From Acidobacteriota bacterium (GTDB lineage Bacteria; Acidobacteriota; Blastocatellia; UBA7656): a stretch of 64,000 nt of DNA. The stretch covers positions 1 to 64,000 of the forward strand of contig JBFMDH010000004.1 in the NCBI GenBank assembly GCA_040754075.1, given 5' to 3'. Made by a program: the position numbers and the translations under genes. Position 1 is the stretch's first letter, and each line of letters begins with the position of its first letter. Below the pieces are notes generated by a model. That model saw nothing but the letters and a program-made list of their open reading frames with translations, did not search any database and had not been told where the DNA came from. Below, in pieces: positions 1-64,000 of the stretch.

Positions 1-125
1 GAGACAACACGGCATTGACGATTGAGTTGATCACGCCAATCGCGATGGAGAAGGGGTTGCGGTTTGCGATTCGCGAAGGCGGGCGCACGGTGGGCGCGGG
101 CACCATCTCGGAAATTATTGAATAG
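1..125 (+). CDS. tuf: Elongation factor Tu, C-terminal fragment
   Basis: This is the last 40 codons of EF-Tu, the GTPase that delivers aminoacyl-tRNA to the ribosome; the rest lies upstream of the window. The frame read from base 3 gives the typical EF-Tu C-terminal beta-barrel ending, with [16 protein letters not shown] followed by an SEIIE tail and a TAG stop at 123-125. tuf directly before rpsJ is the usual str-to-S10 junction. Identification rests on a short but very conserved segment. Confidence 0.93.
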
Positions 126-126
126 T

Positions 127-208
127 CAGCCGTCCGTAGTCAGTAGTCGGTAGTTTTGATGGACTATGCGCTACTTTCTACGGGCAATGAACTCTGAACT
201 ACGGACTT
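127..208. repeat. Inverted heptamer array, tuf-rpsJ spacer (degenerate)
   Basis: The left part holds GTAGTCA/GTAGTCG units at 136-153. Bases 132-140 (GTCCGTAGT) are perfectly complementary to 198-206. The inner arms are worn. It belongs to the family seen throughout the cluster and shares its unit with the panC-panB spacer at 57085-57163. Confidence 0.6.
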
Positions 209-216
209 AGAGAATT

Positions 217-543
217 ATGTTAAACGAAAAAATCCGAATCAGACTGAAAGCCTACGATTATAGAGTGCTTGACCAGTCAACGACTGAGATAGTTGACACA
301 GCGAAGCGCACGGGCGCTCGCGTTGCGGGTCCGATTCCGCTGCCGACCGTTAAGAACAAATACACGGTCAACCGCAGCCCGCACGTTGATAAAAAATCAC
401 GTGAGCAATTTGAGATTCGCACACACAAGCGATTAATGGACATTCTCGATCCGACGCCGCAAACGGTTGATGCGCTGATGAAACTCGACCTGCCCGCAGG
501 CGTTGATGTCGAAATTAAAGCTTTCGGTAAAGATCACAAGTAA
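217..543 (+). CDS. rpsJ: 30S ribosomal protein S10 (uS10)
   Basis: S10 is a head protein of the 30S subunit and, in many bacteria, also NusE of the antitermination complex. The 108-residue product starts with the family-typical [16 protein letters not shown] segment, then GPIPLPT and the loop with [13 protein letters not shown], and ends with the [12 protein letters not shown] strand. Length matches the family (about 102-105) with a few extra residues at each end. It is the first gene of the S10 cluster, 91 bases after tuf, and the spacer is occupied by a degenerate inverted repeat. Confidence 0.97.
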
Positions 544-556
544 CAAGTCTATGAAG

Positions 557-631
557 TTTAGCCAGTCTGGCAAATCCAGCGAGTCAACGCAAACTCGCCG
601 GACTTGCCAGACTCGCGAGACTCGCTAGACC
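557..631. repeat. Inverted heptamer array, rpsJ-rplC spacer
   Basis: The left arm at 557-585 contains GCCAGTC/TGGCAAA/TCCAGCG units. The right arm at 592-630 (ACTCGCC, GGACTTGCCAGACTCG) is its approximate reverse complement, with GACTTGCCAGACT against AGTCTGGCAAATC. The stem would be long with a short loop. The unit resembles those at 3991-4069 and 19627-19743. Confidence 0.75.
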
Positions 632-646
632 GAAGGACTATTAGCT

Positions 647-1282
647 ATGGTCAAAGGAATAATCGGTAAAAAAGTAGGGATGACACAAGTGTTCGCGGAG
701 GATGGAACCGTTACCCCGGTAACGGTTCTCAAAGCCGGTCCCTGCGTCGTGGTGCAAAAGAAGACCGTTAATACAGATGGTTACAATGCCGTCCAACTGG
801 GATTGGTTGAAGAGCGCGCGCCAAAGAAAGTCAACAAACCAACCGAAGGTCACTTCAAGAAAGCGGGCATCCCGCCGACGCGCATTTTGCGAGAAATTCG
901 CGTCGAAGGAAGTGAAGATTCAACCAATGTTGGCGATAAGGTTCTGGTTGCCGATGTCTTTAACGAGAACGATCTGGTTGACATCATCGGTAAATCGAAA
1001 GGGCGGGGTTTTGCGGGCTTTATTAAACGTCACGGATTTGGCGGTGGTCGCGCTTCACACGGTTCGATGTTCCATCGCGCGCCTGGCGGTATCGGCGCAT
1101 CCGCCTATCCTTCGCGGGTTATCAAGGGCACAAAGATGGCGGGTCATATGGGCACGGAACGCAAAACCGTCAAGAACCTGCGCGTGGTCGCCGTCGATAC
1201 CGAAAACAACTTATTGTTGATTTACGGCGCGGTGCCTGGCCCGAACGGCGCTTATGTGCTCATCAGAAAGACGCAAGCTTAA
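647..1282 (+). CDS. rplC: 50S ribosomal protein L3 (uL3)
   Basis: L3 is an early-assembly 50S protein whose long loop reaches toward the peptidyl-transferase centre. The 211-residue product starts [15 protein letters not shown], the canonical bacterial L3 opening, and carries the conserved [16 protein letters not shown] loop near residues 137-152 and the [12 protein letters not shown] segment after it. Length is normal. The ATG at 647 follows an A/G-rich stretch (GAAGGAC) 12 bases upstream. The next gene, rplD, starts 14 bases after the stop. Confidence 0.97.
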
Positions 1283-1296
1283 AGAGGTGAACGGCA

Positions 1297-1926
1297 ATGC
1301 CTGTGATTAAGGTTAAAAACTTAAAGAATGAAGAAGTCGGCGAAGTCGAATTGTCGGATAAAGTATTCGGCGCGCCGCTCAACAAAGCGCTCATTTATGA
1401 GGCGGTGAAAAATTATTTGGCGAATCAACGCGCCGGAACGTCGGCGACCAAAACTCGCGGCAACACCAGCGGTTCGGGTAAAAAACTCTGGAAGCAGAAA
1501 GGCACAGGGCGCGCGCGTATCGCCTCGCTGCGTTCACCGTTGTGGAAAGGCGGTGGCAATGTCCACGGGCCGCAGCCGCGCGATTGGTCTTATGCGATTC
1601 CTAAGAAAATGCGGCGCGGCGCGATTCGTTCGGTCTTATCCGAACGCCTGCGTGAAGGCGGCTTGGTGGTCGTCGAAGATTTCAATCTCTCGTCGCATCG
1701 CACCAAGGATTTCGTCAGCACCCTTTCCACCCTCGGACTCGATAAAAAGACATTAATTGTTGATTCGCTCGAAAACGGTAATCTGGCGCTTTCATCGCGC
1801 AACCTTCCCAACGTCACATTGATTTCTGCAAACGGCGTGAATGTTTATGAATTGCTCACGCATGAGCAGGTTGCTTTTACCAAAGAAGCAGTGACTCAGT
1901 TGGACAAACAGTTGAGCGGCAACTAG
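1297..1926 (+). CDS. rplD: 50S ribosomal protein L4 (uL4)
   Basis: L4 lines the peptide exit tunnel; in some bacteria it autoregulates the S10 operon. The 209-residue product has the expected central basic loop with [15 protein letters not shown] followed by [19 protein letters not shown], and the C-terminal domain with [17 protein letters not shown]. Spacing is tight on both sides (14 bases to rplC, 13 to rplW), so translation is probably coupled. An AAGAGGTGA-type Shine-Dalgarno lies upstream of the ATG. Confidence 0.97.
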
Positions 1927-1939
1927 GGAGACGATAGCA

Positions 1940-2269
1940 ATGAAAAGCATTTGGGATGTTATCAAAGGGCCGGTCATCACAGAGAAAGCTCTGACGATGA
2001 AAGAAGAGGTCGAATCAATGGGTCGCGATGGCAACGACCGGCAGTTGCTCACCTTGAAGGTTGCCAACAATGCCACCAAGCCCGAAATCAAACGGGCGGT
2101 TGAAAAAATATTCGGCGTCAAAGTTGACGATGTGCGGGTTGCCAATTATCAAGGCAAAATCAAGCGCACCCAGCGACAACGCGAAGGCGGTCGCCGACCC
2201 GATTGGAAAAAAGCTTACGTGACGCTGAAAAGCGGCGAAAAACAGATTGTTTACGAAGACGCAATTTAG
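1940..2269 (+). CDS. rplW: 50S ribosomal protein L23 (uL23)
   Basis: L23 sits at the tunnel exit and docks trigger factor and SRP. The 109-residue product begins with SIWDVIKGPVITEKA, has the KPEIKRAVEKIFGVKVDDVR helix-strand unit, and the basic loop KIKRTQRQREGGRRPDWKKAYV. A short insert after TMKEEVESMG near residues 24-34 is longer than in E. coli L23. A GGGAGACGAT Shine-Dalgarno region precedes the ATG. Confidence 0.96.
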   Translation: MKSIWDVIKGPVITEKALTMKEEVESMGRDGNDRQLLTLKVANNATKPEIKRAVEKIFGVKVDDVRVANYQGKIKRTQRQREGGRRPDWKKAYVTLKSGEKQIVYEDAI

Positions 2270-2270
2270 T

Positions 2271-2410
2271 CAATTGCGGATTGCGGATTGCAAATTGCGA
2301 ATTGAACGAGTGAAAGCTCAATTGATTTGTAACCTGCAATTCGCGGACGGAAACGGATTTTAAATAAGAGAAAATCCGCAATCCGCAATCCGCAATCCGC
2401 AATCCGCAAT
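2271..2410. repeat. Long inverted heptamer array (ATTGCGG type), rplW-rplB spacer
   Basis: The left arm 2271-2304 is a run of ATTGCGG/ATTGCAA/ATTGCGA units. The right arm 2373-2410 is five tandem AATCCGC units, its reverse complement. The loop of 68 bases resembles that of the copy at 5792-5930. The element fills almost the whole spacer and stops just before the GGAGAAGAG Shine-Dalgarno of rplB. Confidence 0.92.
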
Positions 2411-2419
2411 GGAGAAGAG

Positions 2420-3247
2420 ATGGCAATTAAGAAGCTAACACCAACATCAGCAGCCAGGCGTTATCAAACCTACCTCGTCAGAGAAGAGGTGACAACCGAT
2501 AAGCCTTACAAACCATTGCTGTCGCCGAAGACGAAAATTTCCGGGCGCAACAATGATGGACGCATAACCGTGCGTCGTCGCGGCGGGGGTTCCAAACGCC
2601 AGTATCGCATTGTCGATTTCAAACGCGATAAAGCGGGCATTCCGGCGAAAGTTGCTACCATCGAATACGACCCGAATCGTTCGGCAAATATCGCTTTGTT
2701 GAATTATGCTGACGGCGAGAAACGTTACATCATCGCGCCGCTCGGACTCAAAGTCGGACAGACCGTGGTATCAGGTCCCGATGCCGATATTATTCCGGGC
2801 AACGCGCTGCCGCTTCGCAACATTCCGCTGGGTACGACGATTCACAATGTCGAACTCAGACCTGGTAAAGGCGCACAGATGGTGCGCGCCGCAGGCGGTC
2901 AGGCGCAGTTGGTTGCCAAAGAAGGCGACTGGGCGCAACTTCGTTTACCTTCGGGTGAAATTCGCCGCGTCAATATTGCTTGCTACGCGACGGTCGGACA
3001 AATCGGCAACATCGACCACAGCAATGTGAGCCTCGGCAAAGCCGGACGCACGCGCTGGCTCGGTCGTCGTCCGAAAGTTCGCGGCGTGGCAATGAACCCG
3101 GTTGATCATCCACATGGTGGCGGCGAAGGTAAAACTTCAGGTGGTCGCAACCCGGTGACCCCCTGGGGACAACCAACACGCGGTTACAAAACCAGAAACA
3201 ATAAGCGCACCGATAAATTCATCGTGCGTAGAGCTAACAAGAAATAG
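2420..3247 (+). CDS. rplB: 50S ribosomal protein L2 (uL2)
   Basis: L2 binds domain IV of 23S rRNA, is needed for subunit joining and lies near the peptidyl-transferase centre. The 275-residue product has the family length and landmarks: KSGR-like [19 protein letters not shown] near residues 39-57, [20 protein letters not shown] around 217-235 including the conserved histidine at the active-centre loop, and a basic C-terminal tail. The ATG is preceded by GGAGAAGAG. Confidence 0.98.
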
Positions 3248-3312
3248 GACTGAGTGATGAGGACTGAGGACTGAGCTAAAAGACTTAACTCAGTCCTCAG
3301 TCCTCAGTCCTC
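3247..3312. repeat. Inverted heptamer array (ACTGAGG type), rplB-rpsS spacer
   Basis: The left arm 3247-3275 reads as GGACTGA/GTGATGA/GGACTGA/GGACTGAG. The right arm 3289-3312 is CTCAGTC/CTCAGTC/CTCAGTCCTC, the exact complement of the tandem part. The loop is 13 bases. The array starts at the last base of the rplB stop codon. The same unit recurs at 14532-14599. Confidence 0.93.
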
Positions 3313-3328
3313 GGCACTTGAGAGAATT

Positions 3329-3619
3329 ATGGCTAGATCAATTAAAAAAGGTCCGTTCATTGATGCGCATCTGGAAAAAGCCATCAATAAAATGAATCAG
3401 GCGAACGAGAAACGTGTTCATAAAACCTGGTCACGTCGCTCGACCATTATTCCTGAAATGGTGGGTCATACGATTGCCGTTCATAATGGCAAAAAGTTCA
3501 TCCCTGTCTACATTCAGGAAACCATGGTCGGACACAAACTCGGTGAATTTTCGCCGACGCGCACCTTCAAAAGTCACCCTGAAAAAAGCGACAAGACCGT
3601 GAAGAAGGGAGGCAGGTAA
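3329..3619 (+). CDS. rpsS: 30S ribosomal protein S19 (uS19)
   Basis: S19 binds 16S rRNA in the 30S head with S13. The 96-residue product starts [12 protein letters not shown] and has the conserved [18 protein letters not shown] and [14 protein letters not shown] segments. Length is as expected with a lysine-rich tail (KKGGR). rplV starts 6 bases after the stop. Confidence 0.97.
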
Positions 3620-3625
3620 GCAGCG

Positions 3626-3988
3626 ATGAAAGCCACAGCCGTAGCAAAATTCATTAAAGGTTCGCCGCAAAAAGCTCGCCTTGTCGTTGACCTGATTCGT
3701 GGGCGCAATGCCCAAGAGGCGTTGCAGGTGTTGGCGCTTTCGAGAAAACGCGCCGCCAAACCCATCGAAATCACCCTGCGTTCGGCAATTGCCAATGCGG
3801 AACAGAAAGCCGACCAACTCAACATCAGCATTGATGTTGATAGCCTGGTGGTATCCAAAGCCATGATTGATTTAGGCCCGACGAAATATCGCCGCCGTGT
3901 GCGCCCCGCTCCAATGGGTCGCGCTTACCGCGAACGTCGCTGGCAAAACCACATCACTATTGAAGTGGAATCGAAGGTTGAAGAATAA
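3626..3988 (+). CDS. rplV: 50S ribosomal protein L22 (uL22)
   Basis: L22 lines the exit tunnel opposite L4. The 120-residue product contains the GSPQKARLVVDLIRGRN N-terminal helix, SAIANAEQKAD, and the hairpin tip RVRPAPMGRAYR that reaches the tunnel (macrolide-resistance changes map to this loop in other bacteria). It shares a 6-base junction with rpsS and is separated from rpsC by an inverted repeat array. Confidence 0.97.
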   Translation: MKATAVAKFIKGSPQKARLVVDLIRGRNAQEALQVLALSRKRAAKPIEITLRSAIANAEQKADQLNISIDVDSLVVSKAMIDLGPTKYRRRVRPAPMGRAYRERRWQNHITIEVESKVEE

Positions 3989-3990
3989 AG

Positions 3991-4069
3991 TCTAGCCAGT
4001 CTAGCCAGTCCAGCGAGTGGTCAAATTTCCGAACTCGCCAGACTCGTCAGACTCGCCAGACTCGCTGGA
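3991..4069. repeat. Inverted heptamer array (TAGCCAGTC/ACTCGCC type), rplV-rpsC spacer
   Basis: Left arm 3991-4018 has TAGCCAGTC and TAGCCAGTCCAGCGAGT. Right arm 4034-4069 is tandem ACTCGCCAG/ACTCGTCAG/ACTCGCCAG/ACTCGC. The right arm runs straight into the GGAGG Shine-Dalgarno of rpsC at about 4067-4071, so the hairpin could affect access to that site. Confidence 0.85.
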
Positions 4070-4075
4070 GGAAAA

Positions 4076-4726
4076 GTGGGTCAGAAAACGCATCCATATG
4101 GTTTCAGGTTGAAAGTGAATCGCGGTTGGCATTCCAACTGGATTGCCAAAAAAGATTTCGCCGAGTTATTGCAGGAAGACTTGAAACTTAAAAAAGATTT
4201 GAAAGCGCGATTTGCCGGTGCCGGGGTTTCGCATATTGATGTTGAGCGTGCCGCAAACAAGTTGAAAATCATCATTCACACGTCGCGTCCGGGTATCATC
4301 ATCGGGCGCAAAGGCGCGGAAATTGACAAGCTCAAACAGGAAATCAAAGAGCGCACGGGACGCGAGGTCTATGTCAATATTCAGGAAATCAATAAGCCTG
4401 AATTGAATGCTCAACTGCAAGCCGAACAAATCGCTCAGCAACTCGAAAAACGTATCGCCTTTCGTCGCGCCATGCGTCGGGCGGTGGAAAATGCTCAGCG
4501 TTTCGGCGCGCAAGGCATCAAGGTGCGGGTTTCGGGTCGCTTGAACGGCGCGGAAATCGCCCGCTCCGAATGGTATTTGCAAGGTCGTCTGCCGCTGCAT
4601 ACCCTGAGAGCCGATATCGATTACGGCTTTGCCGAAGCCAACACCACTTTTGGAGTGATTGGCGTGAAGGTGTGGATTTATCGCGGCGATGAATTCACGA
4701 GACGTAGAAGACAACCACAACAATAA
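4076..4726 (+). CDS. rpsC: 30S ribosomal protein S3 (uS3), GTG start
   Basis: S3 helps form the mRNA entry channel. The 216-residue product begins with [21 protein letters not shown], holds the KH-type RNA-binding motif with [14 protein letters not shown] near residues 74-87, and the C-terminal domain with [17 protein letters not shown] and [11 protein letters not shown]. The start is GTG, chosen because GGAGG lies 5 bases upstream and the conserved N-terminus begins there. Confidence 0.97.
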
Positions 4727-4727
4727 G

Positions 4728-4804
4728 GGTAGCCGGTAGCCGGTAGCCAGCCGTCGGTTTTTGAACTGATCACTGGCTACCGACTGCCGACCACCGACTA
4801 CTGG
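4728..4804. repeat. Inverted heptamer array (GTAGCCG type), rpsC-rplP spacer
   Basis: Left arm 4728-4757 is GGTAGCC repeated three times, then GCCGTCGG. Right arm 4773-4804 reads GGCTACC/GACTGCC/GACCACC/GACTACTGG. The units are complementary with several substitutions, so this copy looks older than those at 3247 or 7344. Confidence 0.85.
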
Positions 4805-4811
4805 TGAAATA

Positions 4812-5252
4812 ATGGCTGAATATAAAATTCCAAAAAGAATGAAATTTCGTCGCCACATGAAAGGGCGAATGAACGGAATTGCCACGCGCGGTTCAGAGAT
4901 TTCGTTCGGCGAATATGCACTCAAGGCGCTTGAGCCGGCCTGGATTACCGGCAGACAAATCGAAGCCTCGCGTATTGCAATGACCCGGTTCATCAAACGC
5001 GGCGGCAAGATTTGGATTCGCATTTTCCCGGACAAACCGATTACCAAAAAGCCTGCTGAAACGCGCATGGGTAAAGGGAAAGGCGCACCCGAAGGTTTCG
5101 TTTGTGTCGTCAAACCCGGACGTATTTTGTTTGAGATGGAAGGCGTTGATGAAAAGACCGCGCGCGAAGCCATTCGTCTGGCGGCAATGAAACTGCCAAT
5201 CAAAACCAAATTCGTCACCCGCAAAGAACAGGAATCCGGAGGTTTGGCATGA
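4812..5252 (+). CDS. rplP: 50S ribosomal protein L16 (uL16)
   Basis: L16 assembles late in the 50S subunit and contacts the A-site tRNA. The 146-residue product has the [13 protein letters not shown]-terminus, [47 protein letters not shown] and [14 protein letters not shown], all family hallmarks. N-terminal residues AEYKIPKRM differ from the usual LMPKR start but align in place. Its stop overlaps the rpmC start by 4 bases (ATGA). Confidence 0.97.
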
Positions 5253-5452
5253 AGGCGAATGAATTGAGAGACAAATCGGATGAAGAGTTGAACGCAATGG
5301 TGGACGAATTGAAAGAGCAGACCTTTCGTTTGCGCTTCAAACTGGCACTCGGCAACACCGATACCGTTAAACAGATTCGCGCAAATCGCAAAGACCTTGC
5401 GCGGGTTAAAACCCTTTTGCGTGAGCGCGCGGTTGCTCCGGGCAAATAGTTT
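5249..5452 (+). CDS. rpmC: 50S ribosomal protein L29 (uL29)
   Basis: L29 sits beside L23 at the exit of the peptide tunnel. The 66-residue helical-hairpin protein shows [26 protein letters not shown]-like composition (here cut to its core: [16 protein letters not shown]) and the second helix [18 protein letters not shown]. It starts inside the rplP stop through an ATGA overlap, which predicts translational coupling. The end given allows the TAG stop; the coding part ends near 5446-5449. Confidence 0.93.
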
Positions 5453-5465
5453 TTAAAGGTAAGTT

Positions 5466-5789
5466 ATGGAAGAGACAAATAACATCACGCCGGCAGAAGA
5501 GGCGACAAGCGAAACCGCAACCACGGTAAGCGCCGCGGCTGCGCAGGGCAGAAGACAGGAAAAAGTCGGTTTGGTCGTCAGCGATAAGATGATGAAAACC
5601 GTGGTGGTGCGCGTTGAAAGACAAGTGCGCCATCCGAAATATAAACGCTACATTCGTCGCCGCAAGAAATTCATGGCGCACGACGATATGGGCGCAAAAA
5701 TCGGCGACATCGTAAGAATTATAGAAACGCGCCCGCTCTCTGCGCGTAAGCGATGGCGCGTCGTTGAGATTGTTCAAAAAGCAAGCTAA
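5466..5789 (+). CDS. rpsQ: 30S ribosomal protein S17 (uS17) with N-terminal extension
   Basis: S17 is a primary 16S rRNA-binding protein. Residues from about 31 on match the family: [39 protein letters not shown], and [20 protein letters not shown]. The first 30 residues form an acidic, Thr/Ala-rich, low-complexity leader ([15 protein letters not shown]) absent from standard S17 proteins of about 84 residues. The ATG at 5466 has an AAAGGTAAG upstream region; an internal alternative start is not evident, so the extension is probably real. Confidence 0.94.
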
Positions 5790-5791
5790 GG

Positions 5792-5930
5792 CAATTGCAG
5801 ATTGCGGATTGCGGATTGCGAATTGAAAGTTAGATTGATTTGCATTTTGTAGCCGACAATTCATTAAAGACGGAAAGTTAATATTTATAAAATCCGCAAT
5901 CCGCAATCCGCAATCCGCAATCCGCAATTG
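5792..5930. repeat. Long inverted heptamer array (ATTGCGG type), rpsQ-rplN spacer
   Basis: Left arm 5792-5825 (ATTGCAG/ATTGCGG/ATTGCGG/ATTGCGA) pairs with the right arm 5891-5930, a run of AATCCGC units. Arm lengths and the 65-base loop match the element at 2271-2410; both loops contain TTGATTTG, then a GACGGAAA stretch, then an A/T-rich end. The right arm ends at the GGAGG of rplN. Confidence 0.93.
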
Positions 5931-5942
5931 GAGGAACGACAG

Positions 5943-6311
5943 ATGGTTCAGATGAGAACAATTCTTGAAGTCGCTGATAATTCGGGCGCAAAACGCATCT
6001 CGATGATTCTGCCGCTTGGCGGGCATACGGGACTTAGAGCCGGACTTGGTGACATCATTACCGCTGCGGTTAAAGAAGCCTCGCCCGATGGCGCAGTGAA
6101 AAAAGGTCAAGTGGTTCGCGCTGTCATCGTGCGCACGCGCAAAGAAACGCGCCGCAAAGACGGCACCTACATTCGCTTTGACCAGAATGCCGCAGTGATT
6201 ATCAAACCGGATAACGAACCGGTTGGGACACGCGTTTTCGGACCCGTGGCGCGCGAACTTCGCGACCGCCGGTTTATGAAAATCGTCAGTCTCGCGCCGG
6301 AAGTGATTTGA
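5943..6311 (+). CDS. rplN: 50S ribosomal protein L14 (uL14)
   Basis: L14 forms part of inter-subunit bridges with 16S rRNA helix 14. The product is 122 residues when started at the ATG at 5943, which is the normal L14 length; a TTG 15 bases earlier is inside the Shine-Dalgarno region (GGAGG at 5930-5934) and is rejected. Conserved parts include [22 protein letters not shown], and the C-terminal [27 protein letters not shown]. Confidence 0.97.
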
Positions 6312-6390
6312 GAAGTGAAACGTAAAAAGTAAAAAGGCGCAGGATAAATTCTTAATGATTTGCGCGCCGGCTTTTACTTTGAATTGTCGA
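6312..6390. repeat. Degenerate inverted repeat, rplN-rplX spacer
   Basis: The left half (AAACGTAAAAAGTAAAAAGG at 6318-6337) is partly complementary to GCGCGCCGGCTTTTACTTTG on the right, ending near 6381. It looks like a worn member of the inverted heptamer family with an A-rich unit. Confidence 0.45.
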
Positions 6391-6396
6391 GGGATT

Positions 6397-6720
6397 ATGA
6401 AAAAGTTGCACGTTAAAAAAAATGATCGTGTGGTAGTGATAACCGGAAAGAGCAAAGGCAAAACCGGACGTGTGATTGAGGTTTTACCTAAGAAGCGCAA
6501 AGTGGTTGTCGAAGGCGTCAACATGGTGAAACGTCACATGCGCGCCAATAACCGCACCGGTCAAAAAGGCGGCATCCTGGAACGCGAAGCGCCGATTGAT
6601 GCTTCAAACGTGATGGTGGTTGACCCGCAATCCGGTCAACCGACCCGCGTTGGCAGACAGGTGCTTGCCGACGGCACGCGGGCGCGCATCGCCAAAGGTT
6701 CAGGCGCAGTTATTGAATAA
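6397..6720 (+). CDS. rplX: 50S ribosomal protein L24 (uL24)
   Basis: L24 is an assembly initiator of the 50S subunit. The ATG at 6397 (KKLHVKKNDRVVVITGKSKG) gives 107 residues, close to the family length, and is preceded by GAGGGA; an upstream in-frame ATG at 6355 adds 14 unconserved residues within the repeat and is rejected. KOW-domain residues GKSKGKTGRV and VVVEGVNMVKRHM are clear, and the end carries RIAKGSGAVIE. Confidence 0.96.
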   Translation: MKKLHVKKNDRVVVITGKSKGKTGRVIEVLPKKRKVVVEGVNMVKRHMRANNRTGQKGGILEREAPIDASNVMVVDPQSGQPTRVGRQVLADGTRARIAKGSGAVIE

Positions 6721-6797
6721 TTTTATAACCGGTCATCGACCGGCATTTTGCTGAAGGCAAGCGTCAATCCGGCAAAGCATCAGCGAAAGGAAAAAAA

Positions 6798-7343
6798 ATG
6801 GCAGCGAGATTAAAAGACAAATATAAAGCAGACATCGTGCCCGCTTTGGTGAAAGAGTTCAGCTACACCAACATCATGGCGGTGCCGAAAGTTGAAAAAG
6901 TCGTTTTGAATATGGGCGTCGGTCGCGAAGCCCAGAACAATCCTAAAGTGTTCGACCAGGCGGTGATGGAACTGACGACCATCGCCGGGCAAAAGCCGGT
7001 GATTACCAAAGCTAAAAAATCGATTGCGGCTTTTAAATTGCGAACCGGAATGCCGATTGGCGTCAGCGTTACGCTTCGCGGCGACCGCATGTATGAATTT
7101 CTCGACAGATTGATTAATGCGGTGTTGCCGCGGGTTCGCGACTTTCGCGGGGTCAGCGCCCGCGCCTTTGATGGTCGCGGCAATTACACGCTCGGTGTAA
7201 AAGACCAGTTAATTTTTCCTGAGATTGATTTCAACAAAGTTGATCGAACTCGCGGAATGAATATTTCAATCGTTACAACGGCAAATACCGACGAAGAGGG
7301 ACGCGCTCTGCTTCGTCAATTCGGGATGCCGTTTGCAAAATAG
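6798..7343 (+). CDS. rplE: 50S ribosomal protein L5 (uL5)
   Basis: L5 binds 5S rRNA and contacts the P-site tRNA. The 181-residue product has [14 protein letters not shown] near residue 33, [34 protein letters not shown], and the C-terminal [35 protein letters not shown] Shine-Dalgarno precedes the ATG. Downstream lies a GCAGGCA inverted array before the S14 gene. Confidence 0.97.
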
Positions 7344-7415
7344 TAAGCAGCAGGCAGCAGGCAGCAGGCAGTTAAAAGTTACTGCCTACTGCCTACTGCC
7401 TACCGCCTACTGCTT
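7344..7415. repeat. Inverted heptamer array (GCAGGCA type), rplE-rpsN spacer
   Basis: Left arm 7344-7372 has AGCAGGC repeated three times; right arm 7381-7415 is GCCTACT repeated with one GCCTACC. The loop is about 8 bases. The right arm runs into the GAGGGAAG Shine-Dalgarno of rpsN. Confidence 0.92.
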
Positions 7416-7424
7416 AGAGGGAAG

Positions 7425-7709
7425 ATGGCAAGAGAATCGTCAATGTATAAAGCGAAAGAGCTGAAACGCGCTCTTGATAACGCAAAGGGCCGTGTCAAAG
7501 AGAAATACGGCGATGCGAAAAAGAAAACCGTTAAACGCGCCAAAACCGAGGGCATGAACATGAATGTCTTCTCGTCGCGCATTCACAACCGGTGTTTGCG
7601 TTGCGGTCGCGGTCGCGGCTATATGCGTAAATTTGCAATTTGCCGTATTTGCTTCAGACAGCTTTCGCTCGAAGGTCAAATACCCGGTGTGACGAAATCG
7701 AGTTGGTAA
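7425..7709 (+). CDS. rpsN: 30S ribosomal protein S14, zinc-ribbon type with long N-terminus
   Basis: S14 helps build the 30S head near S3 and S10. The C-terminal part is the zinc-binding form: Cys57, Cys60, Cys73 and Cys76 (CLRCGR and CRICFR), followed by [13 protein letters not shown], the standard C-terminus. Zinc-type S14 is normally about 61 residues; this product is 94, with roughly 33 extra basic residues at the N-terminus more like the zinc-free long form. The ATG at 7425 follows GAGGGAAG, so the extension is likely translated. Confidence 0.93.
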
Positions 7710-7711
7710 AA

Positions 7712-7787
7712 ATGAGTAATGAGTAATGAGTGATGAGTGATGAGTCTCAAGCTAAAACTCATCACTCATCACTCATCACTCATCACT
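7712..7787. repeat. Inverted heptamer array (GAGTGAT type), rpsN-rpsH spacer
   Basis: Left arm 7712-7745 is ATGAGTA twice then ATGAGTG twice and ATGAGT. Right arm 7756-7787 is CATCACT repeated four times. Two left units carry TAAT instead of TGAT, giving G-T-type mismatches only. The loop is about 10 bases. Confidence 0.93.
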
Positions 7788-7802
7788 GTTTAGGAGTTAG
7801 GA

Positions 7803-8195
7803 ATGACAGACCCAATTGCTGATATGTTGACGCGGATGCGCAACGCCCTGGCAGCCAAGCACCAGAAAGTAGATGTGCCGGCTTCCAAATTGAAGTTGGA
7901 AATCGCCCGCATCCTCAAAGAAGAAGGCTTTATTATTAGTTACAAATTGATTGGCGAAGGTGCGCGTTCAAACATTCGCATCATGTTGAAATATGGGGCG
8001 CGAGGCGAACAGATCATCGCAAAGATAGAACGCGTCTCAAAACCCGGATGCCGGGTTTACAAAGGAAGCGATGAACTCGTCAAAGTGCTTGGTGGAATGG
8101 GCGTAAACATTCTTTCGACTTCACGCGGGGTGATGACCGATAGACAGGCGCGTCGTGAAAAAGTCGGAGGCGAGGTTTTGTGCCGCGTTTACTAA
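7803..8195 (+). CDS. rpsH: 30S ribosomal protein S8 (uS8)
   Basis: S8 binds the central domain of 16S rRNA; in E. coli it represses the spc operon. The 130-residue product starts [19 protein letters not shown] and ends with [31 protein letters not shown], the conserved C-terminal RNA-binding part. Length is standard. TTAGGAGTTAGGA precedes the ATG. Confidence 0.97.
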
Positions 8196-8300
8196 GGTGA
8201 TGACGGTTACAGCGTGACAGGTGACGAGACCAGGGGGGATTGCCCAAAGGTCAACCGCGAAATTTTAACCCGCGTTCGTCACCGCGCACGGGTAACGCTT
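8196..8300. repeat. Degenerate inverted array, rpsH-rplF spacer
   Basis: The left part (GTTACAGCGTGACAGGTGACGA, ending 8227) is partly complementary to CGTCACCGCGCACGGGTAACG on the right (8277-8297). The GTGACAG/GTGACGA unit is heptameric. Several mismatches suggest an eroded family member. Confidence 0.55.
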
Positions 8301-8322
8301 CAAAGATTTTGGAGTTTGTGAA

Positions 8323-8877
8323 ATGTCAAGAATAGGTAAAAAACCGATAGCTTTACCGAAAGGCGTAAAAATTAATATCGCCGACGGCAATATTGAAGTG
8401 GCGGGACCGAAAGGCACCTTGTCGACAAAAATTCCTGAAGGCGTAAGCCTGCGGGTTGAAAACGATCAACTGCTTGCCGAACGTAGCGGTGATGACAAAG
8501 CCGCATTGCACGGCTTGATCCGCGCCCTGGTTGCCAATGCGGTGACCGGCGTAACCGAAGGGTTTTCCCGGCAGATGGATATCGTCGGCGTCGGTTATAA
8601 AGTCGAAATGCAGAAGAATCGAGTGGTTTTCAACCTCGGCTATTCGCATCCGATTGAATTTCCTCTGCCCACAGGCATTGATGTCAAAATTGAGAAGGTC
8701 AATAAACAGATTCCGCAGTATCAGACTACCTTGACCATCACCGGCATCGACAAACAGCAGGTCGGGCAGATTGCCGCCGATATGCACAGTTTGCGCAAGC
8801 CCGACCCTTACAAGGGTAAAGGCGTGCGTTATGCCGGCAAACAATTGAAACTCAAACCCGGCAAGACCGGAAAATAA
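8323..8877 (+). CDS. rplF: 50S ribosomal protein L6 (uL6)
   Basis: L6 lies near the GTPase-associated centre of the 50S subunit. The 184-residue product starts [14 protein letters not shown], includes the two repeated L6 domains and the C-terminal signature with [17 protein letters not shown] near residues 157-173. Length is typical. A GGAGTTTG Shine-Dalgarno precedes the ATG. Confidence 0.97.
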
Positions 8878-8885
8878 TTTTAAGA

Positions 8886-8966
8886 AAGTATGAAGTATGA
8901 ACGATGAACGATGAACAGAAGAAAGAAATTTCTTACTTCCTCGTTCATCGTTCCGCCTTCATCGTT
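8886..8966. repeat. Inverted heptamer array (GATGAAC type), rplF-rplR spacer
   Basis: Left arm 8886-8918 contains AGTATGA/AGTATGA/ACGATGA/ACGATGA/AC. Right arm 8941-8966 contains TCGTTCA/TCGTTCC/GCCTTCA/TCG. Pairing is good with a few mismatches and a 20-base loop containing its own GAAATTTC palindrome. Confidence 0.85.
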
Positions 8967-9019
8967 TTTTAAGTTGCTGAAGTGACGCTCTGGGCGCAAT
9001 CAGCAAACAGGAAAAGATT

Positions 9020-9376
9020 ATGGCAAACAAAGATAAAAATCAGGTTCGTCGCGCTGTTCATACGCGCATTCGCAAGAAAATTTCCGGCACTTCGGAGCGT
9101 CCGCGCCTGGCGATTTTCCGTAGCCTCAATCACATTTATGCGCAGGTGATTGATGACGTGAGCGGCGTAACGCTGGCATCGGCTTCGACCACTGAAAAAC
9201 AGTTTGGCAATACCGGCGGCAATGTGGCTGCGGCAAAAGAGGTCGGCAAACTGATTGCCGAACGCGCCAAAGAGAAAGGTCTCACGCAGGTGGTTTTCGA
9301 TAGGGGCGGTTACATCTATCACGGACGGGTAAAAAGTTTGGCAGAAGCCGCTCGCGAAGCGGGACTGGAGTTTTAA
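9020..9376 (+). CDS. rplR: 50S ribosomal protein L18 (uL18)
   Basis: L18 binds 5S rRNA with L5. The 118-residue product has the basic N-terminus [53 protein letters not shown] and ends with [19 protein letters not shown], the canonical C-terminus. rpsE starts 3 bases after the stop, so these two are almost certainly coupled. Confidence 0.97.
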
Positions 9377-9379
9377 GGC

Positions 9380-9877
9380 ATGAAAGAATTAATTGACGCA
9401 TCAGGATTGGACTTAAAAGATCAGGTGATTTCCATCAACCGCGTGACCAAAGTGGTTAAGGGCGGAAAAAATTTATCGTTTGCCGCTTTAGTGGTTGTCG
9501 GCAATGAAAACGGCATTGTCGGTTTCGGTTCAGGCAAAGCGCGAGAAGTTCCGCTGGCGATTAAAAAAGGACTGGAAGCGGCAAAGAAGAATTTGATTCG
9601 TGTGTCGCTTTCCGGTAACACCATCCCGCATCAAGTCACCGGCGTATATGGCGCAGGTCGGGTGTTACTCAAACCCGCGCCCGAAGGCAAAGGCGTGATT
9701 GCCGGTGGTCCGGTGCGCGCGATTATGCAACTCGTCGGGGTTCGCGATGTGGTGACCAAATCCATCGGCACCTCGAATCCGCACAATGTGGTGCGCGCCA
9801 CGTTTGAAGGGTTGCGCGACCTCAAAGACCCCAAGAGCGTCACTCGGCTTAGAAAACAAAGCGCCGAAGAGATGTAA
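9380..9877 (+). CDS. rpsE: 30S ribosomal protein S5 (uS5)
   Basis: S5 shapes the mRNA entry channel and affects decoding accuracy. The 165-residue product has [19 protein letters not shown] (the loop linked to spectinomycin response in other bacteria), the double-stranded-RNA-binding-like N-domain with [12 protein letters not shown] and [11 protein letters not shown], and the C-domain [18 protein letters not shown]. Length is normal. Confidence 0.97.
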
Positions 9878-9948
9878 AACCAGCGCGTGATTAACGGTCT
9901 GTGTGAAGCAGATAAAATCGCGCGATATTTTGAATTGGAGTGAATGTC

Positions 9949-10140
9949 ATGGCAGCAGCCAAAGAGAACAAAATCAGGATTCAATGGTATCGTTCGACCA
10001 TCGCGACGAATAAAAATCATAAAACCATTGTTCGCAGTCTGGGACTGACGAAATTGAATCAAATCGTTGAACGCCCGGATACCCCGGCAATTCGCGGAAT
10101 GGTCAACAAGGTTCCGCACTTGCTGAGAATCGTTGAATAG
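9949..10140 (+). CDS. rpmD: 50S ribosomal protein L30 (uL30)
   Basis: L30 is a small 50S protein present in many but not all bacteria. Starting at the ATG at 9949 gives 63 residues with [42 protein letters not shown] and the [11 protein letters not shown] ending. A GTG 9 bases earlier lies on top of the GGAG Shine-Dalgarno (9936-9940) and is unlikely to be used. Confidence 0.94.
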
Positions 10141-10234
10141 TTAAATACACGGCTGTCGCTAACCGGACAGGTTTGAAGGAAACGGATTTCCGGCAGTTGT
10201 TCGCAACCGGCTTGCGACTTTTGGAGTTTTGAAA

Positions 10235-10717
10235 ATGGCACTAGGCATACATAACATCGGTGCTCCCAAGGGAGCCAACAAAAATAAAAAAAGGGTCGGG
10301 CGTGGTCCGGGTTCAGGTCATGGCAAAACCTCGGCTCGCGGTAACAAAGGTCAAAAATCGCGTTCAGGTTATTCAAGCCGTCCAGGGTTTGAAGGCGGGC
10401 AGATGCCTTTGCAAAGACGGTTGCCGAAACGCGGGTTTACCAACATCTTCAAGACCAAATGGCTTGAAGTCAAACTGTCAGACCTGGAGCGCAAATTTGA
10501 AGCGAATGAAAGCATCACCCCGGAATTGATGGCTGAACGCGGGTTGATTAAAAAAGGTCAACTGCGCAATCACGATGGCGTGGTGATTCTCGGCAGCGGC
10601 GAGTTGACGAAATCGCTGAATGTCACGGCGCATCGTTTTACCAAAGGCGCAAAAGAAAAAATTGAAGCCGCTGGCGGCAAAACATCCCTGGTTGGGGCGA
10701 CTTCCTTTGAAGCCTAG
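10235..10717 (+). CDS. rplO: 50S ribosomal protein L15 (uL15)
   Basis: L15 is a late assembly protein with a long RNA-penetrating N-terminus. The ATG at 10235 gives 160 residues; a TTG two codons earlier is less favourable relative to the GGAGTTTT site. Recognisable parts are the glycine/basic stretch [37 protein letters not shown] and the C-terminal domain with [15 protein letters not shown] and KIEAAGG. It is followed by a 215-base spacer before secY. Confidence 0.96.
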
Positions 10718-10798
10718 TTGCCAACCGGTTGCACTATCGCCCGGTAAATATTGCAAAGCGGTCTTTGACCACGAATAGCAGAGAATGATAAAAGTTAT

Positions 10799-10816
10799 GG
10801 CGGTCACCCGACCGCC
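10799..10816 (+). other. Perfect small hairpin in rplO-secY spacer
   Basis: GGCGGTC (10799-10805) pairs with GACCGCC (10810-10816) over a 4-base ACCC loop. A TATGCGTTTT follows, too weak to call a terminator; it may reduce rather than stop transcription into secY. Confidence 0.5.
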
Positions 10817-10856
10817 TATGCGTTTTCAAGGGTTATTAGTGGCGGTGACTAAATTG

Positions 10857-10913
10857 TGATGGGCGAAGAGTGGTGAGTGACGAAGAAAAAATCGTTGCTT
10901 ATCGCTTATCACT
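10857..10913. repeat. Degenerate inverted repeat before secY
   Basis: GTGATGG, AGTGGTGAGTGACGAAG on the left and GCTTATCGCTTATCACT on the right are partly complementary with heptamer-like periodicity. It is a weak member of the array family, ending 20 bases before the secY start. Confidence 0.4.
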
Positions 10914-10932
10914 ACCTTAGAGGTTCAATCTC

Positions 10933-12390
10933 ATGCTTGAGAATTTCCTGAATAGTATACGCAATATTTTTATTATTCCTGAGTTGCGTAAACGCCTGTT
11001 GTTTACGCTGGCAATGCTTGCGGTTTATCGCATCGGTTCACATGTTCGCACGCCCAACATTGACCCCGTGGCGCTCGAAGACCTGTGGGATAAAGGTGAA
11101 TTGCAACGCTCTCTGGTCGGCGTTCTCGATTTATTTTCGGGCGGCAATTTTAAAGTGGTCTCGATATTTGCGCTCGGCATCACGCCTTACATCACCGCTT
11201 CAATTATTTTGCAATTAATGACCGTGGTGTGGGGGCGTTTGAAAGCTTTGCAGGAAGAAGGCGAACTGGGGCGCAGAAAAATTACTCAGTATACCCGTTA
11301 TTTAACGGTGGTGCTTTGCGCCGTGCAATCCTTTGGCATTGCTTATTGGTTAAAGAATCAGGTGTCCACGGTTGGTCCCCTGGTTCCCGATGCCGGATGG
11401 TCGTTCATCCCGCTCACTATGTTGACGCTGGCAACCGGCACCACATTTATTATGTGGCTTGGTGAACAAATTACCGAACGGGGTATTGGCAACGGTATCA
11501 GTTTGATTATTTTTGCCGGTATCGTGTTGCGGTTGCCTTCGGCTTCGCAACAGGTTTATGAAAAAATGGTAAGTGGCAGCACGACACAAGCCTTGGGGGT
11601 GATTTTACTGATTCTCGCTATGGTTTTGGTGATTGCGGCAATTGTGTTCGTAGAACGTGGGTTTAGAAAGATAGCCATCAATCATGCGCGAAGAATGGTT
11701 GGTCGCCAGGCGATTCCGCAACAGCAAACCCACATGCCTTTGAAAGTCAACATGGCTGGAGTTATCCCGGTGATTTTTGCTTCGTCAATTTTGGCTTTTC
11801 CACAGACGATTCTCGGTTTCCTCGGCGGCATGAATCAAGCCATTGAACCGGGGACCCTGAAAGGTTGGTTGTTGACCTTTGTTAGAGATTTAGGGCAAAC
11901 CAGCCATCCGTTGCATATGTTCATCTATGCAGCAGCGATTATCTTTTTCACCTTCTTTTATGTTTCTATCATCTTCAATACGGATGAAGTAGCCAACAAC
12001 CTGCGTAAAAGCGGGGCATTCGTTCCGGGTATTCGTCCGGGCAAACATACTTCGGATTATTTCAGCGACATTTTGACGCGATTGACCACCGTTGGCGCGA
12101 TCTATCTGGCTTTGGTTGCGTTGTTGCCGGGCATCTTGCTGCAAGGCATCCAACTCGGAGCGTTGCCGTTTATCGGCGAATCGCTCGATAGCCTGCTCAG
12201 ACAAACGCCGTTGACCTCCTGGTTACTGACCGGTGTTGGGCTGCAATTCCTTTTCGGTGGCACCAGTTTGTTAATCGTCATCGGGGTCGCGATGGATACC
12301 ATGAATCAGATTGAGTCGCAATTGATCATGCGCCATTATGATGGCTTCTTTGGCAAGGGGCGGCGCATTAAAGCGCGCAGAGCCTATTAA
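10933..12390 (+). CDS. secY: Preprotein translocase subunit SecY
   Basis: SecY is the protein-conducting channel of the Sec translocon in the inner membrane. The 485-residue product has the expected ten hydrophobic segments, the N-terminal [37 protein letters not shown] with the plug region before it, [10 protein letters not shown]-like [19 protein letters not shown], and the cytosolic loop [14 protein letters not shown]. Length is slightly above E. coli SecY (443), mainly from inserts in the periplasmic loops. Standard position between rplO and adk; adk begins 5 bases after the stop. Confidence 0.97.
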
Positions 12391-12395
12391 TTCAT

Positions 12396-13067
12396 ATGCC
12401 TGAAATAATCATCTTGATGGGACCGCAGGGCGCGGGCAAGGGAACACAAGCGCAGATGTTGGCAGAGCGATTTGCTCTGCCAATTGTCGCTACAGGGGAC
12501 ATTTTACGCGCCGTTGCCAAAACCGATACGCCGCTTGGACGTCAGGTGAAAGAGATGCAGGACGCCGGCAATCTGGTTTCCGATGATATTCTCGCCGAGT
12601 TAATCAATGAACGCACCCGTCAGGATGATTGTCTGAATGGTTATTTGCTCGATGGCTTTCCGCGCACCGTGCCGCAGACCGAACTGCTTGAACAACTCGC
12701 CCGGCAACAAGGGCATTCGATAACCGTCATCAGCATTGATGTGCCGAGAGATTTACTGTTCAAGCGACTGGCAGGGCGGTTGACCTGCTCCAATCCGAGT
12801 TGTGGGCGCATCTATAATATTTATTTCAAGCCGCCTAAAGTTGCAGGCAAATGCGATGTTTGCGGAAGCGACCTGTACAAGCGTGATGATGATACTGAAG
12901 AAGCCATTGCCAAACGATTGGCGGAGTACGACAAGAAGACCAAACCCTTACTGGATTATTTTGCGCAAACCGAGAGATTGAAAATCGTCGATGGCACTCT
13001 CCCGCCAACCGAAGTGTTTGATGCGATTGCGCAAGCAGTCAATAAGGTTGCCGCGGATGTTGCCTGA
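12396..13067 (+). CDS. adk: Adenylate kinase, zinc-LID type
   Basis: Adk converts ATP and AMP to two ADP in the cytosol. The 223-residue product has the P-loop GPQGAGKGT at residues 9-17, the AMP-binding DGFPRT, and the long LID domain. The LID has Cys131, Cys136, Cys153 and Cys156 in a zinc-ribbon arrangement, as in Gram-positive and many other adenylate kinases but not E. coli. It is 5 bases downstream of secY, so co-expression is likely. Confidence 0.97.
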   Translation: MPEIIILMGPQGAGKGTQAQMLAERFALPIVATGDILRAVAKTDTPLGRQVKEMQDAGNLVSDDILAELINERTRQDDCLNGYLLDGFPRTVPQTELLEQLARQQGHSITVISIDVPRDLLFKRLAGRLTCSNPSCGRIYNIYFKPPKVAGKCDVCGSDLYKRDDDTEEAIAKRLAEYDKKTKPLLDYFAQTERLKIVDGTLPPTEVFDAIAQAVNKVAADVA

Positions 13068-13071
13068 GCGT

Positions 13072-13098
13072 TTGCCGCTGATAGGGGATTGTTATAAT
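13072..13098 (+). promoter_or_regulatory. Possible leaderless promoter of map
   Basis: A consensus -10 TATAAT at 13093-13098 ends 8 bases before the map ATG, with a TTGCCG-like -35 at 13072-13077 and a short 15-base spacer. Transcription would begin close to the A of the ATG. No Shine-Dalgarno is visible between. Confidence 0.5.
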
Positions 13099-13106
13099 TT
13101 GATTTT

Positions 13107-13880
13107 ATGATTATTAGAAAATCAAAAGTGGAAATAGACAAGATGCGGGCTTCGGGCAAAATTGTCGCCCAGGTTTTGCAAAAGCTTACGGTGATGGTTG
13201 AGCCGGGAATTACCACACTTGATTTAGACCGCGAAGCTGAACGCATGATTCGCGATGCAGGTGGCTATCCAACTTTCAAAGGCTATCATGGTTATCCGGC
13301 ATCGCTTTGTACTTCAATCAATGAAGAAGTGGTTCACGGTATTCCGAGCGACAAACGCAAATTGCGCGAAGGCGATATTATCGGCATTGATTGCGGTGTG
13401 ACCTTGCAAGGTTATGTTGGGGACTCCGCCGTAACCGTTCCGGTCGGTAGAATCAGCGATGAGGTGGCGAAATTATTGGAGGCGACCAGACAATCGCTGT
13501 TTCAGGCAATTGAACAATGTCGCGTCGGCAACCGGCTCGGCGATGTCGGATTTGCCGTACAAGCGTATGTCGAATCGCGTGGCTATTCGGTGGTGCGCAA
13601 TTACTGCGGTCACGGCATCGGTCGCGCCATGCACGAAGACCCGCAAGTTCCCAATTATGGCGACCCCGGCAAAGGCACGGTGATTCGCGAAGGGTTGGTG
13701 ATCGCCATTGAGCCGATGATTAATCTTGGCGGGCATCACGTCAAACAACTCGCGGACGGATGGACGGTGATAACCATTGATGGCAAGCCTTCCGCGCATT
13801 TTGAGCATACGATTGCCATCACCCAGGAGGGACCCGAGGTCTTAACCCTTCCTGTAGAAGCGGCTACGGCAAGTCATTAA
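13107..13880 (+). CDS. map: Methionine aminopeptidase type I
   Basis: Map removes the initiator methionine from nascent proteins. The 257-residue product has [15 protein letters not shown] at the start, the metal-ligand region [18 protein letters not shown], the catalytic-histidine segment [14 protein letters not shown], and the second ligand stretch [10 protein letters not shown], ending with the HFEHTIAIT signature. All five metal ligands seem present. A TATAAT box sits just before the start codon, so it may be transcribed separately from secY-adk as well as with it. Confidence 0.97.
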
Positions 13881-13909
13881 AATGGTCATAATCGGACTGC
13901 AAACTTAGG

Positions 13910-13938
13910 TTGCGCACATTATATCAGGATGGTATAGT
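13910..13938 (+). promoter_or_regulatory. Sigma70-type promoter before rpmJ
   Basis: -35 TTGCGC (13910-13915), 17-base spacer, -10 TATAGT (13933-13938). Transcription would start near 13945, giving a leader of about 55 bases to rpmJ. It lies where infA is normally found and would drive rpmJ-rpsM-rpsK-rpsD-rpoA-rplQ. Confidence 0.7.
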
Positions 13939-13999
13939 ATCCGTTTCTTGCGCGCAGGATTTCTCTGCATGGCGCATAAACACCGGAAGGTATAAAACA

Positions 14000-14113
14000 A
14001 TGAAAGTCAGAGCATCAGTTAAAAAAATCTGTGAAAATTGCAAAGTGATTCACCGCCGTGGTGTGGTGCGGGTGATTTGCACGAATCCCAAGCACAAGCA
14101 GCGACAAGGATAA
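14000..14113 (+). CDS. rpmJ: 50S ribosomal protein L36 (bL36), zinc form
   Basis: L36 is the smallest 50S protein. Starting at the ATG at 14000 gives 37 residues, the family length; the longer in-frame upstream reading is leader sequence containing a promoter. [15 protein letters not shown], then Cys27 and His32, give the zinc set Cys11, Cys14, Cys27, His32. A CGGAAGG Shine-Dalgarno precedes it. Confidence 0.95.
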
Positions 14114-14147
14114 TCGCGGCTGTTTGATTTAATGATAACGGAGTTTT

Positions 14148-14531
14148 ATGGCACGTATAGCAGGTGTAGATTTACCAGCAAACAAAAGAGCCGAAATCGG
14201 CCTCACTTACATTTATGGTATTGGACGCGCTCGCGCCAATAAGATACTTGGCGAAGCCGCGATTGATATTAACAAAAGAATTCGTGAATTGAGCGAAGAG
14301 GAAGTCAACCGCATTCGCACCATCATTGACCAGCAAGGACTCGTCGAAGGGGATTTGCGCAAGCAAATTCAAATGGACATCAAACGCTTGATGGACATTG
14401 GTTGCTATCGCGGCTTGCGTCATCGCAGAGGACTTCCGGTTCGCGGTCAACGTACACATACCAATGCGCGCACTCGCAAGGGTCCGCGTCGCGCCACGGT
14501 TGCTAAGAAGAAAGCTCCGGGCAAGAAGTAA
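14148..14531 (+). CDS. rpsM: 30S ribosomal protein S13 (uS13)
   Basis: S13 sits in the 30S head and contacts the P-site tRNA and L5. The 127-residue product starts [20 protein letters not shown] and contains [11 protein letters not shown], the HhH-like region, and the basic tail with [20 protein letters not shown]. Standard length. ACGGAG precedes the ATG. Confidence 0.97.
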
Positions 14532-14599
14532 GGACTGAGTGCTGAATGCTGAGGACTGAGGGGAAATACATTCTGCTCAGTCCTCAGCATTCAGTCCTC
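14532..14599. repeat. Inverted heptamer array (ACTGAGG type), rpsM-rpsK spacer
   Basis: Left arm GGACTGA/GTGCTGA/ATGCTGA/GGACTGAG (14532-14560) and right arm CTCAGTC/CTCAGCA/TTCAGTC/CTC (14576-14599). TGAATGCTGAGGACTGAG pairs without mismatch except one, loop about 15 bases. Even the odd inner unit (ATGCTGA) is matched by a compensating unit in the other arm. Confidence 0.93.
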
Positions 14600-14616
14600 G
14601 TAACTTTTGGAAGGTT

Positions 14617-15024
14617 ATGGCAAAAGCACAAGTAAAAAGCGGTAAAAAGAAAACCTTTAAGAAAAAAGAGAAGAAGATAATTCCGCAGGGGATTGTTCAC
14701 ATTCAAGCAAGCTTTAATAACACGCTGGTGGCAATCACTGACCTCGGAGGCAATTTAATCAGCCAGTCATCGGCTGGGGCGCTCGGCTTTCACGGATCGC
14801 GAAAGGGTACGCCATTTGCCGCTCAACAAGCAGCAATGAAAGCCGCTCAGGTTGCCAAAGATATGGGCATGCAATCCTGTGAGGTTCGCGTGAAAGGTCC
14901 CGGTTCGGGACGTGAATCGGCAGTCCGCGCGATTCAAACCATGGGCATCGAAGTGCGGGTCATTCGTGATGTGACGCCGATTCCACATAACGGTTGCCGA
15001 CCGAGCAAACGCCGCAGAGTCTAA
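14617..15024 (+). CDS. rpsK: 30S ribosomal protein S11 (uS11)
   Basis: S11 is part of the 30S platform near the E site. The 135-residue product has a lysine-rich N-terminal tail, then [52 protein letters not shown] and the [21 protein letters not shown] end, all family hallmarks. A TTTTGGAAGG sequence precedes the ATG. Confidence 0.97.
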
Positions 15025-15044
15025 CGCTTTTCGATATTGTTGTG

Positions 15045-15120
15045 AGGGCTAAGCGTTTTTCAACGCAGAAAAACGTCTAGCCCTTGCTTTGCATTTTAGT
15101 CAAACGCTTAAAAAGCGTTT
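15045..15120 (+). promoter_or_regulatory. Two hairpins in rpsD leader
   Basis: Hairpin 1 pairs AGGGCTAAGCGTTTTTC (15045-15061) with GAAAAACGTCTAGCCCT (15068-15084) with one mismatch. Hairpin 2 pairs AAACGCTT (15102-15109) with AAGCGTTT (15113-15120). The unit is not heptameric. The position directly before rpsD suggests a control role, possibly binding of S4, which autoregulates rpsD leaders in Firmicutes; that is inference. Confidence 0.5.
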
Positions 15121-15194
15121 TAAAGGATGAAGGGCTATAAAAGCCTGTAAACTTTTGATTCCCGGCAAGGGAAAGAAAGACGGAGGAATAAACA

Positions 15195-15833
15195 TTGGCA
15201 AGGTATAGAGGTCCGGTGTGCCGTTTGTGCCGCCGCGAAGGAATGAAATTATTTTTGAAGGGGGAGCGCTGCTATAAGCCTTCTTGCCCGATTGAAAAAC
15301 GAGGCCCACAACCTCCCGGTCAACACGGTCGCAATGCCCGCCGTGGCAAATTAATCGGTTATGGCGAGCAGTTGCGCGAAAAACAAAAAGTCAAACGCAT
15401 TTACGGAATGCTTGAGCGTCAGTTCAGACTTTATTTTGAGCGTGCGGTTCGTATGAAAGGCGTAACTGGTGAAAATCTTTTAGCCCTGCTCGAACGTCGG
15501 CTCGATAACACAGTCTTTCGTCTGGGTTTTGCCACTTCTCGTCCTCAAGCGCGTCAACTCGTCAATCACGGTCATGTTACGGTAAACGGTAAAAAAGTTA
15601 ATATCCCCAGTTTCCAGGTGAAAGTCGGAGATGAAGTTGCCATCCATGAAGGAAGCCGCTCGAATATTCATATTCAAAGCGCCTTTCAAACGGCATCGGG
15701 ACGCGGGCGACCGAGTTGGCTCGAAGTCACCTCGGTTGAAGACATGCGTGGGCGTGTTGCCGCACTGCCGCGTCGTGAAGACATCGGTCAAAATATCAAC
15801 GAGCAACTTATCGTTGAACTCTACTCCAAGTAA
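15195..15833 (+). CDS. rpsD: 30S ribosomal protein S4 (uS4), zinc form, TTG start
   Basis: S4 initiates 16S rRNA folding and lines the mRNA entry site. The 212-residue product has Cys9, Cys12, Cys26 and Cys31 for zinc, [15 protein letters not shown], and the S4 RNA-binding domain with [15 protein letters not shown] and [21 protein letters not shown]. The start is TTG at 15195, supported by CGGAGG 9 bases before it and conserved [14 protein letters not shown] from that codon. Confidence 0.96.
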
Positions 15834-15899
15834 TTTTTAATTTTTAACTGGCGATGGTTAGCTCTGCTGTAACCGTCGCCCAGACCTGATGAGGGACTG

Positions 15900-16925
15900 A
15901 TGGAAAATACAGAAACTCAATTTTTAGTCGGATTTCAAAGACCCAAACGATTGGCTTGTGAAACGGAAACTTTAACGAGCCGATACGGAAAATTTTATGC
16001 TCATCCGTTTGAGCGTGGCTTCGGCACGACGATTGGCAATTGCCTGCGTCGCGCCCTGCTTTCATCGATTGAAGGCGCAGCCATCACTGCTGTTAAAATT
16101 GAAGGCGTTTTACACGAATTCTCATCGATACCCGGCGTTGTCGAAGACGCCACCGATATTATTCTCAATTTAAAGCGTATCCCGTTTAAATTGCATGGCG
16201 CGGGACCGAAAACTCTTCGCCTCACCAGCGAAACTGCCGGTGAAGTCCTGTCCGGCGCGATTGAAGCGGATGCCGATGTCGAAATTCTCGACCCCAATAT
16301 TCACGTGGCGACGATTTCCGAAGGCGGTTCCATCGATATTGAAATGCGTCTCAAACGTGGACGCGGTTATGTGTCCGCTGAACGCAATTTCGACGAAGAC
16401 CTGGCGGTTGGCTATATCCCGATTGACTCGGTTCACTCACCGGTAAAAAAAGTCAACTACACGGTTGAATCGGCGCGTCTCGGACAAGATACCGATTATG
16501 ACAAACTGACCATCGAAGTTTGGACGAACGGTTCGGTTAAACCGGAAAATGCCGTTGGCTTGGCTTCCAAATTGATTAAAGACCATATGCAAATCTTCAT
16601 CAATTTTGAAGAGGAGCCGGAACTGGTCGAATCGGAACCTGAAGAGGTCAAGAAATTTCCCGGACTCGATTCGCTCGACAAATCGGTCGACGAATTGGAA
16701 CTTTCGGTGCGCTCATATAATTGTTTGAAGAATGCCGATATTCGTTCGTTGCGCGAATTGGTGCAGAAGACTGAAGCGGAAATGCTCAAGACGAAAAACT
16801 TCGGACGTAAATCGCTCAATGAAATCAAAGATATTCTCCATTCGATGGGGCTTGATTTCGGTATGCGATTCGATGAGCAGGGGCGGGTTATTCAAGGTCC
16901 GGGTAACGACGGCTTTGGCAAATAA
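15900..16925 (+). CDS. rpoA: RNA polymerase alpha subunit
   Basis: RpoA dimerises to nucleate RNA polymerase and its C-terminal domain contacts UP elements and activators. The 341-residue product has the N-terminal assembly domain ([20 protein letters not shown] near residues 38-57, then [16 protein letters not shown]) and a C-terminal domain with [33 protein letters not shown]. Length is slightly above E. coli (329). It follows rpsD after 66 bases and precedes rplQ. Confidence 0.97.
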
Positions 16926-16950
16926 TCGCATTTTTTAAGAGGGATTTATC

Positions 16951-17475
16951 ATGCGTCATAAAGTTGCACATAGAAAATTAGGTCGTACATCGGAACATCG
17001 CAAATCATTGCTCAGAAATCTTTGCACCTCACTTATCGTCAACGAAGCCGTCGTCACCACGCTTCCCAAGGCGAAAGAATTGCGCCCGTTTGCCGAACGC
17101 GCCATCACGCTTGGCAAACGCGCGCTTTCGGCAGAACCTGAACAGGCTGTGCATGCGCGGCGTCTGGCAGCCGGATATTTTCACGCCGGAAATACCAATC
17201 GCTTTCCCGATGGCACTTATAAACGCAAACAACCGAAACGCACAGCTGGCGTCTTAGCGGTGGATAAACTTTTCGGGGAATTGGCAGAGCGTTATTCGGA
17301 AAGACCGGGCGGCTATACGCGCATTCTCAAACTCGGCATCCGCAAAGGCGATGGCGCTGAGATGGCAATGATTGAACTGGTTGACCGCGCCGGTGAAAGC
17401 GAAGCCAGTACAGAACAACCGAAAGAAGCCAAAAAGAAACGCGGGCTTTTCGGGTTCGGCAAAAAATCCGAGTAG
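16951..17475 (+). CDS. rplQ: 50S ribosomal protein L17 (bL17) with C-terminal tail
   Basis: L17 sits near the tunnel exit. Residues 1-135 match the family: MRHKVAHRKLGRTSEHRKSL, NLCTSLIVNEAVVTTLPKAK, and GYTRILKLGIRKGDGAEMA. The product is 174 residues against the usual 115-130; the extra roughly 35 residues (QPKEAKKKRGLFGFGKKSE) form a charged, lysine/glycine-rich tail. It closes the alpha operon and is followed by an intrinsic terminator. Confidence 0.96.
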   Translation: MRHKVAHRKLGRTSEHRKSLLRNLCTSLIVNEAVVTTLPKAKELRPFAERAITLGKRALSAEPEQAVHARRLAAGYFHAGNTNRFPDGTYKRKQPKRTAGVLAVDKLFGELAERYSERPGGYTRILKLGIRKGDGAEMAMIELVDRAGESEASTEQPKEAKKKRGLFGFGKKSE

Positions 17476-17583
17476 CTTGAGTTAAGGTTCAATTCGCTGC
17501 CGAAGCGATGAGGCAAATTTTTCTGCTCAGGTGAAAGGTCAAATAGTTTTAGGTGAAACAGATTCACCTGTGTCAGGTATTCA

Positions 17584-17620
17584 AGCCTCAACCATTGGCG
17601 GTTGAGGCTTTCGTTTTCTT
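17584..17620 (+). terminator. Intrinsic terminator after rplQ
   Basis: AGCCTCAACC (17584-17593) pairs perfectly with GGTTGAGGCT (17600-17609), 6-base loop, followed by TTCGTTTTCTT. It lies 108 bases after the rplQ stop and ends the ribosomal cluster. Confidence 0.9.
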
Positions 17621-17676
17621 GAAGTGCTAATTAAAGCAAAGGGCAGATTATTAAAATTCTAACCAAAGAGGCGAAT

Positions 17677-18162
17677 ATGGATTTAAAAGAACTCAAAGAG
17701 TTAATCAAACTGGTCACCGAAAAGGGCATCACTGAGTTCGAGATTGAACGCGAAGGCTTTCGTTTGCGCATTTGTCGTCCGAGTGAACTGCAATCGCAAA
17801 CCGCGCCGGTCATTCTACATTCGCCTGCCGCTGTGCCGCTGCCTCAGCCGATATTACAGGTCGCAACTGCTCAGACGACCGCGCCTGTGCAAAGCGAAAC
17901 GAAAGCGCCGGAACCGGAAGTTGAACTGCACATCATTAAATCGCCAATCGTCGGGACGTTTTATCGCGCGCCTTCACCGACCTCCGACCCGTTCATTAAA
18001 ATCGGTGACAATGTCGAGCAGGAAACCGTCGTCTGTATTATCGAAGCGATGAAACTGATGAACGAAATCCATGCGGAAGTCACCGGCGAAATCGTCAAGA
18101 TTTTTGTGGAAAATGCGCAACCGGTCGAATATGGTCAACCGTTATTCGGCGTCAAGATTTAG
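17677..18162 (+). CDS. accB: Biotin carboxyl carrier protein of acetyl-CoA carboxylase
   Basis: AccB carries the biotin that shuttles carboxyl groups in the first step of fatty-acid synthesis. The 161-residue product has an N-terminal helical segment (LKELIKLVTEKGITEFEIE), a Pro/Ala/Thr-rich linker at about 43-80, and a C-terminal biotinyl domain with the thumb region and the biotin attachment motif EAMKLMNE, Lys126. It forms a pair with accC 75 bases downstream. CAAAGAGGCG precedes the ATG. Confidence 0.96.
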   Translation: MDLKELKELIKLVTEKGITEFEIEREGFRLRICRPSELQSQTAPVILHSPAAVPLPQPILQVATAQTTAPVQSETKAPEPEVELHIIKSPIVGTFYRAPSPTSDPFIKIGDNVEQETVVCIIEAMKLMNEIHAEVTGEIVKIFVENAQPVEYGQPLFGVKI

Positions 18163-18165
18163 CTG

Positions 18166-18237
18166 GGATGTAGGATTCAAGTAAAGCGTTGTTGAGCACC
18201 CAATCCCTGAATCCTGAATCCTGAATCCTGTTTTTTT
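18166..18237. repeat. Heptamer array (TGAATCC) with T-run before accC
   Basis: Three TGAATCC units at 18208-18229 follow a single complementary AGGATTCA at 18172-18179. A run of seven T directly precedes the accC ATG. It could fold as a terminator-like hairpin. It is a lopsided member of the array family: only one arm is expanded. Confidence 0.65.
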
Positions 18238-19626
18238 ATGTTCAAAAAAATCCTCATCGCCAATCGAGGCGAAATCGCTACGCGAATCATCTGGGCTTGT
18301 AAAGAACTGGGGATTCAAACCGTCGCGGTTCATTCCGAAGCCGACCGTGATTCGCTGCATGTGCGTTTCGCCGACGAAGCCGTTTGCATCGGTCCAGCAG
18401 CTTCCGCTAAAAGTTATCTGAACATCCCGGCGATTATTTCTGCTGCTGAAATCACCAATGTTGATGCGATTCATCCGGGCTACGGTTTTTTGGCAGAGAA
18501 TGCCTATTTTGCTGAAGTCTGCGAAGCTTGCAATATTAAATTCATTGGCCCGACGCCCGAATCCATCCGCACGATGGGCGATAAAGCGCAAGCTCGCGCC
18601 ACCATGAAAGCCGCCGGTGTGCCGATTACTCCAGGGTTTGATGGCGTCATCGAAGACGAAGAAGAGGCATTGAAAATTGCCGGAGAGATTGGCTACCCGG
18701 TCATCATCAAAGCCTCAGCCGGAGGCGGCGGACGCGGTATGCGCATCGTTCGCAATCGCGAAGAGTTGTTGACCGCTTTGCCCGCCGCGCAACAGGAAGC
18801 TCAGGTTGCTTTCAACAATCCTGCGGTTTATATCGAAAAATATATTGAAATCGCCCGTCACATCGAAATTCAGGTTTTGGGTGATGCGCACGGAAATGTC
18901 GTGCATCTCGGTGAGCGCGAATGCTCTGTGCAACGCCGCCATCAGAAGTTGATTGAAGAATCTCCATCGCCGGCGCTCACGCCCGAACTTCGCCGGGCAA
19001 TGGGAGAAGTGGCGGTCAAAGCCTGCCGCGAGATTGGCTATGTCAATGCCGGGACGATGGAGTTTTTATTGGATGAACATAAAAACTTCTATTTTATGGA
19101 GATGAACACGCGCATACAGGTCGAGCATCCGGTAACCGAATTTGTGACCAATACCGATTTGGTGCGCGAACAGATTTTAATCGCCGCGGGCAAGCCCATG
19201 GAATTCACGCAGGACGATATTATTTTTAACGGTCACGCGATTGAATGCCGCATCAATGCTGAATCACCGGAGACCTTTGCGCCATCCCCCGGACTGATTA
19301 CTGCCTTAAACATTCCCGGTGGACCGGGCGTGCGTGTAGACACTGCTGCGTATCCTGACTGGTTTGTGCCGCCGCATTACGATTCGCTGATTGCCAAATT
19401 GATTGTTCATCACCGCACACGGGAGATGGCGATTGCCAGAATGCAGCGGGCGCTCGAAGCCATGATTATCGAAGGCGTCCTGACCACCGTTCCCATGCAT
19501 CAGAAGATTTTAGCTGACCCGGATTTCATTGCCGGTAATTTATCGACGAAATTCATGGACAGATTTTTAACCGGCAAACCGCAAGGCAGTCGCCCCAGAC
19601 AACACGAATCGGCAACCTCGAAATAG
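18238..19626 (+). CDS. accC: Acetyl-CoA carboxylase biotin carboxylase subunit
   Basis: AccC carboxylates the biotin on AccB using ATP and bicarbonate. The 462-residue product starts [17 protein letters not shown], has the ATP-grasp glycine loop [14 protein letters not shown] near residues 159-172, the catalytic region [17 protein letters not shown], and AIECRINAE. Length is a little above E. coli AccC (449). The start codon follows a T-run rather than a Shine-Dalgarno, which is unusual; no better start is seen. Confidence 0.97.
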
Positions 19627-19743
19627 TCAGGCGGTTCGTTGCGCTCACAGGCTTGCGAGTCTGGTAAATTATCTGAATCCCGGTGGCAATTGTTGGCGAT
19701 GTGCATCCCTCCATTGACTCACAAGGCTCGCAAGACCCGCTGG
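19627..19743. repeat. Degenerate inverted array, accC-thiE spacer
   Basis: Left part GCTCACAGGCTTGCGAGTCTGG (to 19663) is partly complementary to TTGACTCACAAGGCTCGCAAGACCCGC on the right (19714-19740). The units resemble the ACTCGCCAG arrays at 557 and 3991. Confidence 0.55.
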
Positions 19744-19753
19744 ACTTTTTAAC

Positions 19754-20362
19754 ATGATGCTTCCGAAACTCTATCCCATTACCGATGTCAATCTGAGCCG
19801 TCTTTCACATGCTGAGCAAATCGAAATGCTTGCCGCAGGTGGCGCGACCTTGATTCAACTGCGGGAAAAGAAAGCCGCGCCACGCGAGTTTTACGCTGCC
19901 GCTGTTGCCGCGATGCGGGTAGCCAGGCGTCTCGGCGTAAAACTCATCATCAATGATCGCGTCGATATTGCCCTGGCGGTTGATGCGGACGGCGTCCATC
20001 TGGGGCAGGACGATTTGCCGCCCGAACAGGCGAGAAAACTTTTAGGCGAGCAGCGCATCATCGGCTATTCCACACATGACTTGAAACAGGCTCTGGCAGC
20101 CGATTTGATGGCGATTGACTACATCGCCATTGGGCCAGTCTTTCAGACCTCCACTAAAGAAAACCCTGACCCGGTGGTTGGCTTGGAATTGATTTCTCAA
20201 CTCAAATCACAAATCGCAAAACCGCTGGTTGCCATCGGCGGCATCACCCTTGAAAGCGCCGCCTCGGTTTTATGTGCCGGTGCCGATAGCGTGGCAGTGA
20301 TTTCCGACTTGTTCGTGACCGCAGACCTGTCCAAACGCGCCGCCGCATATTTAGCCCTTTAA
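19754..20362 (+). CDS. thiE: Thiamine-phosphate synthase
   Basis: ThiE joins hydroxymethylpyrimidine diphosphate and the thiazole phosphate to give thiamine phosphate. The 202-residue TIM-barrel protein has the conserved pyrophosphate-binding LIQLREKKA near residue 34, LIINDRVDIALAVDADGVHLGQDD, IIGYSTHD, DYIAIGPVFQTSTKENPDPVVGL and a final IGGITLESA. Stand-alone here, without other thi genes and without a recognisable TPP riboswitch upstream. Confidence 0.94.
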   Translation: MMLPKLYPITDVNLSRLSHAEQIEMLAAGGATLIQLREKKAAPREFYAAAVAAMRVARRLGVKLIINDRVDIALAVDADGVHLGQDDLPPEQARKLLGEQRIIGYSTHDLKQALAADLMAIDYIAIGPVFQTSTKENPDPVVGLELISQLKSQIAKPLVAIGGITLESAASVLCAGADSVAVISDLFVTADLSKRAAAYLAL

Positions 20363-20551
20363 TCAACCTTTCAGCCTTTTAAACTCCCACGTTGATAACC
20401 CAACTGAGCGTATGGTAGAAGTTTCTATTGAGTCTTTTGACCCAGACCGAAAGTAAATGTGACGGTGAACGAGAAAATTTCGTACTGCACCTCATAGGCG
20501 ATAGTTGGTGAGACACCTACGCTTTAACAAATCAAATAGGAGAGTTTGATA

Positions 20552-20986
20552 ATGGATAACACTTCTTCCCAGACTGCGGATGTTCAGCCAGTCGAAACCG
20601 AAAATGATGTTCCGGTATTAAATCCGCAAAACAAACAACCGATTGAATCTTATTCGATGATGCACCCGAAAATGCGGCGCATCTACGGCGAATTCTACCG
20701 CGAAATTTATTACACCGACGGTAAAGTTTTAGATGGCAAAACTCAGGAATTGATTTCAATTGCGGCTTCGCTGGTCGCCAAATGTCAGGGCTGCATTGAA
20801 GGGCATATGAAAAAAGCCCTCGAACTGGGCGCGACGCCCGATGAGATCAGCGAAACCATTTCGATTGCCGCCGCCATCAATGCCGCAGCGATTATTGATT
20901 TGACCGATGTTGCCGCGAATAAATTGAACGTCAACCATTTCCCCAGCAAGGGACCTCGCTTTATGGTGCAAAATGAAAAGAGCTAA
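20552..20986 (+). CDS. AhpD-like / carboxymuconolactone decarboxylase family protein
   Basis: The 144-residue product contains the AhpD-type redox motif KCQGCIEGH (Cys78, Cys81, His85) in a helical CMD domain (about residues 45-135). Family members act as peroxidase partners, decarboxylases or are uncharacterised, so the substrate is open. The ATG at 20552 is chosen for its AGGAGAG 7 bases upstream; a TTG 6 bases earlier is too close. The end overlaps the esterase gene by 14 bases in another frame. Confidence 0.85.
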   Translation: MDNTSSQTADVQPVETENDVPVLNPQNKQPIESYSMMHPKMRRIYGEFYREIYYTDGKVLDGKTQELISIAASLVAKCQGCIEGHMKKALELGATPDEISETISIAAAINAAAIIDLTDVAANKLNVNHFPSKGPRFMVQNEKS

Positions 20987-21968
20987 TTTCCCTAATGTCG
21001 CTTTTGTTACGCTTGTCGCACTCGTGGCGGCAATTGGCGTCGCGGCGTTTTTGCGAATGACCGCAAACGCCGAAAATCAACAACCCTCTCAAAGCGCAAC
21101 TCAAACAACCCCTGCAACCGATGGCAGCCGCATTGAATACGGGACACTGCAATCAACTGCGCTTGGACGCGACTTGCCGTTTGCCGTGCAACTGCCGCCG
21201 TCTTACGACAAAGATGCGAAACGCCGCTACCCGGTGCTTTACTTCCTACATGGCATGAATGGCAATGAGCGCGAGTTTGAAGCCCGCCACGTCGCCGATA
21301 AAGTGAATCAACTCAGACAAAGTCATGTGATTGGCGAAATGATTATCATTGCGCCGCAGGGTAAAAACAGTTTTTACCTGAATGCCAAAAACGGCGAACA
21401 GTATGAAGACGCGATTATCAAAGATTTGGTTCCTTATGTGGAGAAGACCTATCGCGCGGTTGGCACACGCGATGCGCGAGCCATTCAGGGCATTTCAATG
21501 GGCGGCTTCGGCGCGCTGGTCTTGGCATTTAAACACCCGGAAATATTTTCATCGGTGACGGCGCATTGCGCGGCAATTTTTTCGGAATTGCCCGACGTTT
21601 CAGGCGCTGACCGTTATTCGCAATTCCGACGGCAACTGGTCGGCAAAATTTTTGGCGACCCGCCCGATGCTGAATTTTTCAAAGCCAATAACCCGACCGA
21701 TGTGGCGACCAGCAATGCGGCATCAATTAAGAAAACCGGCTTGAAGATTTATTTCGATGTCGGCGAACAAGATCGTTATCAATTCGCCGCGCCGAATAAA
21801 ACCTTTGATGAACATCTGACCAAACTCGGCATCGCCCACAAATTCAACCTCTTTCAAGGCAATCACGGCTGGGAGTATATGATTTCGGTTGCCGATAATT
21901 CTTACGGGTTTTTGTGGGGCAATTTCAAAGTCGGTGGTAAACCGCTTTCGGCGCAAAGTTCAAAATAA
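20973..21968 (+). CDS. Exported alpha/beta-hydrolase esterase (EstA / esterase D-like)
   Basis: The 331-residue product has an N-terminal hydrophobic signal segment (residues 8-33) then an esterase D-like hydrolase fold: YFLHGMNGN oxyanion region, nucleophile motif GISMGG with Ser175, probable acid Asp267 in DVGEQD and His298 in GNHGWE. The catalytic triad looks complete. It is expected to hydrolyse small esters outside the cytoplasm, substrate unknown. Its start lies within the preceding CMD gene (14-base overlap), implying co-translation. Confidence 0.87.
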   Translation: MKRANFPNVAFVTLVALVAAIGVAAFLRMTANAENQQPSQSATQTTPATDGSRIEYGTLQSTALGRDLPFAVQLPPSYDKDAKRRYPVLYFLHGMNGNEREFEARHVADKVNQLRQSHVIGEMIIIAPQGKNSFYLNAKNGEQYEDAIIKDLVPYVEKTYRAVGTRDARAIQGISMGGFGALVLAFKHPEIFSSVTAHCAAIFSELPDVSGADRYSQFRRQLVGKIFGDPPDAEFFKANNPTDVATSNAASIKKTGLKIYFDVGEQDRYQFAAPNKTFDEHLTKLGIAHKFNLFQGNHGWEYMISVADNSYGFLWGNFKVGGKPLSAQSSK

Positions 21969-22234
21969 GCGCGAAGTTTTATGACGACCAATCTTCCAGC
22001 AACATCTCCCGCTCAATTGCCAGCTACGAAATCTGACGAATTCATTTGCAAGTTTGTCAGCTGGCTGATTCGGTGGCGGTGATGATTGAAGGACAAGCGA
22101 TTGCGCAAAATCCTCGTGCGCGATTTGCTGCCTTAGTTTCTGAAAACTTATCCGATGGTTGGCTGTGTTCGGTTGCCTATGCAAACCGGCGCGGTTCATC
22201 ATCGGATAAATTTTTGTGCGGGAAAAAATTTCGC
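21969..22234. other. Intergenic stretch before the SirB1-like gene
   Basis: About 270 bases without a convincing gene. A 33-codon reading frame starts at ATG 21981 and stops at 22080-22082; a second short frame continues through 22264, so a decayed or frameshifted small gene is possible. No homology is recognised. Confidence 0.4.
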
Positions 22235-22240
22235 TACACT
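22212..22240 (+). promoter_or_regulatory. Possible leaderless promoter of the SirB1-like gene
   Basis: -10-like TACACT at 22235-22240 ends 7 bases before the ATG at 22248. A TTGTGC at 22214-22219 could be a -35 with a 15-base spacer. No Shine-Dalgarno occurs before the ATG. Confidence 0.4.
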
Positions 22241-22247
22241 GTAAGCG

Positions 22248-23093
22248 ATGCAGAACTCGTTTAGAGCAAATGCCCGGAATCGCTTTGCTGAAATCGTCTT
22301 GCGAAATGAAAGCGACATTCGGCTCGGTGAAGCGGCGCTTTTGATTGCCGCCGAAGAATATCCGCGCCTGGATGTCGCGCTTTATCTGGAAAAACTTGAA
22401 AACATCGCCCAGCACACCGCATTTCGCATCGGCAATGCGACACACGTTTTAGACATCATCAATGCCATCAACACCACGCTTTTTGATGAACTCGGTTTTC
22501 AAGGCAACCGCGAAAATTATTATGATCCGCGTAACAGTTTTCTGAATGAAGTGATTGACCGACGACAGGGCATTCCCATCACGCTTTCGGTAGTTTACAT
22601 CGAGGTCGCGCGAATGCTCAGGTTGCCCATTCAAGGCATAGGGCTTCCGGGACATTTCATTGTCGGCTATTTGAAGGAAACGCCGCCGATTTTTATTGAT
22701 GTGTTCAATAATGGACGATTGCTTGGTGAAAACGCCTGTGCCGATTTAGTCGCAGGGATGAGCGGCGGCAAAATCAAATTCAATCCCAACCAACTTGCGC
22801 CGGTGACGAAAAAACAGATGCTCACGCGCATGCTCGCGAATTTGTTGAACGTTTATGCGAGCAGCCAGGATTTGCGCCGCGCCATTTCTGCAATCGAAAG
22901 AATTCTTTTGCTCATGCCGGATTCCTTACCGCACATTCGCGATTATGGATTGTTGCTTGCGCAGGTTGAACGAAACAACGAAGCGATTGCCCAACTGGAA
23001 CGCTACCTGAAACTGGCTGCAAACGCTGACGATGCCGAAACGATTCGCAAACAAATCAAGTTATTGCGCCAGGAACAAGCGCGATTGAATTAG
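22248..23093 (+). CDS. SirB1-like transglutaminase-fold/TPR protein
   Basis: The 281-residue product has the SirB1-family core with NRENYYDPRNSFLNEV, then the marker RQGIPITLSVVYIEVARML, GIGLPGHFIVGY and an FIDVFNNGRLL segment, followed by a TPR-like C-terminal third (residues about 190-275, with LLLAQVERNNEAIAQLERYL). The role of the family is not settled. The ATG at 22248 has no Shine-Dalgarno but has a -10-like box just upstream. Confidence 0.85.
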   Translation: MQNSFRANARNRFAEIVLRNESDIRLGEAALLIAAEEYPRLDVALYLEKLENIAQHTAFRIGNATHVLDIINAINTTLFDELGFQGNRENYYDPRNSFLNEVIDRRQGIPITLSVVYIEVARMLRLPIQGIGLPGHFIVGYLKETPPIFIDVFNNGRLLGENACADLVAGMSGGKIKFNPNQLAPVTKKQMLTRMLANLLNVYASSQDLRRAISAIERILLLMPDSLPHIRDYGLLLAQVERNNEAIAQLERYLKLAANADDAETIRKQIKLLRQEQARLN

Positions 23094-23124
23094 TGTGTGA
23101 TTCAAAACATCCAATCACCTGCTT

Positions 23125-23829
23125 ATGCGAAAATTTGATATAGAAAAATTCAATCAAGATGGGTTTACAATCATTGATGATTTAATAAGTAAGGACACTA
23201 TTGAAAGTCTTCTCCAGGAAATTAACAATGCGCCTCAAACAAATGCAGTCAAAAGAAAAAATCAACAGGTTTATGCGATTCGAGATTTGCTGAACGTCAT
23301 TCCGACTGTCGAAAAACTCGCTGCCTCTTCAGATGTGAAGAAATTGGTGGAGTGGGTCATTGGAAAAGCAGTTGTGACGAGAGGCATCTTGTTTGACAAA
23401 ATTCCGGTTGCCAATTGGATGGTCGATTGGCATCAGGATTTGATCGTCGCGGTGAAAGAAAGCAAAGCTGTGGAAGGTTTTCAAAATTGGTCGGTGAAAT
23501 CCGGAATCACTCATGTGATGCCGCCGGTTGCAATTTTAGAGCGAATGCTGACTGTACGGATTCATCTTGATGATGTTGATGAATCGAACGGGGCATTGCT
23601 GGTTATTCCAGGCTCTCACAAATTTGGATATTTACGTGATGACAAAACTGAAGCGTTGAAGTCTCAAAAAAAGGTTTTATGTTCCGCGTCGAAGGGCGGC
23701 GCATTACTTATGCGACCTTTGCTTTTGCATTCGTCCCATGCAGGAAACCAGCCCTTTCATCGACGAGTGATACACCTTGAATATTCACCGGACATCCTTC
23801 CCGGCGGATTAGAGTGGTATGGAGCGTGA
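23125..23829 (+). CDS. Phytanoyl-CoA dioxygenase (PhyH) family protein
   Basis: The 234-residue product is a probable Fe(II)/2-oxoglutarate dioxygenase. The iron ligands are His103 and Asp105 in WHQD and a distal histidine, His202 or His205, in LLLHSSHAG, with Arg213 or Arg214 for 2-oxoglutarate. Other family marks are HLDDVDESNGALLVIPGSHK. Substrate cannot be read from the sequence. It stands alone, 31 bases downstream of the SirB1-like gene. Confidence 0.88.
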   Translation: MRKFDIEKFNQDGFTIIDDLISKDTIESLLQEINNAPQTNAVKRKNQQVYAIRDLLNVIPTVEKLAASSDVKKLVEWVIGKAVVTRGILFDKIPVANWMVDWHQDLIVAVKESKAVEGFQNWSVKSGITHVMPPVAILERMLTVRIHLDDVDESNGALLVIPGSHKFGYLRDDKTEALKSQKKVLCSASKGGALLMRPLLLHSSHAGNQPFHRRVIHLEYSPDILPGGLEWYGA

Positions 23830-23945
23830 AAGCGTAATTGCTTGTGGCAATTTACTCTCCTTGCTACCCATCGAATTGGAATCAACCCTCAAAACGTTGC
23901 GCAGTTAATCACTCCGAACGGCAAAACAGGCTGACAGAAGTTTAC

Positions 23946-25256
23946 CTACTTCTTTCGTTTCTTTTGAATTTCGGCAATCAGTTGTTCGGCTTTGCTGTTT
24001 TGGAATTCCAGGTTGCCGGTATTTTTCTGCATCGCCGTATTCAATTCTCTCATTGCGCGGTCGAGGTCATTGTTTTTCTTTGAGTTGGAAAAGAAGATGC
24101 CGAGATGATAATTCGCAAGACCACTTGTAGAATCCCATTGCACAGCTTTTTCCATATCTTTTATGCCGTCTTTTTCGCCTTTGAGGGCGCGCGCGAGTCC
24201 TAATCCTGCCTGTGCCGCTGCATTATTCTTTTCAATATCGAGAGCTTTGCGGAAAGTCTCAATCGCTTCTTTATATTTCAAGCCGATGCGATAGGCATTG
24301 CCGAGTCCGATATAAGCCACCGCCCATCGCGGTTCCAGTTTGAGTGTCGTGAGAAAAGCCGATTCCGCGCCGCCAAAATCGCTTTCAAATAATTTGGCAA
24401 CGCCAAGTTGATACTGCGCGGGCGCAAAGGCTTCATCTTTGGCTATCGCCCCTTCGAGTTCGGTTTTTGCGGCGTTGAGTCCATCGGCATTGCTCCCGGT
24501 TTGCCAATCGCGCAAAGCTGTGATGGCGCGCAGATAAGCGGCTTCGACCTGTGTGCGAGTATCGTCGGGTTTGAGTTCAACGGCTTTGGTCGCGGCTTCG
24601 GCAGAACGCGCCATTTCATCGCGCCCGACTTTGCGCCAGTTGGTGACACTGGTCATAATGGTCGGCTTTGCCGATTCCACCAACTTTGCAGCAAGTACGC
24701 CGCGCATCTGTTCAACCTCCGGGCGATTCGGATATTTGCTTGCCAGTTTCAAAACCAAATCATAAGCATTCGGCGCTTCGGTGCCGATGAGACTTCCGGC
24801 GGCAATCAGGGATTCAAACTGTTTGGTCGGTTCTTCGAGGTCAGGTTGCAACTTGAAAACCAGCGTCGGCGATTCGGTTCCCGCATCGAAAATCTGTGAC
24901 CCTGCCAAATAGCCGTCTTTTTTTACCTCGACCGTATAACGACCAAGCGGCAATTTTTCCAACTGATATTTGCCCTCTTCGTTGGTCGTGCCGCGTTTGT
25001 TGCCATTGATAAACACCGTTGAGTCGGGCGGGTCGCTCAAGACCGTGAGAATCACGGTTGGCGCGGGTGGGGTTTTCGGTGGGGTTTTCACAGGCGTTCG
25101 ATCAGGATTTTTTGCAGGCGTCTTGCTTGGGGTTTTCGGTGGCGTTTTGGTCGGTCTTCCGGTTGGGTCTTGCGCCAGGGCGTCAAGCGAAGTTATTGCC
25201 ATTACCGAAACTGCCAAAAGCGCGAACAGAATAAAAAGTTTTTGGTTTCGCAACAT
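23946..25256 (-). CDS. Exported PEGA-domain and TPR-repeat protein
   Basis: The 436-residue product starts at ATG 25256, 8 bases after a GAGGTGAT Shine-Dalgarno; two earlier codons (GTG, ATG) lie on that site. Order: signal peptide (1-29, ending ALAQ), a threonine/proline/lysine-rich spacer with repeated TPPKTP units (about 30-65), a PEGA domain (VILTVLSDPPDSTVFINGNK, then GKYQLEKLPLGRYTVEVKKDG), and about six TPR-like helices ending KAEQLIAEIQKKRKK. It is probably a periplasmic or surface scaffold. PEGA domains are common in Acidobacteriota and Planctomycetes; function unknown. Confidence 0.87.
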   Translation of the reverse strand: MLRNQKLFILFALLAVSVMAITSLDALAQDPTGRPTKTPPKTPSKTPAKNPDRTPVKTPPKTPPAPTVILTVLSDPPDSTVFINGNKRGTTNEEGKYQLEKLPLGRYTVEVKKDGYLAGSQIFDAGTESPTLVFKLQPDLEEPTKQFESLIAAGSLIGTEAPNAYDLVLKLASKYPNRPEVEQMRGVLAAKLVESAKPTIMTSVTNWRKVGRDEMARSAEAATKAVELKPDDTRTQVEAAYLRAITALRDWQTGSNADGLNAAKTELEGAIAKDEAFAPAQYQLGVAKLFESDFGGAESAFLTTLKLEPRWAVAYIGLGNAYRIGLKYKEAIETFRKALDIEKNNAAAQAGLGLARALKGEKDGIKDMEKAVQWDSTSGLANYHLGIFFSNSKKNNDLDRAMRELNTAMQKNTGNLEFQNSKAEQLIAEIQKKRKK

Positions 25257-25276
25257 GATCATCACCTCAGTCGGGT

Positions 25277-25304
25277 ATTATACAAAACCTCAAAACAGCT
25301 ACAA
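25277..25304 (-). promoter_or_regulatory. Promoter of the PEGA/TPR gene
   Basis: On the minus strand -35 TTGTAG (25304-25299), 16-base spacer and a perfect -10 TATAAT (25282-25277), followed 15 bases later by the GAGGTGAT Shine-Dalgarno and ATG. Confidence 0.65.
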
Positions 25305-25347
25305 ATAATTTATTTTCGGCGCTTAGGAAAATTGATTGGCGAAAAAA

Positions 25348-26745
25348 TCAGAATTTGCGAATGATTTCGAGCATATCGGCAACCTGCCAGACTTTGACGC
25401 GCGGGCGATTTTGCTCTTTGCCGCGCGCCAGTTCATAAGCATCCACTTTTTTCCAGTCGGCATAGGTCACATATTCGACGCCGCGTTTTTTTAACAGGTG
25501 TTCGATTTCAACCGGGTTGCGATGTTTATCGGAAACGCCACGAAGCTTCGGCAAATCTTCAATCATTGCGGCAACCGTCGAAAAGGCGTCGGGTCGATTG
25601 GTGCCGATGACGCCGCTGGCGCCGCGCTTTGCCCAGCCGACAACATATTCGCCCATGACCGGTTCGCCGCTGGCGTAATAGACGACGCGCCCCGCGACAT
25701 TGGGAATGCGATAGCCCGCTTCGTCAAACGGCACGCCGCGCAGCGGAACGCTGCGATAACCCACCGAACGCAACACCATTCCGGTTTCGATGGTTTCAAA
25801 TTGTCCTGAGCCTTTGGCGCGTAAAATTCCGTATGAATCGGAAACCAGTTCGTTCTTTTCAATTTTTACCGAATGAACGATACCATTTTTACCCCGCAAT
25901 TCGATGGGCGAAACAAAAAAGCGCATACGAATGTTGCGTTTGGCTTTTTGATTTTTGCGCTCCGCGTATTCGCGCAGAACGGTCATATTTTTACTGACCA
26001 TTTTATGCGGCACCAGTGTGTCCTGCCCGATGCGGTCGGGTTGTAAATCTTCGAGCGAAACAAAAATATTTGCGCCCGTCAGGTCGCTCAGCTCCTTGAG
26101 TTCAGGCGTCGTGAAAGCCGCCTGTTCGGGTCCTCGACGACCAAGCATCACGACTTCGCGCACCTTGCTTTTCTTTAACATTTTGAGGGCATAATCAGCG
26201 ATGTCCGTTTCCGCCAAGCGTTCCGGCGGCGTAACCAGTATGCGCGCCACATCCATTGCCACATTGCCATTGCCGACGACGACCACCCGTTCATGCGATA
26301 GATTGAATTGCCAACCGCAATAATCGGGATGCCCGTTGTACCAGTTGACAAAGGCTCTTGCCGAATAGATGCCGACCAAATCTTCGCCGGGGATGTGCAA
26401 TTGCCTGTCGGCTTGCGCGCCGACTGCGTAAACCATCTGGTCATAATATTGTTTCATCTCTTCGTGCAAAACATCCGAGCCGAAAGTGACGTTGCCGAAA
26501 TAGCGTACACGTTTGTCGCTGGCGATCTTATCGTAAATGCGGGTGACCGATTTGATGGCTTGATGGTCTGGGGCGACGCCTTCGCGCACTAAACCGAATG
26601 GCGGCGGGAAGCGATTGAACAGGTCAATCGTGCAATGTAAATCAGGTTGTTTGAGTAAGGCTTCAATGGTGTAAAAGCCTGCGGGTCCTGCACCGATAAC
26701 CGCTATGCGAGCAGGTCTTTCAGGTGTGCCGACAGAATTATGCAT
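25348..26745 (-). CDS. FprA-like NADPH-ferredoxin (adrenodoxin-type) reductase
   Basis: The 465-residue flavoprotein transfers electrons between NADPH and ferredoxin. It has an N-terminal FAD motif IAVIGAGPAGFYTIEALLK, the FPPPFGLVREGVAPDHQ signature, the NADP-binding VVVVGNGNVAMDVARIL near residues 152-168, and the GLRSVGYR-like VLRSVGYRSVPLRGVPFD. These features match the mycobacterial FprA / adrenodoxin reductase group. Its ATG lies in the palindrome ATGCAT (26740-26745), so an ATG exists on both strands there. Physiological partner unknown. Confidence 0.92.
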   Translation of the reverse strand: MHNSVGTPERPARIAVIGAGPAGFYTIEALLKQPDLHCTIDLFNRFPPPFGLVREGVAPDHQAIKSVTRIYDKIASDKRVRYFGNVTFGSDVLHEEMKQYYDQMVYAVGAQADRQLHIPGEDLVGIYSARAFVNWYNGHPDYCGWQFNLSHERVVVVGNGNVAMDVARILVTPPERLAETDIADYALKMLKKSKVREVVMLGRRGPEQAAFTTPELKELSDLTGANIFVSLEDLQPDRIGQDTLVPHKMVSKNMTVLREYAERKNQKAKRNIRMRFFVSPIELRGKNGIVHSVKIEKNELVSDSYGILRAKGSGQFETIETGMVLRSVGYRSVPLRGVPFDEAGYRIPNVAGRVVYYASGEPVMGEYVVGWAKRGASGVIGTNRPDAFSTVAAMIEDLPKLRGVSDKHRNPVEIEHLLKKRGVEYVTYADWKKVDAYELARGKEQNRPRVKVWQVADMLEIIRKF

Positions 26746-27093
26746 AAAGATTTCCCGGACGACTGGTATGGATTTACGCAGGAAGACGTTTATTCTGAGG
26801 CGAAATACTTTTTCAAACAGGCGAGTCTTTTATCAATTGCAGATGACTCGCCCGATAAATTTGGTAATCAGAATATTCACGACTTGCTGAACGCAGTCAA
26901 AGACCGCTTCTTCAACGTCGAAAATCGTTTGGCAAATCAGGTGATTCTTTTAAGCAAATTCCAATTCAACCGGGCTTGGAATAATCCCGGCTTTATAGGC
27001 GCGTTCGAGCAACAACTGTACTGCCTGACGTCCGCGTTCGCCGTAATCAATGGTCAAATCATTGACATACATGCCGACAAACGTATCGGTTAA
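26740..27093 (+). CDS. Candidate small protein between fprA-like gene and mqnD
   Basis: A 117-codon frame starts in the ATGCAT shared with the divergent reductase gene. Its first 70 codons (to about 26949) lie in a gap with no gene on the other strand, so they are not a shadow there, and the composition (FPDDWYGFTQEDVYSEAKYF) looks protein-like. The rest runs antisense through the 3' end of mqnD. No Shine-Dalgarno and no family recognised. It may be a real gene, a decayed one, or chance. Confidence 0.3.
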   Translation: MHKDFPDDWYGFTQEDVYSEAKYFFKQASLLSIADDSPDKFGNQNIHDLLNAVKDRFFNVENRLANQVILLSKFQFNRAWNNPGFIGAFEQQLYCLTSAFAVINGQIIDIHADKRIG

Positions 27094-27783
27094 ATCTTCA
27101 GCCATGCCGCGACCATATTTCATGCTATGACGAACGCCGGCTTCGCGATGCGCGAGTCCGTATTCGATAGACTGGCGTAGCAAATCGGAAATTTTTTGAA
27201 TGGTTTCCTGCCCCAGCGATTTTTTAATCGCGTTGCCGCCAAGCGGCAACGGCAAGCCGGTCTCTTCCATCCACCATTCGCCGAGGTCGATGATTTTATG
27301 AAAGCCCCGCGCTTTGTACGTGAGTTGCCCTTCGTGAATCAATAACCCGGCTTCGACCTCGCCGCTTTCAACTGCATCCATGATTTTATCGAAAGGGATT
27401 TCAACGGTTTTCACTGCGCCCAAACACAAGCGCAAAGCGAGCGCCGAGGTGGTCATTTTGCCTGCAACTGCGATGGTTTTGCTTTTCGCTTCATCAACCG
27501 TCAGGGGATTTTTTGAAATCAGTAGCGGTCCATAATTATCGCCCATCGAGGCGCCCGAAGTGAGCAGCGCATAATCTTTCAAAACATAGGCGTAAGTGTG
27601 TATCGACACGGCTGTGACATCCAATTCAGCTTTCAGGGCGCGGTGATTGAGGGTTTCAATGTCTTCGATAATATGACGAAAAGTTAAATTGCCGGTATCG
27701 ATTTTATCTGCCGCGAGGGCATAAAACATGAAGGCATCGTCCGGGTCAGGACTATGCCCCAGGGTGATTTCTCTCTTTTCCAT
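26950..27783 (-). CDS. mqnD: 1,4-dihydroxy-6-naphthoate synthase (futalosine pathway)
   Basis: MqnD converts cyclic dehypoxanthine futalosine to dihydroxynaphthoate for menaquinone. The 277-residue product starts REITLGHSPDPDDAFMFYAL, the MqnD/MqnA-type opening, has VSIHTYAYVLKDYALLTSGASMGD, and GLLIHEGQLTYKARGFHKI, as in the periplasmic-binding-protein-like family. MqnD is preferred to MqnA because of the HSPDPDDAFMFYAL motif; other mqn genes are not in the window. The Shine-Dalgarno is 24 bases away, with a hairpin between (see 27784-27813). Confidence 0.85.
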   Translation of the reverse strand: MEKREITLGHSPDPDDAFMFYALAADKIDTGNLTFRHIIEDIETLNHRALKAELDVTAVSIHTYAYVLKDYALLTSGASMGDNYGPLLISKNPLTVDEAKSKTIAVAGKMTTSALALRLCLGAVKTVEIPFDKIMDAVESGEVEAGLLIHEGQLTYKARGFHKIIDLGEWWMEETGLPLPLGGNAIKKSLGQETIQKISDLLRQSIEYGLAHREAGVRHSMKYGRGMAEDLTDTFVGMYVNDLTIDYGERGRQAVQLLLERAYKAGIIPSPVELEFA

Positions 27784-27813
27784 TTAATCAATCGCGCCGA
27801 AGCGCATCTCCTT
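27784..27813 (-). promoter_or_regulatory. Shine-Dalgarno with UUCG hairpin before mqnD
   Basis: Minus strand: AAGGAG at 27813-27808, then the perfect hairpin GCGC-TTCG-GCGC (27805-27794) with a UUCG tetraloop, then 10 bases to the ATG at 27783. Without the hairpin the spacing is 24 bases, too long; folding it out leaves about 12. This is a possible structured ribosome-binding site. Confidence 0.5.
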
Positions 27814-27864
27814 AATAATGAGTCGGAGTTTTCAGAGTAACTCCGCGAGTAATTGTAAATTGGC

Positions 27865-27886
27865 ACTATAGCCAGCAGCAGGTAGC

Positions 27887-27894
<8 letters not shown>
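27865..27894 (-). promoter_or_regulatory. mqnD promoter, overlapping eno promoter
   Basis: On the minus strand -35 TTGCGA (27894-27889), 18-base spacer, -10 TATAGT (27870-27865). Its -35 shares bases with the -35 of the eno promoter on the other strand. Confidence 0.5.
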
Positions 27895-29287
<1,393 letters not shown>

Positions 29288-29288
<1 letters not shown>

Positions 29289-29352
29289 GGAGGTGAAAAG
29301 GTGAAGAGGGGAAATGTGCGATCTCTCCCTTTCTCCTTTTCTCCCTTTCTTC
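29288..29352. repeat. Purine/pyrimidine inverted array, eno-GNAT spacer
   Basis: GGAGGTGAAAAGGTGAAGAG (29289-29308) faces TCTCCCTTTCTCCTTTTCTC (29324-29343). The units are 7-8 bases; several pairs rely on G-T. It starts at the eno stop codon and could serve as its transcript 3' end. The sister array is at 30217-30306. Confidence 0.65.
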
Positions 29353-29383
29353 TGTTCAGTGTCTCTGTGGTTAAAATATCTTC

Positions 29384-30214
29384 ATGTTATTTTTGGATTT
29401 AAAACTTGCTGAGCGCCTTGAAGACAGCGATTCGCTGATGAACGTGGCGTATGCGAAAGCGGTTGAGCGATTGCAACCGCAACTCAGCCCCGCTTACGCA
29501 TTCTTTTCCGGCGGCAGTGTGGTCTATGCGGGAAAGAACAACCCTCTGAGCCGCGCCGTCGGGTTTGGACTACGCGGACAAGTTGCGGAAGAGGATTTGG
29601 AGTTCATCGAAGATTTTTATCGCAGCCGCGATTCGATGACCCAGATTGACCTTTGTCCATTGGCGCATTCGTCACTGATGCACCTGCTTGGCGAACGCAA
29701 CTATCAGTTTGGCGAATTCATCAACACCTGGATTCTGGAACTCGCCAGGTTGCAATTGCCGGACAGCCTGCCTGGTGTTGAAGTTCGTGAGGCGCGAGAA
29801 AGCGAGGGCCGCATCTGGATGGAGACCGTCAAATATGGCTTTTCAACGGTTGAGGAATCCGCAGCAATTCCGATTGAATTTTTCGAGCCGTTTTTGCAAA
29901 TGCCTAACACCCATTGTTTCATCGCCTGGATTGATGGACAGGCGGCGGGTGCAGGGACGGTTGCCATCAATGATGGCATCGCTTCGCTTTTTGGCACCAG
30001 CACGCTCACCCGGTTTCGCAATCGCGGCGCGCAATCAGCTTTATTGCGAGCGCGGTTGCGACTGGCGCTTGAACTCAACTGTGAATTAGCGATGGTTGGC
30101 ACCACGCCCGGCAGCGGTTCGCAACGCAATGTCGAACGCGCGGGTTTTCGCCTCGCTTACACCAAAGCGCAAATGGTCAAAGGTTGGGACTCGATTGCCT
30201 TTGGCGGCGTCTAA
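29384..30214 (+). CDS. GNAT-family N-acetyltransferase
   Basis: The 276-residue product has an N-terminal half of unknown fold (ending near residue 125) and a C-terminal GNAT domain with AAGAGTVAINDGIASLFGTST, the acetyl-CoA loop-like RFRNRGAQSALLRARL (residues 212-227) and GSGSQRNVERAGFRLAYTKAQM. Acceptor substrate unknown. It has no strong Shine-Dalgarno. Flanking arrays on both sides share the GAGGTGA unit. Confidence 0.8.
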   Translation: MLFLDLKLAERLEDSDSLMNVAYAKAVERLQPQLSPAYAFFSGGSVVYAGKNNPLSRAVGFGLRGQVAEEDLEFIEDFYRSRDSMTQIDLCPLAHSSLMHLLGERNYQFGEFINTWILELARLQLPDSLPGVEVREARESEGRIWMETVKYGFSTVEESAAIPIEFFEPFLQMPNTHCFIAWIDGQAAGAGTVAINDGIASLFGTSTLTRFRNRGAQSALLRARLRLALELNCELAMVGTTPGSGSQRNVERAGFRLAYTKAQMVKGWDSIAFGGV

Positions 30215-30216
30215 AG

Positions 30217-30306
30217 ATGAAGAGGTGAAAAGGTGTGGAGGTGAAGAGGTGAATAGGCAAATATCAACCTGTCAGCTTTTCACCTCTTCACCCCGTCACC
30301 TCTTCA
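30217..30306. repeat. Inverted heptamer array (GAGGTGA type), GNAT-rsgA spacer
   Basis: Left arm 30217-30253 is GAAGAGGTGAAAAGGTG, GGAGGTGAAGAGGTGAA. Right arm 30277-30306 has TTTTCACCTCTTCACCCCGT and CACCTCTTCA. Over 20 pairs are possible. The same unit is used at 29288-29352. Confidence 0.85.
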
Positions 30307-30321
30307 TTGTTCAAAGAAGCT

Positions 30322-31392
30322 ATGCCTGATTTACAACACCTCGGTTGGAATGAATTTTTTGTCGACGCCTTTGAGCCGTACAAAGCGCAGGGCTTTACGG
30401 TTGGTCGCGTCGCTTTGGAGCATCGCGGTCAGTATCGCATCTTTGCCGAGGAGGGCGAATTTCAGGCGGAAATCATCGGGCGAATTCGTTATGAAGCCTT
30501 GAGTCGCGCCGATTTCCCTGCGGTTGGTGACTGGGTAGTAGTGAATCTCCTGCCCGATGAACAGCGCGCTTTTATTCACGCCGTCTTGCCGCGCTTCTCA
30601 AAATTTTCACGTCGCGCACCGGGTCGCGATGCCGAAGAACAGATTGTTGCCACCAATGTCGATACGGTTTTTCTGGTGCAGGCATTGAATAGTGATTTTA
30701 ATTTGCGACGGCTTGAACGCTACCTGGTGGTGGCGCGCGAAAGCGGCGCAAGCCCGGTGATTATTTTGAACAAAGCCGATTTATGCGAAGACCTTGAGAA
30801 GACTAAACAGGAGGTTGAGCAGGTGGCAATGGGGGGGGCAGTTCACACCCTGAGCGCCAAATTCAATCAAGGTATCGAACAACTGCGTCCCTATTTGAGC
30901 GTCGGACATACGATTGCCTTCTTAGGTTCATCGGGCGTCGGCAAATCGACCTTGATTAACCGACTGATGGGCGTTGAAAAACAGAAAGTCAAAGAAGTTC
31001 GCGAAACCGACGATAAAGGGCGTCACACGACGACCCACCGCGAGTTGATTGTCTTGCCCGAAGGCGGATTGTTGATTGATACGCCGGGAATGCGCGAGTT
31101 GCAGTTGTGGGATGCAAGCGAAGGCTTGACCGATAACTTTTCCGACATCGAAGCGATTGCCGAAGGGTGTCAGTTCAACGATTGCAAACATGAGCGCGAG
31201 CCGAATTGCGCAGTGAAAGAAGCCCTAAGCGACGGCACGCTTGATGCGGCGCGATTTGAAAATTATAAGAAGATGCAAAAAGAGTTGGCGTACCTCGCAA
31301 CTCAGACCGATAAACGCCTGGAACTTGAACGCAAAGAGAAGTGGAAAAAGATTCATAAAACCATGAATCGCATGAAGCCTAAACGGAGTTAG
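30322..31392 (+). CDS. rsgA: Ribosome small-subunit-dependent GTPase A
   Basis: RsgA is a circularly permuted GTPase assisting late 30S maturation. Start at the ATG at 30322 gives 356 residues (a TTG five codons earlier lies in the repeat arm). Order: OB-fold domain (about 35-105), G4 LNKADL, G1 GSSGVGKST at residues 202-210, GHTTTHREL-like switch, G3 DTPGMRELQ, and the zinc set CQFNDCKHEREPNCAV. All motifs intact. Confidence 0.95.
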   Translation: MPDLQHLGWNEFFVDAFEPYKAQGFTVGRVALEHRGQYRIFAEEGEFQAEIIGRIRYEALSRADFPAVGDWVVVNLLPDEQRAFIHAVLPRFSKFSRRAPGRDAEEQIVATNVDTVFLVQALNSDFNLRRLERYLVVARESGASPVIILNKADLCEDLEKTKQEVEQVAMGGAVHTLSAKFNQGIEQLRPYLSVGHTIAFLGSSGVGKSTLINRLMGVEKQKVKEVRETDDKGRHTTTHRELIVLPEGGLLIDTPGMRELQLWDASEGLTDNFSDIEAIAEGCQFNDCKHEREPNCAVKEALSDGTLDAARFENYKKMQKELAYLATQTDKRLELERKEKWKKIHKTMNRMKPKRS

Positions 31393-31457
31393 CAAACATC
31401 GCGGGAATTCAAATCGCGACCAAACCGTTGCGTCGCTTCATTATCAATCAGAAATCA

Positions 31458-32399
31458 ATGATAGACCACGACCGCTTATTTAAAGAATTAATCTCGACCT
31501 TCTTTTTTGAGTTCATCGACCTCTTTTTGCCTGAGATGCGTCAATACCTCCATCGTGAAGGCATCTCCTTTCTCGATAAAGAGGTTTTTACGGACGTAAC
31601 GACGGGCGACCGTCACGAAGCGGATTTGGTTGCTAAAGCGCGGTTCAAAAATTCTGAGGTCTTCTTTCTGATTTTAATCGAGCATCAAGGGCGTGCCGAA
31701 AGCGAATTCGGACGGCGGTTGTTTCGCTATTTTGCCCGGCTTTATGAAAAGTTCGCGTTGCCGGTTTATCCGATAGTCATTTTTTCTTACGATAAACCCA
31801 AGCGCCCGGAGCCGAATGTGCATCGTGTGGCATTTCCCAACAAGGTTGTATTAGAGTTTAACTACGAGGTGATTCAGTTGAACCGTTTGCATTGGCGCGA
31901 TTATTTGCGGCAGGAAAACCCTGTGGCAAGCGCCCTGATGGCGAAGATGGGAATGCAAGCCGCAGAACGCCCTCGCGTGAAGATGGAATGTTTGCGGTTG
32001 TTGGCGACCTTGAAATTAAACCGTGCAAAGATGCAAATGATTTCGGGGTTTATTGATACTTATTTGAAATTGAGCCGCGAAGAAGAAGTGGTTTTTCAAA
32101 AAGTGGTAGCAACCATAGGGCAAAAGGAGCAAAAGGAAGTTATGGAAATTGTGACCAGTTGGATGCAACAGGGATTGCAACAGGGATTGCAACAGGGATT
32201 GCAACAGGGCAAGTTGGAAGGCAGCGTGACGCTGGTTTTACGGCAGTTGAATCGCCGTGTTGGCGCAATCAGCAAACGCGCGCAACAACGCATCAAGAAA
32301 CTTCCGATTGCGAAATTGGAAGAACTGGCGGAAGCCTTGCTGGATTTCAATTCGACAAAAGATTTGACGCGCTGGTTGGACAAGCATGCCGGTAAATGA
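31458..32399 (+). CDS. Rpn-family PD-(D/E)XK nuclease with DUF4351-like C-terminus
   Basis: Start at the ATG 31458 gives 313 residues beginning IDHDRLFKELISTFFFEFID, the Rpn/transposase-31-like opening. The nuclease domain shows DVTTGDRHEADLVAKARF and FFLILIEHQGRAESEFGRRL (possible D..(x)..E-x-Q core). Residues about 235-250 are a QQGL repeat coded by a 12-bp tandem repeat. The C-terminus (LVLRQLNRRVGAISKRAQQR) resembles DUF4351. Rpn proteins are linked with recombination or phage defence; role here is unknown. The end overlaps the methyltransferase gene by 14 bases. Confidence 0.82.
   Translation: MIDHDRLFKELISTFFFEFIDLFLPEMRQYLHREGISFLDKEVFTDVTTGDRHEADLVAKARFKNSEVFFLILIEHQGRAESEFGRRLFRYFARLYEKFALPVYPIVIFSYDKPKRPEPNVHRVAFPNKVVLEFNYEVIQLNRLHWRDYLRQENPVASALMAKMGMQAAERPRVKMECLRLLATLKLNRAKMQMISGFIDTYLKLSREEEVVFQKVVATIGQKEQKEVMEIVTSWMQQGLQQGLQQGLQQGKLEGSVTLVLRQLNRRVGAISKRAQQRIKKLPIAKLEELAEALLDFNSTKDLTRWLDKHAGK
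32166..32210 (+). repeat. 12-bp tandem repeat inside the Rpn-like gene
   Basis: CAACAGGGATTG is repeated three times exactly (32166-32201) plus a partial copy CAACAGGGC (32202-32210). Each unit encodes Gln-Gln-Gly-Leu (written in frame), so changes in copy number would keep the frame. Confidence 0.97.
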
Positions 32400-32967
32400 A
32401 GTGGTACAGCAAACCATTGCGCCGCGCATTCTCGACATCGGGTGCGGAGCGAATAAAGTCGCGGGCGCGATTGGTATGGATATTAACCCGCGAACGGCAG
32501 CCGATGTGATTCATGATTTGGATGAGTTGCCCTATCCGTTTGAAGCTGATTCCTTCGATGAAATCATCGGACGTCATGTCATCGAACACGTCAAAGACCC
32601 GCTTGCGGTCATGTGCGAATTGCATCGCATCACCAGAGCCGGCGGGATTGTCAAACTCGTCGCGCCGCATTGGACGAATCCCGATTTTGCGACCGACTTG
32701 ACGCATCGCAATCATTTGAACAGTTATTCGTTTCGCAATCTGACCGCAGACCGCGCCGTGTTTGAGTTCTATACCGACGCGCGATTCAAACAAAAACTGG
32801 TGCGGGTGACGGTGTTGAATCTGTGGCATCTCTTCGGGCTTGAATGGTTCATCAATCTCGATAACCGCTATCCGCAGATGCGCTTCATTCGCAAATTCTG
32901 GGAGCAGTATTTGAATGCCGTGATGCGCGGCAAAGAAATTTATTTTGAACTGGAAGTTATCAAGTAA
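32386..32967 (+). CDS. Class I SAM-dependent methyltransferase
   Basis: The 193-residue product has [20 protein letters not shown] (SAM-binding motif I with the acidic residue D after it), a second motif [19 protein letters not shown] and [13 protein letters not shown]. It matches the methyltransferase-11-type fold. Substrate unknown. It overlaps the preceding Rpn-like gene by 14 bases and is followed after 11 bases by gpmI. Confidence 0.85.
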
Positions 32968-32978
32968 GGGAGAAGGTT

Positions 32979-34526
32979 TTGAGTAATATTAAAAATGCGC
33001 CGGTGGCGCTGATTATTCTTGATGGTTTTGGTTATTCACCGAAACGCGAAGGCAATGCGATTGCTCTCGCCCGCGCGCCGCATTTCGCCGATTGGATGAA
33101 TAACTATCCGCACACCTTGATTGACGGGTCAGGTCATTCGGTCGGTTTACCTAACGGTCAGATGGGCAATAGCGAAGTCGGACACCTGAATATGGGCGCG
33201 GGGCGCATTGTGCGAATGGATATTTCGCGCATCGATTATGCCATTGAAACCGGCGAGTTTTTTAGCAATCCCGCTCTGGTGAACGCCATGAATCACGCGC
33301 TTGAAAACCAATCGGCTTTGCATTTGATGGGATTGGTGTCCGAAGGCGGCGTACATTCGTGGCATGAACACCTTTACGCCTTGCTGCGGATGGCAAAGCA
33401 AAAAGGCGTCGAGCGCGTCTTTATTCACGCCTTTCTCGATGGACGCGATACCGCGCCGACTTCGGGCGCAGGCTATGTTGCCAATCTCGAAGCCCGGATG
33501 CGCGAATATCAAATCGGAAAAATCGCCACGGTCATCGGGCGTTACTATGCGATGGATAGAGACAAACGCTGGGAGCGAACTGAAAAAGCTTATCGTTTGC
33601 TGGTTCGCGGCGAAGGTCGCGCAAGAGAGAATGCCGTTGAAGCGATTCGCGAATACTACAACGAAAACATCACAGACGAATTCATGCTGCCGATAGTGCT
33701 GACGAATGCCGATGGCTCGCCGGTAGCGACGATTAAAAATAACGACAGCCTTATCTTTTTCAATTTCCGTGCCGACCGCGCGCGGCAAATCACTCGCGCC
33801 TTCACCGAAGAAAATTTCGACGGTTTCGATGTGAGCGACCGCCCGCGAGTTTCATACACCTGCATGACGCAATACAATCAGGCGTTCGGTTTGCCCGTAG
33901 CCTTTGCGCCCGAATCGCACGAAGAAATCCTCGCCGATGTTTTTGCCGATGCCGGTTTGAAAAACCTGCGCATTGCCGAAACCGAAAAATATGCGCACGT
34001 GACGTTCTTTTTTAACGGCGGCGTCGAAAAAGAATTTCCCGGCGAAGAGCGCATTTTGATTCCTTCGCCGAAAGTGGCAACCTACGATTTACAGCCGGAA
34101 ATGAGCGCCTTTCAACTCACGGATACGCTGGTGAAAGAAATTAACCGCAACAAGTATGATTCGTTCATCATCAATTATGCGAATGCCGATATGGTCGGGC
34201 ACACGGGCTACCTTGATGCGGCAATCAAGGCGGTGGAAACCCTGGATGATTGCGTGAGTCGTGTCGTCAATGCCATTCGCGCCAAAGGCGGCACGGTAAT
34301 TATCACCGCAGACCACGGCAATGTTGAGCAGATGATCGACCCTGTGACCGGCGCGCCGCACACCGCACATACGACCAACCTGGTGCCATTTGTCATGGTT
34401 GATGAATTTCGCGGCAGACTGCGCGAAGGCGGTTCATTACAGGATGTCGCGCCGACGATTTTGGGACTCTTGGGACTACCGCAACCCAAGCAGATGACCG
34501 GGCGTGACCTTCGCATTGCGGATTGA
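32979..34526 (+). CDS. gpmI: 2,3-bisphosphoglycerate-independent phosphoglycerate mutase
   Basis: GpmI interconverts 3- and 2-phosphoglycerate using two manganese ions. The 515-residue product has [20 protein letters not shown] with the metal-binding Asp, [20 protein letters not shown] with the phosphoserine nucleophile region (SEVGH), [11 protein letters not shown], and the C-terminal phosphatase-like ligands [12 protein letters not shown] and [10 protein letters not shown]. The start is TTG at 32979 after GGGAGAAGG. Length is typical (about 510). Confidence 0.96.
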
Positions 34527-34613
34527 GAATTGCGGGGACAGGCTGAGGACTTTTGCGGATTAAACGTTCCGAATTAAGTGTGTGTTATCATCATTGCAAA
34601 AGGAGGCTGAGCG

Positions 34614-34898
34614 ATGGGGAATTTGCCATTAACACCTGAACTGGCGAAACAGATTCTTGCCGAAGCCGCGGCGCGCGGACTCTCAGTCGAAGCCTTGCTT
34701 GAATCGGTGATTGAAAAAAATCGTGATGCGCTTGATGAAGATGAAGAAACCCATTTTCAACGTCGGGCGACTTCTGAGGAGTGGATAAAGGCTTTGCGAG
34801 AATTTGCACAGAACTTTCCACAAAAGGCTCCTCCTTTGTCCGATTATGCCGTTAGCCGAGAGAGCATTTATGCGGAAAGAGAAGAGCGCCAGTTATGA
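34614..34898 (+). CDS. Putative VapB-type antitoxin
   Basis: The 94-residue, acidic, helical protein (LSVEALLESVIEKNRDALDE) is encoded directly before a PIN-domain protein and overlaps it by 4 bases (ATGA), the typical antitoxin-toxin arrangement. A strong AAAGGAGG precedes the ATG. The N-terminal helix might form a ribbon-helix-helix DNA-binding part; this is inference from position and composition, not a clear family match. Confidence 0.6.
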   Translation: MGNLPLTPELAKQILAEAAARGLSVEALLESVIEKNRDALDEDEETHFQRRATSEEWIKALREFAQNFPQKAPPLSDYAVSRESIYAEREERQL

Positions 34899-35341
34899 GT
34901 TATGTGCTTGATACGAATGTTCTATTGCGGTTTGTTCAGCTTGGACATCCCATGCAAGAAGATTCCGAAAAGGCTATAGAAACGCTCCGCCAAAATGGTG
35001 AAGCCCTTTATCTCTTACCACAAAACCTCATTGAGTTTTGGGCGGTGGCAACGCGCCCGCATGCTTACAATGGTTTGAATTTAACTTTTGATGAAGCCGC
35101 ACAACAATTAACCAATCTGAAAAGTTTATTCCTACTTCACCTTGATAAACCATCCATTTATGCAGAGTGGGAAAGCCTCATCACACAATATCAAGTTAAG
35201 GGAAGACAGGTACACGATGCGCGAATCGTTGCCGCCATGAACGTTCATACGATTGCTAATCTGCTCACCTTTAATACCGATGATTTTAAACGTTATACGG
35301 AAATCAACGCGGTTGATCCGCGAGAGATTACCAAACCATAA
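34895..35341 (+). CDS. PIN-domain protein, putative VapC-type toxin
   Basis: The 148-residue product starts SYVLDTNVLLRFVQLGHP, with the first PIN aspartate in LDTNVLL. A QNLIEFWAVATRP segment carries the glutamate, and GRQVHDARIVAAMNVHTI carries the later acidic residues (HDARIV), followed by LLTFNTDDFKRY, all as in PIN nucleases. Cleavage of tRNA or rRNA is the usual activity of VapC; target unknown here. Co-transcribed with the upstream antitoxin-like gene. Confidence 0.85.
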   Translation: MSYVLDTNVLLRFVQLGHPMQEDSEKAIETLRQNGEALYLLPQNLIEFWAVATRPHAYNGLNLTFDEAAQQLTNLKSLFLLHLDKPSIYAEWESLITQYQVKGRQVHDARIVAAMNVHTIANLLTFNTDDFKRYTEINAVDPREITKP

Positions 35342-35359
35342 ATTGATTCAGGAGAATTC

Positions 35360-36415
35360 ATGAAAGTTGGACTCGTAGGGTTTGCCGGGTCAGGCAAAAC
35401 CACCATTTTTAATACGCTCACCGGACTTGAAGCCGAAGTCGGCGGTTACGGCGCAAAAGAAAAAGCCAATGTCGGCGTTATCAAAGTACCCGATGAACGC
35501 ATTGATAAACTCGCAGAACTGTTTAACCCCAAGAAAAAAACTTACGCGGAAATCAGTTTCGTTGATGTCGCCGGTTCGCAAAGCGATGACCGCTCGGAAT
35601 CGGGACTGGACGCAAAAATCGTCCAGCACATACGCGAAGTCGAAGCCCTGGTTCATGTGGTTCGCGCCTTTGATAATCCGATGCTGATGCAACCGGCAGA
35701 CGCGATACGCGACATCAACAGTTTTGATACGGAACTGTTGCTCACAGACCTCGTGCAAATTGAAAACCGCATTGCCCGACTCAAAAAAGAAAAAGACGCA
35801 GACCGCGAGCGCGAACTCTTTGAACGCCTGAAAGCGGCGCTCGAAGAGGAAAAATTGTTGCGCGATGTTGAGTTCACACCCGAAGAATTGCAACTGATGG
35901 CGGGATTCCGATTTTTGAGTTTGAAGCCCGTGATGTTGCTTTTAAATGTTGATGAATCGCAAGCCGCAAGCGAGCCGCCCGCTGAAGTCAAAGCCTTAGC
36001 GGAAGCGAAAAATCTCAAATTGATTCAAATGGCTGGCAAAGCCGAAATGGAAATCGCTCAACTCGACACAGAAGAACAGCAGATGTTTCTCAGCGATTTG
36101 GGAATTAAAGAACCGGCGCGTGACCGCTTCATTCATGCGGCGTATGAGCTGTTGGATTTAATCAGCTTCTTAACCGCAGGCGAAGATGAATGCCGCGCCT
36201 GGACGATTAAACGGGGACTCAATGCACAGAAAGCCGCCGGGAAAATTCATTCCGATATTGAACGCGGCTTCATTCGCGCAGAGGTCGCGCGCATCGAAGA
36301 TTTGCTCGAATATAAATCGGAAGCCAAGTGTCGCGAACACGGCAAACTCAAACTCGAAGGCAAAGAGTACATCGTGCAGGACGGCGACGTGATTCATTAC
36401 CGGTTTAATGTTTAA
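35360..36415 (+). CDS. ychF: Redox-regulated ATPase YchF
   Basis: YchF/OLA1 is an Obg-related P-loop NTPase that binds ribosomes and hydrolyses ATP. The 351-residue product has the G1 loop GFAGSGKTTIF near residues 7-17, DVAGSQ as G3, LLNVDES as the altered G4 (NVDE in place of NKxD, giving ATP preference) and a C-terminal TGS domain with GEDECRAWTIKRG. It is slightly shorter than E. coli YchF (363). A CAGGAGAATTC Shine-Dalgarno precedes the ATG. Confidence 0.92.
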   Translation: MKVGLVGFAGSGKTTIFNTLTGLEAEVGGYGAKEKANVGVIKVPDERIDKLAELFNPKKKTYAEISFVDVAGSQSDDRSESGLDAKIVQHIREVEALVHVVRAFDNPMLMQPADAIRDINSFDTELLLTDLVQIENRIARLKKEKDADRERELFERLKAALEEEKLLRDVEFTPEELQLMAGFRFLSLKPVMLLLNVDESQAASEPPAEVKALAEAKNLKLIQMAGKAEMEIAQLDTEEQQMFLSDLGIKEPARDRFIHAAYELLDLISFLTAGEDECRAWTIKRGLNAQKAAGKIHSDIERGFIRAEVARIEDLLEYKSEAKCREHGKLKLEGKEYIVQDGDVIHYRFNV

Positions 36416-36582
36416 TTGGGGACGCAACAAAAGCTGAATGGCGAAATAAAAGAAGTGACTTTTAGGTTAAGGCTTGTTATTTTGAAAGTCGCTCACCTAT
36501 CAAAATCTTTCCCCCAGAGATTGAAATAAAACCAGTGGGAAAATCTGTCTTTTCGTAAACCAAAAGCCAGTCGGGCAATGCC

Positions 36583-36610
36583 TTGACCCCGGCAGTGTGT
36601 AACCTATGAC
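36583..36610 (+). promoter_or_regulatory. Promoter of the metalloprotease gene
   Basis: -35 TTGACC (36583-36588), 16-base spacer, -10 TATGAC (36605-36610), about 28 bases before the ATG. GGAG precedes the start codon at 36639. Confidence 0.55.
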
Positions 36611-36638
36611 CATATTTTCTAATTGGAGTTAAGCAGTA

Positions 36639-39600
36639 ATGAGCAATCGTTTGAAAACCTTCGTTGATTTTTTATTCAATAAACGAGTCCTGAGCGTAGG
36701 GGTGATGAGCATCATCGCCATTGCCGCTTTTGCATTCTTCCTTCACCGGGTTCGCGCAGCAGAAACCAATCTTGCGTCCGAAACGATGACCCAGGCGAAT
36801 CCACAATCGCCCGATAATGTCTGGAATTTTATTGATGAATCAACCATCGTTGTCCGAGGCGCGAGACAACTTATTCCGCAAAACTATCGAACCGTACAGT
36901 TGAATGAAACGGCACTGAGGCAGATTCTCACGCAAGCGCCTTTGGAGCGTACAGCAACTGCCGAACGCAGCAGCCTGGCGCTTACTTTGCCGATGCCGGA
37001 TGGCAGCTATTCGGTTTTTCGCATTGAAGAATCGCCAATTATGGAAGCGCCACTTGCCGCCGCGTTTCCCGAAATTAAAACCTATCGCGGGCAAGGCATT
37101 GATGACCCGACCGCGATCACACGTTTTGATTTTACGCCGACAGGTTTTCACGCGCAGATACTTTCCGAACGCGGCACGGTTTACATTGACCCCTACGCAA
37201 AAGACGACACGGCAAATTACCTTACCTATTTCAAAGCCGACTATCGCAACGACGCCAAAATTTTGCAGTGCTATTTCACGGGTGATGAAAAAGCGCAACA
37301 GAGCGCAGGTTCTGAAGTCGTCCCGAATGTTTCTAGCGGCACAACTTTAAGGACGTATCGTTTGGCGGTCGCCGCCTCAGGTGAATACACCGCTTTTCAT
37401 GGCGGCACAAAACCTTCAGCATTAGCGGCAATCACTACAACGGTGAATCGTGTGAATGGAATTTATGAGCGTGAACTGGCGGTTCGTCTGGTGTTAGTTG
37501 CGGGCGAAACCAACATCATATTTACCAACGCCGCTACAGACCCTTATAGCAACACCAGCAGTGATGCGACGACCAATCAAGGGGTGCTCGATCAAAGTCC
37601 GCCAAGCGGAATTGGTTCGGCTAATTACGATATTGGACACATTTTTAATACCGGTGGCGGAGGTCTGGCTTATTTCGGTGTCTGCAATGCGAGCTTTAAA
37701 GCAAGAGGCGTCACCGGCTCTCCTTCGCCGGTTGGCGACGCATTCGATGTTGATTATGTGGCTCACGAAATGGGACACCAGTTTCATGCAAATCACACCT
37801 TCAACGGTACAACCTCGAATTGTGGCGGCGGCAATCGTTCGGCATCGGCGGCGTATGAGCCGGGCAGCGGGTCAACGATTATGGCTTACGCGGGAATCTG
37901 CGGGTCACAAAATTTACAACCCAACAGCGATGATTATTTTCATGTGAAAAGTTTGCAGGAAATCGTCAGTTTCATCAGCACGACCTCCTGCGATGTTGAA
38001 ACCGCAACCGGCAATACCATCCCGACCGTAGGTGTAGGCGCGACCGTCACGATTCCCCAAAGCACGCCATTTACGTTGACCGCATCAGCGAGCGACCCCA
38101 ACGGCGATTCGTTGACCTATTGCTGGGAAGAATTTGATTTGGGTTCGCCGTCGCCGCCGGATTCCGATAGCGATGGCAGCGAGCGACCGATTTTCAGAAC
38201 CTTTAATCCAACCTCGAATCCTTCGCGCACCTTTCCGAAACTCGCAAACATTTTGAATAACACGACAACCATCGGTGAAGCCTTGCCGACGATTTCGCGC
38301 ACCATGAATTTTCAAGTAACGGTTCGCGACAATCGCGTGGGCGGTGGCGGCATCAACACCGCCATACAGCAGGTGGTTGTTTCATCTGCCGCGGGACCTT
38401 TTCTGGTGACGCAACCCAATACGGCTGTGACCTGGCAAGGCGGAACCCTACAGACCATCACCTGGGATGTGGCGAATACCAATGCGGCTCCGGTGAATGC
38501 GGCGAATGTCAAAATTTCATTGTCAACCGATGGCGGCAATACATTTCCTATTGTGATTTTGGCAAGCACCCCCAATGACGGCAGTGAATTGATTACCGTT
38601 CCTAATAATCCAACCTCGACGGCGCGCCTCAAAATCGAGGCTGTCGGCAATGTGTTTTTCGATTTATCGAATCAAAATTTCACCATCACGGCGGGCAGCA
38701 GTTGCAGTTATTCGATTAACCCGACCAGTCAAAATTATCCGGCAACCGGCGGTAGCGGCAGCATCACGTTGACCACGCAAAGCGGATGCGCGTGGACGGC
38801 GGTGAGCAATGACGGGTTCATTACGATTACTTCTGCGGGAAGCGGTAGCGGCAGCGCGACGGTGAATTACACGGTTGCGGCGAATGCCACGACCAATCAA
38901 CGCACGGGAACCCTGACGATTGCTGGGCAGACTTTTACCGTGACGCAGGACGCGGCAAGCGGCGGTGGTTGCACTTATACGATTACGCCGACGACCGCAT
39001 TGTTTGGCGCAGGCAGCGGCAGCGGCAGTGTGAATGTCGTCACTACGGCTTCGTGTGGCTGGACAGCAACGAGTAACACTTCCTGGCTCACGATTACCAC
39101 AGGCGCAAGTGGCACGGGCAATGGCACGGTGAATTATTCGGTTTCGACAAATCCCGGTTCAACGCAACGCATCGGGACTTTGACGATTGCCGGGCAGACC
39201 TTCACGGTAACGCAAATCGGTGCGGGTTGCGTCACCGCGCTTACTCCCATCAGTGCTAACTACACGACGGCTGGTGGTTCTTTACAACTTAGAATTGATG
39301 CGGGAAGCGCCTGTTCGTGGACGATTACCAACGTTCCCGCGTGGGTGTCATTTGCCAGCACGAGCGGAACCGGAACCCGAAAAATCAGTTACAGCGTATC
39401 GGCAAATAGCGGCGCAGCGCGTCACGCCGACATCATCATCAGCGGACGCATTCATGCCATTAATCAAGCGGGTACGAGCGGCGGCAGTTGTACTTATTCA
39501 ATCAACCCCACCAGCCAGAGTTTTACCGCAACTGGTGGCGGTGGCAGCGCGACGGTGACGACACAAGCAGGTTGTAACTGGATAGCGACAAGTAACGACA

Positions 39601-40277
39601 GTTGGATTCAAATTACTTCGGGCGCGAGCGGCAGCGGAACCGGGGTTGTGAATTTCACGGTGGCGAATAATCCCGGCACCAGTTCGCGAATCGGCACGTT
39701 GACCATCGCCGGTCAAACTTTCACCGTATCGCAATCGGGAAGCACGCCGTCTTGTAGTTACACTATCAATCCGACCAGTCAAAGTTTTACCGCAAGCGGC
39801 GGCGGCAGCAGCGTGAATGTGACCACGCAATCGGGATGTAACTGGACCGCCGTGAGCAATGACGGATGGCTCAGCATCACCTCAGGCGCGGGCGGTACGG
39901 GCAGTGGCATCGTGAATTTTTCAGTGAGCGCCAATAGCAGCACGAGTTCGCGCACCGGAACCCTGACGATTGCCGGGCAGACGTTTACAGTCACGCAATC
40001 GGGCGCAACCCCATCTTGCAGTTATGCAATTTCACCGACCAGCAAGAATGTCAGTTATGGTCAGGTATCCAGCGCCGTTTCGGTGACAGCAACCGCCGGT
40101 TGCAGTTGGACAGCCGCGAGTAATGTGAGTTGGATAACCGTCAACTTCGGTGCGAGCGGTACGGGTAACGGCAGCGTCGGTTACACCGTCCTGGCAAATC
40201 CGAATCGCGTGTCGCGCAGCGGCACCGTAACGATTGCCGGAAAAACTTTCACTATCAATCAAGCGGCTCGTCCGTAA
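36639..40277 (+). CDS. Exported metzincin (M12B-like) protease with six BACON repeats
   Basis: The 1212-residue product has an N-terminal transmembrane/signal segment (residues about 18-40), a propeptide-like region, then a metzincin domain with HEXXHXXXXXH: His376, Glu377, His380 and His386 in [11 protein letters not shown], and a Met-turn STIMAYAG. After a beta-rich region come six about 88-residue BACON-like repeats from residue 689, each opening with Cys-x-Tyr or similar plus NPTSQ(S/N)(F/Y), a central GCxWTA(V/T)SN and a [12 protein letters not shown](T/S)Q end. BACON domains often bind carbohydrate or mucin-like surfaces. It is probably secreted; substrate unknown. A long transcription unit alone. 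Confidence 0.9.
38700..40270 (+). repeat. Tandem BACON-domain coding repeats
   Basis: Six imperfect repeats of about 260 bases code the C-terminal BACON domains. Repeats 4 and 5 (39484-40007) are the most alike at DNA level; repeats 3 and 6 are most divergent. This suggests expansion by unequal recombination. Confidence 0.85.
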
Positions 40278-40290
40278 TCAAGAGTGAATT

Positions 40291-40333
40291 AAAAGACGAA
40301 GCAATGATTCACGAATTGCTTCGTCTTTTAATT
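40291..40333 (+). terminator. Intrinsic terminator after metalloprotease
   Basis: AAAAGACGAAGCAAT (40291-40305) pairs perfectly with ATTGCTTCGTCTTTT (40315-40329) over a 9-base loop, ending in T4-A2-T3. Stem of 15. An ATG at 40304 inside this stem is not a likely start. Confidence 0.85.
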
Positions 40334-40429
40334 TGCGCCGTGCTCGACGCTAATTCCAAAACCCGCTTTGCGATTCGCCCAAATGCTCAGGCAGAATGTT
40401 CTTTCAGCGAAAGAATCATTTACCGACTT

Positions 40430-41200
40430 ATGAAAGAAGACAATCCGCATCACCTTTCAACATTGATTCCGCATCATTCAACCTCGGCAAATTCATTACC
40501 GCGTGTGCTGTTATTCGATATTGACGGCACGTTGATTCGCGCCGCCCGCCGTCCTGAGTATCGCGGATTGATACACGGCATGCTCACAGATATTTTCGGA
40601 ACCTGCGGGCGCATCGCCGAAGTCGATTTCGCGGGGCGCACAGACCTTTCGATTTATCGCGAGGCGTTGGAATGCGAAGGCATCACGATGCAGGTGATAC
40701 GTGAACGCTTGCCGTTGATTGAAAAGCGCATGGTTGAAATTCTCCATAGTCTGTCTGAAACCGGCACCGTCTTTTATCTCTGTCGAGGGGTGCGCGAATT
40801 GCTCGACGCCATTCAAAACGAAGCGGAAAAATTTCTTCCCAGTCTGCTCACCGGCAATGTTGAAAGCCTCGCCGAAGCCAAACTCCGGCACGTTGACATC
40901 TGGCACTATTTTAAAGGGCGTGGCGCGTTTGGCAGTGATGATGAAAACCGCGACCACCTGCCGGCAATCGCCGCTGAGCGTCTCAGCGAACATAGCGGAT
41001 TAGCGATAGCACCCGAACAATTCATTATCATCGGCGATACGCCGCGCGACATTGCTTGCGCCAGACATTTCGGCGCAAAGGTGCTTGCGGTCGCCACCGG
41101 TGTTCACAGCGTCGAACAACTGAGCGCCTGCGCGCCCGATGCGGTGCTGAAAGATTTAAACGATACGGAGCAGGTATTGAATTTGCTCAACGAAATTTGA
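40430..41200 (+). CDS. HAD-superfamily hydrolase (phosphoglycolate phosphatase-like)
   Basis: The start is placed at ATG 40430 (256 residues) because the upstream in-frame ATG at 40304 is inside a terminator stem. Motif I is LLFDIDGTLI, motif II probably SLLTGNV, and motif IV FIIIGDTPRDIACAR, which fits a HAD phosphatase with a helical cap. Substrate unknown. It follows the terminator and has no strong Shine-Dalgarno. Confidence 0.85.
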   Translation: MKEDNPHHLSTLIPHHSTSANSLPRVLLFDIDGTLIRAARRPEYRGLIHGMLTDIFGTCGRIAEVDFAGRTDLSIYREALECEGITMQVIRERLPLIEKRMVEILHSLSETGTVFYLCRGVRELLDAIQNEAEKFLPSLLTGNVESLAEAKLRHVDIWHYFKGRGAFGSDDENRDHLPAIAAERLSEHSGLAIAPEQFIIIGDTPRDIACARHFGAKVLAVATGVHSVEQLSACAPDAVLKDLNDTEQVLNLLNEI

Positions 41201-41317
41201 GCCTTGAGACATTATCCCGGTTGAAGATAGAAACAGGCGAGCGTATGATGTGGCTATCGTAAATCGGACTGCACGCAGATGGGATAACACGGATATTTTC
41301 GCTTTACCGGTGAACTG

Positions 41318-42274
41318 ATGAAAAAAGGTCTCGCCCCATCTCTCCTGTCTATCTTGATTGCCTTGAACTTGCCGATATGCAGTTTTCCTTTTCAGCAACA
41401 GCCGCCTTCAGATGACCGTTCGCAAAAATCAACAAAGCCTGCCGACGCGCAAAAACCGGACGATAAAGTCCGCTTGCAGGCAAACCTCGTGAGCCTCATT
41501 GTGACGGTGACTGACCCGTATGGTCGGTTTGTCACAGGATTGGATAAAGAACATTTTGAGATTTATGACAACAATGTAAAACAGGACATTGCCATGTTTT
41601 CCGATGAAGATGCGCCGATTACGCTGGGCATTATTTATGATGTGTCGGGTTCGATGGGCAATTTAACCACCCGCTCATTTGAAGTTCTGAAAAAATTCTT
41701 TTATACCTCGCACGATGATGACGAATATTTCGTCGTAGCTTTTAATAACAAGCCACAACTGGTTCAGGACTTCACCATGATGCCCGAAGAAATTTTGAGC
41801 CGCACCATCTTTGTTAAAGCCAAAGGTAGCACGGCGCTATATGATGCGGTCTATCTGGCGGCGGAAAAAGCCAAACAGGGACGCCATCCGAAAAAAGCTC
41901 TCCTGTTGCTGTCTGATGGCTTGGAAAACAACAGCCGCTATTCACTCAAAGAGTTGAAAAATATGTTGAAGGAAGCCGATGTGCAGATTTATTGTGTCGG
42001 TTTCAGTTCGATGATTGAAGGCTCATACACTTTGAAATATCTCGCTGAACTCACCGGCGGACGCGCTTTCTTTCCGGCTGATGATAATGAAGTGGGCGAC
42101 CTTTATACACGCATGGCAATTATGTTGCGGCGGCAGTATGCTATTGGCTTTTATCCCTCGGATACATCGAGCGGCAATAAATGGCATGATGTGAAAATCA
42201 AAATCAACGCCCCGAAAGGATTGGGGCGCATTTCGCTCTACTATAAAAAAGGCTACCAGGCTTTCGCGCCGTAA
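41318..42274 (+). CDS. Exported VWFA-related acidobacterial protein (first copy)
   Basis: The 318-residue product has a signal peptide (residues 1-25), then VSLIVTVTDPYGRFVTGLDKE, the 'VWFA-related acidobacterial' opening, and a von Willebrand A domain with a complete MIDAS: Asp108, Ser110 and Ser112 in DVSGSM, then a later DGLENNSRYS loop. The C-terminus (SLYYKKGYQAF) is the usual end. Likely an extracytoplasmic adhesion or binding protein. A longer sister gene follows at 42441. Confidence 0.87.
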   Translation: MKKGLAPSLLSILIALNLPICSFPFQQQPPSDDRSQKSTKPADAQKPDDKVRLQANLVSLIVTVTDPYGRFVTGLDKEHFEIYDNNVKQDIAMFSDEDAPITLGIIYDVSGSMGNLTTRSFEVLKKFFYTSHDDDEYFVVAFNNKPQLVQDFTMMPEEILSRTIFVKAKGSTALYDAVYLAAEKAKQGRHPKKALLLLSDGLENNSRYSLKELKNMLKEADVQIYCVGFSSMIEGSYTLKYLAELTGGRAFFPADDNEVGDLYTRMAIMLRRQYAIGFYPSDTSSGNKWHDVKIKINAPKGLGRISLYYKKGYQAFAP

Positions 42275-42440
42275 ATTTAGGTTGAACATCGTCAGGTTCG
42301 TACCACCTGAGCGGGCGGCACTGACAAAATGGATTTCCGATGATTCGGAATAAACCCGCAAGCTTTCGCCATTTTAGTTTGTGAAGCAGCGTCCGGGTGT
42401 TCATTAGATGAAGTAAACTTGCCTGCACATGGAGGCTTTG

Positions 42441-44687
42441 ATGAAATTACGTTCGTTACTATCTGTTGCTCTTTCGCTGCTGTTTTTGATTTCGACCTTC
42501 GCCAAACCGCAAACCGAAAAACCTAAAGATAATCCTCCACCGTCGCAGAGTGAAAAGACCCCGGTTCAAACTCATCCGGCTGAACAGGAAGATGTTGTCA
42601 AACTCGGCGTCACGCTGGTGCAGGTAGACGCCGTGGTGACCGACAAAAATGGTAAATATATCAATGACCTCAAACCCGAAGATTTTGAAATTTATGAAGA
42701 CGGTCGTAAACAACAGATAACCAATTTTTCTTATGTTGCAATCGCTACCAAAGCCCCCGCAAAAATTGAAAGCAATAAAACGGACAATAAAAATGCAGCG
42801 ATTATTCCGCCTACACGATTACGCCCCGAACAGGTGGGACGCACGATTGCGCTGGTGGTTGATGATTTGAGCCTGTCCTTTGAAAGCACCCATCATGTGC
42901 GCCAGACGTTGAAAAAATTCGTTGACCAGCAGATGCAACCGGGCGATCTGGTCGCCATCATTCGCACGGGCGCGGGTATGGGCGCTTTGCAACAATTCAC
43001 TTCCGATAAACGCCAACTCTATGCGGCAATCGAGCGCGTCCGCTGGAATATGAACGGGGCGGGCGGCATTTCGGCTTTTGCGCCGATTGAACAGACGCCT
43101 GAAGAGCAAGCCCAGCAGACCTTGAATCGTGAAAGAGAAGCGCGCGGAACGCGGTCTGCAAATGACGAGCAACGCGAACGCCGCAGCGGTGATATTGACC
43201 AGTTTCGCGAAGAGATTTTTTCGGTCGGAACGCTTGGCGCATTGAATTTCATTGTGCGCGGTTTGCGCGATTTGCCCGGACGTAAATCGGTGATTCTGTT
43301 TTCGGATGGCATCAGTTTGTTTACCAGAGGCGAAAATAATATTCGCGTCGTCGAAGCCATGCGCCGTTTGACCGATTTAGCCAATCGCGCGGCGGTGGTC
43401 GTTTACACCATTGATGCGCGCGGTCTGGTGGTGACGGGTCCGACCGCCGCGGACAATTTCAATGGACTCTCGCAACAGGAAGTCAGCAATCGTTTACAGG
43501 AACGCGACGATAAACTTTTTGAATCCCAGCAAGGTTTAAATTATCTGGCTTACCAAACGGGCGGCTTTTTTCTGCGTAACTCAAATGATTTAACCAAAGG
43601 TGTCACGCGCGCGCTCGAAGACCAGCAAGGTTATTACTTGCTGGGCTACATTCCCCAGGATTCGACCTTTAAACCGGTCGCCGGTCGCAGGGCTTTTCAT
43701 AAACTGACTATCAAAGTGAAACGCCCGGATTTATCGGTGCGCTATCGCACGGGGTTTTACGGCATTCCTGACGTTGAAGCAAAGCCGGCGAGTCGCACAC
43801 CCGAACAACGAATTGTTTCGGCATTGATTTCACCATTTGCTTCGGGAGATGTGCCACTCAGGCTGACTTCGCTTTTCGGGTATGACGAAAAAATCGGGCA
43901 CTTTATGCGGTCGTTGTTGCATATAGACACCCGCGCATTGAAATACACCGAGGAAGCCAATGGCAATAAAAAAGCGGTGGTAGACATTGCCGCAGTGACC
44001 TTCAAAGATGATGGCAAGCCCATTGACCAATTCCTGCGCAGCTATGCCATCGGAGTAACGCAGTTGAATTTCGAGCGCTTCACCAAACAGGGGTTGATTT
44101 ACTCAATCATTCTGCCGGTGAAAAAGCCTGGCGCATATCAACTGCGCGTCGCTGTACGCGACGAAAATTCCGGGCTGCTGGGTTCCGCCAATCAATTCAT
44201 CGAAGTGCCGGATGTCAAGAAAGGGCGACTGACAGTTTCAGGAATAACCGCGCAAGGGTACAGCGCCGCAAATGCCAGGGCTGCGGCTGCAAACACCGAC
44301 CCGGCATTGCTTGCGAAAGAAAGCGCGCAGGTTTTAACCGAAGACCATCCGCAATGGGGTCCGGCTTTGCGCCGCTTTGAAAACAGCATGGAATTGTCAT
44401 ACTCGTTTTTAATTTACAATGCCAGGTTGGATGATAAAACGCGCCAGCCACAAATCGAAGCGCAAGTCATTTTGTGGAAAGACGGCACGGCGATTTACAG
44501 AGGGCATCCCGCTATGCTCGATATTGACCCGAGCCAGGATTTGAAGCGGATATTGACCGGCGGACGTTTGAATTTTACGAAGCTTGATGTCGGTGAGTAT
44601 GTTTTGCAGGTGCTGGTTACCGATAAACTCGCCAAAGAGAAGTATCGCACCGCTACGCAATGGGTTGATTTTGAAATCGTGAAATAG
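42441..44687 (+). CDS. Exported VWFA-related acidobacterial protein (second copy)
   Basis: Start at the ATG 42441, with GGAGG 6 bases upstream, gives 748 residues; an earlier ATG (42429) overlaps that site. A signal peptide (1-22) is followed by the opening LVQVDAVVTDKNGKYINDLKPE, a VWA domain with Asp142, Ser144 and Ser146 (DDLSLS) and a variant MIDAS, then a long C-terminal half of beta-rich modules. The extra C-terminal region (about residues 440-748) is absent from the first copy. Role not known. Confidence 0.83.
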   Translation: MKLRSLLSVALSLLFLISTFAKPQTEKPKDNPPPSQSEKTPVQTHPAEQEDVVKLGVTLVQVDAVVTDKNGKYINDLKPEDFEIYEDGRKQQITNFSYVAIATKAPAKIESNKTDNKNAAIIPPTRLRPEQVGRTIALVVDDLSLSFESTHHVRQTLKKFVDQQMQPGDLVAIIRTGAGMGALQQFTSDKRQLYAAIERVRWNMNGAGGISAFAPIEQTPEEQAQQTLNREREARGTRSANDEQRERRSGDIDQFREEIFSVGTLGALNFIVRGLRDLPGRKSVILFSDGISLFTRGENNIRVVEAMRRLTDLANRAAVVVYTIDARGLVVTGPTAADNFNGLSQQEVSNRLQERDDKLFESQQGLNYLAYQTGGFFLRNSNDLTKGVTRALEDQQGYYLLGYIPQDSTFKPVAGRRAFHKLTIKVKRPDLSVRYRTGFYGIPDVEAKPASRTPEQRIVSALISPFASGDVPLRLTSLFGYDEKIGHFMRSLLHIDTRALKYTEEANGNKKAVVDIAAVTFKDDGKPIDQFLRSYAIGVTQLNFERFTKQGLIYSIILPVKKPGAYQLRVAVRDENSGLLGSANQFIEVPDVKKGRLTVSGITAQGYSAANARAAAANTDPALLAKESAQVLTEDHPQWGPALRRFENSMELSYSFLIYNARLDDKTRQPQIEAQVILWKDGTAIYRGHPAMLDIDPSQDLKRILTGGRLNFTKLDVGEYVLQVLVTDKLAKEKYRTATQWVDFEIVK

Positions 44688-44731
44688 CCTTGAATGACAA
44701 ATGAGCGGTGACTGAGCGCCTGGCAGGTCGT

Positions 44732-44737
44732 TATAAT
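44732..44737 (+). promoter_or_regulatory. -10 box for a leaderless glycosyltransferase transcript
   Basis: A perfect TATAAT at 44732-44737 ends 7 bases before the ATG at 44745. Transcription would start at or next to this ATG. No clear -35. Confidence 0.5.
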
Positions 44738-44744
44738 CTAGGTG

Positions 44745-45743
44745 ATGGCAAATGACCCGCGAGCAATTTTAGTTGTCGATGTCGTGCCTTTCGGCAAATC
44801 GCTTTTGATGTTACCGGCGATTCGGGCGCTGAGAGCCAGATACCCGCAGGCATTGATTTCGGTGGCGTCAAATAGCGGCATCAGTGATTTACTCGGTGAA
44901 ACTCAGATGGTTGATGAAACCATCGACCTCGGAATTATCAAACCGAACGAGCAAAGTTATGGCGGGGCAATGAAACGGCTGATTCGCCTGATGACCAAAA
45001 CCCGTCGTCAATTTGATTGGGCGATAGATTTTTCACCGAGACTGGAAACCCAAATCGCTTCCAGACTCAGTTGGCGCACCCGCCATATTACCCCTGCGCG
45101 ACTTTCCAACGTGCTGGATTTATTTATCAAACGCGAAAGTTCAACGACGGCTGATCATCTTGATGAATGTGCCAGCGCACTCAAAAAAATCGGCATCAAA
45201 CAAATCGATACGAAATTTTCGCTGCCGGTTTCCAATGAAGAGAGTTTGCGATTTGAAGATTCGGTGTTTCGCAAAGAGACCCGGCACGGCGAACCGATTG
45301 TGGTGTGCTATACCTCGCTTGCGGGCGGCGCGGATGCCTGGGATTTTGAAAAATTCACCGAAACCGCGCATCGCCTTTATCATAACTTCAAAGCGCGAAT
45401 GGTTATTTTGGATGAACCTTTTACCAATGATTTTACGAAAGAGATGAAAAGCGTTTTGCCGCCGAAAGCCGTTTCTTTGAATTCACCGACCGCGATGCAA
45501 TTTGCGGCAGTCATCGCGCGTTCAAGTTTGGTGATTACCGATGATCGTGGGGTAGCCAAACTGGCGGCGGATTTTGATGCGCCGGTTATTGAAATTGCCG
45601 ATTCGCCTTCGGCATATGCCGAAGATTCGGATTATCGTGTATTGGTTTCGTCGTCGCCTTCGCGGGTCACCACCGAGGCGGTTTTTGAATCGGCAAGTGA
45701 GTTGATTCAATCGGGGCGCACGGCATCTTTGCTGAGGCGTTAA
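44745..45743 (+). CDS. Glycosyltransferase family 9 (heptosyltransferase-like)
   Basis: The 332-residue product has ILVVDVVPFGKSLLMLPAIRAL and ALISVASNSGISDLLGE in the N-terminal Rossmann half, and a second half with VVCYTSLAGGADAWDFEKF and LVITDDRGVAKLAADFDAPV, as in the family 9 (GT-B) fold. Such enzymes add heptose or other sugars to lipopolysaccharide core. The start is taken at the ATG 44745, directly after a GTG at 44742; a TATAAT box immediately precedes, suggesting leaderless initiation. Confidence 0.8.
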   Translation: MANDPRAILVVDVVPFGKSLLMLPAIRALRARYPQALISVASNSGISDLLGETQMVDETIDLGIIKPNEQSYGGAMKRLIRLMTKTRRQFDWAIDFSPRLETQIASRLSWRTRHITPARLSNVLDLFIKRESSTTADHLDECASALKKIGIKQIDTKFSLPVSNEESLRFEDSVFRKETRHGEPIVVCYTSLAGGADAWDFEKFTETAHRLYHNFKARMVILDEPFTNDFTKEMKSVLPPKAVSLNSPTAMQFAAVIARSSLVITDDRGVAKLAADFDAPVIEIADSPSAYAEDSDYRVLVSSSPSRVTTEAVFESASELIQSGRTASLLRR

Positions 45744-45779
45744 AGAAAAATCGAGAATTGTCAAAGCGCAGAATCAGGC

Positions 45780-45809
45780 TTACACTAATTTTGTGAGTTG
45801 AGTTATAAT
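45780..45809 (+). promoter_or_regulatory. Promoter of the small membrane protein
   Basis: -35 TTACAC (45780-45785), 18-base spacer, -10 TATAAT (45804-45809). Transcript would start near 45816 and carries a leader of about 79 bases. Confidence 0.6.
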
Positions 45810-45832
45810 CGCCTCGCAGTCAGTTTCAGGAG

Positions 45833-45856
45833 CCGCATTTAAAAATGCGGAAGTTT
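45833..45856 (+). promoter_or_regulatory. Leader hairpin with T-run
   Basis: CCGCATTT (45833-45840) and AAATGCGG (45843-45850) form a perfect stem over a 2-base gap (practical loop 4-6 bases), followed by AAGTTTTT. It resembles a weak terminator within the leader of the small membrane protein gene. Confidence 0.5.
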
Positions 45857-45894
45857 TTGGCTTGTTTCTTTGTTAACCGAATAAGGAGGGAGCC

Positions 45895-46104
45895 ATGAAA
45901 AATGTGCTTATGTTAGTTGGACTGATTTCGCTGCTTGTTGGTGGCTATTTCCTGTATCAGTACATGTACACCGCAGGCGAAGGCTACGGCAGGCTTTACA
46001 CTGCTCTGGGTATTTTCCTGGTTTCTCTGGTTTGCTGGGGAATTTACTTCTTCCAGAAGTTTAAGGAAGAAGGCGAACAGGACATCAGTATTACAAAATT
46101 CTGA
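45895..46104 (+). CDS. Small two-helix membrane protein
   Basis: The 69-residue product (KNVLMLVGLISLLVGGYFLY start) has two hydrophobic helices at about residues 3-22 and 36-56, an aromatic/glycine-rich short link (YTAGEGYGRLY) and a charged tail with KFKEEGEQD. No family is recognised. An AAGGAGG lies 6 bases before the ATG, and it has its own promoter. Expression is probably real; function unknown. Confidence 0.7.
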   Translation: MKNVLMLVGLISLLVGGYFLYQYMYTAGEGYGRLYTALGIFLVSLVCWGIYFFQKFKEEGEQDISITKF

Positions 46105-46163
46105 ACGCGTTTTAACTTAGCAAACTGTCGGGAAACAAATATCCAAACCGACCAGCATTGATG

Positions 46164-46239
46164 CCCCTGCTGGTAACGCGGTCTAATTTTTGTTTAAAGG
46201 ACGGCGTTACAGCAGGGGTTCAATACCCCCGATTTTTTT
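46164..46239 (+). terminator. Nested hairpins with T-run after the small membrane gene
   Basis: A large stem pairs CCCCTGCTGGTAACGC (46164-46179, one bulge) with GCGTTACAGCAGGGG (46204-46218). A second short stem, GGGGT (46215-46219) with ACCCC (46225-46229), precedes T7 at 46233-46239. Both use GGGG at 46215-46218, so they cannot form at once. It may be a plain terminator or an attenuator for the next gene. Confidence 0.7.
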
Positions 46240-46329
46240 ATCCCCCGTGAGAGCATTTATTGGACAAGCAATCGTCTATCTTCCAAAACTCAAGCTTATT
46301 ATTACGAAACAGGAGACCTTGAAATCATC

Positions 46330-47379
46330 ATGAAAAAGTTGTTGCTATTTTTCATTCTTGTAAGTTTATTTATACCTGTGATGCCGGCATTCTCCGACAC
46401 TTCCTTAGTGCAAAAATCGAAAGACGAAAAGGCTGCGGATAAAAAAGATAAAGAGAAAAAGAAAGACAAGGATGAGCCGTCATCGACTGCAAAAACCCAT
46501 GTGATGTGGGAAAAACCTGCCGACATCACAGCGCGGGATTTATATTACGGACCGGGCGGTAAAGAGGGCGCGCCGGAACTGGCGACCACTTTTAAATTCA
46601 TTCAACGCCGCACCACCGGCACCTCGGAAAAGATGGATGTCGAAGATAACCTGGGTCGCAAATGGGTCGTCAAATTTGGTCCCGAAGTGCGCGCCGAAGT
46701 CGCCGCCTCACGCATTATATGGGCAATCGGCTATCACGCAGACCAGGACTATTTCGTTAAACGGGCGCACATCGAAGGGCGCGGCGGGTTTGATATTGGC
46801 GATGTCCGTTTTGAACGCGATGATGATGGGTTTAAATCCGAAGGTCGCTGGGCGTGGGACGCTAATCCTTTTTTAGGCAAACGCGAATTTGAAGGATTGA
46901 AAGTGGTCACCGCGCTTATCAAAAACTGGGACTTGAAAGATTTGAATAACAAAATTGTGCGTCCAAGTAAAAAAACAGGCGACCCGAATAAAATGATTTA
47001 TTATGTTTCAGACGTTGGCGCATCGCTTGGCAACACCGGTTCGGGGTTTAATGACATTGGCTTGTTTAAAGATTTTCCCGCCGACCGCGCCATTAATTAT
47101 GAAAATGCCAAAGGCCACCCCGTGGCTTTTGCCGCTGAACCGTTCATCACCGGAACCCAAAACGGCGAGGTGATGCTTTACAGCAAACGCAAACGCTGTC
47201 AGGAAATTTTCAAAGGCGTGAAGGTTGAAAGCGCCCGCTGGGTCGGCAACTTGCTTGCGCAACTCACGGATGAGCAGTGGCGTGATGCGTTTCGCTCGGC
47301 GAATTTCACTGAACAGGAAATCGCGCTCTATGTGAAGACTTTTAAAGAACGGGTGCGCCAGCTTCAGGAATTGCGTTAA
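46330..47379 (+). CDS. Exported protein with kinase-like catalytic motifs
   Basis: The 349-residue product has a signal peptide (1-22), a lysine/aspartate-rich linker (about 30-57), then a domain carrying the order of protein-kinase motifs: beta3-like Lys115 in KWVVKFGP, helix-C-like Glu123 in RAEVAASR, Asp201 and Asn206 in DLKDLN, and Asp228 in SDVGASLG, resembling K / E / DLKxxN / DxG. A C-terminal helical region follows (LAQLTDEQWRDAFRSANF). No glycine-rich loop of standard form is seen. It is likely an atypical secreted kinase or a kinase-fold protein; activity is inference. Confidence 0.65.
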   Translation: MKKLLLFFILVSLFIPVMPAFSDTSLVQKSKDEKAADKKDKEKKKDKDEPSSTAKTHVMWEKPADITARDLYYGPGGKEGAPELATTFKFIQRRTTGTSEKMDVEDNLGRKWVVKFGPEVRAEVAASRIIWAIGYHADQDYFVKRAHIEGRGGFDIGDVRFERDDDGFKSEGRWAWDANPFLGKREFEGLKVVTALIKNWDLKDLNNKIVRPSKKTGDPNKMIYYVSDVGASLGNTGSGFNDIGLFKDFPADRAINYENAKGHPVAFAAEPFITGTQNGEVMLYSKRKRCQEIFKGVKVESARWVGNLLAQLTDEQWRDAFRSANFTEQEIALYVKTFKERVRQLQELR

Positions 47380-47390
47380 TTTGATTCATC

Positions 47391-47458
47391 GGTTTTCAGT
47401 TTTGAGTTTTCAGTTTTGAGTTGAAAGATTTTTATCAATCAACTGAAAACTCAAAACT
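47391..47458. repeat. Inverted heptamer array (TTTTGAG/TTTTCAG type), between convergent genes
   Basis: Left arm 47391-47422 is GGTTTTC/AGTTTTG/AGTTTTC/AGTTTTG/AGTT; right arm 47440-47458 is CAACTGAAAACTCAAAACT. It lies at the junction of convergent genes and could end transcription from both sides. Confidence 0.85.
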
Positions 47459-48467
47459 AACTCTTTCCCAATCCCAGGCTGATCTCTTCTTCCTCTTGTT
47501 CAATCACTTCGGCTCGGTTGTGGGCAATCGTGCCGCTACGCACCAGATAAATACCTGCAAAAACCACCCCCGCGCCAATCACCTGTCCCCAGTTCGGAAT
47601 TTCGCCAATCATCGGATAGGCGGCAAGCATGGCAAACACCGGCTGAATGTTTGAATAAATTGCCGAGCGGGTCGCGCCGATTTTTTTTACGCAATGATTC
47701 CACAAGATAAAACAGAGGGCGATGGAAAGCACGCCGCTTGCAATCAAGCCAACCCAGGAAATCATTCTGACGGCTGCCCAGTTCTGCCTGGCAAGCATCG
47801 GCGCGCTCACTAACCAGAGCGCAGGGGTGCCGAGCAACATCATAATGGTTGCGGTTTTCAGAGAGCCATAGATGTGCGCGAAATGGCTGGTGCCGATGGT
47901 GTAAGTCGCCCAGAATGCCGCTGCCAAAAGTAGCATCAAATCGCCTCGCAGACTTCCGGCAAAATGAATGGCTTTGCCTCCTGCCAGAATAATTAATGCC
48001 AAACCTGTGAAAGCAACGCCCAAGCCGATGACCGCGCGCGAAGTGAAATGTTCGTGTTTTCTAAACCGGCTGATAACCGCTGTGAAAATCGGCGAAGTGC
48101 CGAGTATCAACGCTGCGTTCCCTGCATTGGTGTAAGTCATGCCGATGGTGACCAGCGATTGATTGATGGCTGCTGATGACAGCCCGAAAAGAAACATCGG
48201 AAAGAGGTGGCGCGGCTGGACTTTAAATCCTTGCTTGGAGAACGCGAGCGCCGCCGCCATACAAAGCGAGGCGACCAGAAAACGCGGCGCGCTGAAGGCA
48301 AGCGGCAAAAAATCTTCGAGCGCGAATTTAATCAGCGGATAATTGACGCCCCAGATGAGCGCCGTGAGCAGCAACAGCAAATCGGTTACGCCGAAAGGCG
48401 GAGATGAGGGTTGAGACGACTGATTATTTTTCAAGGATGTAGTTTGGAAAATTAAGCGCGATAGCAA
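47457..48467 (-). CDS. EamA/DMT-superfamily transporter
   Basis: The 336-residue product has about ten hydrophobic helices in two EamA repeats, starting near LLLLLTALIWGVNYPLIKFAL and second repeat near GDLMLLLAAAFWATYTIGT. It should export or import metabolites, substrate unknown. The N-terminal 30 residues precede the first helix and may be partly untranslated leader. The gene is convergent with the kinase-like gene and shares the terminal hairpin array. Confidence 0.85.
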   Translation of the reverse strand: MLSRLIFQTTSLKNNQSSQPSSPPFGVTDLLLLLTALIWGVNYPLIKFALEDFLPLAFSAPRFLVASLCMAAALAFSKQGFKVQPRHLFPMFLFGLSSAAINQSLVTIGMTYTNAGNAALILGTSPIFTAVISRFRKHEHFTSRAVIGLGVAFTGLALIILAGGKAIHFAGSLRGDLMLLLAAAFWATYTIGTSHFAHIYGSLKTATIMMLLGTPALWLVSAPMLARQNWAAVRMISWVGLIASGVLSIALCFILWNHCVKKIGATRSAIYSNIQPVFAMLAAYPMIGEIPNWGQVIGAGVVFAGIYLVRSGTIAHNRAEVIEQEEEEISLGLGKS

Positions 48468-48501
48468 TCCCTAAAGTCGCATTGCTATCGCATAAAAATA
48501 A

Positions 48502-49980
48502 TTATGGTCCTTCAAGTAGCGAAGGCTTGGAATCAAATCCTATAGCCTGTTCCAGGTTATGCGCGGCTCTTAGTAGTCGCGCTTCATGGAAATGATTGCC
48601 GATGAGTTGAACGCCGATTGGCAAGCCTTGCGATGAAAGTCCCGATGGCAAAACGATTGCCGGAACGCCTGCCAGGTTCACCGTGATGGTGTAAATGTCC
48701 GACAAGTACATCGCCAGCGGGTCATCGGTTTTTTCGCCTAATTTAAACGGCGGCGTCGGCGCGGTCGGTGTGGCAATCACATCGCATTTTGCAAAAGCAT
48801 CGCGGAAATTTTGCGCAAGCAATGAGCGAACCTTTTGCGCTTTGCCATAGTAAGCGTCGTAATATCCGGCTGAAAGCGCATAGGTGCCAAGCATGATGCG
48901 CCGCTTTACTTCTGCGCCGAATCCTTCGTCGCGTGTGCGGTTGTACATCTCTTTGAGCGTGTGCGTTTCTTCGGCGCGAAAGCCATAGCGCACGCCATCA
49001 AAACGCGCCAGGTTTGAACTGGCTTCGGCGGTCGCAATCAAATAATAAACCGGCACGGCGTACTCGGAATTCGGCAAAGAGATTTCAACAATCTCTGCGC
49101 CGAGTTCGGCAAATTTTTGAATCGCCGCTTCGACGCTGGTTTTCACTTCGCTGTCCAACCCTTCGCCGTAATATTCGCGGGGAACGCCGACGCGCAACCC
49201 TTTCACGTCGCCTTCAAGCGCCGCAAGGTAATCATCAACTGTAGCGGCGCTTGAGGTCGCGTCTTTGGCATCGTGCCCTGCCATCACCTGTAAAACCTGC
49301 GCGGCATCTTCGACGGAATTGGCGAAGGGGCCAATCTGGTCAAGCGATGAGCCGAAAGCAATCAGTCCATAACGCGACACCCGCCCGTAAGTGGTTTTGA
49401 GTCCGACGACGCCGCAAAAACTCGCAGGCTGGCGAATCGAGCCGCCGGTATCGGAACCAAGCGACGCCATCGTTATCTCTGCGGCGACCGCCACTGCCGA
49501 CCCGCCCGATGAGCCGCCGGGAACGTATTCGGTATTCCAGGGATTTTTCACCGCGCCATAAGCTGAATTCTCATTCGATGACCCCATCGCGAATTCATCG
49601 CAGTTGGTTTTGCCAATGATAATCGCTCCGGCTTGTTCCAATCGTTCAATCGCAGTTGCTGTGTAAGGCGGGATGTAGTTGTGCAAAATTTTTGAACCCG
49701 CAGTAGTGCGAATGCCGCGCATCACCATATTGTCTTTGACGGCGAGAATGGTTCCGGCAAGCGCGGGCAGGTCGTCGCCTTGCCGGGCGGCGCGATCAAT
49801 TTGCGCGGCGCGTTCCAGCGCATAGTCGGGCGTTGTGGTAATGAAGGCGTTGAGGTTTGCAAGTTTTTCCTGTCGCTCAATTGCGACTTTGCATAGCTCG
49901 GTCGCCGTGATTGCTTGATTCGCGAGACGCTCCCGCGTCGCTTTAATTGATTGGTCTTTTAATGACAAAATCTTCTCCAT
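48502..49980 (-). CDS. gatA: Aspartyl/glutamyl-tRNA amidotransferase subunit A
   Basis: GatA is the amidase subunit that supplies ammonia for transamidation of mischarged tRNA. The 492-residue product has [21 protein letters not shown] with the catalytic Lys, the amidase-signature [21 protein letters not shown] with the Ser-cisSer-Lys triad, [16 protein letters not shown] and a normal C-terminus. It follows gatC in the same direction, but a heptamer hairpin fills the gap. gatB is not in the window. Confidence 0.96.
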
Positions 49981-49987
49981 GAAAAAT

Positions 49988-50106
49988 GTGCTTGGTGCTT
50001 GGTACTTTGTGCTTGGCTCTCGGTTTCAAGGCGTTAGGCAATATCCATTTATTGACAGCACCAACGACAAAACACGAAGCACAAAGTACCAAGCACCAAG
50101 CACAAA
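49988..50106. repeat. Inverted heptamer array (GTGCTTG type), gatC-gatA spacer
   Basis: Left arm 49988-50016 (GTGCTTGGTGCTTGGTAC, TTTGTGCTTGG) matches the reverse complement of the right arm at 50078-50106 at 27 of 29 positions. The loop is about 60 bases. It lies between the two halves of the gat transcript. Confidence 0.93.
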
Positions 50107-50119
50107 ACACACATTGGCA

Positions 50120-50413
50120 TTAAATTACTTTCGGCACTTTAAAATATCCATCTTCGGCGTCGGGCGCATTCGCAGTAGCGATTTGCTGACCGAGACTCGG
50201 ACGAACGAGGTCATTGCGCAGCGCCGCATTGCTGTCGCCACTCATCACATTATGGGACATTGGTTCAATGTCTGTGGTGTCCAGTTCATTGAGCTTGTCT
50301 ATGTGTTCGAGAATCGAACCGAGTTGAACGGTAAAGGCTTCGACTTCATCGTTAGTCAGTTCCAGGCGGCTCAGTTCGGCAATCTTTAAAACATCTTCTC
50401 TGGTTATCGGCAT
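50120..50413 (-). CDS. gatC: Aspartyl/glutamyl-tRNA amidotransferase subunit C
   Basis: GatC is the small clamp subunit. The ATG at 50413, preceded by GGAG with 6-base spacing, gives 97 residues (PITREDVLKIAELSRLELTNDE), the normal length; a start 12 bases earlier sits on the Shine-Dalgarno. The LGSILEHIDKLNELDTTDIEPM region and the EDGYFKVPKVI end are conserved. Upstream of gatA as in many gatCA operons. Confidence 0.93.
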   Translation of the reverse strand: MPITREDVLKIAELSRLELTNDEVEAFTVQLGSILEHIDKLNELDTTDIEPMSHNVMSGDSNAALRNDLVRPSLGQQIATANAPDAEDGYFKVPKVI

Positions 50414-50543
50414 GACATTCTCCAAAACAACAAAAAGGCATTATAGAGAAGCGAAAACCGATATGGCAAAGAAGCAGATAGAATGGTTCGGTTTTCCTGT
50501 TACACTTGCAAAAAGTTTTGTCGCATAAAAAGCCTTTGATAAA

Positions 50544-52871
50544 ATGGCAATTGTCAACTACCCGGAGTGCGGGGGCACTTTTCAATTGAGCGAACAGCAA
50601 GAAACACAACTCACACCGACTGAGGTCGGACGACGCAGAAGCAAACGCGCCAATAAAATTATTGTGTTGGCGTGTGTATTATTGCTGTTGATGTTGTCGC
50701 TCGTGGCGCAGGGCGGGTTTAATCTCTCCCCGTTTTTTGCGCCGGAAACCGCTGGCGAAACGCTTCTGCTTTACGCGCTTTCAACGCTCAATTTCATTGC
50801 TTTCATCACGCTGCTCTTTATCCTGCTGAGAAACATCATCAAACTCGAACGCGAACGTCGCGCCGGAGTTGTTGGTTCGCGATTCAAAGCTCGGTTGGTC
50901 TTCTATTCCATTGCGCTTTCATTGTTGCCCGTGGTGTTGATGTTTTTCTTTGCTTATGGACTTTTGAATCGCAGCGTTGACCGCTGGTTTGGCGACCCGG
51001 CGCGACAGATGGTTGATGATGCGAAATTTCTTCAGGAAGCCTATTACCAGAAAGAAGAACTGGATTTAACCAACGATTTGCGAATGATGATTCGTTCGCT
51101 GTCGCTTGCCGCGCGCAATGACTTTTCCGATGCCGAGTTTGAAAATCAGCTCAAACAGGAGTTGCTGATTTATAATGTCGCGTTAATCCGACTGATTACT
51201 CCTGAACAGAAAATCACCGTTTTCGGTGATGACAGCGAAGTGCAAATCAAAGTTGCGCGCAGCCTCAATAAAGCTGAACACCGGCTGGTTACTAAAACCG
51301 ATAACCTGACCGACCGCGAAGAGATTTCGGAATCGGGCGAAGTGTTTTTCGTAGCCGGGATGCGCCTCGATGAAACAGACAACCGGCGAATGTTAATCGT
51401 TGCGCGAAAATTTCCTTCGGAGATTGCCCGGCGCACCCTGAGCATTTCCGAACATAATCGCGATTTTTCGGCGCTGAAAGAAAAAGTCCGGCGCATCAAA
51501 GCCAACTACACGCTATTGCTCGCGGCGGTTGCCTTGCTTCTGGTGTTTTCGGCAAGTTGGCTGGCGCTCTATTTTGCGCGCAGTTTGACCGTGCCGATTC
51601 AGGCGCTCGCGGAAGCGACAGAGCGCGTGGCGCACGGCGATTTTGCCCGTCCTGTGGAAACCGTTGCCGAAGATGAACTCGCGGCGCTCGTCAGTTCATT
51701 CAATCAGATGTCGCGCATGCTTGCCGAAAATCGCCAGCAACTCGAATGCGCTGCCCAGGAGTTGCAACGCACCAATCAGACGCTCGAAGACCGCCGCCGT
51801 TACATTGAAACCGTGCTCGAATCTTTATCAACCGGCGTCATTTCAACCGACGCCAAAACCGGCATTGCAACGGTTAATGAAACGGCGATGCGGATGTTGG
51901 CGCTCGATAAAAAACCGGAAATCGGCATCCCGATTTCGCAAATTAGCGAACAGGGCGAAGAACTCGCAAAACTCTGTCGCCGCGCCTGGCGCAGTGAAAT
52001 CGCCCAAACCGAAATTGAATTTAAACGCCGTGATGGCAGCGCGCTTTACACGGCAACCACTGCCATCGCGCTTAGGCAAACCAAAGGCGCAATCGAAGGC
52101 TGGGTCATCGTCATCGAAGACCTGACGAATCTGATTCAAGCCGAACGCGCCGCCGCCTGGAGCGAAGTTGCCCGGCGTATGGCTCACGAAATTAAAAATC
52201 CGCTCACTCCGATTCAGCTTTCCGCCGAACGCATCATGCGAAATTATCAACGCCACATTGGCACAGTGAGCGAACCGCGATTTGATGAAGTGGTGCGCGA
52301 AGGCACTTCGACGATTGTGCGTGAAGTCGAAGCCTTGCAGCGCATGGTTGATGAATTCTCGCGCTTTGCGCGCTTACCGGAAGCCAAGCCCGTCGAGGCG
52401 TCGTTGAATGCGGTGATTAACGATGCGGTGAGTTTGTACGCCGAACGCTTGCAGGATATTCGTATTGAATGCGACCTGGCTCAGGATTTGCCGACGCTCA
52501 GAATTGACCCCGAACAAATCAAACGGGTGATGGTGAATTTGATTGATAATGCCATCGAGGCGATTGATTCAGGTGATGAGAAAACCAACGGCGCAAAACG
52601 AAACGGGCATTTTGAAAAACTCATCAAGATTGAAACGCGCCTGGACAAAGAAAGAGAAATCGCCCAACTGGTGGTTTCCGACACCGGGCATGGCATTCGT
52701 TCAACAGATAGAGATAAATTGTTTCTGCCGAAATTTTCGACGCGCACACGCGGCACGGGATTGGGCTTGGCAATCGTCAGTCATATCATCACCGACCATA
52801 AAGGTCGCATTCGCGCCGAAGACAACGAGCCGCGTGGCGCGCGGTTCGTGATTGAATTGCCGGTCAGTTAA
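50544..52871 (+). CDS. NtrY-like sensor histidine kinase
   Basis: The 775-residue membrane kinase has two or three N-terminal helices (about 40-65, 80-105, 122-150), a periplasmic or intramembrane sensing part, another helix (about 320-345), HAMP (SLTVPIQALAEATERVAHGDFA), PAS (RRYIETVLESLSTGVISTD) and the catalytic core: H-box RRMAHEIKNPLTPIQLSAER with His548, N-box NLIDNAIEAIDSG, and G-boxes VSDTGHGI, GTGLGLAIV. This order fits the NtrY group. No response regulator is adjacent. The start codon is uncertain: a -10-like TAAAAT overlaps ATG 50544, and a later TTG is possible. Confidence 0.88.
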   Translation: MAIVNYPECGGTFQLSEQQETQLTPTEVGRRRSKRANKIIVLACVLLLLMLSLVAQGGFNLSPFFAPETAGETLLLYALSTLNFIAFITLLFILLRNIIKLERERRAGVVGSRFKARLVFYSIALSLLPVVLMFFFAYGLLNRSVDRWFGDPARQMVDDAKFLQEAYYQKEELDLTNDLRMMIRSLSLAARNDFSDAEFENQLKQELLIYNVALIRLITPEQKITVFGDDSEVQIKVARSLNKAEHRLVTKTDNLTDREEISESGEVFFVAGMRLDETDNRRMLIVARKFPSEIARRTLSISEHNRDFSALKEKVRRIKANYTLLLAAVALLLVFSASWLALYFARSLTVPIQALAEATERVAHGDFARPVETVAEDELAALVSSFNQMSRMLAENRQQLECAAQELQRTNQTLEDRRRYIETVLESLSTGVISTDAKTGIATVNETAMRMLALDKKPEIGIPISQISEQGEELAKLCRRAWRSEIAQTEIEFKRRDGSALYTATTAIALRQTKGAIEGWVIVIEDLTNLIQAERAAAWSEVARRMAHEIKNPLTPIQLSAERIMRNYQRHIGTVSEPRFDEVVREGTSTIVREVEALQRMVDEFSRFARLPEAKPVEASLNAVINDAVSLYAERLQDIRIECDLAQDLPTLRIDPEQIKRVMVNLIDNAIEAIDSGDEKTNGAKRNGHFEKLIKIETRLDKEREIAQLVVSDTGHGIRSTDRDKLFLPKFSTRTRGTGLGLAIVSHIITDHKGRIRAEDNEPRGARFVIELPVS

Positions 52872-52991
52872 GTGATTTGTCCGACCTTTGCACGCGCGGC
52901 ATTTTATCTACAACAAAAAATCCAGTGGAATGTAAAATCTGTTCGATTAATCGTTAATCAGGTTTACTCAGCTTTTATCAAAGAGCCATTG

Positions 52992-54677
52992 ATGAGCAAA
53001 CAACCAATCTATGATGCAATCGTTGTTGGCAGCGGCGCAGCCGGCGGCATCGCTGCCTATGTTTTAGTCAACCGGGGACTCAATGTCTTATTGCTGGAAA
53101 TCGGCGACAAATGGGATGTCACAAAAATTTATTCCACATCGCACAAATTCCCTTACGAGATGCCCTATCGCGGCATGGGAAAACCCGGACAGTATGCGGG
53201 GCTTTGGAAAATCAATGCCTACACCGAACATCTTTACGTCAATCCGCGCATTGACCGCTATGCCACAGCCGAGGGCACGGACTTTCACTGGACGCGCATA
53301 CACGCGGTCGGCGGGCGCACCAATACCTGGGGGCGCGTGAGCCTGCGACTTAGCGAAGCCGATTTCAAACCGCAATCACAGCAGGACGGTTACGGCAAAG
53401 ACTGGCCTATTTCATACAGCGACCTTGCGCCTTACTACACACGCGCCGAAAAGTTGATGGGCGTTTATGGGTCACGCGAAAATCTGGCGGTGCTTCCCGA
53501 TGGCGAATATATGACGCCACCACCAATGCGTTGCGGTGAAGTGTTACTCAAAAAAGGCGGCGAGAAAATCGGCATTCCGGTTATTGGGATGCGCGCGGCG
53601 GTGCTCACGAAAAATTACGAGGGTCGGGCAGCTTGTCATTACTGCGCGGGGTGTGACAGAGGGTGCGAAACTTCATCAAGGTTCTGCACGCTCGATGCGA
53701 TTATTCCCAGGCTTCTCGGCAAAAAGAATTTCAAATTGCAGACTCACGCCGCCGCCTTCCGTGTGCTCGTTGACCCGAAAACCAACAAAGCAAGAGGCGT
53801 CGCTTACATCAACACCAAAAATAAACAGGAGTACGAAGTCTATGCCAAAACCGTTGTGCTTGGCGCAGGGGCGATGGAATCGACGCGCATCCTGTTGAAC
53901 TCAAAAACTGCTGAACAGCCACAGGGACTGGCGAACAGTTCAGGCGCGCTTGGTCATTATTTGATGGACAACATCAAATCAGGTTTTGTCAGCGGATGGT
54001 TGCCGCAACTCAAACGTAAAGCGGTGACCAATGATGATGGCGCGGGCGGCGGGCATTGTTATATTCCGCGTTTTGCCAATATCAAAGGCGGCAGGAAAAT
54101 GCCTGTGCTGCGCGGCTGGCATTATCAACCGTCGAGCGGGTCGTCGATGTTTCCCGGATATGCGCGTCGTTTTGCAGGGTTTGGCGCGGGGTTAAAAGAG
54201 CAGGTGCGCGATATTTATCCTGCGATTGTCGGCGTCGCCGGATTTGGCGAATGTCTGGCGGATTTCAATAATTATTGCGAGATTGACTCGAATGGTTTGC
54301 AAGACCGTTATGGGATTCCGCAACTCCGGTTTCACGCCAGGTGGGGCGACAATGATTTGAAGATGGCAGATTTGATGTACGATGCCGCCGAAGAAATTTT
54401 ACGCGCCGCCGGAGCCGAAGTTTTTCCGTACAGAAAAAACCCGCCCCCGCCGCCCGGCGATGCGACGCACGAGGTCGGCACTGCGCGGATGGGCGATGAT
54501 AAAGGCGATTCGGTGTTGAATCGCTTTTGTCAGACGCACGATGTAAAAAATCTTTTCGTCGTTGATGGCAGTTCATTCGTTTCATTGCCGGAAAAAAATG
54601 TGACGCTGACGATTATCGCGCTCGCCTGGCGCGCTTGTGATTATCTCGCGGATGAATTTCGCAAAGGGAATTTGTAA
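52992..54677 (+). CDS. GMC-family oxidoreductase
   Basis: Start at the ATG 52992 gives 561 residues; the upstream in-frame extension is unconserved. An FAD motif [20 protein letters not shown] at the N-terminus, [17 protein letters not shown], and the C-terminal [20 protein letters not shown] and [17 protein letters not shown] match the glucose-methanol-choline family. A cluster of cysteines ([11 protein letters not shown], at about residues 217-227) is common in bacterial members. Substrate is probably a sugar or polyol, not known. No cytochrome partner is nearby. Confidence 0.88.
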
Positions 54678-54750
54678 ACGCCAAGCGATAATTATTATCT
54701 CTCGGCTAATCTATGACGATTGAACTGTAAGTCAAGCGTTGGAGGACAAA

Positions 54751-55254
54751 GTGAGTTGCTTAGGTGTTCATTTTTCCATCGATGAACCAACAGTCAAAAC
54801 GATCAAATCTATTAAACGTGAATCACCACGATTGGACTTTATCCGCGAAGTATTAGAAGAAAAGTATTTCAATGAATATCCTCATTGGCTAATAGAAACC
54901 GATAAAGCTTGGGATGCAATTCATCGAACACTTACTGATGGTGACCTGACTTGGGAGAACGGACAATATCCGTTCAATCACCTGATACTTGGCGGAGAAA
55001 GGCTTTACACGAAGCCTGACTATTTAATGATTTTGAAAACGCCACCTCAAGTTCAAGATGTGGCGAAGGCAATAAGTAAAATCAGCAAACAGCAATTTCG
55101 TAAATCGTATTTCAAAATTGACCCTGAAAAATATGGTGCGTTGGTTGATGAACAAGATTTTGAATATAGCTGGAGTTATTTTGAAAATCTGAGAATCTTT
55201 TGGGAAACGGCGTCCAGTGAAGGACGATACATTCTTTTTACCGCCGATCAATAG
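54751..55254 (+). CDS. DUF1877 (YfbM-like) family protein
   Basis: The GTG at 54751, 5 bases after GGAGG, gives 167 residues, the length of the E. coli YfbM homologue; a TTG 12 bases earlier precedes the Shine-Dalgarno and is unlikely. SCLGVHFSIDEPTVKTIKSI and the C-terminal ENLRIFWETASSEGRYILFT are characteristic. Family function is unknown. Composition is more A/T-rich than the neighbours. Confidence 0.78.
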   Translation: MSCLGVHFSIDEPTVKTIKSIKRESPRLDFIREVLEEKYFNEYPHWLIETDKAWDAIHRTLTDGDLTWENGQYPFNHLILGGERLYTKPDYLMILKTPPQVQDVAKAISKISKQQFRKSYFKIDPEKYGALVDEQDFEYSWSYFENLRIFWETASSEGRYILFTADQ

Positions 55255-55340
55255 CCTCAATTTAATAATCAATAACAAGAAAAATACTTGAAACCGTTCA
55301 TCCATAAACCACAATTGATACAATTGGAATGGAGAGATTT

Positions 55341-56225
55341 ATGGATGGAAGATGGTCGTATTTGAAAGAGATTATTTTTATCGTTTTAGGTTTACAGATT
55401 TTTCAAATGTTGACGCTGGCGCAAACTGCCGGTCAATCAAAGGTCGAAACCCTCGAAACTACAGCGCCGCCGATTGTCAGCGTGCAGGAAAAAATTGATA
55501 TTTATCCGAAACTGCAAAATGCTGCGGAGATGCCGCTTGGGTTTATTAATAGCGATGACGCGGCATTGGTAATCGTCGACGCCAAAGTGAAAGCCACGCC
55601 ACGCGATGCCACACAGGTAATGGCAAGCGATGTGGCAGCAGTTTTCGCTACCGATTACGTGATGCAGTTTGCGCTATCGCTTCGCAATCAAAGCGATAAG
55701 AAAATCACCGGCTGCGGTTTGCAATTTACGGACAGCGTCAGCCAACAGGTGTTTTTCGTTTATCCGAATACGCTGGCAATCGAAGCGAAAAGCGAACAGC
55801 TATTTCAAATCAAGTTCATGGCAACGAGCGGCAGCCCCGTGAATTTTAAGGTGTCGGTCGTTGGAGTTCGCTTCGCCGATGGCACGAACTGGAAAAATTA
55901 TCCTTTGCCACCGGCAAACATTTCACCAAAACCCACGGGGATTGCCAATCCACAGGTTGAATCAAAGCCCAGACCGTTAAATTCGCTGCGCCCGCGATAC
56001 TCTGAACTGGCACGCAGCAATCGCGTCAACGGAGTTGTTCGTTTGCAAGTGATGGTCGGCGCAGATGGCGCAGTAAAGGATGTGAAAGTAATGAATGCCT
56101 TGCCCGATGGTTTAACCGAAGAAGCGATTCACGTCGTCAAGGTTTTACAATTCAAACCGGCAATGAGTAAAGGTGTGCCGGTGGATTACATCATCAATTT
56201 GGAAGTTGCATTCGTGCTCAGTTAA
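55341..56225 (+). CDS. Exported TonB C-terminal domain protein
   Basis: ATG 55341 (GGAGAG upstream) gives 294 residues; ATG 55329 is on that site. The order is a signal/anchor segment (1-30), a central domain with LSLRNQSDKKITGCGLQF and VVGVRFADGTNWKNY (about 90-195), and a TonB C-terminal domain (about 210-294) with GVVRLQVMVGADGAVKDVKV and TEEAIHVVKVLQFKPA. Linked to outer-membrane energy transduction or to a periplasmic role. The central domain resembles that of the 60980 gene. Confidence 0.82.
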   Translation: MDGRWSYLKEIIFIVLGLQIFQMLTLAQTAGQSKVETLETTAPPIVSVQEKIDIYPKLQNAAEMPLGFINSDDAALVIVDAKVKATPRDATQVMASDVAAVFATDYVMQFALSLRNQSDKKITGCGLQFTDSVSQQVFFVYPNTLAIEAKSEQLFQIKFMATSGSPVNFKVSVVGVRFADGTNWKNYPLPPANISPKPTGIANPQVESKPRPLNSLRPRYSELARSNRVNGVVRLQVMVGADGAVKDVKVMNALPDGLTEEAIHVVKVLQFKPAMSKGVPVDYIINLEVAFVLS

Positions 56226-57079
56226 AGCTCGCCGTTTAAAACGATGTTATCAATCAGGCGGGTTGAGCCGATAAAGATTGCCCCCGATACCAGTGTCGGG
56301 CTGATGTGGGGAATGGTTGCCAGCGGTTCCAGATGATTGATGTCGGTAATGGCGACGTAATCGAGACGCGCCAACGGTTCCGCTTCGATGATGGCTTTCA
56401 TTGCCGACGCCAGCCGTCCGCAATCTCTTTCGCCGCTATTGTACATCTGTCGGCATTTTTCCATCGCGCGACGCAATACGGTTGCGGCTTTGCGCTCTTC
56501 GCTCGACAGATAGACATTGCGCGACGAAAGCGCGAGACCATCTTCTTCGCGTACCGTCACGCCGACGACGATTTCGACATTCATCGCCAAATCTCTCACC
56601 ATGCGTTTCAAAACGATGACCTGTTGCGCGTCTTTGCGCCCGAAAAAAGCGAAATGCGGTTGCACGATGTTGAAGAGTTTATTGACCACCGTAGCGACGC
56701 CGCGAAAATGACCGGGACGCGATGCGCCTTCGAGTTTTTCGCTCAACCTTTCGACTGTCACATAGGTTGCGAAGCCGTTCGGGTACATCTCTTCAGGGGT
56801 TGGCGCAAAGATGAAATCAACGCCTTTGGTAAAAGCCAATTCCGCATCACGCGCCAGATCACGCGGGTAACGCGACAAATCTTCTTTGGGTCCGAATTGT
56901 GTGGGATTGACGAAAACCGAAGCGATTAACACATCCGACATCTCGCGGGCTTTTGCCATCAGTGACAAATGACCTTCGTGCAGTGCGCCCATTGTCGGCA
57001 CAAGCCCGATAATTTTTCCTTGCGCGCGAAGGTCACGCGCCACGGATGACATTCTGTTTACGCGGTTGATGATTTCCAT
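56222..57079 (-). CDS. panC: Pantothenate synthetase
   Basis: PanC joins pantoate and beta-alanine with ATP. The 285-residue product has VPTMGALHEGHLSLMAKARE, with the HEGH signature, VFVNPTQFGPKEDLSRYPRD, FFGRKDAQQVIVLKRM, and ALSSRNVYLSSEER. Its 3' end overlaps the end of the convergent TonB gene by 4 bases. It is downstream of panB in the same direction, with an inverted heptamer array between. Confidence 0.96.
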   Translation of the reverse strand: MEIINRVNRMSSVARDLRAQGKIIGLVPTMGALHEGHLSLMAKAREMSDVLIASVFVNPTQFGPKEDLSRYPRDLARDAELAFTKGVDFIFAPTPEEMYPNGFATYVTVERLSEKLEGASRPGHFRGVATVVNKLFNIVQPHFAFFGRKDAQQVIVLKRMVRDLAMNVEIVVGVTVREEDGLALSSRNVYLSSEERKAATVLRRAMEKCRQMYNSGERDCGRLASAMKAIIEAEPLARLDYVAITDINHLEPLATIPHISPTLVSGAIFIGSTRLIDNIVLNGEL

Positions 57080-57084
57080 AAGTT

Positions 57085-57163
57085 AGTAGTCGGTAGTCGG
57101 TAGTCAGTAGTCCGTAGCAACGATATTTTGATTGCTACGGGCTACCGAATACAGACTACCGAC
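57085..57163. repeat. Inverted heptamer array (GTAGTCG type), panC-panB spacer
   Basis: Left arm 57085-57120 is GTAGTCG/GTAGTCG/GTAGTCA/GTAGTCC/GTAGCAA; right arm 57131-57163 is its near reverse complement (TTGCTACGGGCTACC, GACTACCGAC). The same unit is seen before rpsJ at 127-208. Confidence 0.92.
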
Positions 57164-57167
57164 AAAA

Positions 57168-58064
57168 TCAATTAATGGGTCCAAGCGGTGGCATGGATTC
57201 CGTGTGTTCTTCTTCGATGACATTGACCTGCGCGCCTTCGGGAAGGTGATAGCTTTCGGCGTCGGCAGGGAAACGTCTGGCGGTCACATCGTCGGCGTAT
57301 TGTTTCAATGCCTCGCCAATGACGCTTTTGACATCGGCGTACTGCCGCACGAATTTTGCCGTGTGCCCGAAAGTCAATCCGATGACATCCGTAAAGACCA
57401 GAATCTGTCCATCGCAATCGACGCCCGCGCCGATGCCGATGGTGGGGATGTGCAGGCGGTCTGTGATGATGCGGGAAATCTCTTTGGGAATGCCTTCAAG
57501 GACAATGGCGAATGCGCCCGCGCGTTCCAGCGCGAGGGCATCTTCAATCAATTCGCGGGCGGCATCCAGAGTTTTGCCCTGCACTTTATACCCGCCCATT
57601 CTAAGCAAAGATTGCGGCGTCAGCCCGATGTGACCCATCACCGGAATTTCGGCATCGACGATGGCTTTGACGAGGTGGGCGCGACGGGTGCCGCCTTCGA
57701 TTTTAACCGCTTCTGCGCCGCCTTCTTTGACAAAGCGAATCGCCGATTCGACGGCGCGTTTTTCACTGTCCTGATAGTAACCGAAAGGCATATCGCCAAC
57801 GATGAGAGCGCGGCGCGTACCGCGTTTGACAGCGCGTGATGCGGCAATCATTTCATCAAGGGTGACCGGCAACGTCGAATCATAACCGAGTACGGTTTGC
57901 GCCAGGCTGTCGCCGACGAGAATAAAATCGCAACCCGCTTCATCGACGAGTCGCGCCGACGGGTAATCATAAGCGGTGATGGCGACAATCGGCGTGCCGC
58001 CTTTGCGCGAACGAATATGCGGCGCGGTGATTTTTTTTACATTGCTCTCTGAAATATGACTCAT
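57168..58064 (-). CDS. panB: 3-methyl-2-oxobutanoate hydroxymethyltransferase
   Basis: PanB makes ketopantoate, the first pantoate step. The 298-residue product has IVAITAYDYPSARLVDEAGC, FILVGDSLAQTVLGYDST with the metal-binding Asp, GGTRRAHLVKAIVDAEIPVMGHIGLTPQS and TIGIGAGVDCDGQILVFTD. Slightly longer than E. coli PanB (264) through a C-terminal tail. Operon panB-panC with an own promoter upstream. Confidence 0.96.
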   Translation of the reverse strand: MSHISESNVKKITAPHIRSRKGGTPIVAITAYDYPSARLVDEAGCDFILVGDSLAQTVLGYDSTLPVTLDEMIAASRAVKRGTRRALIVGDMPFGYYQDSEKRAVESAIRFVKEGGAEAVKIEGGTRRAHLVKAIVDAEIPVMGHIGLTPQSLLRMGGYKVQGKTLDAARELIEDALALERAGAFAIVLEGIPKEISRIITDRLHIPTIGIGAGVDCDGQILVFTDVIGLTFGHTAKFVRQYADVKSVIGEALKQYADDVTARRFPADAESYHLPEGAQVNVIEEEHTESMPPLGPIN

Positions 58065-58109
58065 TGAAGACTCCGAAAATTATTGAAGCCGTTTTAGAAC
58101 GGCGATTTG

Positions 58110-58138
58110 ATTATATTGAATGGTGAAATCGTTGTCAG
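58110..58138 (-). promoter_or_regulatory. panB promoter
   Basis: Minus strand -35 CTGACA (58138-58133), 17-base spacer, perfect -10 TATAAT (58115-58110). Start near 58103; the leader contains a small GCCGTTTTAGAACGGC hairpin before the GGAG and ATG. Confidence 0.7.
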
Positions 58139-58239
58139 GCGCAAAGCGTTAAATTCAGCAATTGCCTGATCATTTGGATGGCGTGAAATTTTTTTTCATT
58201 AATTTTATCTGAAAAAATCTGACTGATGTGGGTTTGTTC

Positions 58240-58268
58240 TTGACGCTTTTTCTCTCACTTCGTAAACT
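58240..58268 (+). promoter_or_regulatory. Promoter of the secreted protein at 58494, with long leader
   Basis: -35 TTGACG (58240-58245), 17-base spacer, -10 TAAACT (58263-58268). Transcript start near 58275 leaves a leader of about 220 bases with no gene, which may be regulatory or untranslated. The Shine-Dalgarno is AAGGAGAT. Confidence 0.6.
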
Positions 58269-58493
58269 TGCAAAGCTCTCCAGGAAAAGTTGCAGGCATA
58301 AATGACCTTTATGGGGTTTTCAAAATACCTGAAAAAATTTAAATGAATTGATGATCAGGGTCCTATCCCAAAGTAATCCGTTCCTTTTTTACTTCATGCG
58401 CCACAGACTTTTTATCCACCTTTGAGAAAGCAAAATCAACAAAACGATTTGCGATACCAACCTACCCGATAAATTTATGAAGGAGATACTAAG

Positions 58494-59858
58494 ATGAAAC
58501 CGAAGATGTTACGAAAACTTTGTATTGCACTGACAATCAGTCTATTTTTAGGAACTTCAATTTGGTCGCCTCGCACATGGGCAATAACCGAAATTTTTTC
58601 GGCGAATGGCAATGTGTGGGATGTTCACGATAACACGGATGATCCTTGCCCGGACAACGGGGCTGTTGAAGACGGCAGCGATGATGCTTTTGACGGCTAT
58701 GGTTCATTGCGGGTTCGCGTACAAGACCTCAGTGATAATATTCTGGTTGATGACGAAGAACTTTGTGATTTTAATCTGCAATGGGATGAGGGACGCCGCT
58801 GGTCAACCTTGAGTCCGGCGTTGGTTGGCACCGGCGGTTGCGATTGTGTCACAGAAGAACGCGGGGCTTTAACCAAGGGCAAGCCGTTGCGTCAATATAC
58901 TCGTTTGTCAACCGTAGCTGCGCCGGCGGGCGGGGTTTATGTTTCGGTCAGTCGCGCCATTTACGCGCCGACGGGAACCGATTACATCCGCTATATTGAT
59001 ACTTTTACCAACATCACCGGCTCACCGCAGAAAGTATCTGTGGCTTGGGGAGGCGACCTGGGTTCGGATGAGGAGACCACGATAGCCGGTTCTTCATCGG
59101 GTGATTTGAATATCACGACCGACGATACCTGGGGGGTGACGATTGAAAATCCAAGCCTCGATCCTCTGGGGCTGGCAATCGATCCGCCTGTCGGACATAT
59201 TTTCCGCGCTGCCGATGATACAGCATTTATCAGCGTGGGCAATTATTTTAATAATCCGTTCACCAACGGCTGGGGAGGGAATGAGGATGACTCGCCGGCG
59301 TTTGTTTTTCAATTCACCCTCGCCCCTGATGAATCCAAGAGCCTGGCGTATTTCATTTATCGCGGACTGTCGGAAGAAGGTCAAACCCGTCCCACACCGG
59401 CAGCCGTAAGCGGCGGCGCGTCTCCCGAAGTGCAACTGGCATTGTTGACTTCGGCAGATTTGCAAGCCAACCCTGATTTCACCGACCTGTCGCCAACTCA
59501 ACGCGCGCTTATCGTCAACTGGCCTGCGGGCGCTATCGTTTACGATGTCTGTTTGCAGGATGATTCGGTGTCGGGCAATGTCCTGTTGATCAACTCGACC
59601 ACCGGCGAGTATCAATACTGCTGCAACGGCGCGACCTTTACGGGAACCGGAACCATCAAGAAACGCGGTCAGCTTATCTCTTTGAATCACAATCCGGGCG
59701 ACCGCAAAGTAGTGGCGACGGTAGATAAGGCGACGCATCGCGGCACCGCTTCTTTGCAATTGCCGCACGCCACAACGCCCTGCACGATCACCGACCGCAA
59801 CACGCTTAACAATACCTGCCAATGTAACGGCGGGGGCGAAGTCGAGCAAAAGCGTTAG
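58494..59858 (+). CDS. Exported protein of unknown function
   Basis: The 454-residue product has a signal peptide (1-30) and then a beta-rich body with many acidic, glycine and asparagine residues, repeated short motifs such as DDEELCDFNLQWDEG and NPFTNGWGGNED and about ten cysteines, several in the C-terminal third (QYCCNGATF, TPCTITDR, NTCQCNG). No family is recognised. The composition and disulphide-like cysteines suggest a secreted surface protein. It has its own promoter and a terminator after it. Confidence 0.75.
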   Translation: MKPKMLRKLCIALTISLFLGTSIWSPRTWAITEIFSANGNVWDVHDNTDDPCPDNGAVEDGSDDAFDGYGSLRVRVQDLSDNILVDDEELCDFNLQWDEGRRWSTLSPALVGTGGCDCVTEERGALTKGKPLRQYTRLSTVAAPAGGVYVSVSRAIYAPTGTDYIRYIDTFTNITGSPQKVSVAWGGDLGSDEETTIAGSSSGDLNITTDDTWGVTIENPSLDPLGLAIDPPVGHIFRAADDTAFISVGNYFNNPFTNGWGGNEDDSPAFVFQFTLAPDESKSLAYFIYRGLSEEGQTRPTPAAVSGGASPEVQLALLTSADLQANPDFTDLSPTQRALIVNWPAGAIVYDVCLQDDSVSGNVLLINSTTGEYQYCCNGATFTGTGTIKKRGQLISLNHNPGDRKVVATVDKATHRGTASLQLPHATTPCTITDRNTLNNTCQCNGGGEVEQKR

Positions 59859-59888
59859 CCTGAGCCTGCTTAAATGACGGTTAAGTGG

Positions 59889-59938
59889 AACCGTTCGGTG
59901 CGCCTGAAAAGTTAGGCGTACTGAACGGTTTTTGTTTT
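59889..59938 (+). terminator. Intrinsic terminator after the 58494 gene
   Basis: AACCGTTC (59889-59896) pairs with GAACGGTT (59923-59930), the inner parts GGTGCGCCT and AGGCGTACT pair mostly with one G-T, and TTTGTTTT follows at 59931-59938. Confidence 0.85.
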
Positions 59939-60087
59939 CATGGAAGTGCGATTAAAAGCGCGACTCGGATTTCGCCATGACCGAGTTATTGACGCCCTGT
60001 TCGCGCCGTGAAGCAAGCCGCCTGATTTGGAGTGCGGCGACTGGTCGCGGTTTTTAGTTTGCTGCAAACGGATTGAATGATTCGATG

Positions 60088-60251
60088 CCCTTTAGATCAA
60101 TGGCATGAAGTTAAGAAAAACTGTAGCGCAGACTGTCGAGTCTGCGCCGATTTAGAAAAATCCGTCCTCGAAATTTCAAAGGGTCTTCGACCAAGACTGC
60201 CTTAGACAACCGGCGCTATATCCGCGCCGCTTAACTTCATTGCCCCTTTAG
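60088..60251. mobile_element. MITE-like element with inverted ends and flanking direct repeat
   Basis: ATGAAGTTAAG (60105-60115) and CTTAACTTCAT (60230-60240) are an exact 11-bp inverted pair. CCCTTTAG is present outside both (60088-60095 and 60244-60251), like a target-site duplication. Inside are a perfect palindrome GCGCAGACT-GTCG-AGTCTGCGC (60126-60147) and a second stem CGGCGC/GCGCCG. No gene inside. Confidence 0.6.
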
Positions 60252-60507
60252 GGTTTTGTTGCTAACGCCAAAGCGATAACCGTAAAGTTACCGCACGCCA
60301 AAGCCCGCCCCACTTTTAATTGCACCCTTTTTCACCCTTGAGTAGCTGGCGCTTGTCAATGGATAGCTCATCGCCGTATCATTGCTGCAACTTCAAAGCG
60401 TTCTCATCACGCCACTCAGTTGCTTTAGGGGAAAGACTGAGATTCACGTTCGGTATGGTTTTATCAGGCAAGCCATACATTGTTGGAGAGCGCAAAGTTT
60501 GCGAAGC

Positions 60508-60560
60508 CGCCAAGAGACGGCTTCTTCCGCCAAGAGACGGCTTCTTCCGCCAAGAGACGG
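60508..60560. repeat. 20-bp tandem repeat
   Basis: CGCCAAGAGACGGCTTCTTC is repeated exactly at 60508-60527 and 60528-60547, with a 13-base third copy to 60560. Purpose unknown. Confidence 0.97.
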
Positions 60561-60635
60561 TGAAAGATGTTGAATAAAGTTGCATTCACGATAAACAACT
60601 GCTTTCGGGGTGTAAGCGAAAATGGGAGATAAAAC

Positions 60636-60845
60636 GTGCTGCTAAATCAACGTGAAGGAGAAAAGTGTCCGCTGTGCAAAAAAGAAATAAACCTGTTCAA
60701 AATCAATGAAGCCGCAGATTTTCTGCGGGTCAGTAAGAAAACTATTTATGGGTGGATTGAAGAAGGCAAAATTTACGCCATTAAAACGCCGGGCAACCTC
60801 TACCGCGTCTGTCGTGGCTGTTTAATCAAGCCTTGCGACAGGTAG
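60636..60845 (+). CDS. Small helix-turn-helix protein, excisionase-like
   Basis: The 69-residue product starts at GTG 60636, 7 bases after GGGAG. FKINEAADFLRVSKKTIYGW is a MerR/excisionase-type helix-turn-helix of the HTH_17 kind (residues about 20-50), flanked by two CxxC pairs (CPLCKK and CRGC, plus a further Cys), which may bind zinc. It could regulate the neighbouring gene or be a residue of a mobile element. It ends 13 bases into the region before the next frame. Confidence 0.7.
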   Translation: MLLNQREGEKCPLCKKEINLFKINEAADFLRVSKKTIYGWIEEGKIYAIKTPGNLYRVCRGCLIKPCDR

Positions 60846-60979
60846 GCGAAAAAAAAGTGTATCAAGCGAGAATAAATTCCGACGCCGTTACCTTTGGTAT
60901 TGAAGTGCGAAAGGCGGAGGCATATGCTGAGCGCATCCTTACGCACAACCTTTCGATTTCTAAAATGCAGGAGGAGAAC

Positions 60980-61672
60980 ATGAGCAATCTCAAAATCAAA
61001 CGGGTTAGCGAGAAATTTGTATTGGTAGCAGTTTGCCTTGGAGCGTCTTTACTCGGATTTTTTTTAGGGAGCTATAAAACGGTTACGCAAGCCTCCCCGT
61101 CTCTATCCTTGCAACAATCTGATGAGAAGGTGATTGAAAAATATAAATATTCAAAGGAACCGTTTGAAGTAAGTAATCTCCGTGTTAAAAACACTGAGCT
61201 TATTTTACATCAGAAGTTTAGTGCTAATGCGCTAACTGAAAAAGGGGGCGGACAAATAGAGGATTGGCTGGAAAGCTTGGAATTTAAAATAACGAATAAA
61301 TCAGATAAACGAATTGTTTATCTTGCGCTTTCTCTGGATTTTCCTGAAACGCTGGCTGATGGTCCTGAAATGGCATACACGATAAGCAGAGGTATACATC
61401 CCAAAGCAACGGGTGAGATATTAAAAAATAGTGTGTCATTCATTCTGGAAGCTAAGGAAGAATTTACCTTGACGCTGACAACCCAACAGTTGAAATCAAT
61501 GAAAGATTTTCTTGCGCGTAGAAATTTTAAACTCGTTGAACTCAGTAAAATGGTTATTAGAATAACCTCTATTGCATTTGAAGATGGAACAACCTGGGCA
61601 CAAGGCGACTTCTATAAACCCAACCCCCATGCTCCACTGGGTTATGAGAAGATCAATCAGCTTAATCAATAA
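60980..61672 (+). CDS. Membrane-anchored protein of unknown function
   Basis: ATG 60980 after AGGAGGAG gives 230 residues; a longer frame from 60833 overlaps the HTH gene and lacks conserved features. An N-terminal membrane anchor (about 10-32, VLVAVCLGASLLGFFLGSY) is followed by an all-beta-looking domain with FKITNKSDKRIVYLALSLDF and ITSIAFEDGTTWAQGDFYKP. These match the pattern seen in the TonB-domain protein at 55341. Function unknown. Confidence 0.72.
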   Translation: MSNLKIKRVSEKFVLVAVCLGASLLGFFLGSYKTVTQASPSLSLQQSDEKVIEKYKYSKEPFEVSNLRVKNTELILHQKFSANALTEKGGGQIEDWLESLEFKITNKSDKRIVYLALSLDFPETLADGPEMAYTISRGIHPKATGEILKNSVSFILEAKEEFTLTLTTQQLKSMKDFLARRNFKLVELSKMVIRITSIAFEDGTTWAQGDFYKPNPHAPLGYEKINQLNQ

Positions 61673-61838
61673 GCTATCTCAATAATTCAAATCCGAATAA
61701 CTGGAAAAAACTTAGTAGAATATTTGGTAGGCATTTATGAAAATCTTCCTTTTTCAAGCGCCTTGTGAAGGGGATACTGATTCACGATGCGCTTTTTGAA
61801 TATTAAGTAATGATATTTGGAAATGAATTTGCCCTTGC

Positions 61839-61848
61839 GTGACGTCAC
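61839..61848. promoter_or_regulatory. GTGACGTCAC palindrome
   Basis: A perfect 10-bp palindrome at 61839-61848, about 120 bases before the phosphatase gene, in an otherwise A/T-rich spacer (61673-61966). It may be an operator half-site pair; unproven. Confidence 0.35.
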
Positions 61849-61946
61849 ACCCGCTGGAATTTTTCAATCAACCATTTATCACCGCAAAAACTTTCCCTGA
61901 GCAAAAGCTAATCCGCAATAATGTATTCAAAGACCGATTTGCTTTA

Positions 61947-61955
61947 TGGTATTCT
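61947..61955 (+). promoter_or_regulatory. Extended -10 promoter of the PP2C gene
   Basis: TGGTATTCT at 61947-61955 has the TGn extension and TATTCT -10. It ends 11 bases before the ATG at 61967, so the leader would be only about 4-5 bases. No Shine-Dalgarno. Confidence 0.45.
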
Positions 61956-61966
61956 AGGTTCTCTTT

Positions 61967-63730
61967 ATGACGAACCTCACGGGGAAAAATTTATGTCCGA
62001 ATTGCGGCGCGAACGAAAACCAGTCCGACCTTCGCTATTGCGAAAACTGCGGTGTCAAACTGGGTTCCGCGCTCATCCTGCATCCCGCGCCGCCTGTGCC
62101 GCGTCCGAATGAAACGCTGATTGCCGATAAATTCCGCGTCGAATCATTGCTGTGGACATCGCCGATTTATAATGTCTATGCCGCAACCTTGAACGATTCG
62201 CCCGATGAACACTTCACCATTTTTGAACAGGTCGAAGAGTTGGAAGAATCTCAGGAGAGCAGTTCATCCGTACAGAATGCCAATAAACTGCTCGGCAGAA
62301 TTTCCGGCAGCCTGGAAGGCGCGGCTCCGGCGTTTGAAAAATTCGGCTTCTTTCGTCCCGTCGAACAAATCATCGAAGGCAGCAGCATCTTCACTGTCTT
62401 TGAACAGATCGAAGGGCAGATCGTCGCGCACCTCGATCAACGCGATGAAAAAGAGGTGCGCGCCATCGGTTTGCAACTCTGCATGCTGGCGGAACGCTTT
62501 CACAATCACGGCTGGTCTTATAACGGCTTTGAACCCTACGGCGTGGTCATTGACCTCGACGGACATGTGCGGCTCCTCAGTTTCGATAGGGCGAGACAAA
62601 TCGGACTGCCGGTTGCCGATGCGCCGATTTATCCGAGTCGCGGTTACACGGCGTTGGAATTATTTGAACCCGAGGCGCGTTTCGATGAACGCAATGATGT
62701 CTATGCGATAGGCGCTTTGTTGCAATCCTTACTTGCAGGTGAATCTTTGGGTGAAAGCGCCAGCATCTATCCGGTCGCCACGGTCTTTCCGAATTTTGAA
62801 AGGCTCTTGGCGCAGGCGCTTGCCGAAGACCCCAAAGAACGCTTTCAAACGGTCAGGGAATTGAGCGATGCGCTGGCGGATTTGAATCTGCCGGTGGTTT
62901 TACAGGCAGGGCAGTTTACGGACGTTGGCTTGCTTCGTGAACTCAACGAAGATTCGATTCTGGCGCTCACCTTGACGCAATATTACGAATCGGTGCAAAC
63001 GCAAATCGGTCTGTACATCGTATCGGATGGCATGGGCGGAGAAGCCGCAGGCGAAGTCGCTTCGCGTGTGACGGTGCGCGCGGTTGCCGAATGGGTTACT
63101 GAGAAATTGATTTCCGCATCCTTGAAATCCACCAAAGAAGAACGCATCGCTGCGCCAACCATGACCGGCGGGTTGCGATTATCGGTGGTCGAAGGCAATG
63201 AAATGGCGACTACGGAAATGCTCAGAAAAGCCGTTGCCTATGCCAATCAGGAAGTGATGAATTATGCCAAGCGTCACCCGGATGAAAGCGGATTGGGCGC
63301 GACCTGCACGGTGGCGATGCTGGTTGGCGATGTATTGACCATTGCGCATGTCGGCGACAGTCGTTGTTATCTATTATCGGGTGATAATCTCGAACAGATT
63401 ACCGAAGACCATTCGGTGGTTCAGAAAATGATTAACACCGGCAATCTGACGCGCATAGAGGCGCGCGTGCATCCTTATCGCAATGTGATTTATAGGTCAA
63501 TCGGCGCGGATGAAATGGTCGAAGTGGACATCATTCGTCGCAAACTGAAAATCGGCGATACCTTGTTGCTGTGCAGCGACGGTTTGAATGGCATGCTCAG
63601 TGACGACCAGATTCGCGATGTGTTAATGATTAACCCTGACCCGAACATTGCGGCTAAAGAACTGGTGGTTGCGGCAAATGCCGGGGGCGGCGAAGACAAT
63701 ACTTCGGTCATTGTGGTGCGTATTTCCTGA
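61967..63730 (+). CDS. Zinc-ribbon / pseudokinase / PP2C phosphatase fusion protein
   Basis: The 587-residue product has a zinc ribbon (Cys10, Cys13, Cys25, Cys28), a kinase-like domain (about 45-305) whose key residues are lost (YNGFEPYG replaces HRDxxxxN, LLSFDR replaces DFG), yet the later helix YAIGALLQSLLAG remains, then a PP2C domain (about 315-587) with RELNEDS, VSDGMGGEAAGEVAS, GLGATCTVAML, AHVGDSRCYL, LLLCSDGLNGM and GGEDNTSVIVV, all metal ligands in place. It is likely an active Ser/Thr phosphatase regulated by a pseudokinase. The ATG follows an extended -10. Confidence 0.9.
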   Translation: MTNLTGKNLCPNCGANENQSDLRYCENCGVKLGSALILHPAPPVPRPNETLIADKFRVESLLWTSPIYNVYAATLNDSPDEHFTIFEQVEELEESQESSSSVQNANKLLGRISGSLEGAAPAFEKFGFFRPVEQIIEGSSIFTVFEQIEGQIVAHLDQRDEKEVRAIGLQLCMLAERFHNHGWSYNGFEPYGVVIDLDGHVRLLSFDRARQIGLPVADAPIYPSRGYTALELFEPEARFDERNDVYAIGALLQSLLAGESLGESASIYPVATVFPNFERLLAQALAEDPKERFQTVRELSDALADLNLPVVLQAGQFTDVGLLRELNEDSILALTLTQYYESVQTQIGLYIVSDGMGGEAAGEVASRVTVRAVAEWVTEKLISASLKSTKEERIAAPTMTGGLRLSVVEGNEMATTEMLRKAVAYANQEVMNYAKRHPDESGLGATCTVAMLVGDVLTIAHVGDSRCYLLSGDNLEQITEDHSVVQKMINTGNLTRIEARVHPYRNVIYRSIGADEMVEVDIIRRKLKIGDTLLLCSDGLNGMLSDDQIRDVLMINPDPNIAAKELVVAANAGGGEDNTSVIVVRIS

Positions 63731-63962
63731 GCCATTGTGTCAGTTTGGCAGGTAATTTGTGGTATTTATGTCAGCTAAAACTGACTGGGCAAACGCTTAA
63801 TCATTTTTCTTTCGATTAATTTGTCTCCTTAACCTTCCTGAAACAGGTAAGTGACGAGAATTGTTATCCGTGTGATTCCATAATCTGTTACCCGCACAGG
63901 TAGTGTCGATTGATTTCGTTGCATTTTAACGGTTTAGGGTTCCCCGAAGTAGGCAAAGCGGC
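63731..63962. other. Spacer before a sigma54 promoter
   Basis: Nothing coding is seen in these 232 bases. A short hairpin GTCAGCTAAAACTGAC near 63770-63785 is present. The region could carry enhancer-binding sites for the sigma54 promoter that follows; none is clear. Confidence 0.4.
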
Positions 63963-63978
63963 TGGCACGGGTGTTGCA
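63963..63978 (+). promoter_or_regulatory. Sigma54 promoter
   Basis: TGGCACG (63963-63969), 4 bases, TTGCA (63974-63978) is an exact match to the -24/-12 consensus with GG and GC 12 bases apart. The regulated gene is beyond the window end; sigma54 and an enhancer-binding activator would be required. Confidence 0.85.
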
Positions 63979-64000
63979 AAACGGAAGGCTGAGCTTCGAG

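Follow-up and report, generated by a model that had tools for sequence, protein, structure and literature searches.

To our knowledge, few kinases operate outside the bacterial cytoplasm, and what serves them as phosphate donor is an open question. The solved folds nearest to the protein analyzed here are those of HipA/HipA_2 (PF07804, PF20613) and CtkA. HipA and the family of our protein have in common an SGxxxK-like glycine loop, whose counterpart in our protein is the TTGTSEK loop (residues 95-101), an N-x-D-x-x-x-x-N loop, and an Asp residue at the DFG position. Unlike HipA, our protein possesses a signal peptide, and its 349 amino acids leave no space for the HipA N-terminal domain; both this domain and a HipB partner are absent, the protein consisting of a signal peptide, a linker and a kinase-like domain, and its relatives are accompanied by extracytoplasmic partners instead of HipB. 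Fam20C is a kinase-fold protein acting outside the cytosol; our protein resembles it by fold alone, with no sequence similarity found (Pfam, E limit of 10), and belongs to a bacterial family with other partners. The kinase-fold protein CotH has been described in a gene cluster together with a polyphosphate polymerase and DUF4956 (PMC7112168). Relatives of our protein likewise share their loci with DUF4956 and an enzyme that makes polyphosphate, but here the enzyme is PPK1. PlpD-type proteins (PMC11116518) join patatin to Omp85. In one relative of our protein (L030), a single chain similarly starts with an enzyme-like domain and continues into an Omp85 barrel, but this domain is kinase-like and not a patatin, and in the sister family KIN-L the barrel is encoded by a separate upstream gene.

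The window, i.e., the whole stretch of 64,000 nucleotides of acidobacterial DNA that was analyzed, contains an ORF with an ATG start, 349 codons and a stop codon, whose presence was confirmed (Table 1). We consider it likely that it encodes an exported HipA/CtkA-type kinase of protein-kinase-like fold, representing a family that is mainly acidobacterial and lacks annotation. The earlier note had read this gene as encoding an exported protein with a signal peptide and the K-E-DxxxxN-DxG set of protein kinases. Its residue numbering is correct for K115 (in WVVKFG), E123 (in RAEVAAS), D201 and N206 (in NWDLKDLNN) and D228-V-G230. The first 22 residues have the character of a signal peptide, and a hydrophobic N-terminal segment is present in 109 of 120 homologues, the exceptions being mostly truncated or borderline.

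Table 1. Features of the kinase-like gene and its product in the window.
Feature	Position	Strand	Basis
Gene for exported kinase-like protein	46330..47379	+	ORF; four genome copies; homologues phylum-wide
Signal peptide, residues 1-22, MKKLLLFFILVSLFIPVMPAFS; putative cleavage site	46330..46395	+	Sequence; homologue N-termini
Lys/Asp/Glu-rich linker, residues 23-56, low confidence	46396..46497	+	pLDDT about 44-51 for most residues
Kinase-like domain, residues 57-349	46498..47376	+	pLDDT mostly >90; Foldseek kinase matches
Strand 1-strand 2 loop TTGTSEK, residues 95-101; G97 113/117, K101 108/117	46612..46632	+	Model, HipA alignment, conservation
Lys115, ATP-lysine position, end of third strand; 117/117	46672..46674	+	Model and conservation
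Glu119 and helix-C Glu123; each 117/117	46684..46698	+	Model and conservation
Predicted catalytic loop N199-W-D201-L-K-D-L-N206-N207	46924..46950	+	N-x-D-x-x-x-x-N as in HipA; conservation
D228-V-G230, predicted metal-binding, DFG position; D and G 117/117	47011..47019	+	Model and conservation
C-terminal helical segment, residues 299-346; W304 and Q316 near-invariant	47224..47367	+	Model and conservation

The family of the window protein is unannotated in Pfam and NCBIfam. The protein itself had no match in Pfam (reporting limit E 10), none near any cut-off in NCBIfam and none in a sequence search of the PDB, and searches of these three collections with a family profile yielded nothing useful. 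Among the kinase models, neither Pkinase (PF00069; eukaryote-type Ser/Thr kinases) matched the window protein, nor did CotH (PF08757) or HipA/HipA_2 match either this protein or 30 aligned members; a search of the source genome with the CotH model also found nothing. The source genome possesses four copies of the family, and of 297 genomes sampled from the phylum, 50 contained at least one match. When 84,980 species genomes were scanned with a single conserved peptide, 95 relatives were retrieved; the 80 that were kept are nearly all labelled Acidobacteriota, with one 'Proteobacteria' MAG among them, although relatives elsewhere could have been missed since a single peptide pattern was used. 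The contig scan was built on an 8-member alignment, the 30-member alignment being too divergent, and plasmid records gave no match. The family is mainly acidobacterial, and it is encoded in the complete genome of a cultured bacterium, Terriglobus roseus DSM 18391 (L079/L111).

Since a loose form of the motif (K-E-DxKxxN-DxG) appears in 2.7% of shuffled domain sequences, its occurrence in one sequence is suggestive at most. Across the aligned homologues, K115, E119, E123, D201, D228 and G230 are identical in 117 of 117, which argues that the motif set is not due to chance; P82, G134 and W174 are equally invariant. The charged ones among these invariant positions are E119 and the catalytic set of kinases. 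Slightly less strict conservation was found for N206 (112/117, otherwise Gln), N207 and N199 (113/117 each) and K203 (110/117).

AlphaFold2 modeled the window protein with a pLDDT of 86 and a pTM of 0.81 (30 sequences), and a second member (L041, encoded next to PPK1; 59 sequences in a largely different alignment) with values of 91 and 0.85; the two models agree. In the model of the window protein, K115 closes the third strand of the N-lobe (residues 111-115), E123 is part of the helix that comes next (120-132), helix 185-196 precedes the loop that holds D201, and D228 stands directly after the next pair of strands, behind strand 221-226. In both models, strands, helices and motifs succeed each other along the chain in the order of kinases. 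A fold unrelated to kinases, which the earlier note had named as the outcome speaking against its reading, was not predicted: Foldseek returned kinases as the best PDB matches for both models, with CtkA at E-values of 5e-4 and 2e-5, HipA at 4e-4, and Rio2, MK2, PI3K/PI4K and Fam20C (4kqb, 5yh0) as further matches. Of the fold comparisons that had been proposed, the one with HipA held, HipA and CtkA being closest, whereas CotH was absent from the best 50 PDB matches. The TM-scores to kinases are modest (about 0.25-0.5), and the protein would therefore be a divergent member of the fold. Taken from the predicted structures, its kinase fold is well supported, and so is the placement of the putative active site, whose Lys, Glu, DxxxxN and DxG elements are conserved and located at kinase positions along the chain. 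The kinase resemblance described in the earlier note is thereby supported. Large phage and archaeal-virus proteins in BFVD (A0A6J5S481, A0A4D6E245, R4T6E8), one of them named a portal protein, also include a region that matches the model in its predicted fold (E 2e-6 to 8e-4).

HHalign comparisons of the window protein's family (the small family) with the HipA (p 0.036), HipA_2 (p 0.26), Pkinase (p 0.051) and CotH (p 0.076) profiles gave values that, for HipA, Pkinase and CotH, were not clearly above those of non-kinase controls. In the alignment with HipA, which is not significant alone, all motifs line up: TGTSEK pairs with GGARPK, K115 and E123 pair with a Lys and a Glu, NWDLKDLN pairs with NTDDHLQN, and D228 pairs with the Asp of AYDL. 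KIN-L, a sister family of larger proteins (533-650 aa), retains Lys146, D277, N282 and a literal DFG; its HHalign comparison with the small family (probability 99.5, E 3e-22, catalytic motifs aligned) indicates that the two are clearly homologous. Weak matches to Pfam HipA_2 were obtained for six of the 16 KIN-L members (best E 9e-4), and in one search the score was 15.1 bits, below the curated cut-off of 27; the KIN-L alignment reached an E-value of 1e-4 with the HipA_2 profile, compared to 0.06-0.7 for non-kinase control alignments, and both families combined gave a p-value of 0.003 with HipA. Because of the motif register, the homology to KIN-L and the HipA_2 matches of the latter, we regard the family as probably working like HipA-type kinases and as a probable distant relative of them, while lying outside HipA as delimited by its Pfam models.

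Relatives of the window protein occur in fusions and gene sets that bear on location and phosphate donor. The single frame of L030:1426-3603 (+) in genome G199 (726 aa) comprises a signal peptide, a kinase-like domain and a C-terminal Omp85 barrel, and that of L231:3782-6004 (+) in genome G293 (741 aa) joins a kinase-like domain to a PAP2 phosphatase membrane domain. An Omp85-type gene is situated directly upstream of KIN-L in all 15 testable loci, the sixteenth (L229) being cut by the contig end. Pfam confirmed Omp85 in the four partners tested (L126/L232, L216, L217, L227), and the L226 partner was matched by a home-made profile only. Relatives of TLC ATP/ADP transporters adjoin KIN-L at L216-L219 and L224, with a weaker case at L227, and could plausibly supply nucleotides; a TLC search of the source genome returned no match, as did its control search. 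At L217:1365-3839 (+), directly upstream of KIN-L, TLC and Omp85 parts lie in one frame of 825 aa; the fusion may be genuine or may result from an error in the sequence.

Around 98 members of the small family, PPK1 (counted within 2.5 kb) was found near 15, at 13 loci; there it is co-directional with the kinase-like gene, the gap usually being about 120 bp or less, and all PPK1-adjacent members fall into one clade from Pyrinomonadaceae and gp4-type genomes. DUF4956/MgtC genes are near 14 members, including the deepest outgroup, and stand beside many of the PPK1 loci. PLD-like genes and MsbA-like ABC transporter genes are each near 51 members, genes for an exported calcineurin-like phosphatase near 30, and those for an exported PTP/DSP phosphatase near 15. 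Gene order and orientation vary (PPK1>KIN>DUF4956>; MPE<198<PLD<KIN>ABC<; ABC>KIN>PLD>198>MPE>), and the association therefore survives rearrangement. The PPK1, DUF4956/MgtC, PLD-like and ABC partners, together with the PAP2 fusion, the presence of the lipid kinases PI3K and PI4K among the fold matches and the described CotH clusters, lend appreciable weight, short of an even chance, to the alternative that the protein is not a protein kinase but, together with such partners, phosphorylates envelope lipids (phospholipids or glycolipids) or handles polyphosphate chains. The neighborhood evidence for this is indirect and does not extend to the window copy, and the PLD-like family falls well short of the cut-offs curated for named PLD enzymes. 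In about 20 loci, the PLD-like gene and that of the calcineurin-like phosphatase flank a gene for a conserved exported protein of about 198 aa without a Pfam match (L060:5956-6552 (-) and relatives). A further neighbor cluster (C7_381) was dropped, as it appears to be a shadow ORF on the strand opposite to PLD genes that it overlaps. Some of the closest relatives are preceded by a gene for an exported protein of about 338 aa (L035:6775-7788 (+), L122:8425-9441 (-), L130:6207-7214 (+)), with a weak FlgT_C match in L035; it is missing at the window copy.

The window copy belongs to a nine-member clade without PPK1, DUF4956, PLD-like, ABC or phosphatase neighbors, and the single PPK1 gene of the source genome is located elsewhere. 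The neighborhoods of relatives consequently inform on the family and not directly on this copy, which has a GT9-like gene and an ORF for a 69-aa membrane protein (45895-46104) on one side and an EamA transporter gene on the other. Between this 69-aa ORF and the kinase-like gene lies a long GC-rich hairpin with about 20 paired bases (46158-46224; region z-score -3.2), possibly a terminator; since it is present as a single copy in the genome, it does not represent a repeat family. An AT-rich inverted repeat just 3' of the kinase-like gene (47395-47461) may serve converging genes as a bidirectional terminator; its only matches are to microRNA models, below threshold. The Rfam matches in the vicinity of the gene are to microRNA families below the cut-offs and were rejected as chance hits.

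In the reading that we favor, that of an exported HipA/CtkA-type kinase, the signal peptide would, judging from its sequence, direct the protein across the inner membrane. The glycine loop, K115 and E123 would then bind the phosphate donor, N206 and D228 would chelate metal, and D201 would serve phosphate transfer to a periplasmic or outer-membrane target, be it a protein, a lipid or a glycan; the phosphatases accompanying relatives (PAP2, calcineurin-like, PTP/DSP) may reverse the mark. Catalysis, the donor (ATP, polyphosphate or an exported nucleotide) and the substrate are elements that we infer. The extracytoplasmic site is indicated by the signal peptides, the Omp85 and PAP2 fusions, and the Omp85 and TLC neighbors of KIN-L. 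Against a kinase function stands that no kinase profile is significantly matched by the sequence of the window protein, as do the modest TM-scores and the lack of the partner genes at the window copy; moreover, ATP is normally unavailable outside the cytoplasm. Kinase-fold proteins also include non-kinases such as pseudokinases and AMPylators, and the divergent sequence and a site without obvious ATP would suit either another chemistry (AMP transfer, as in SelO-like proteins) or a pseudokinase acting as envelope sensor or scaffold. We deem this unlikely: pseudokinases usually lack some catalytic residues, whereas the canonical set, including D201 and D228, is invariant here. That the motif arose by chance in an exported protein unrelated to kinases, with which the rate of loose matches among shuffled sequences and the missing Pfam match would agree, is highly improbable in view of the complete conservation in 117 homologues and two kinase-fold models.

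On the level of the family, the genes and their partners suggest a phosphorylation system outside the cytoplasm. The kinase-Omp85 and kinase-PAP2 fusions, like the PPK1-kinase-DUF4956 and Omp85-kinase-TLC gene sets, are unusual and provide concrete hypotheses on donor and location. More tentatively, and with considerable doubt on our part, the Acidobacteriota might possess a phylum-wide envelope phosphorylation system, in which periplasmic or surface-located kinase-like domains, held there by Omp85 partners or fusions and opposed by exported phosphatases, would draw on a non-cytoplasmic donor; this could be polyphosphate from the adjacent PPK1, moved with DUF4956, or nucleotides moved by the adjacent TLC ATP/ADP-type transporter. 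The wider family and its fusions raise the interest of this finding beyond one gene.
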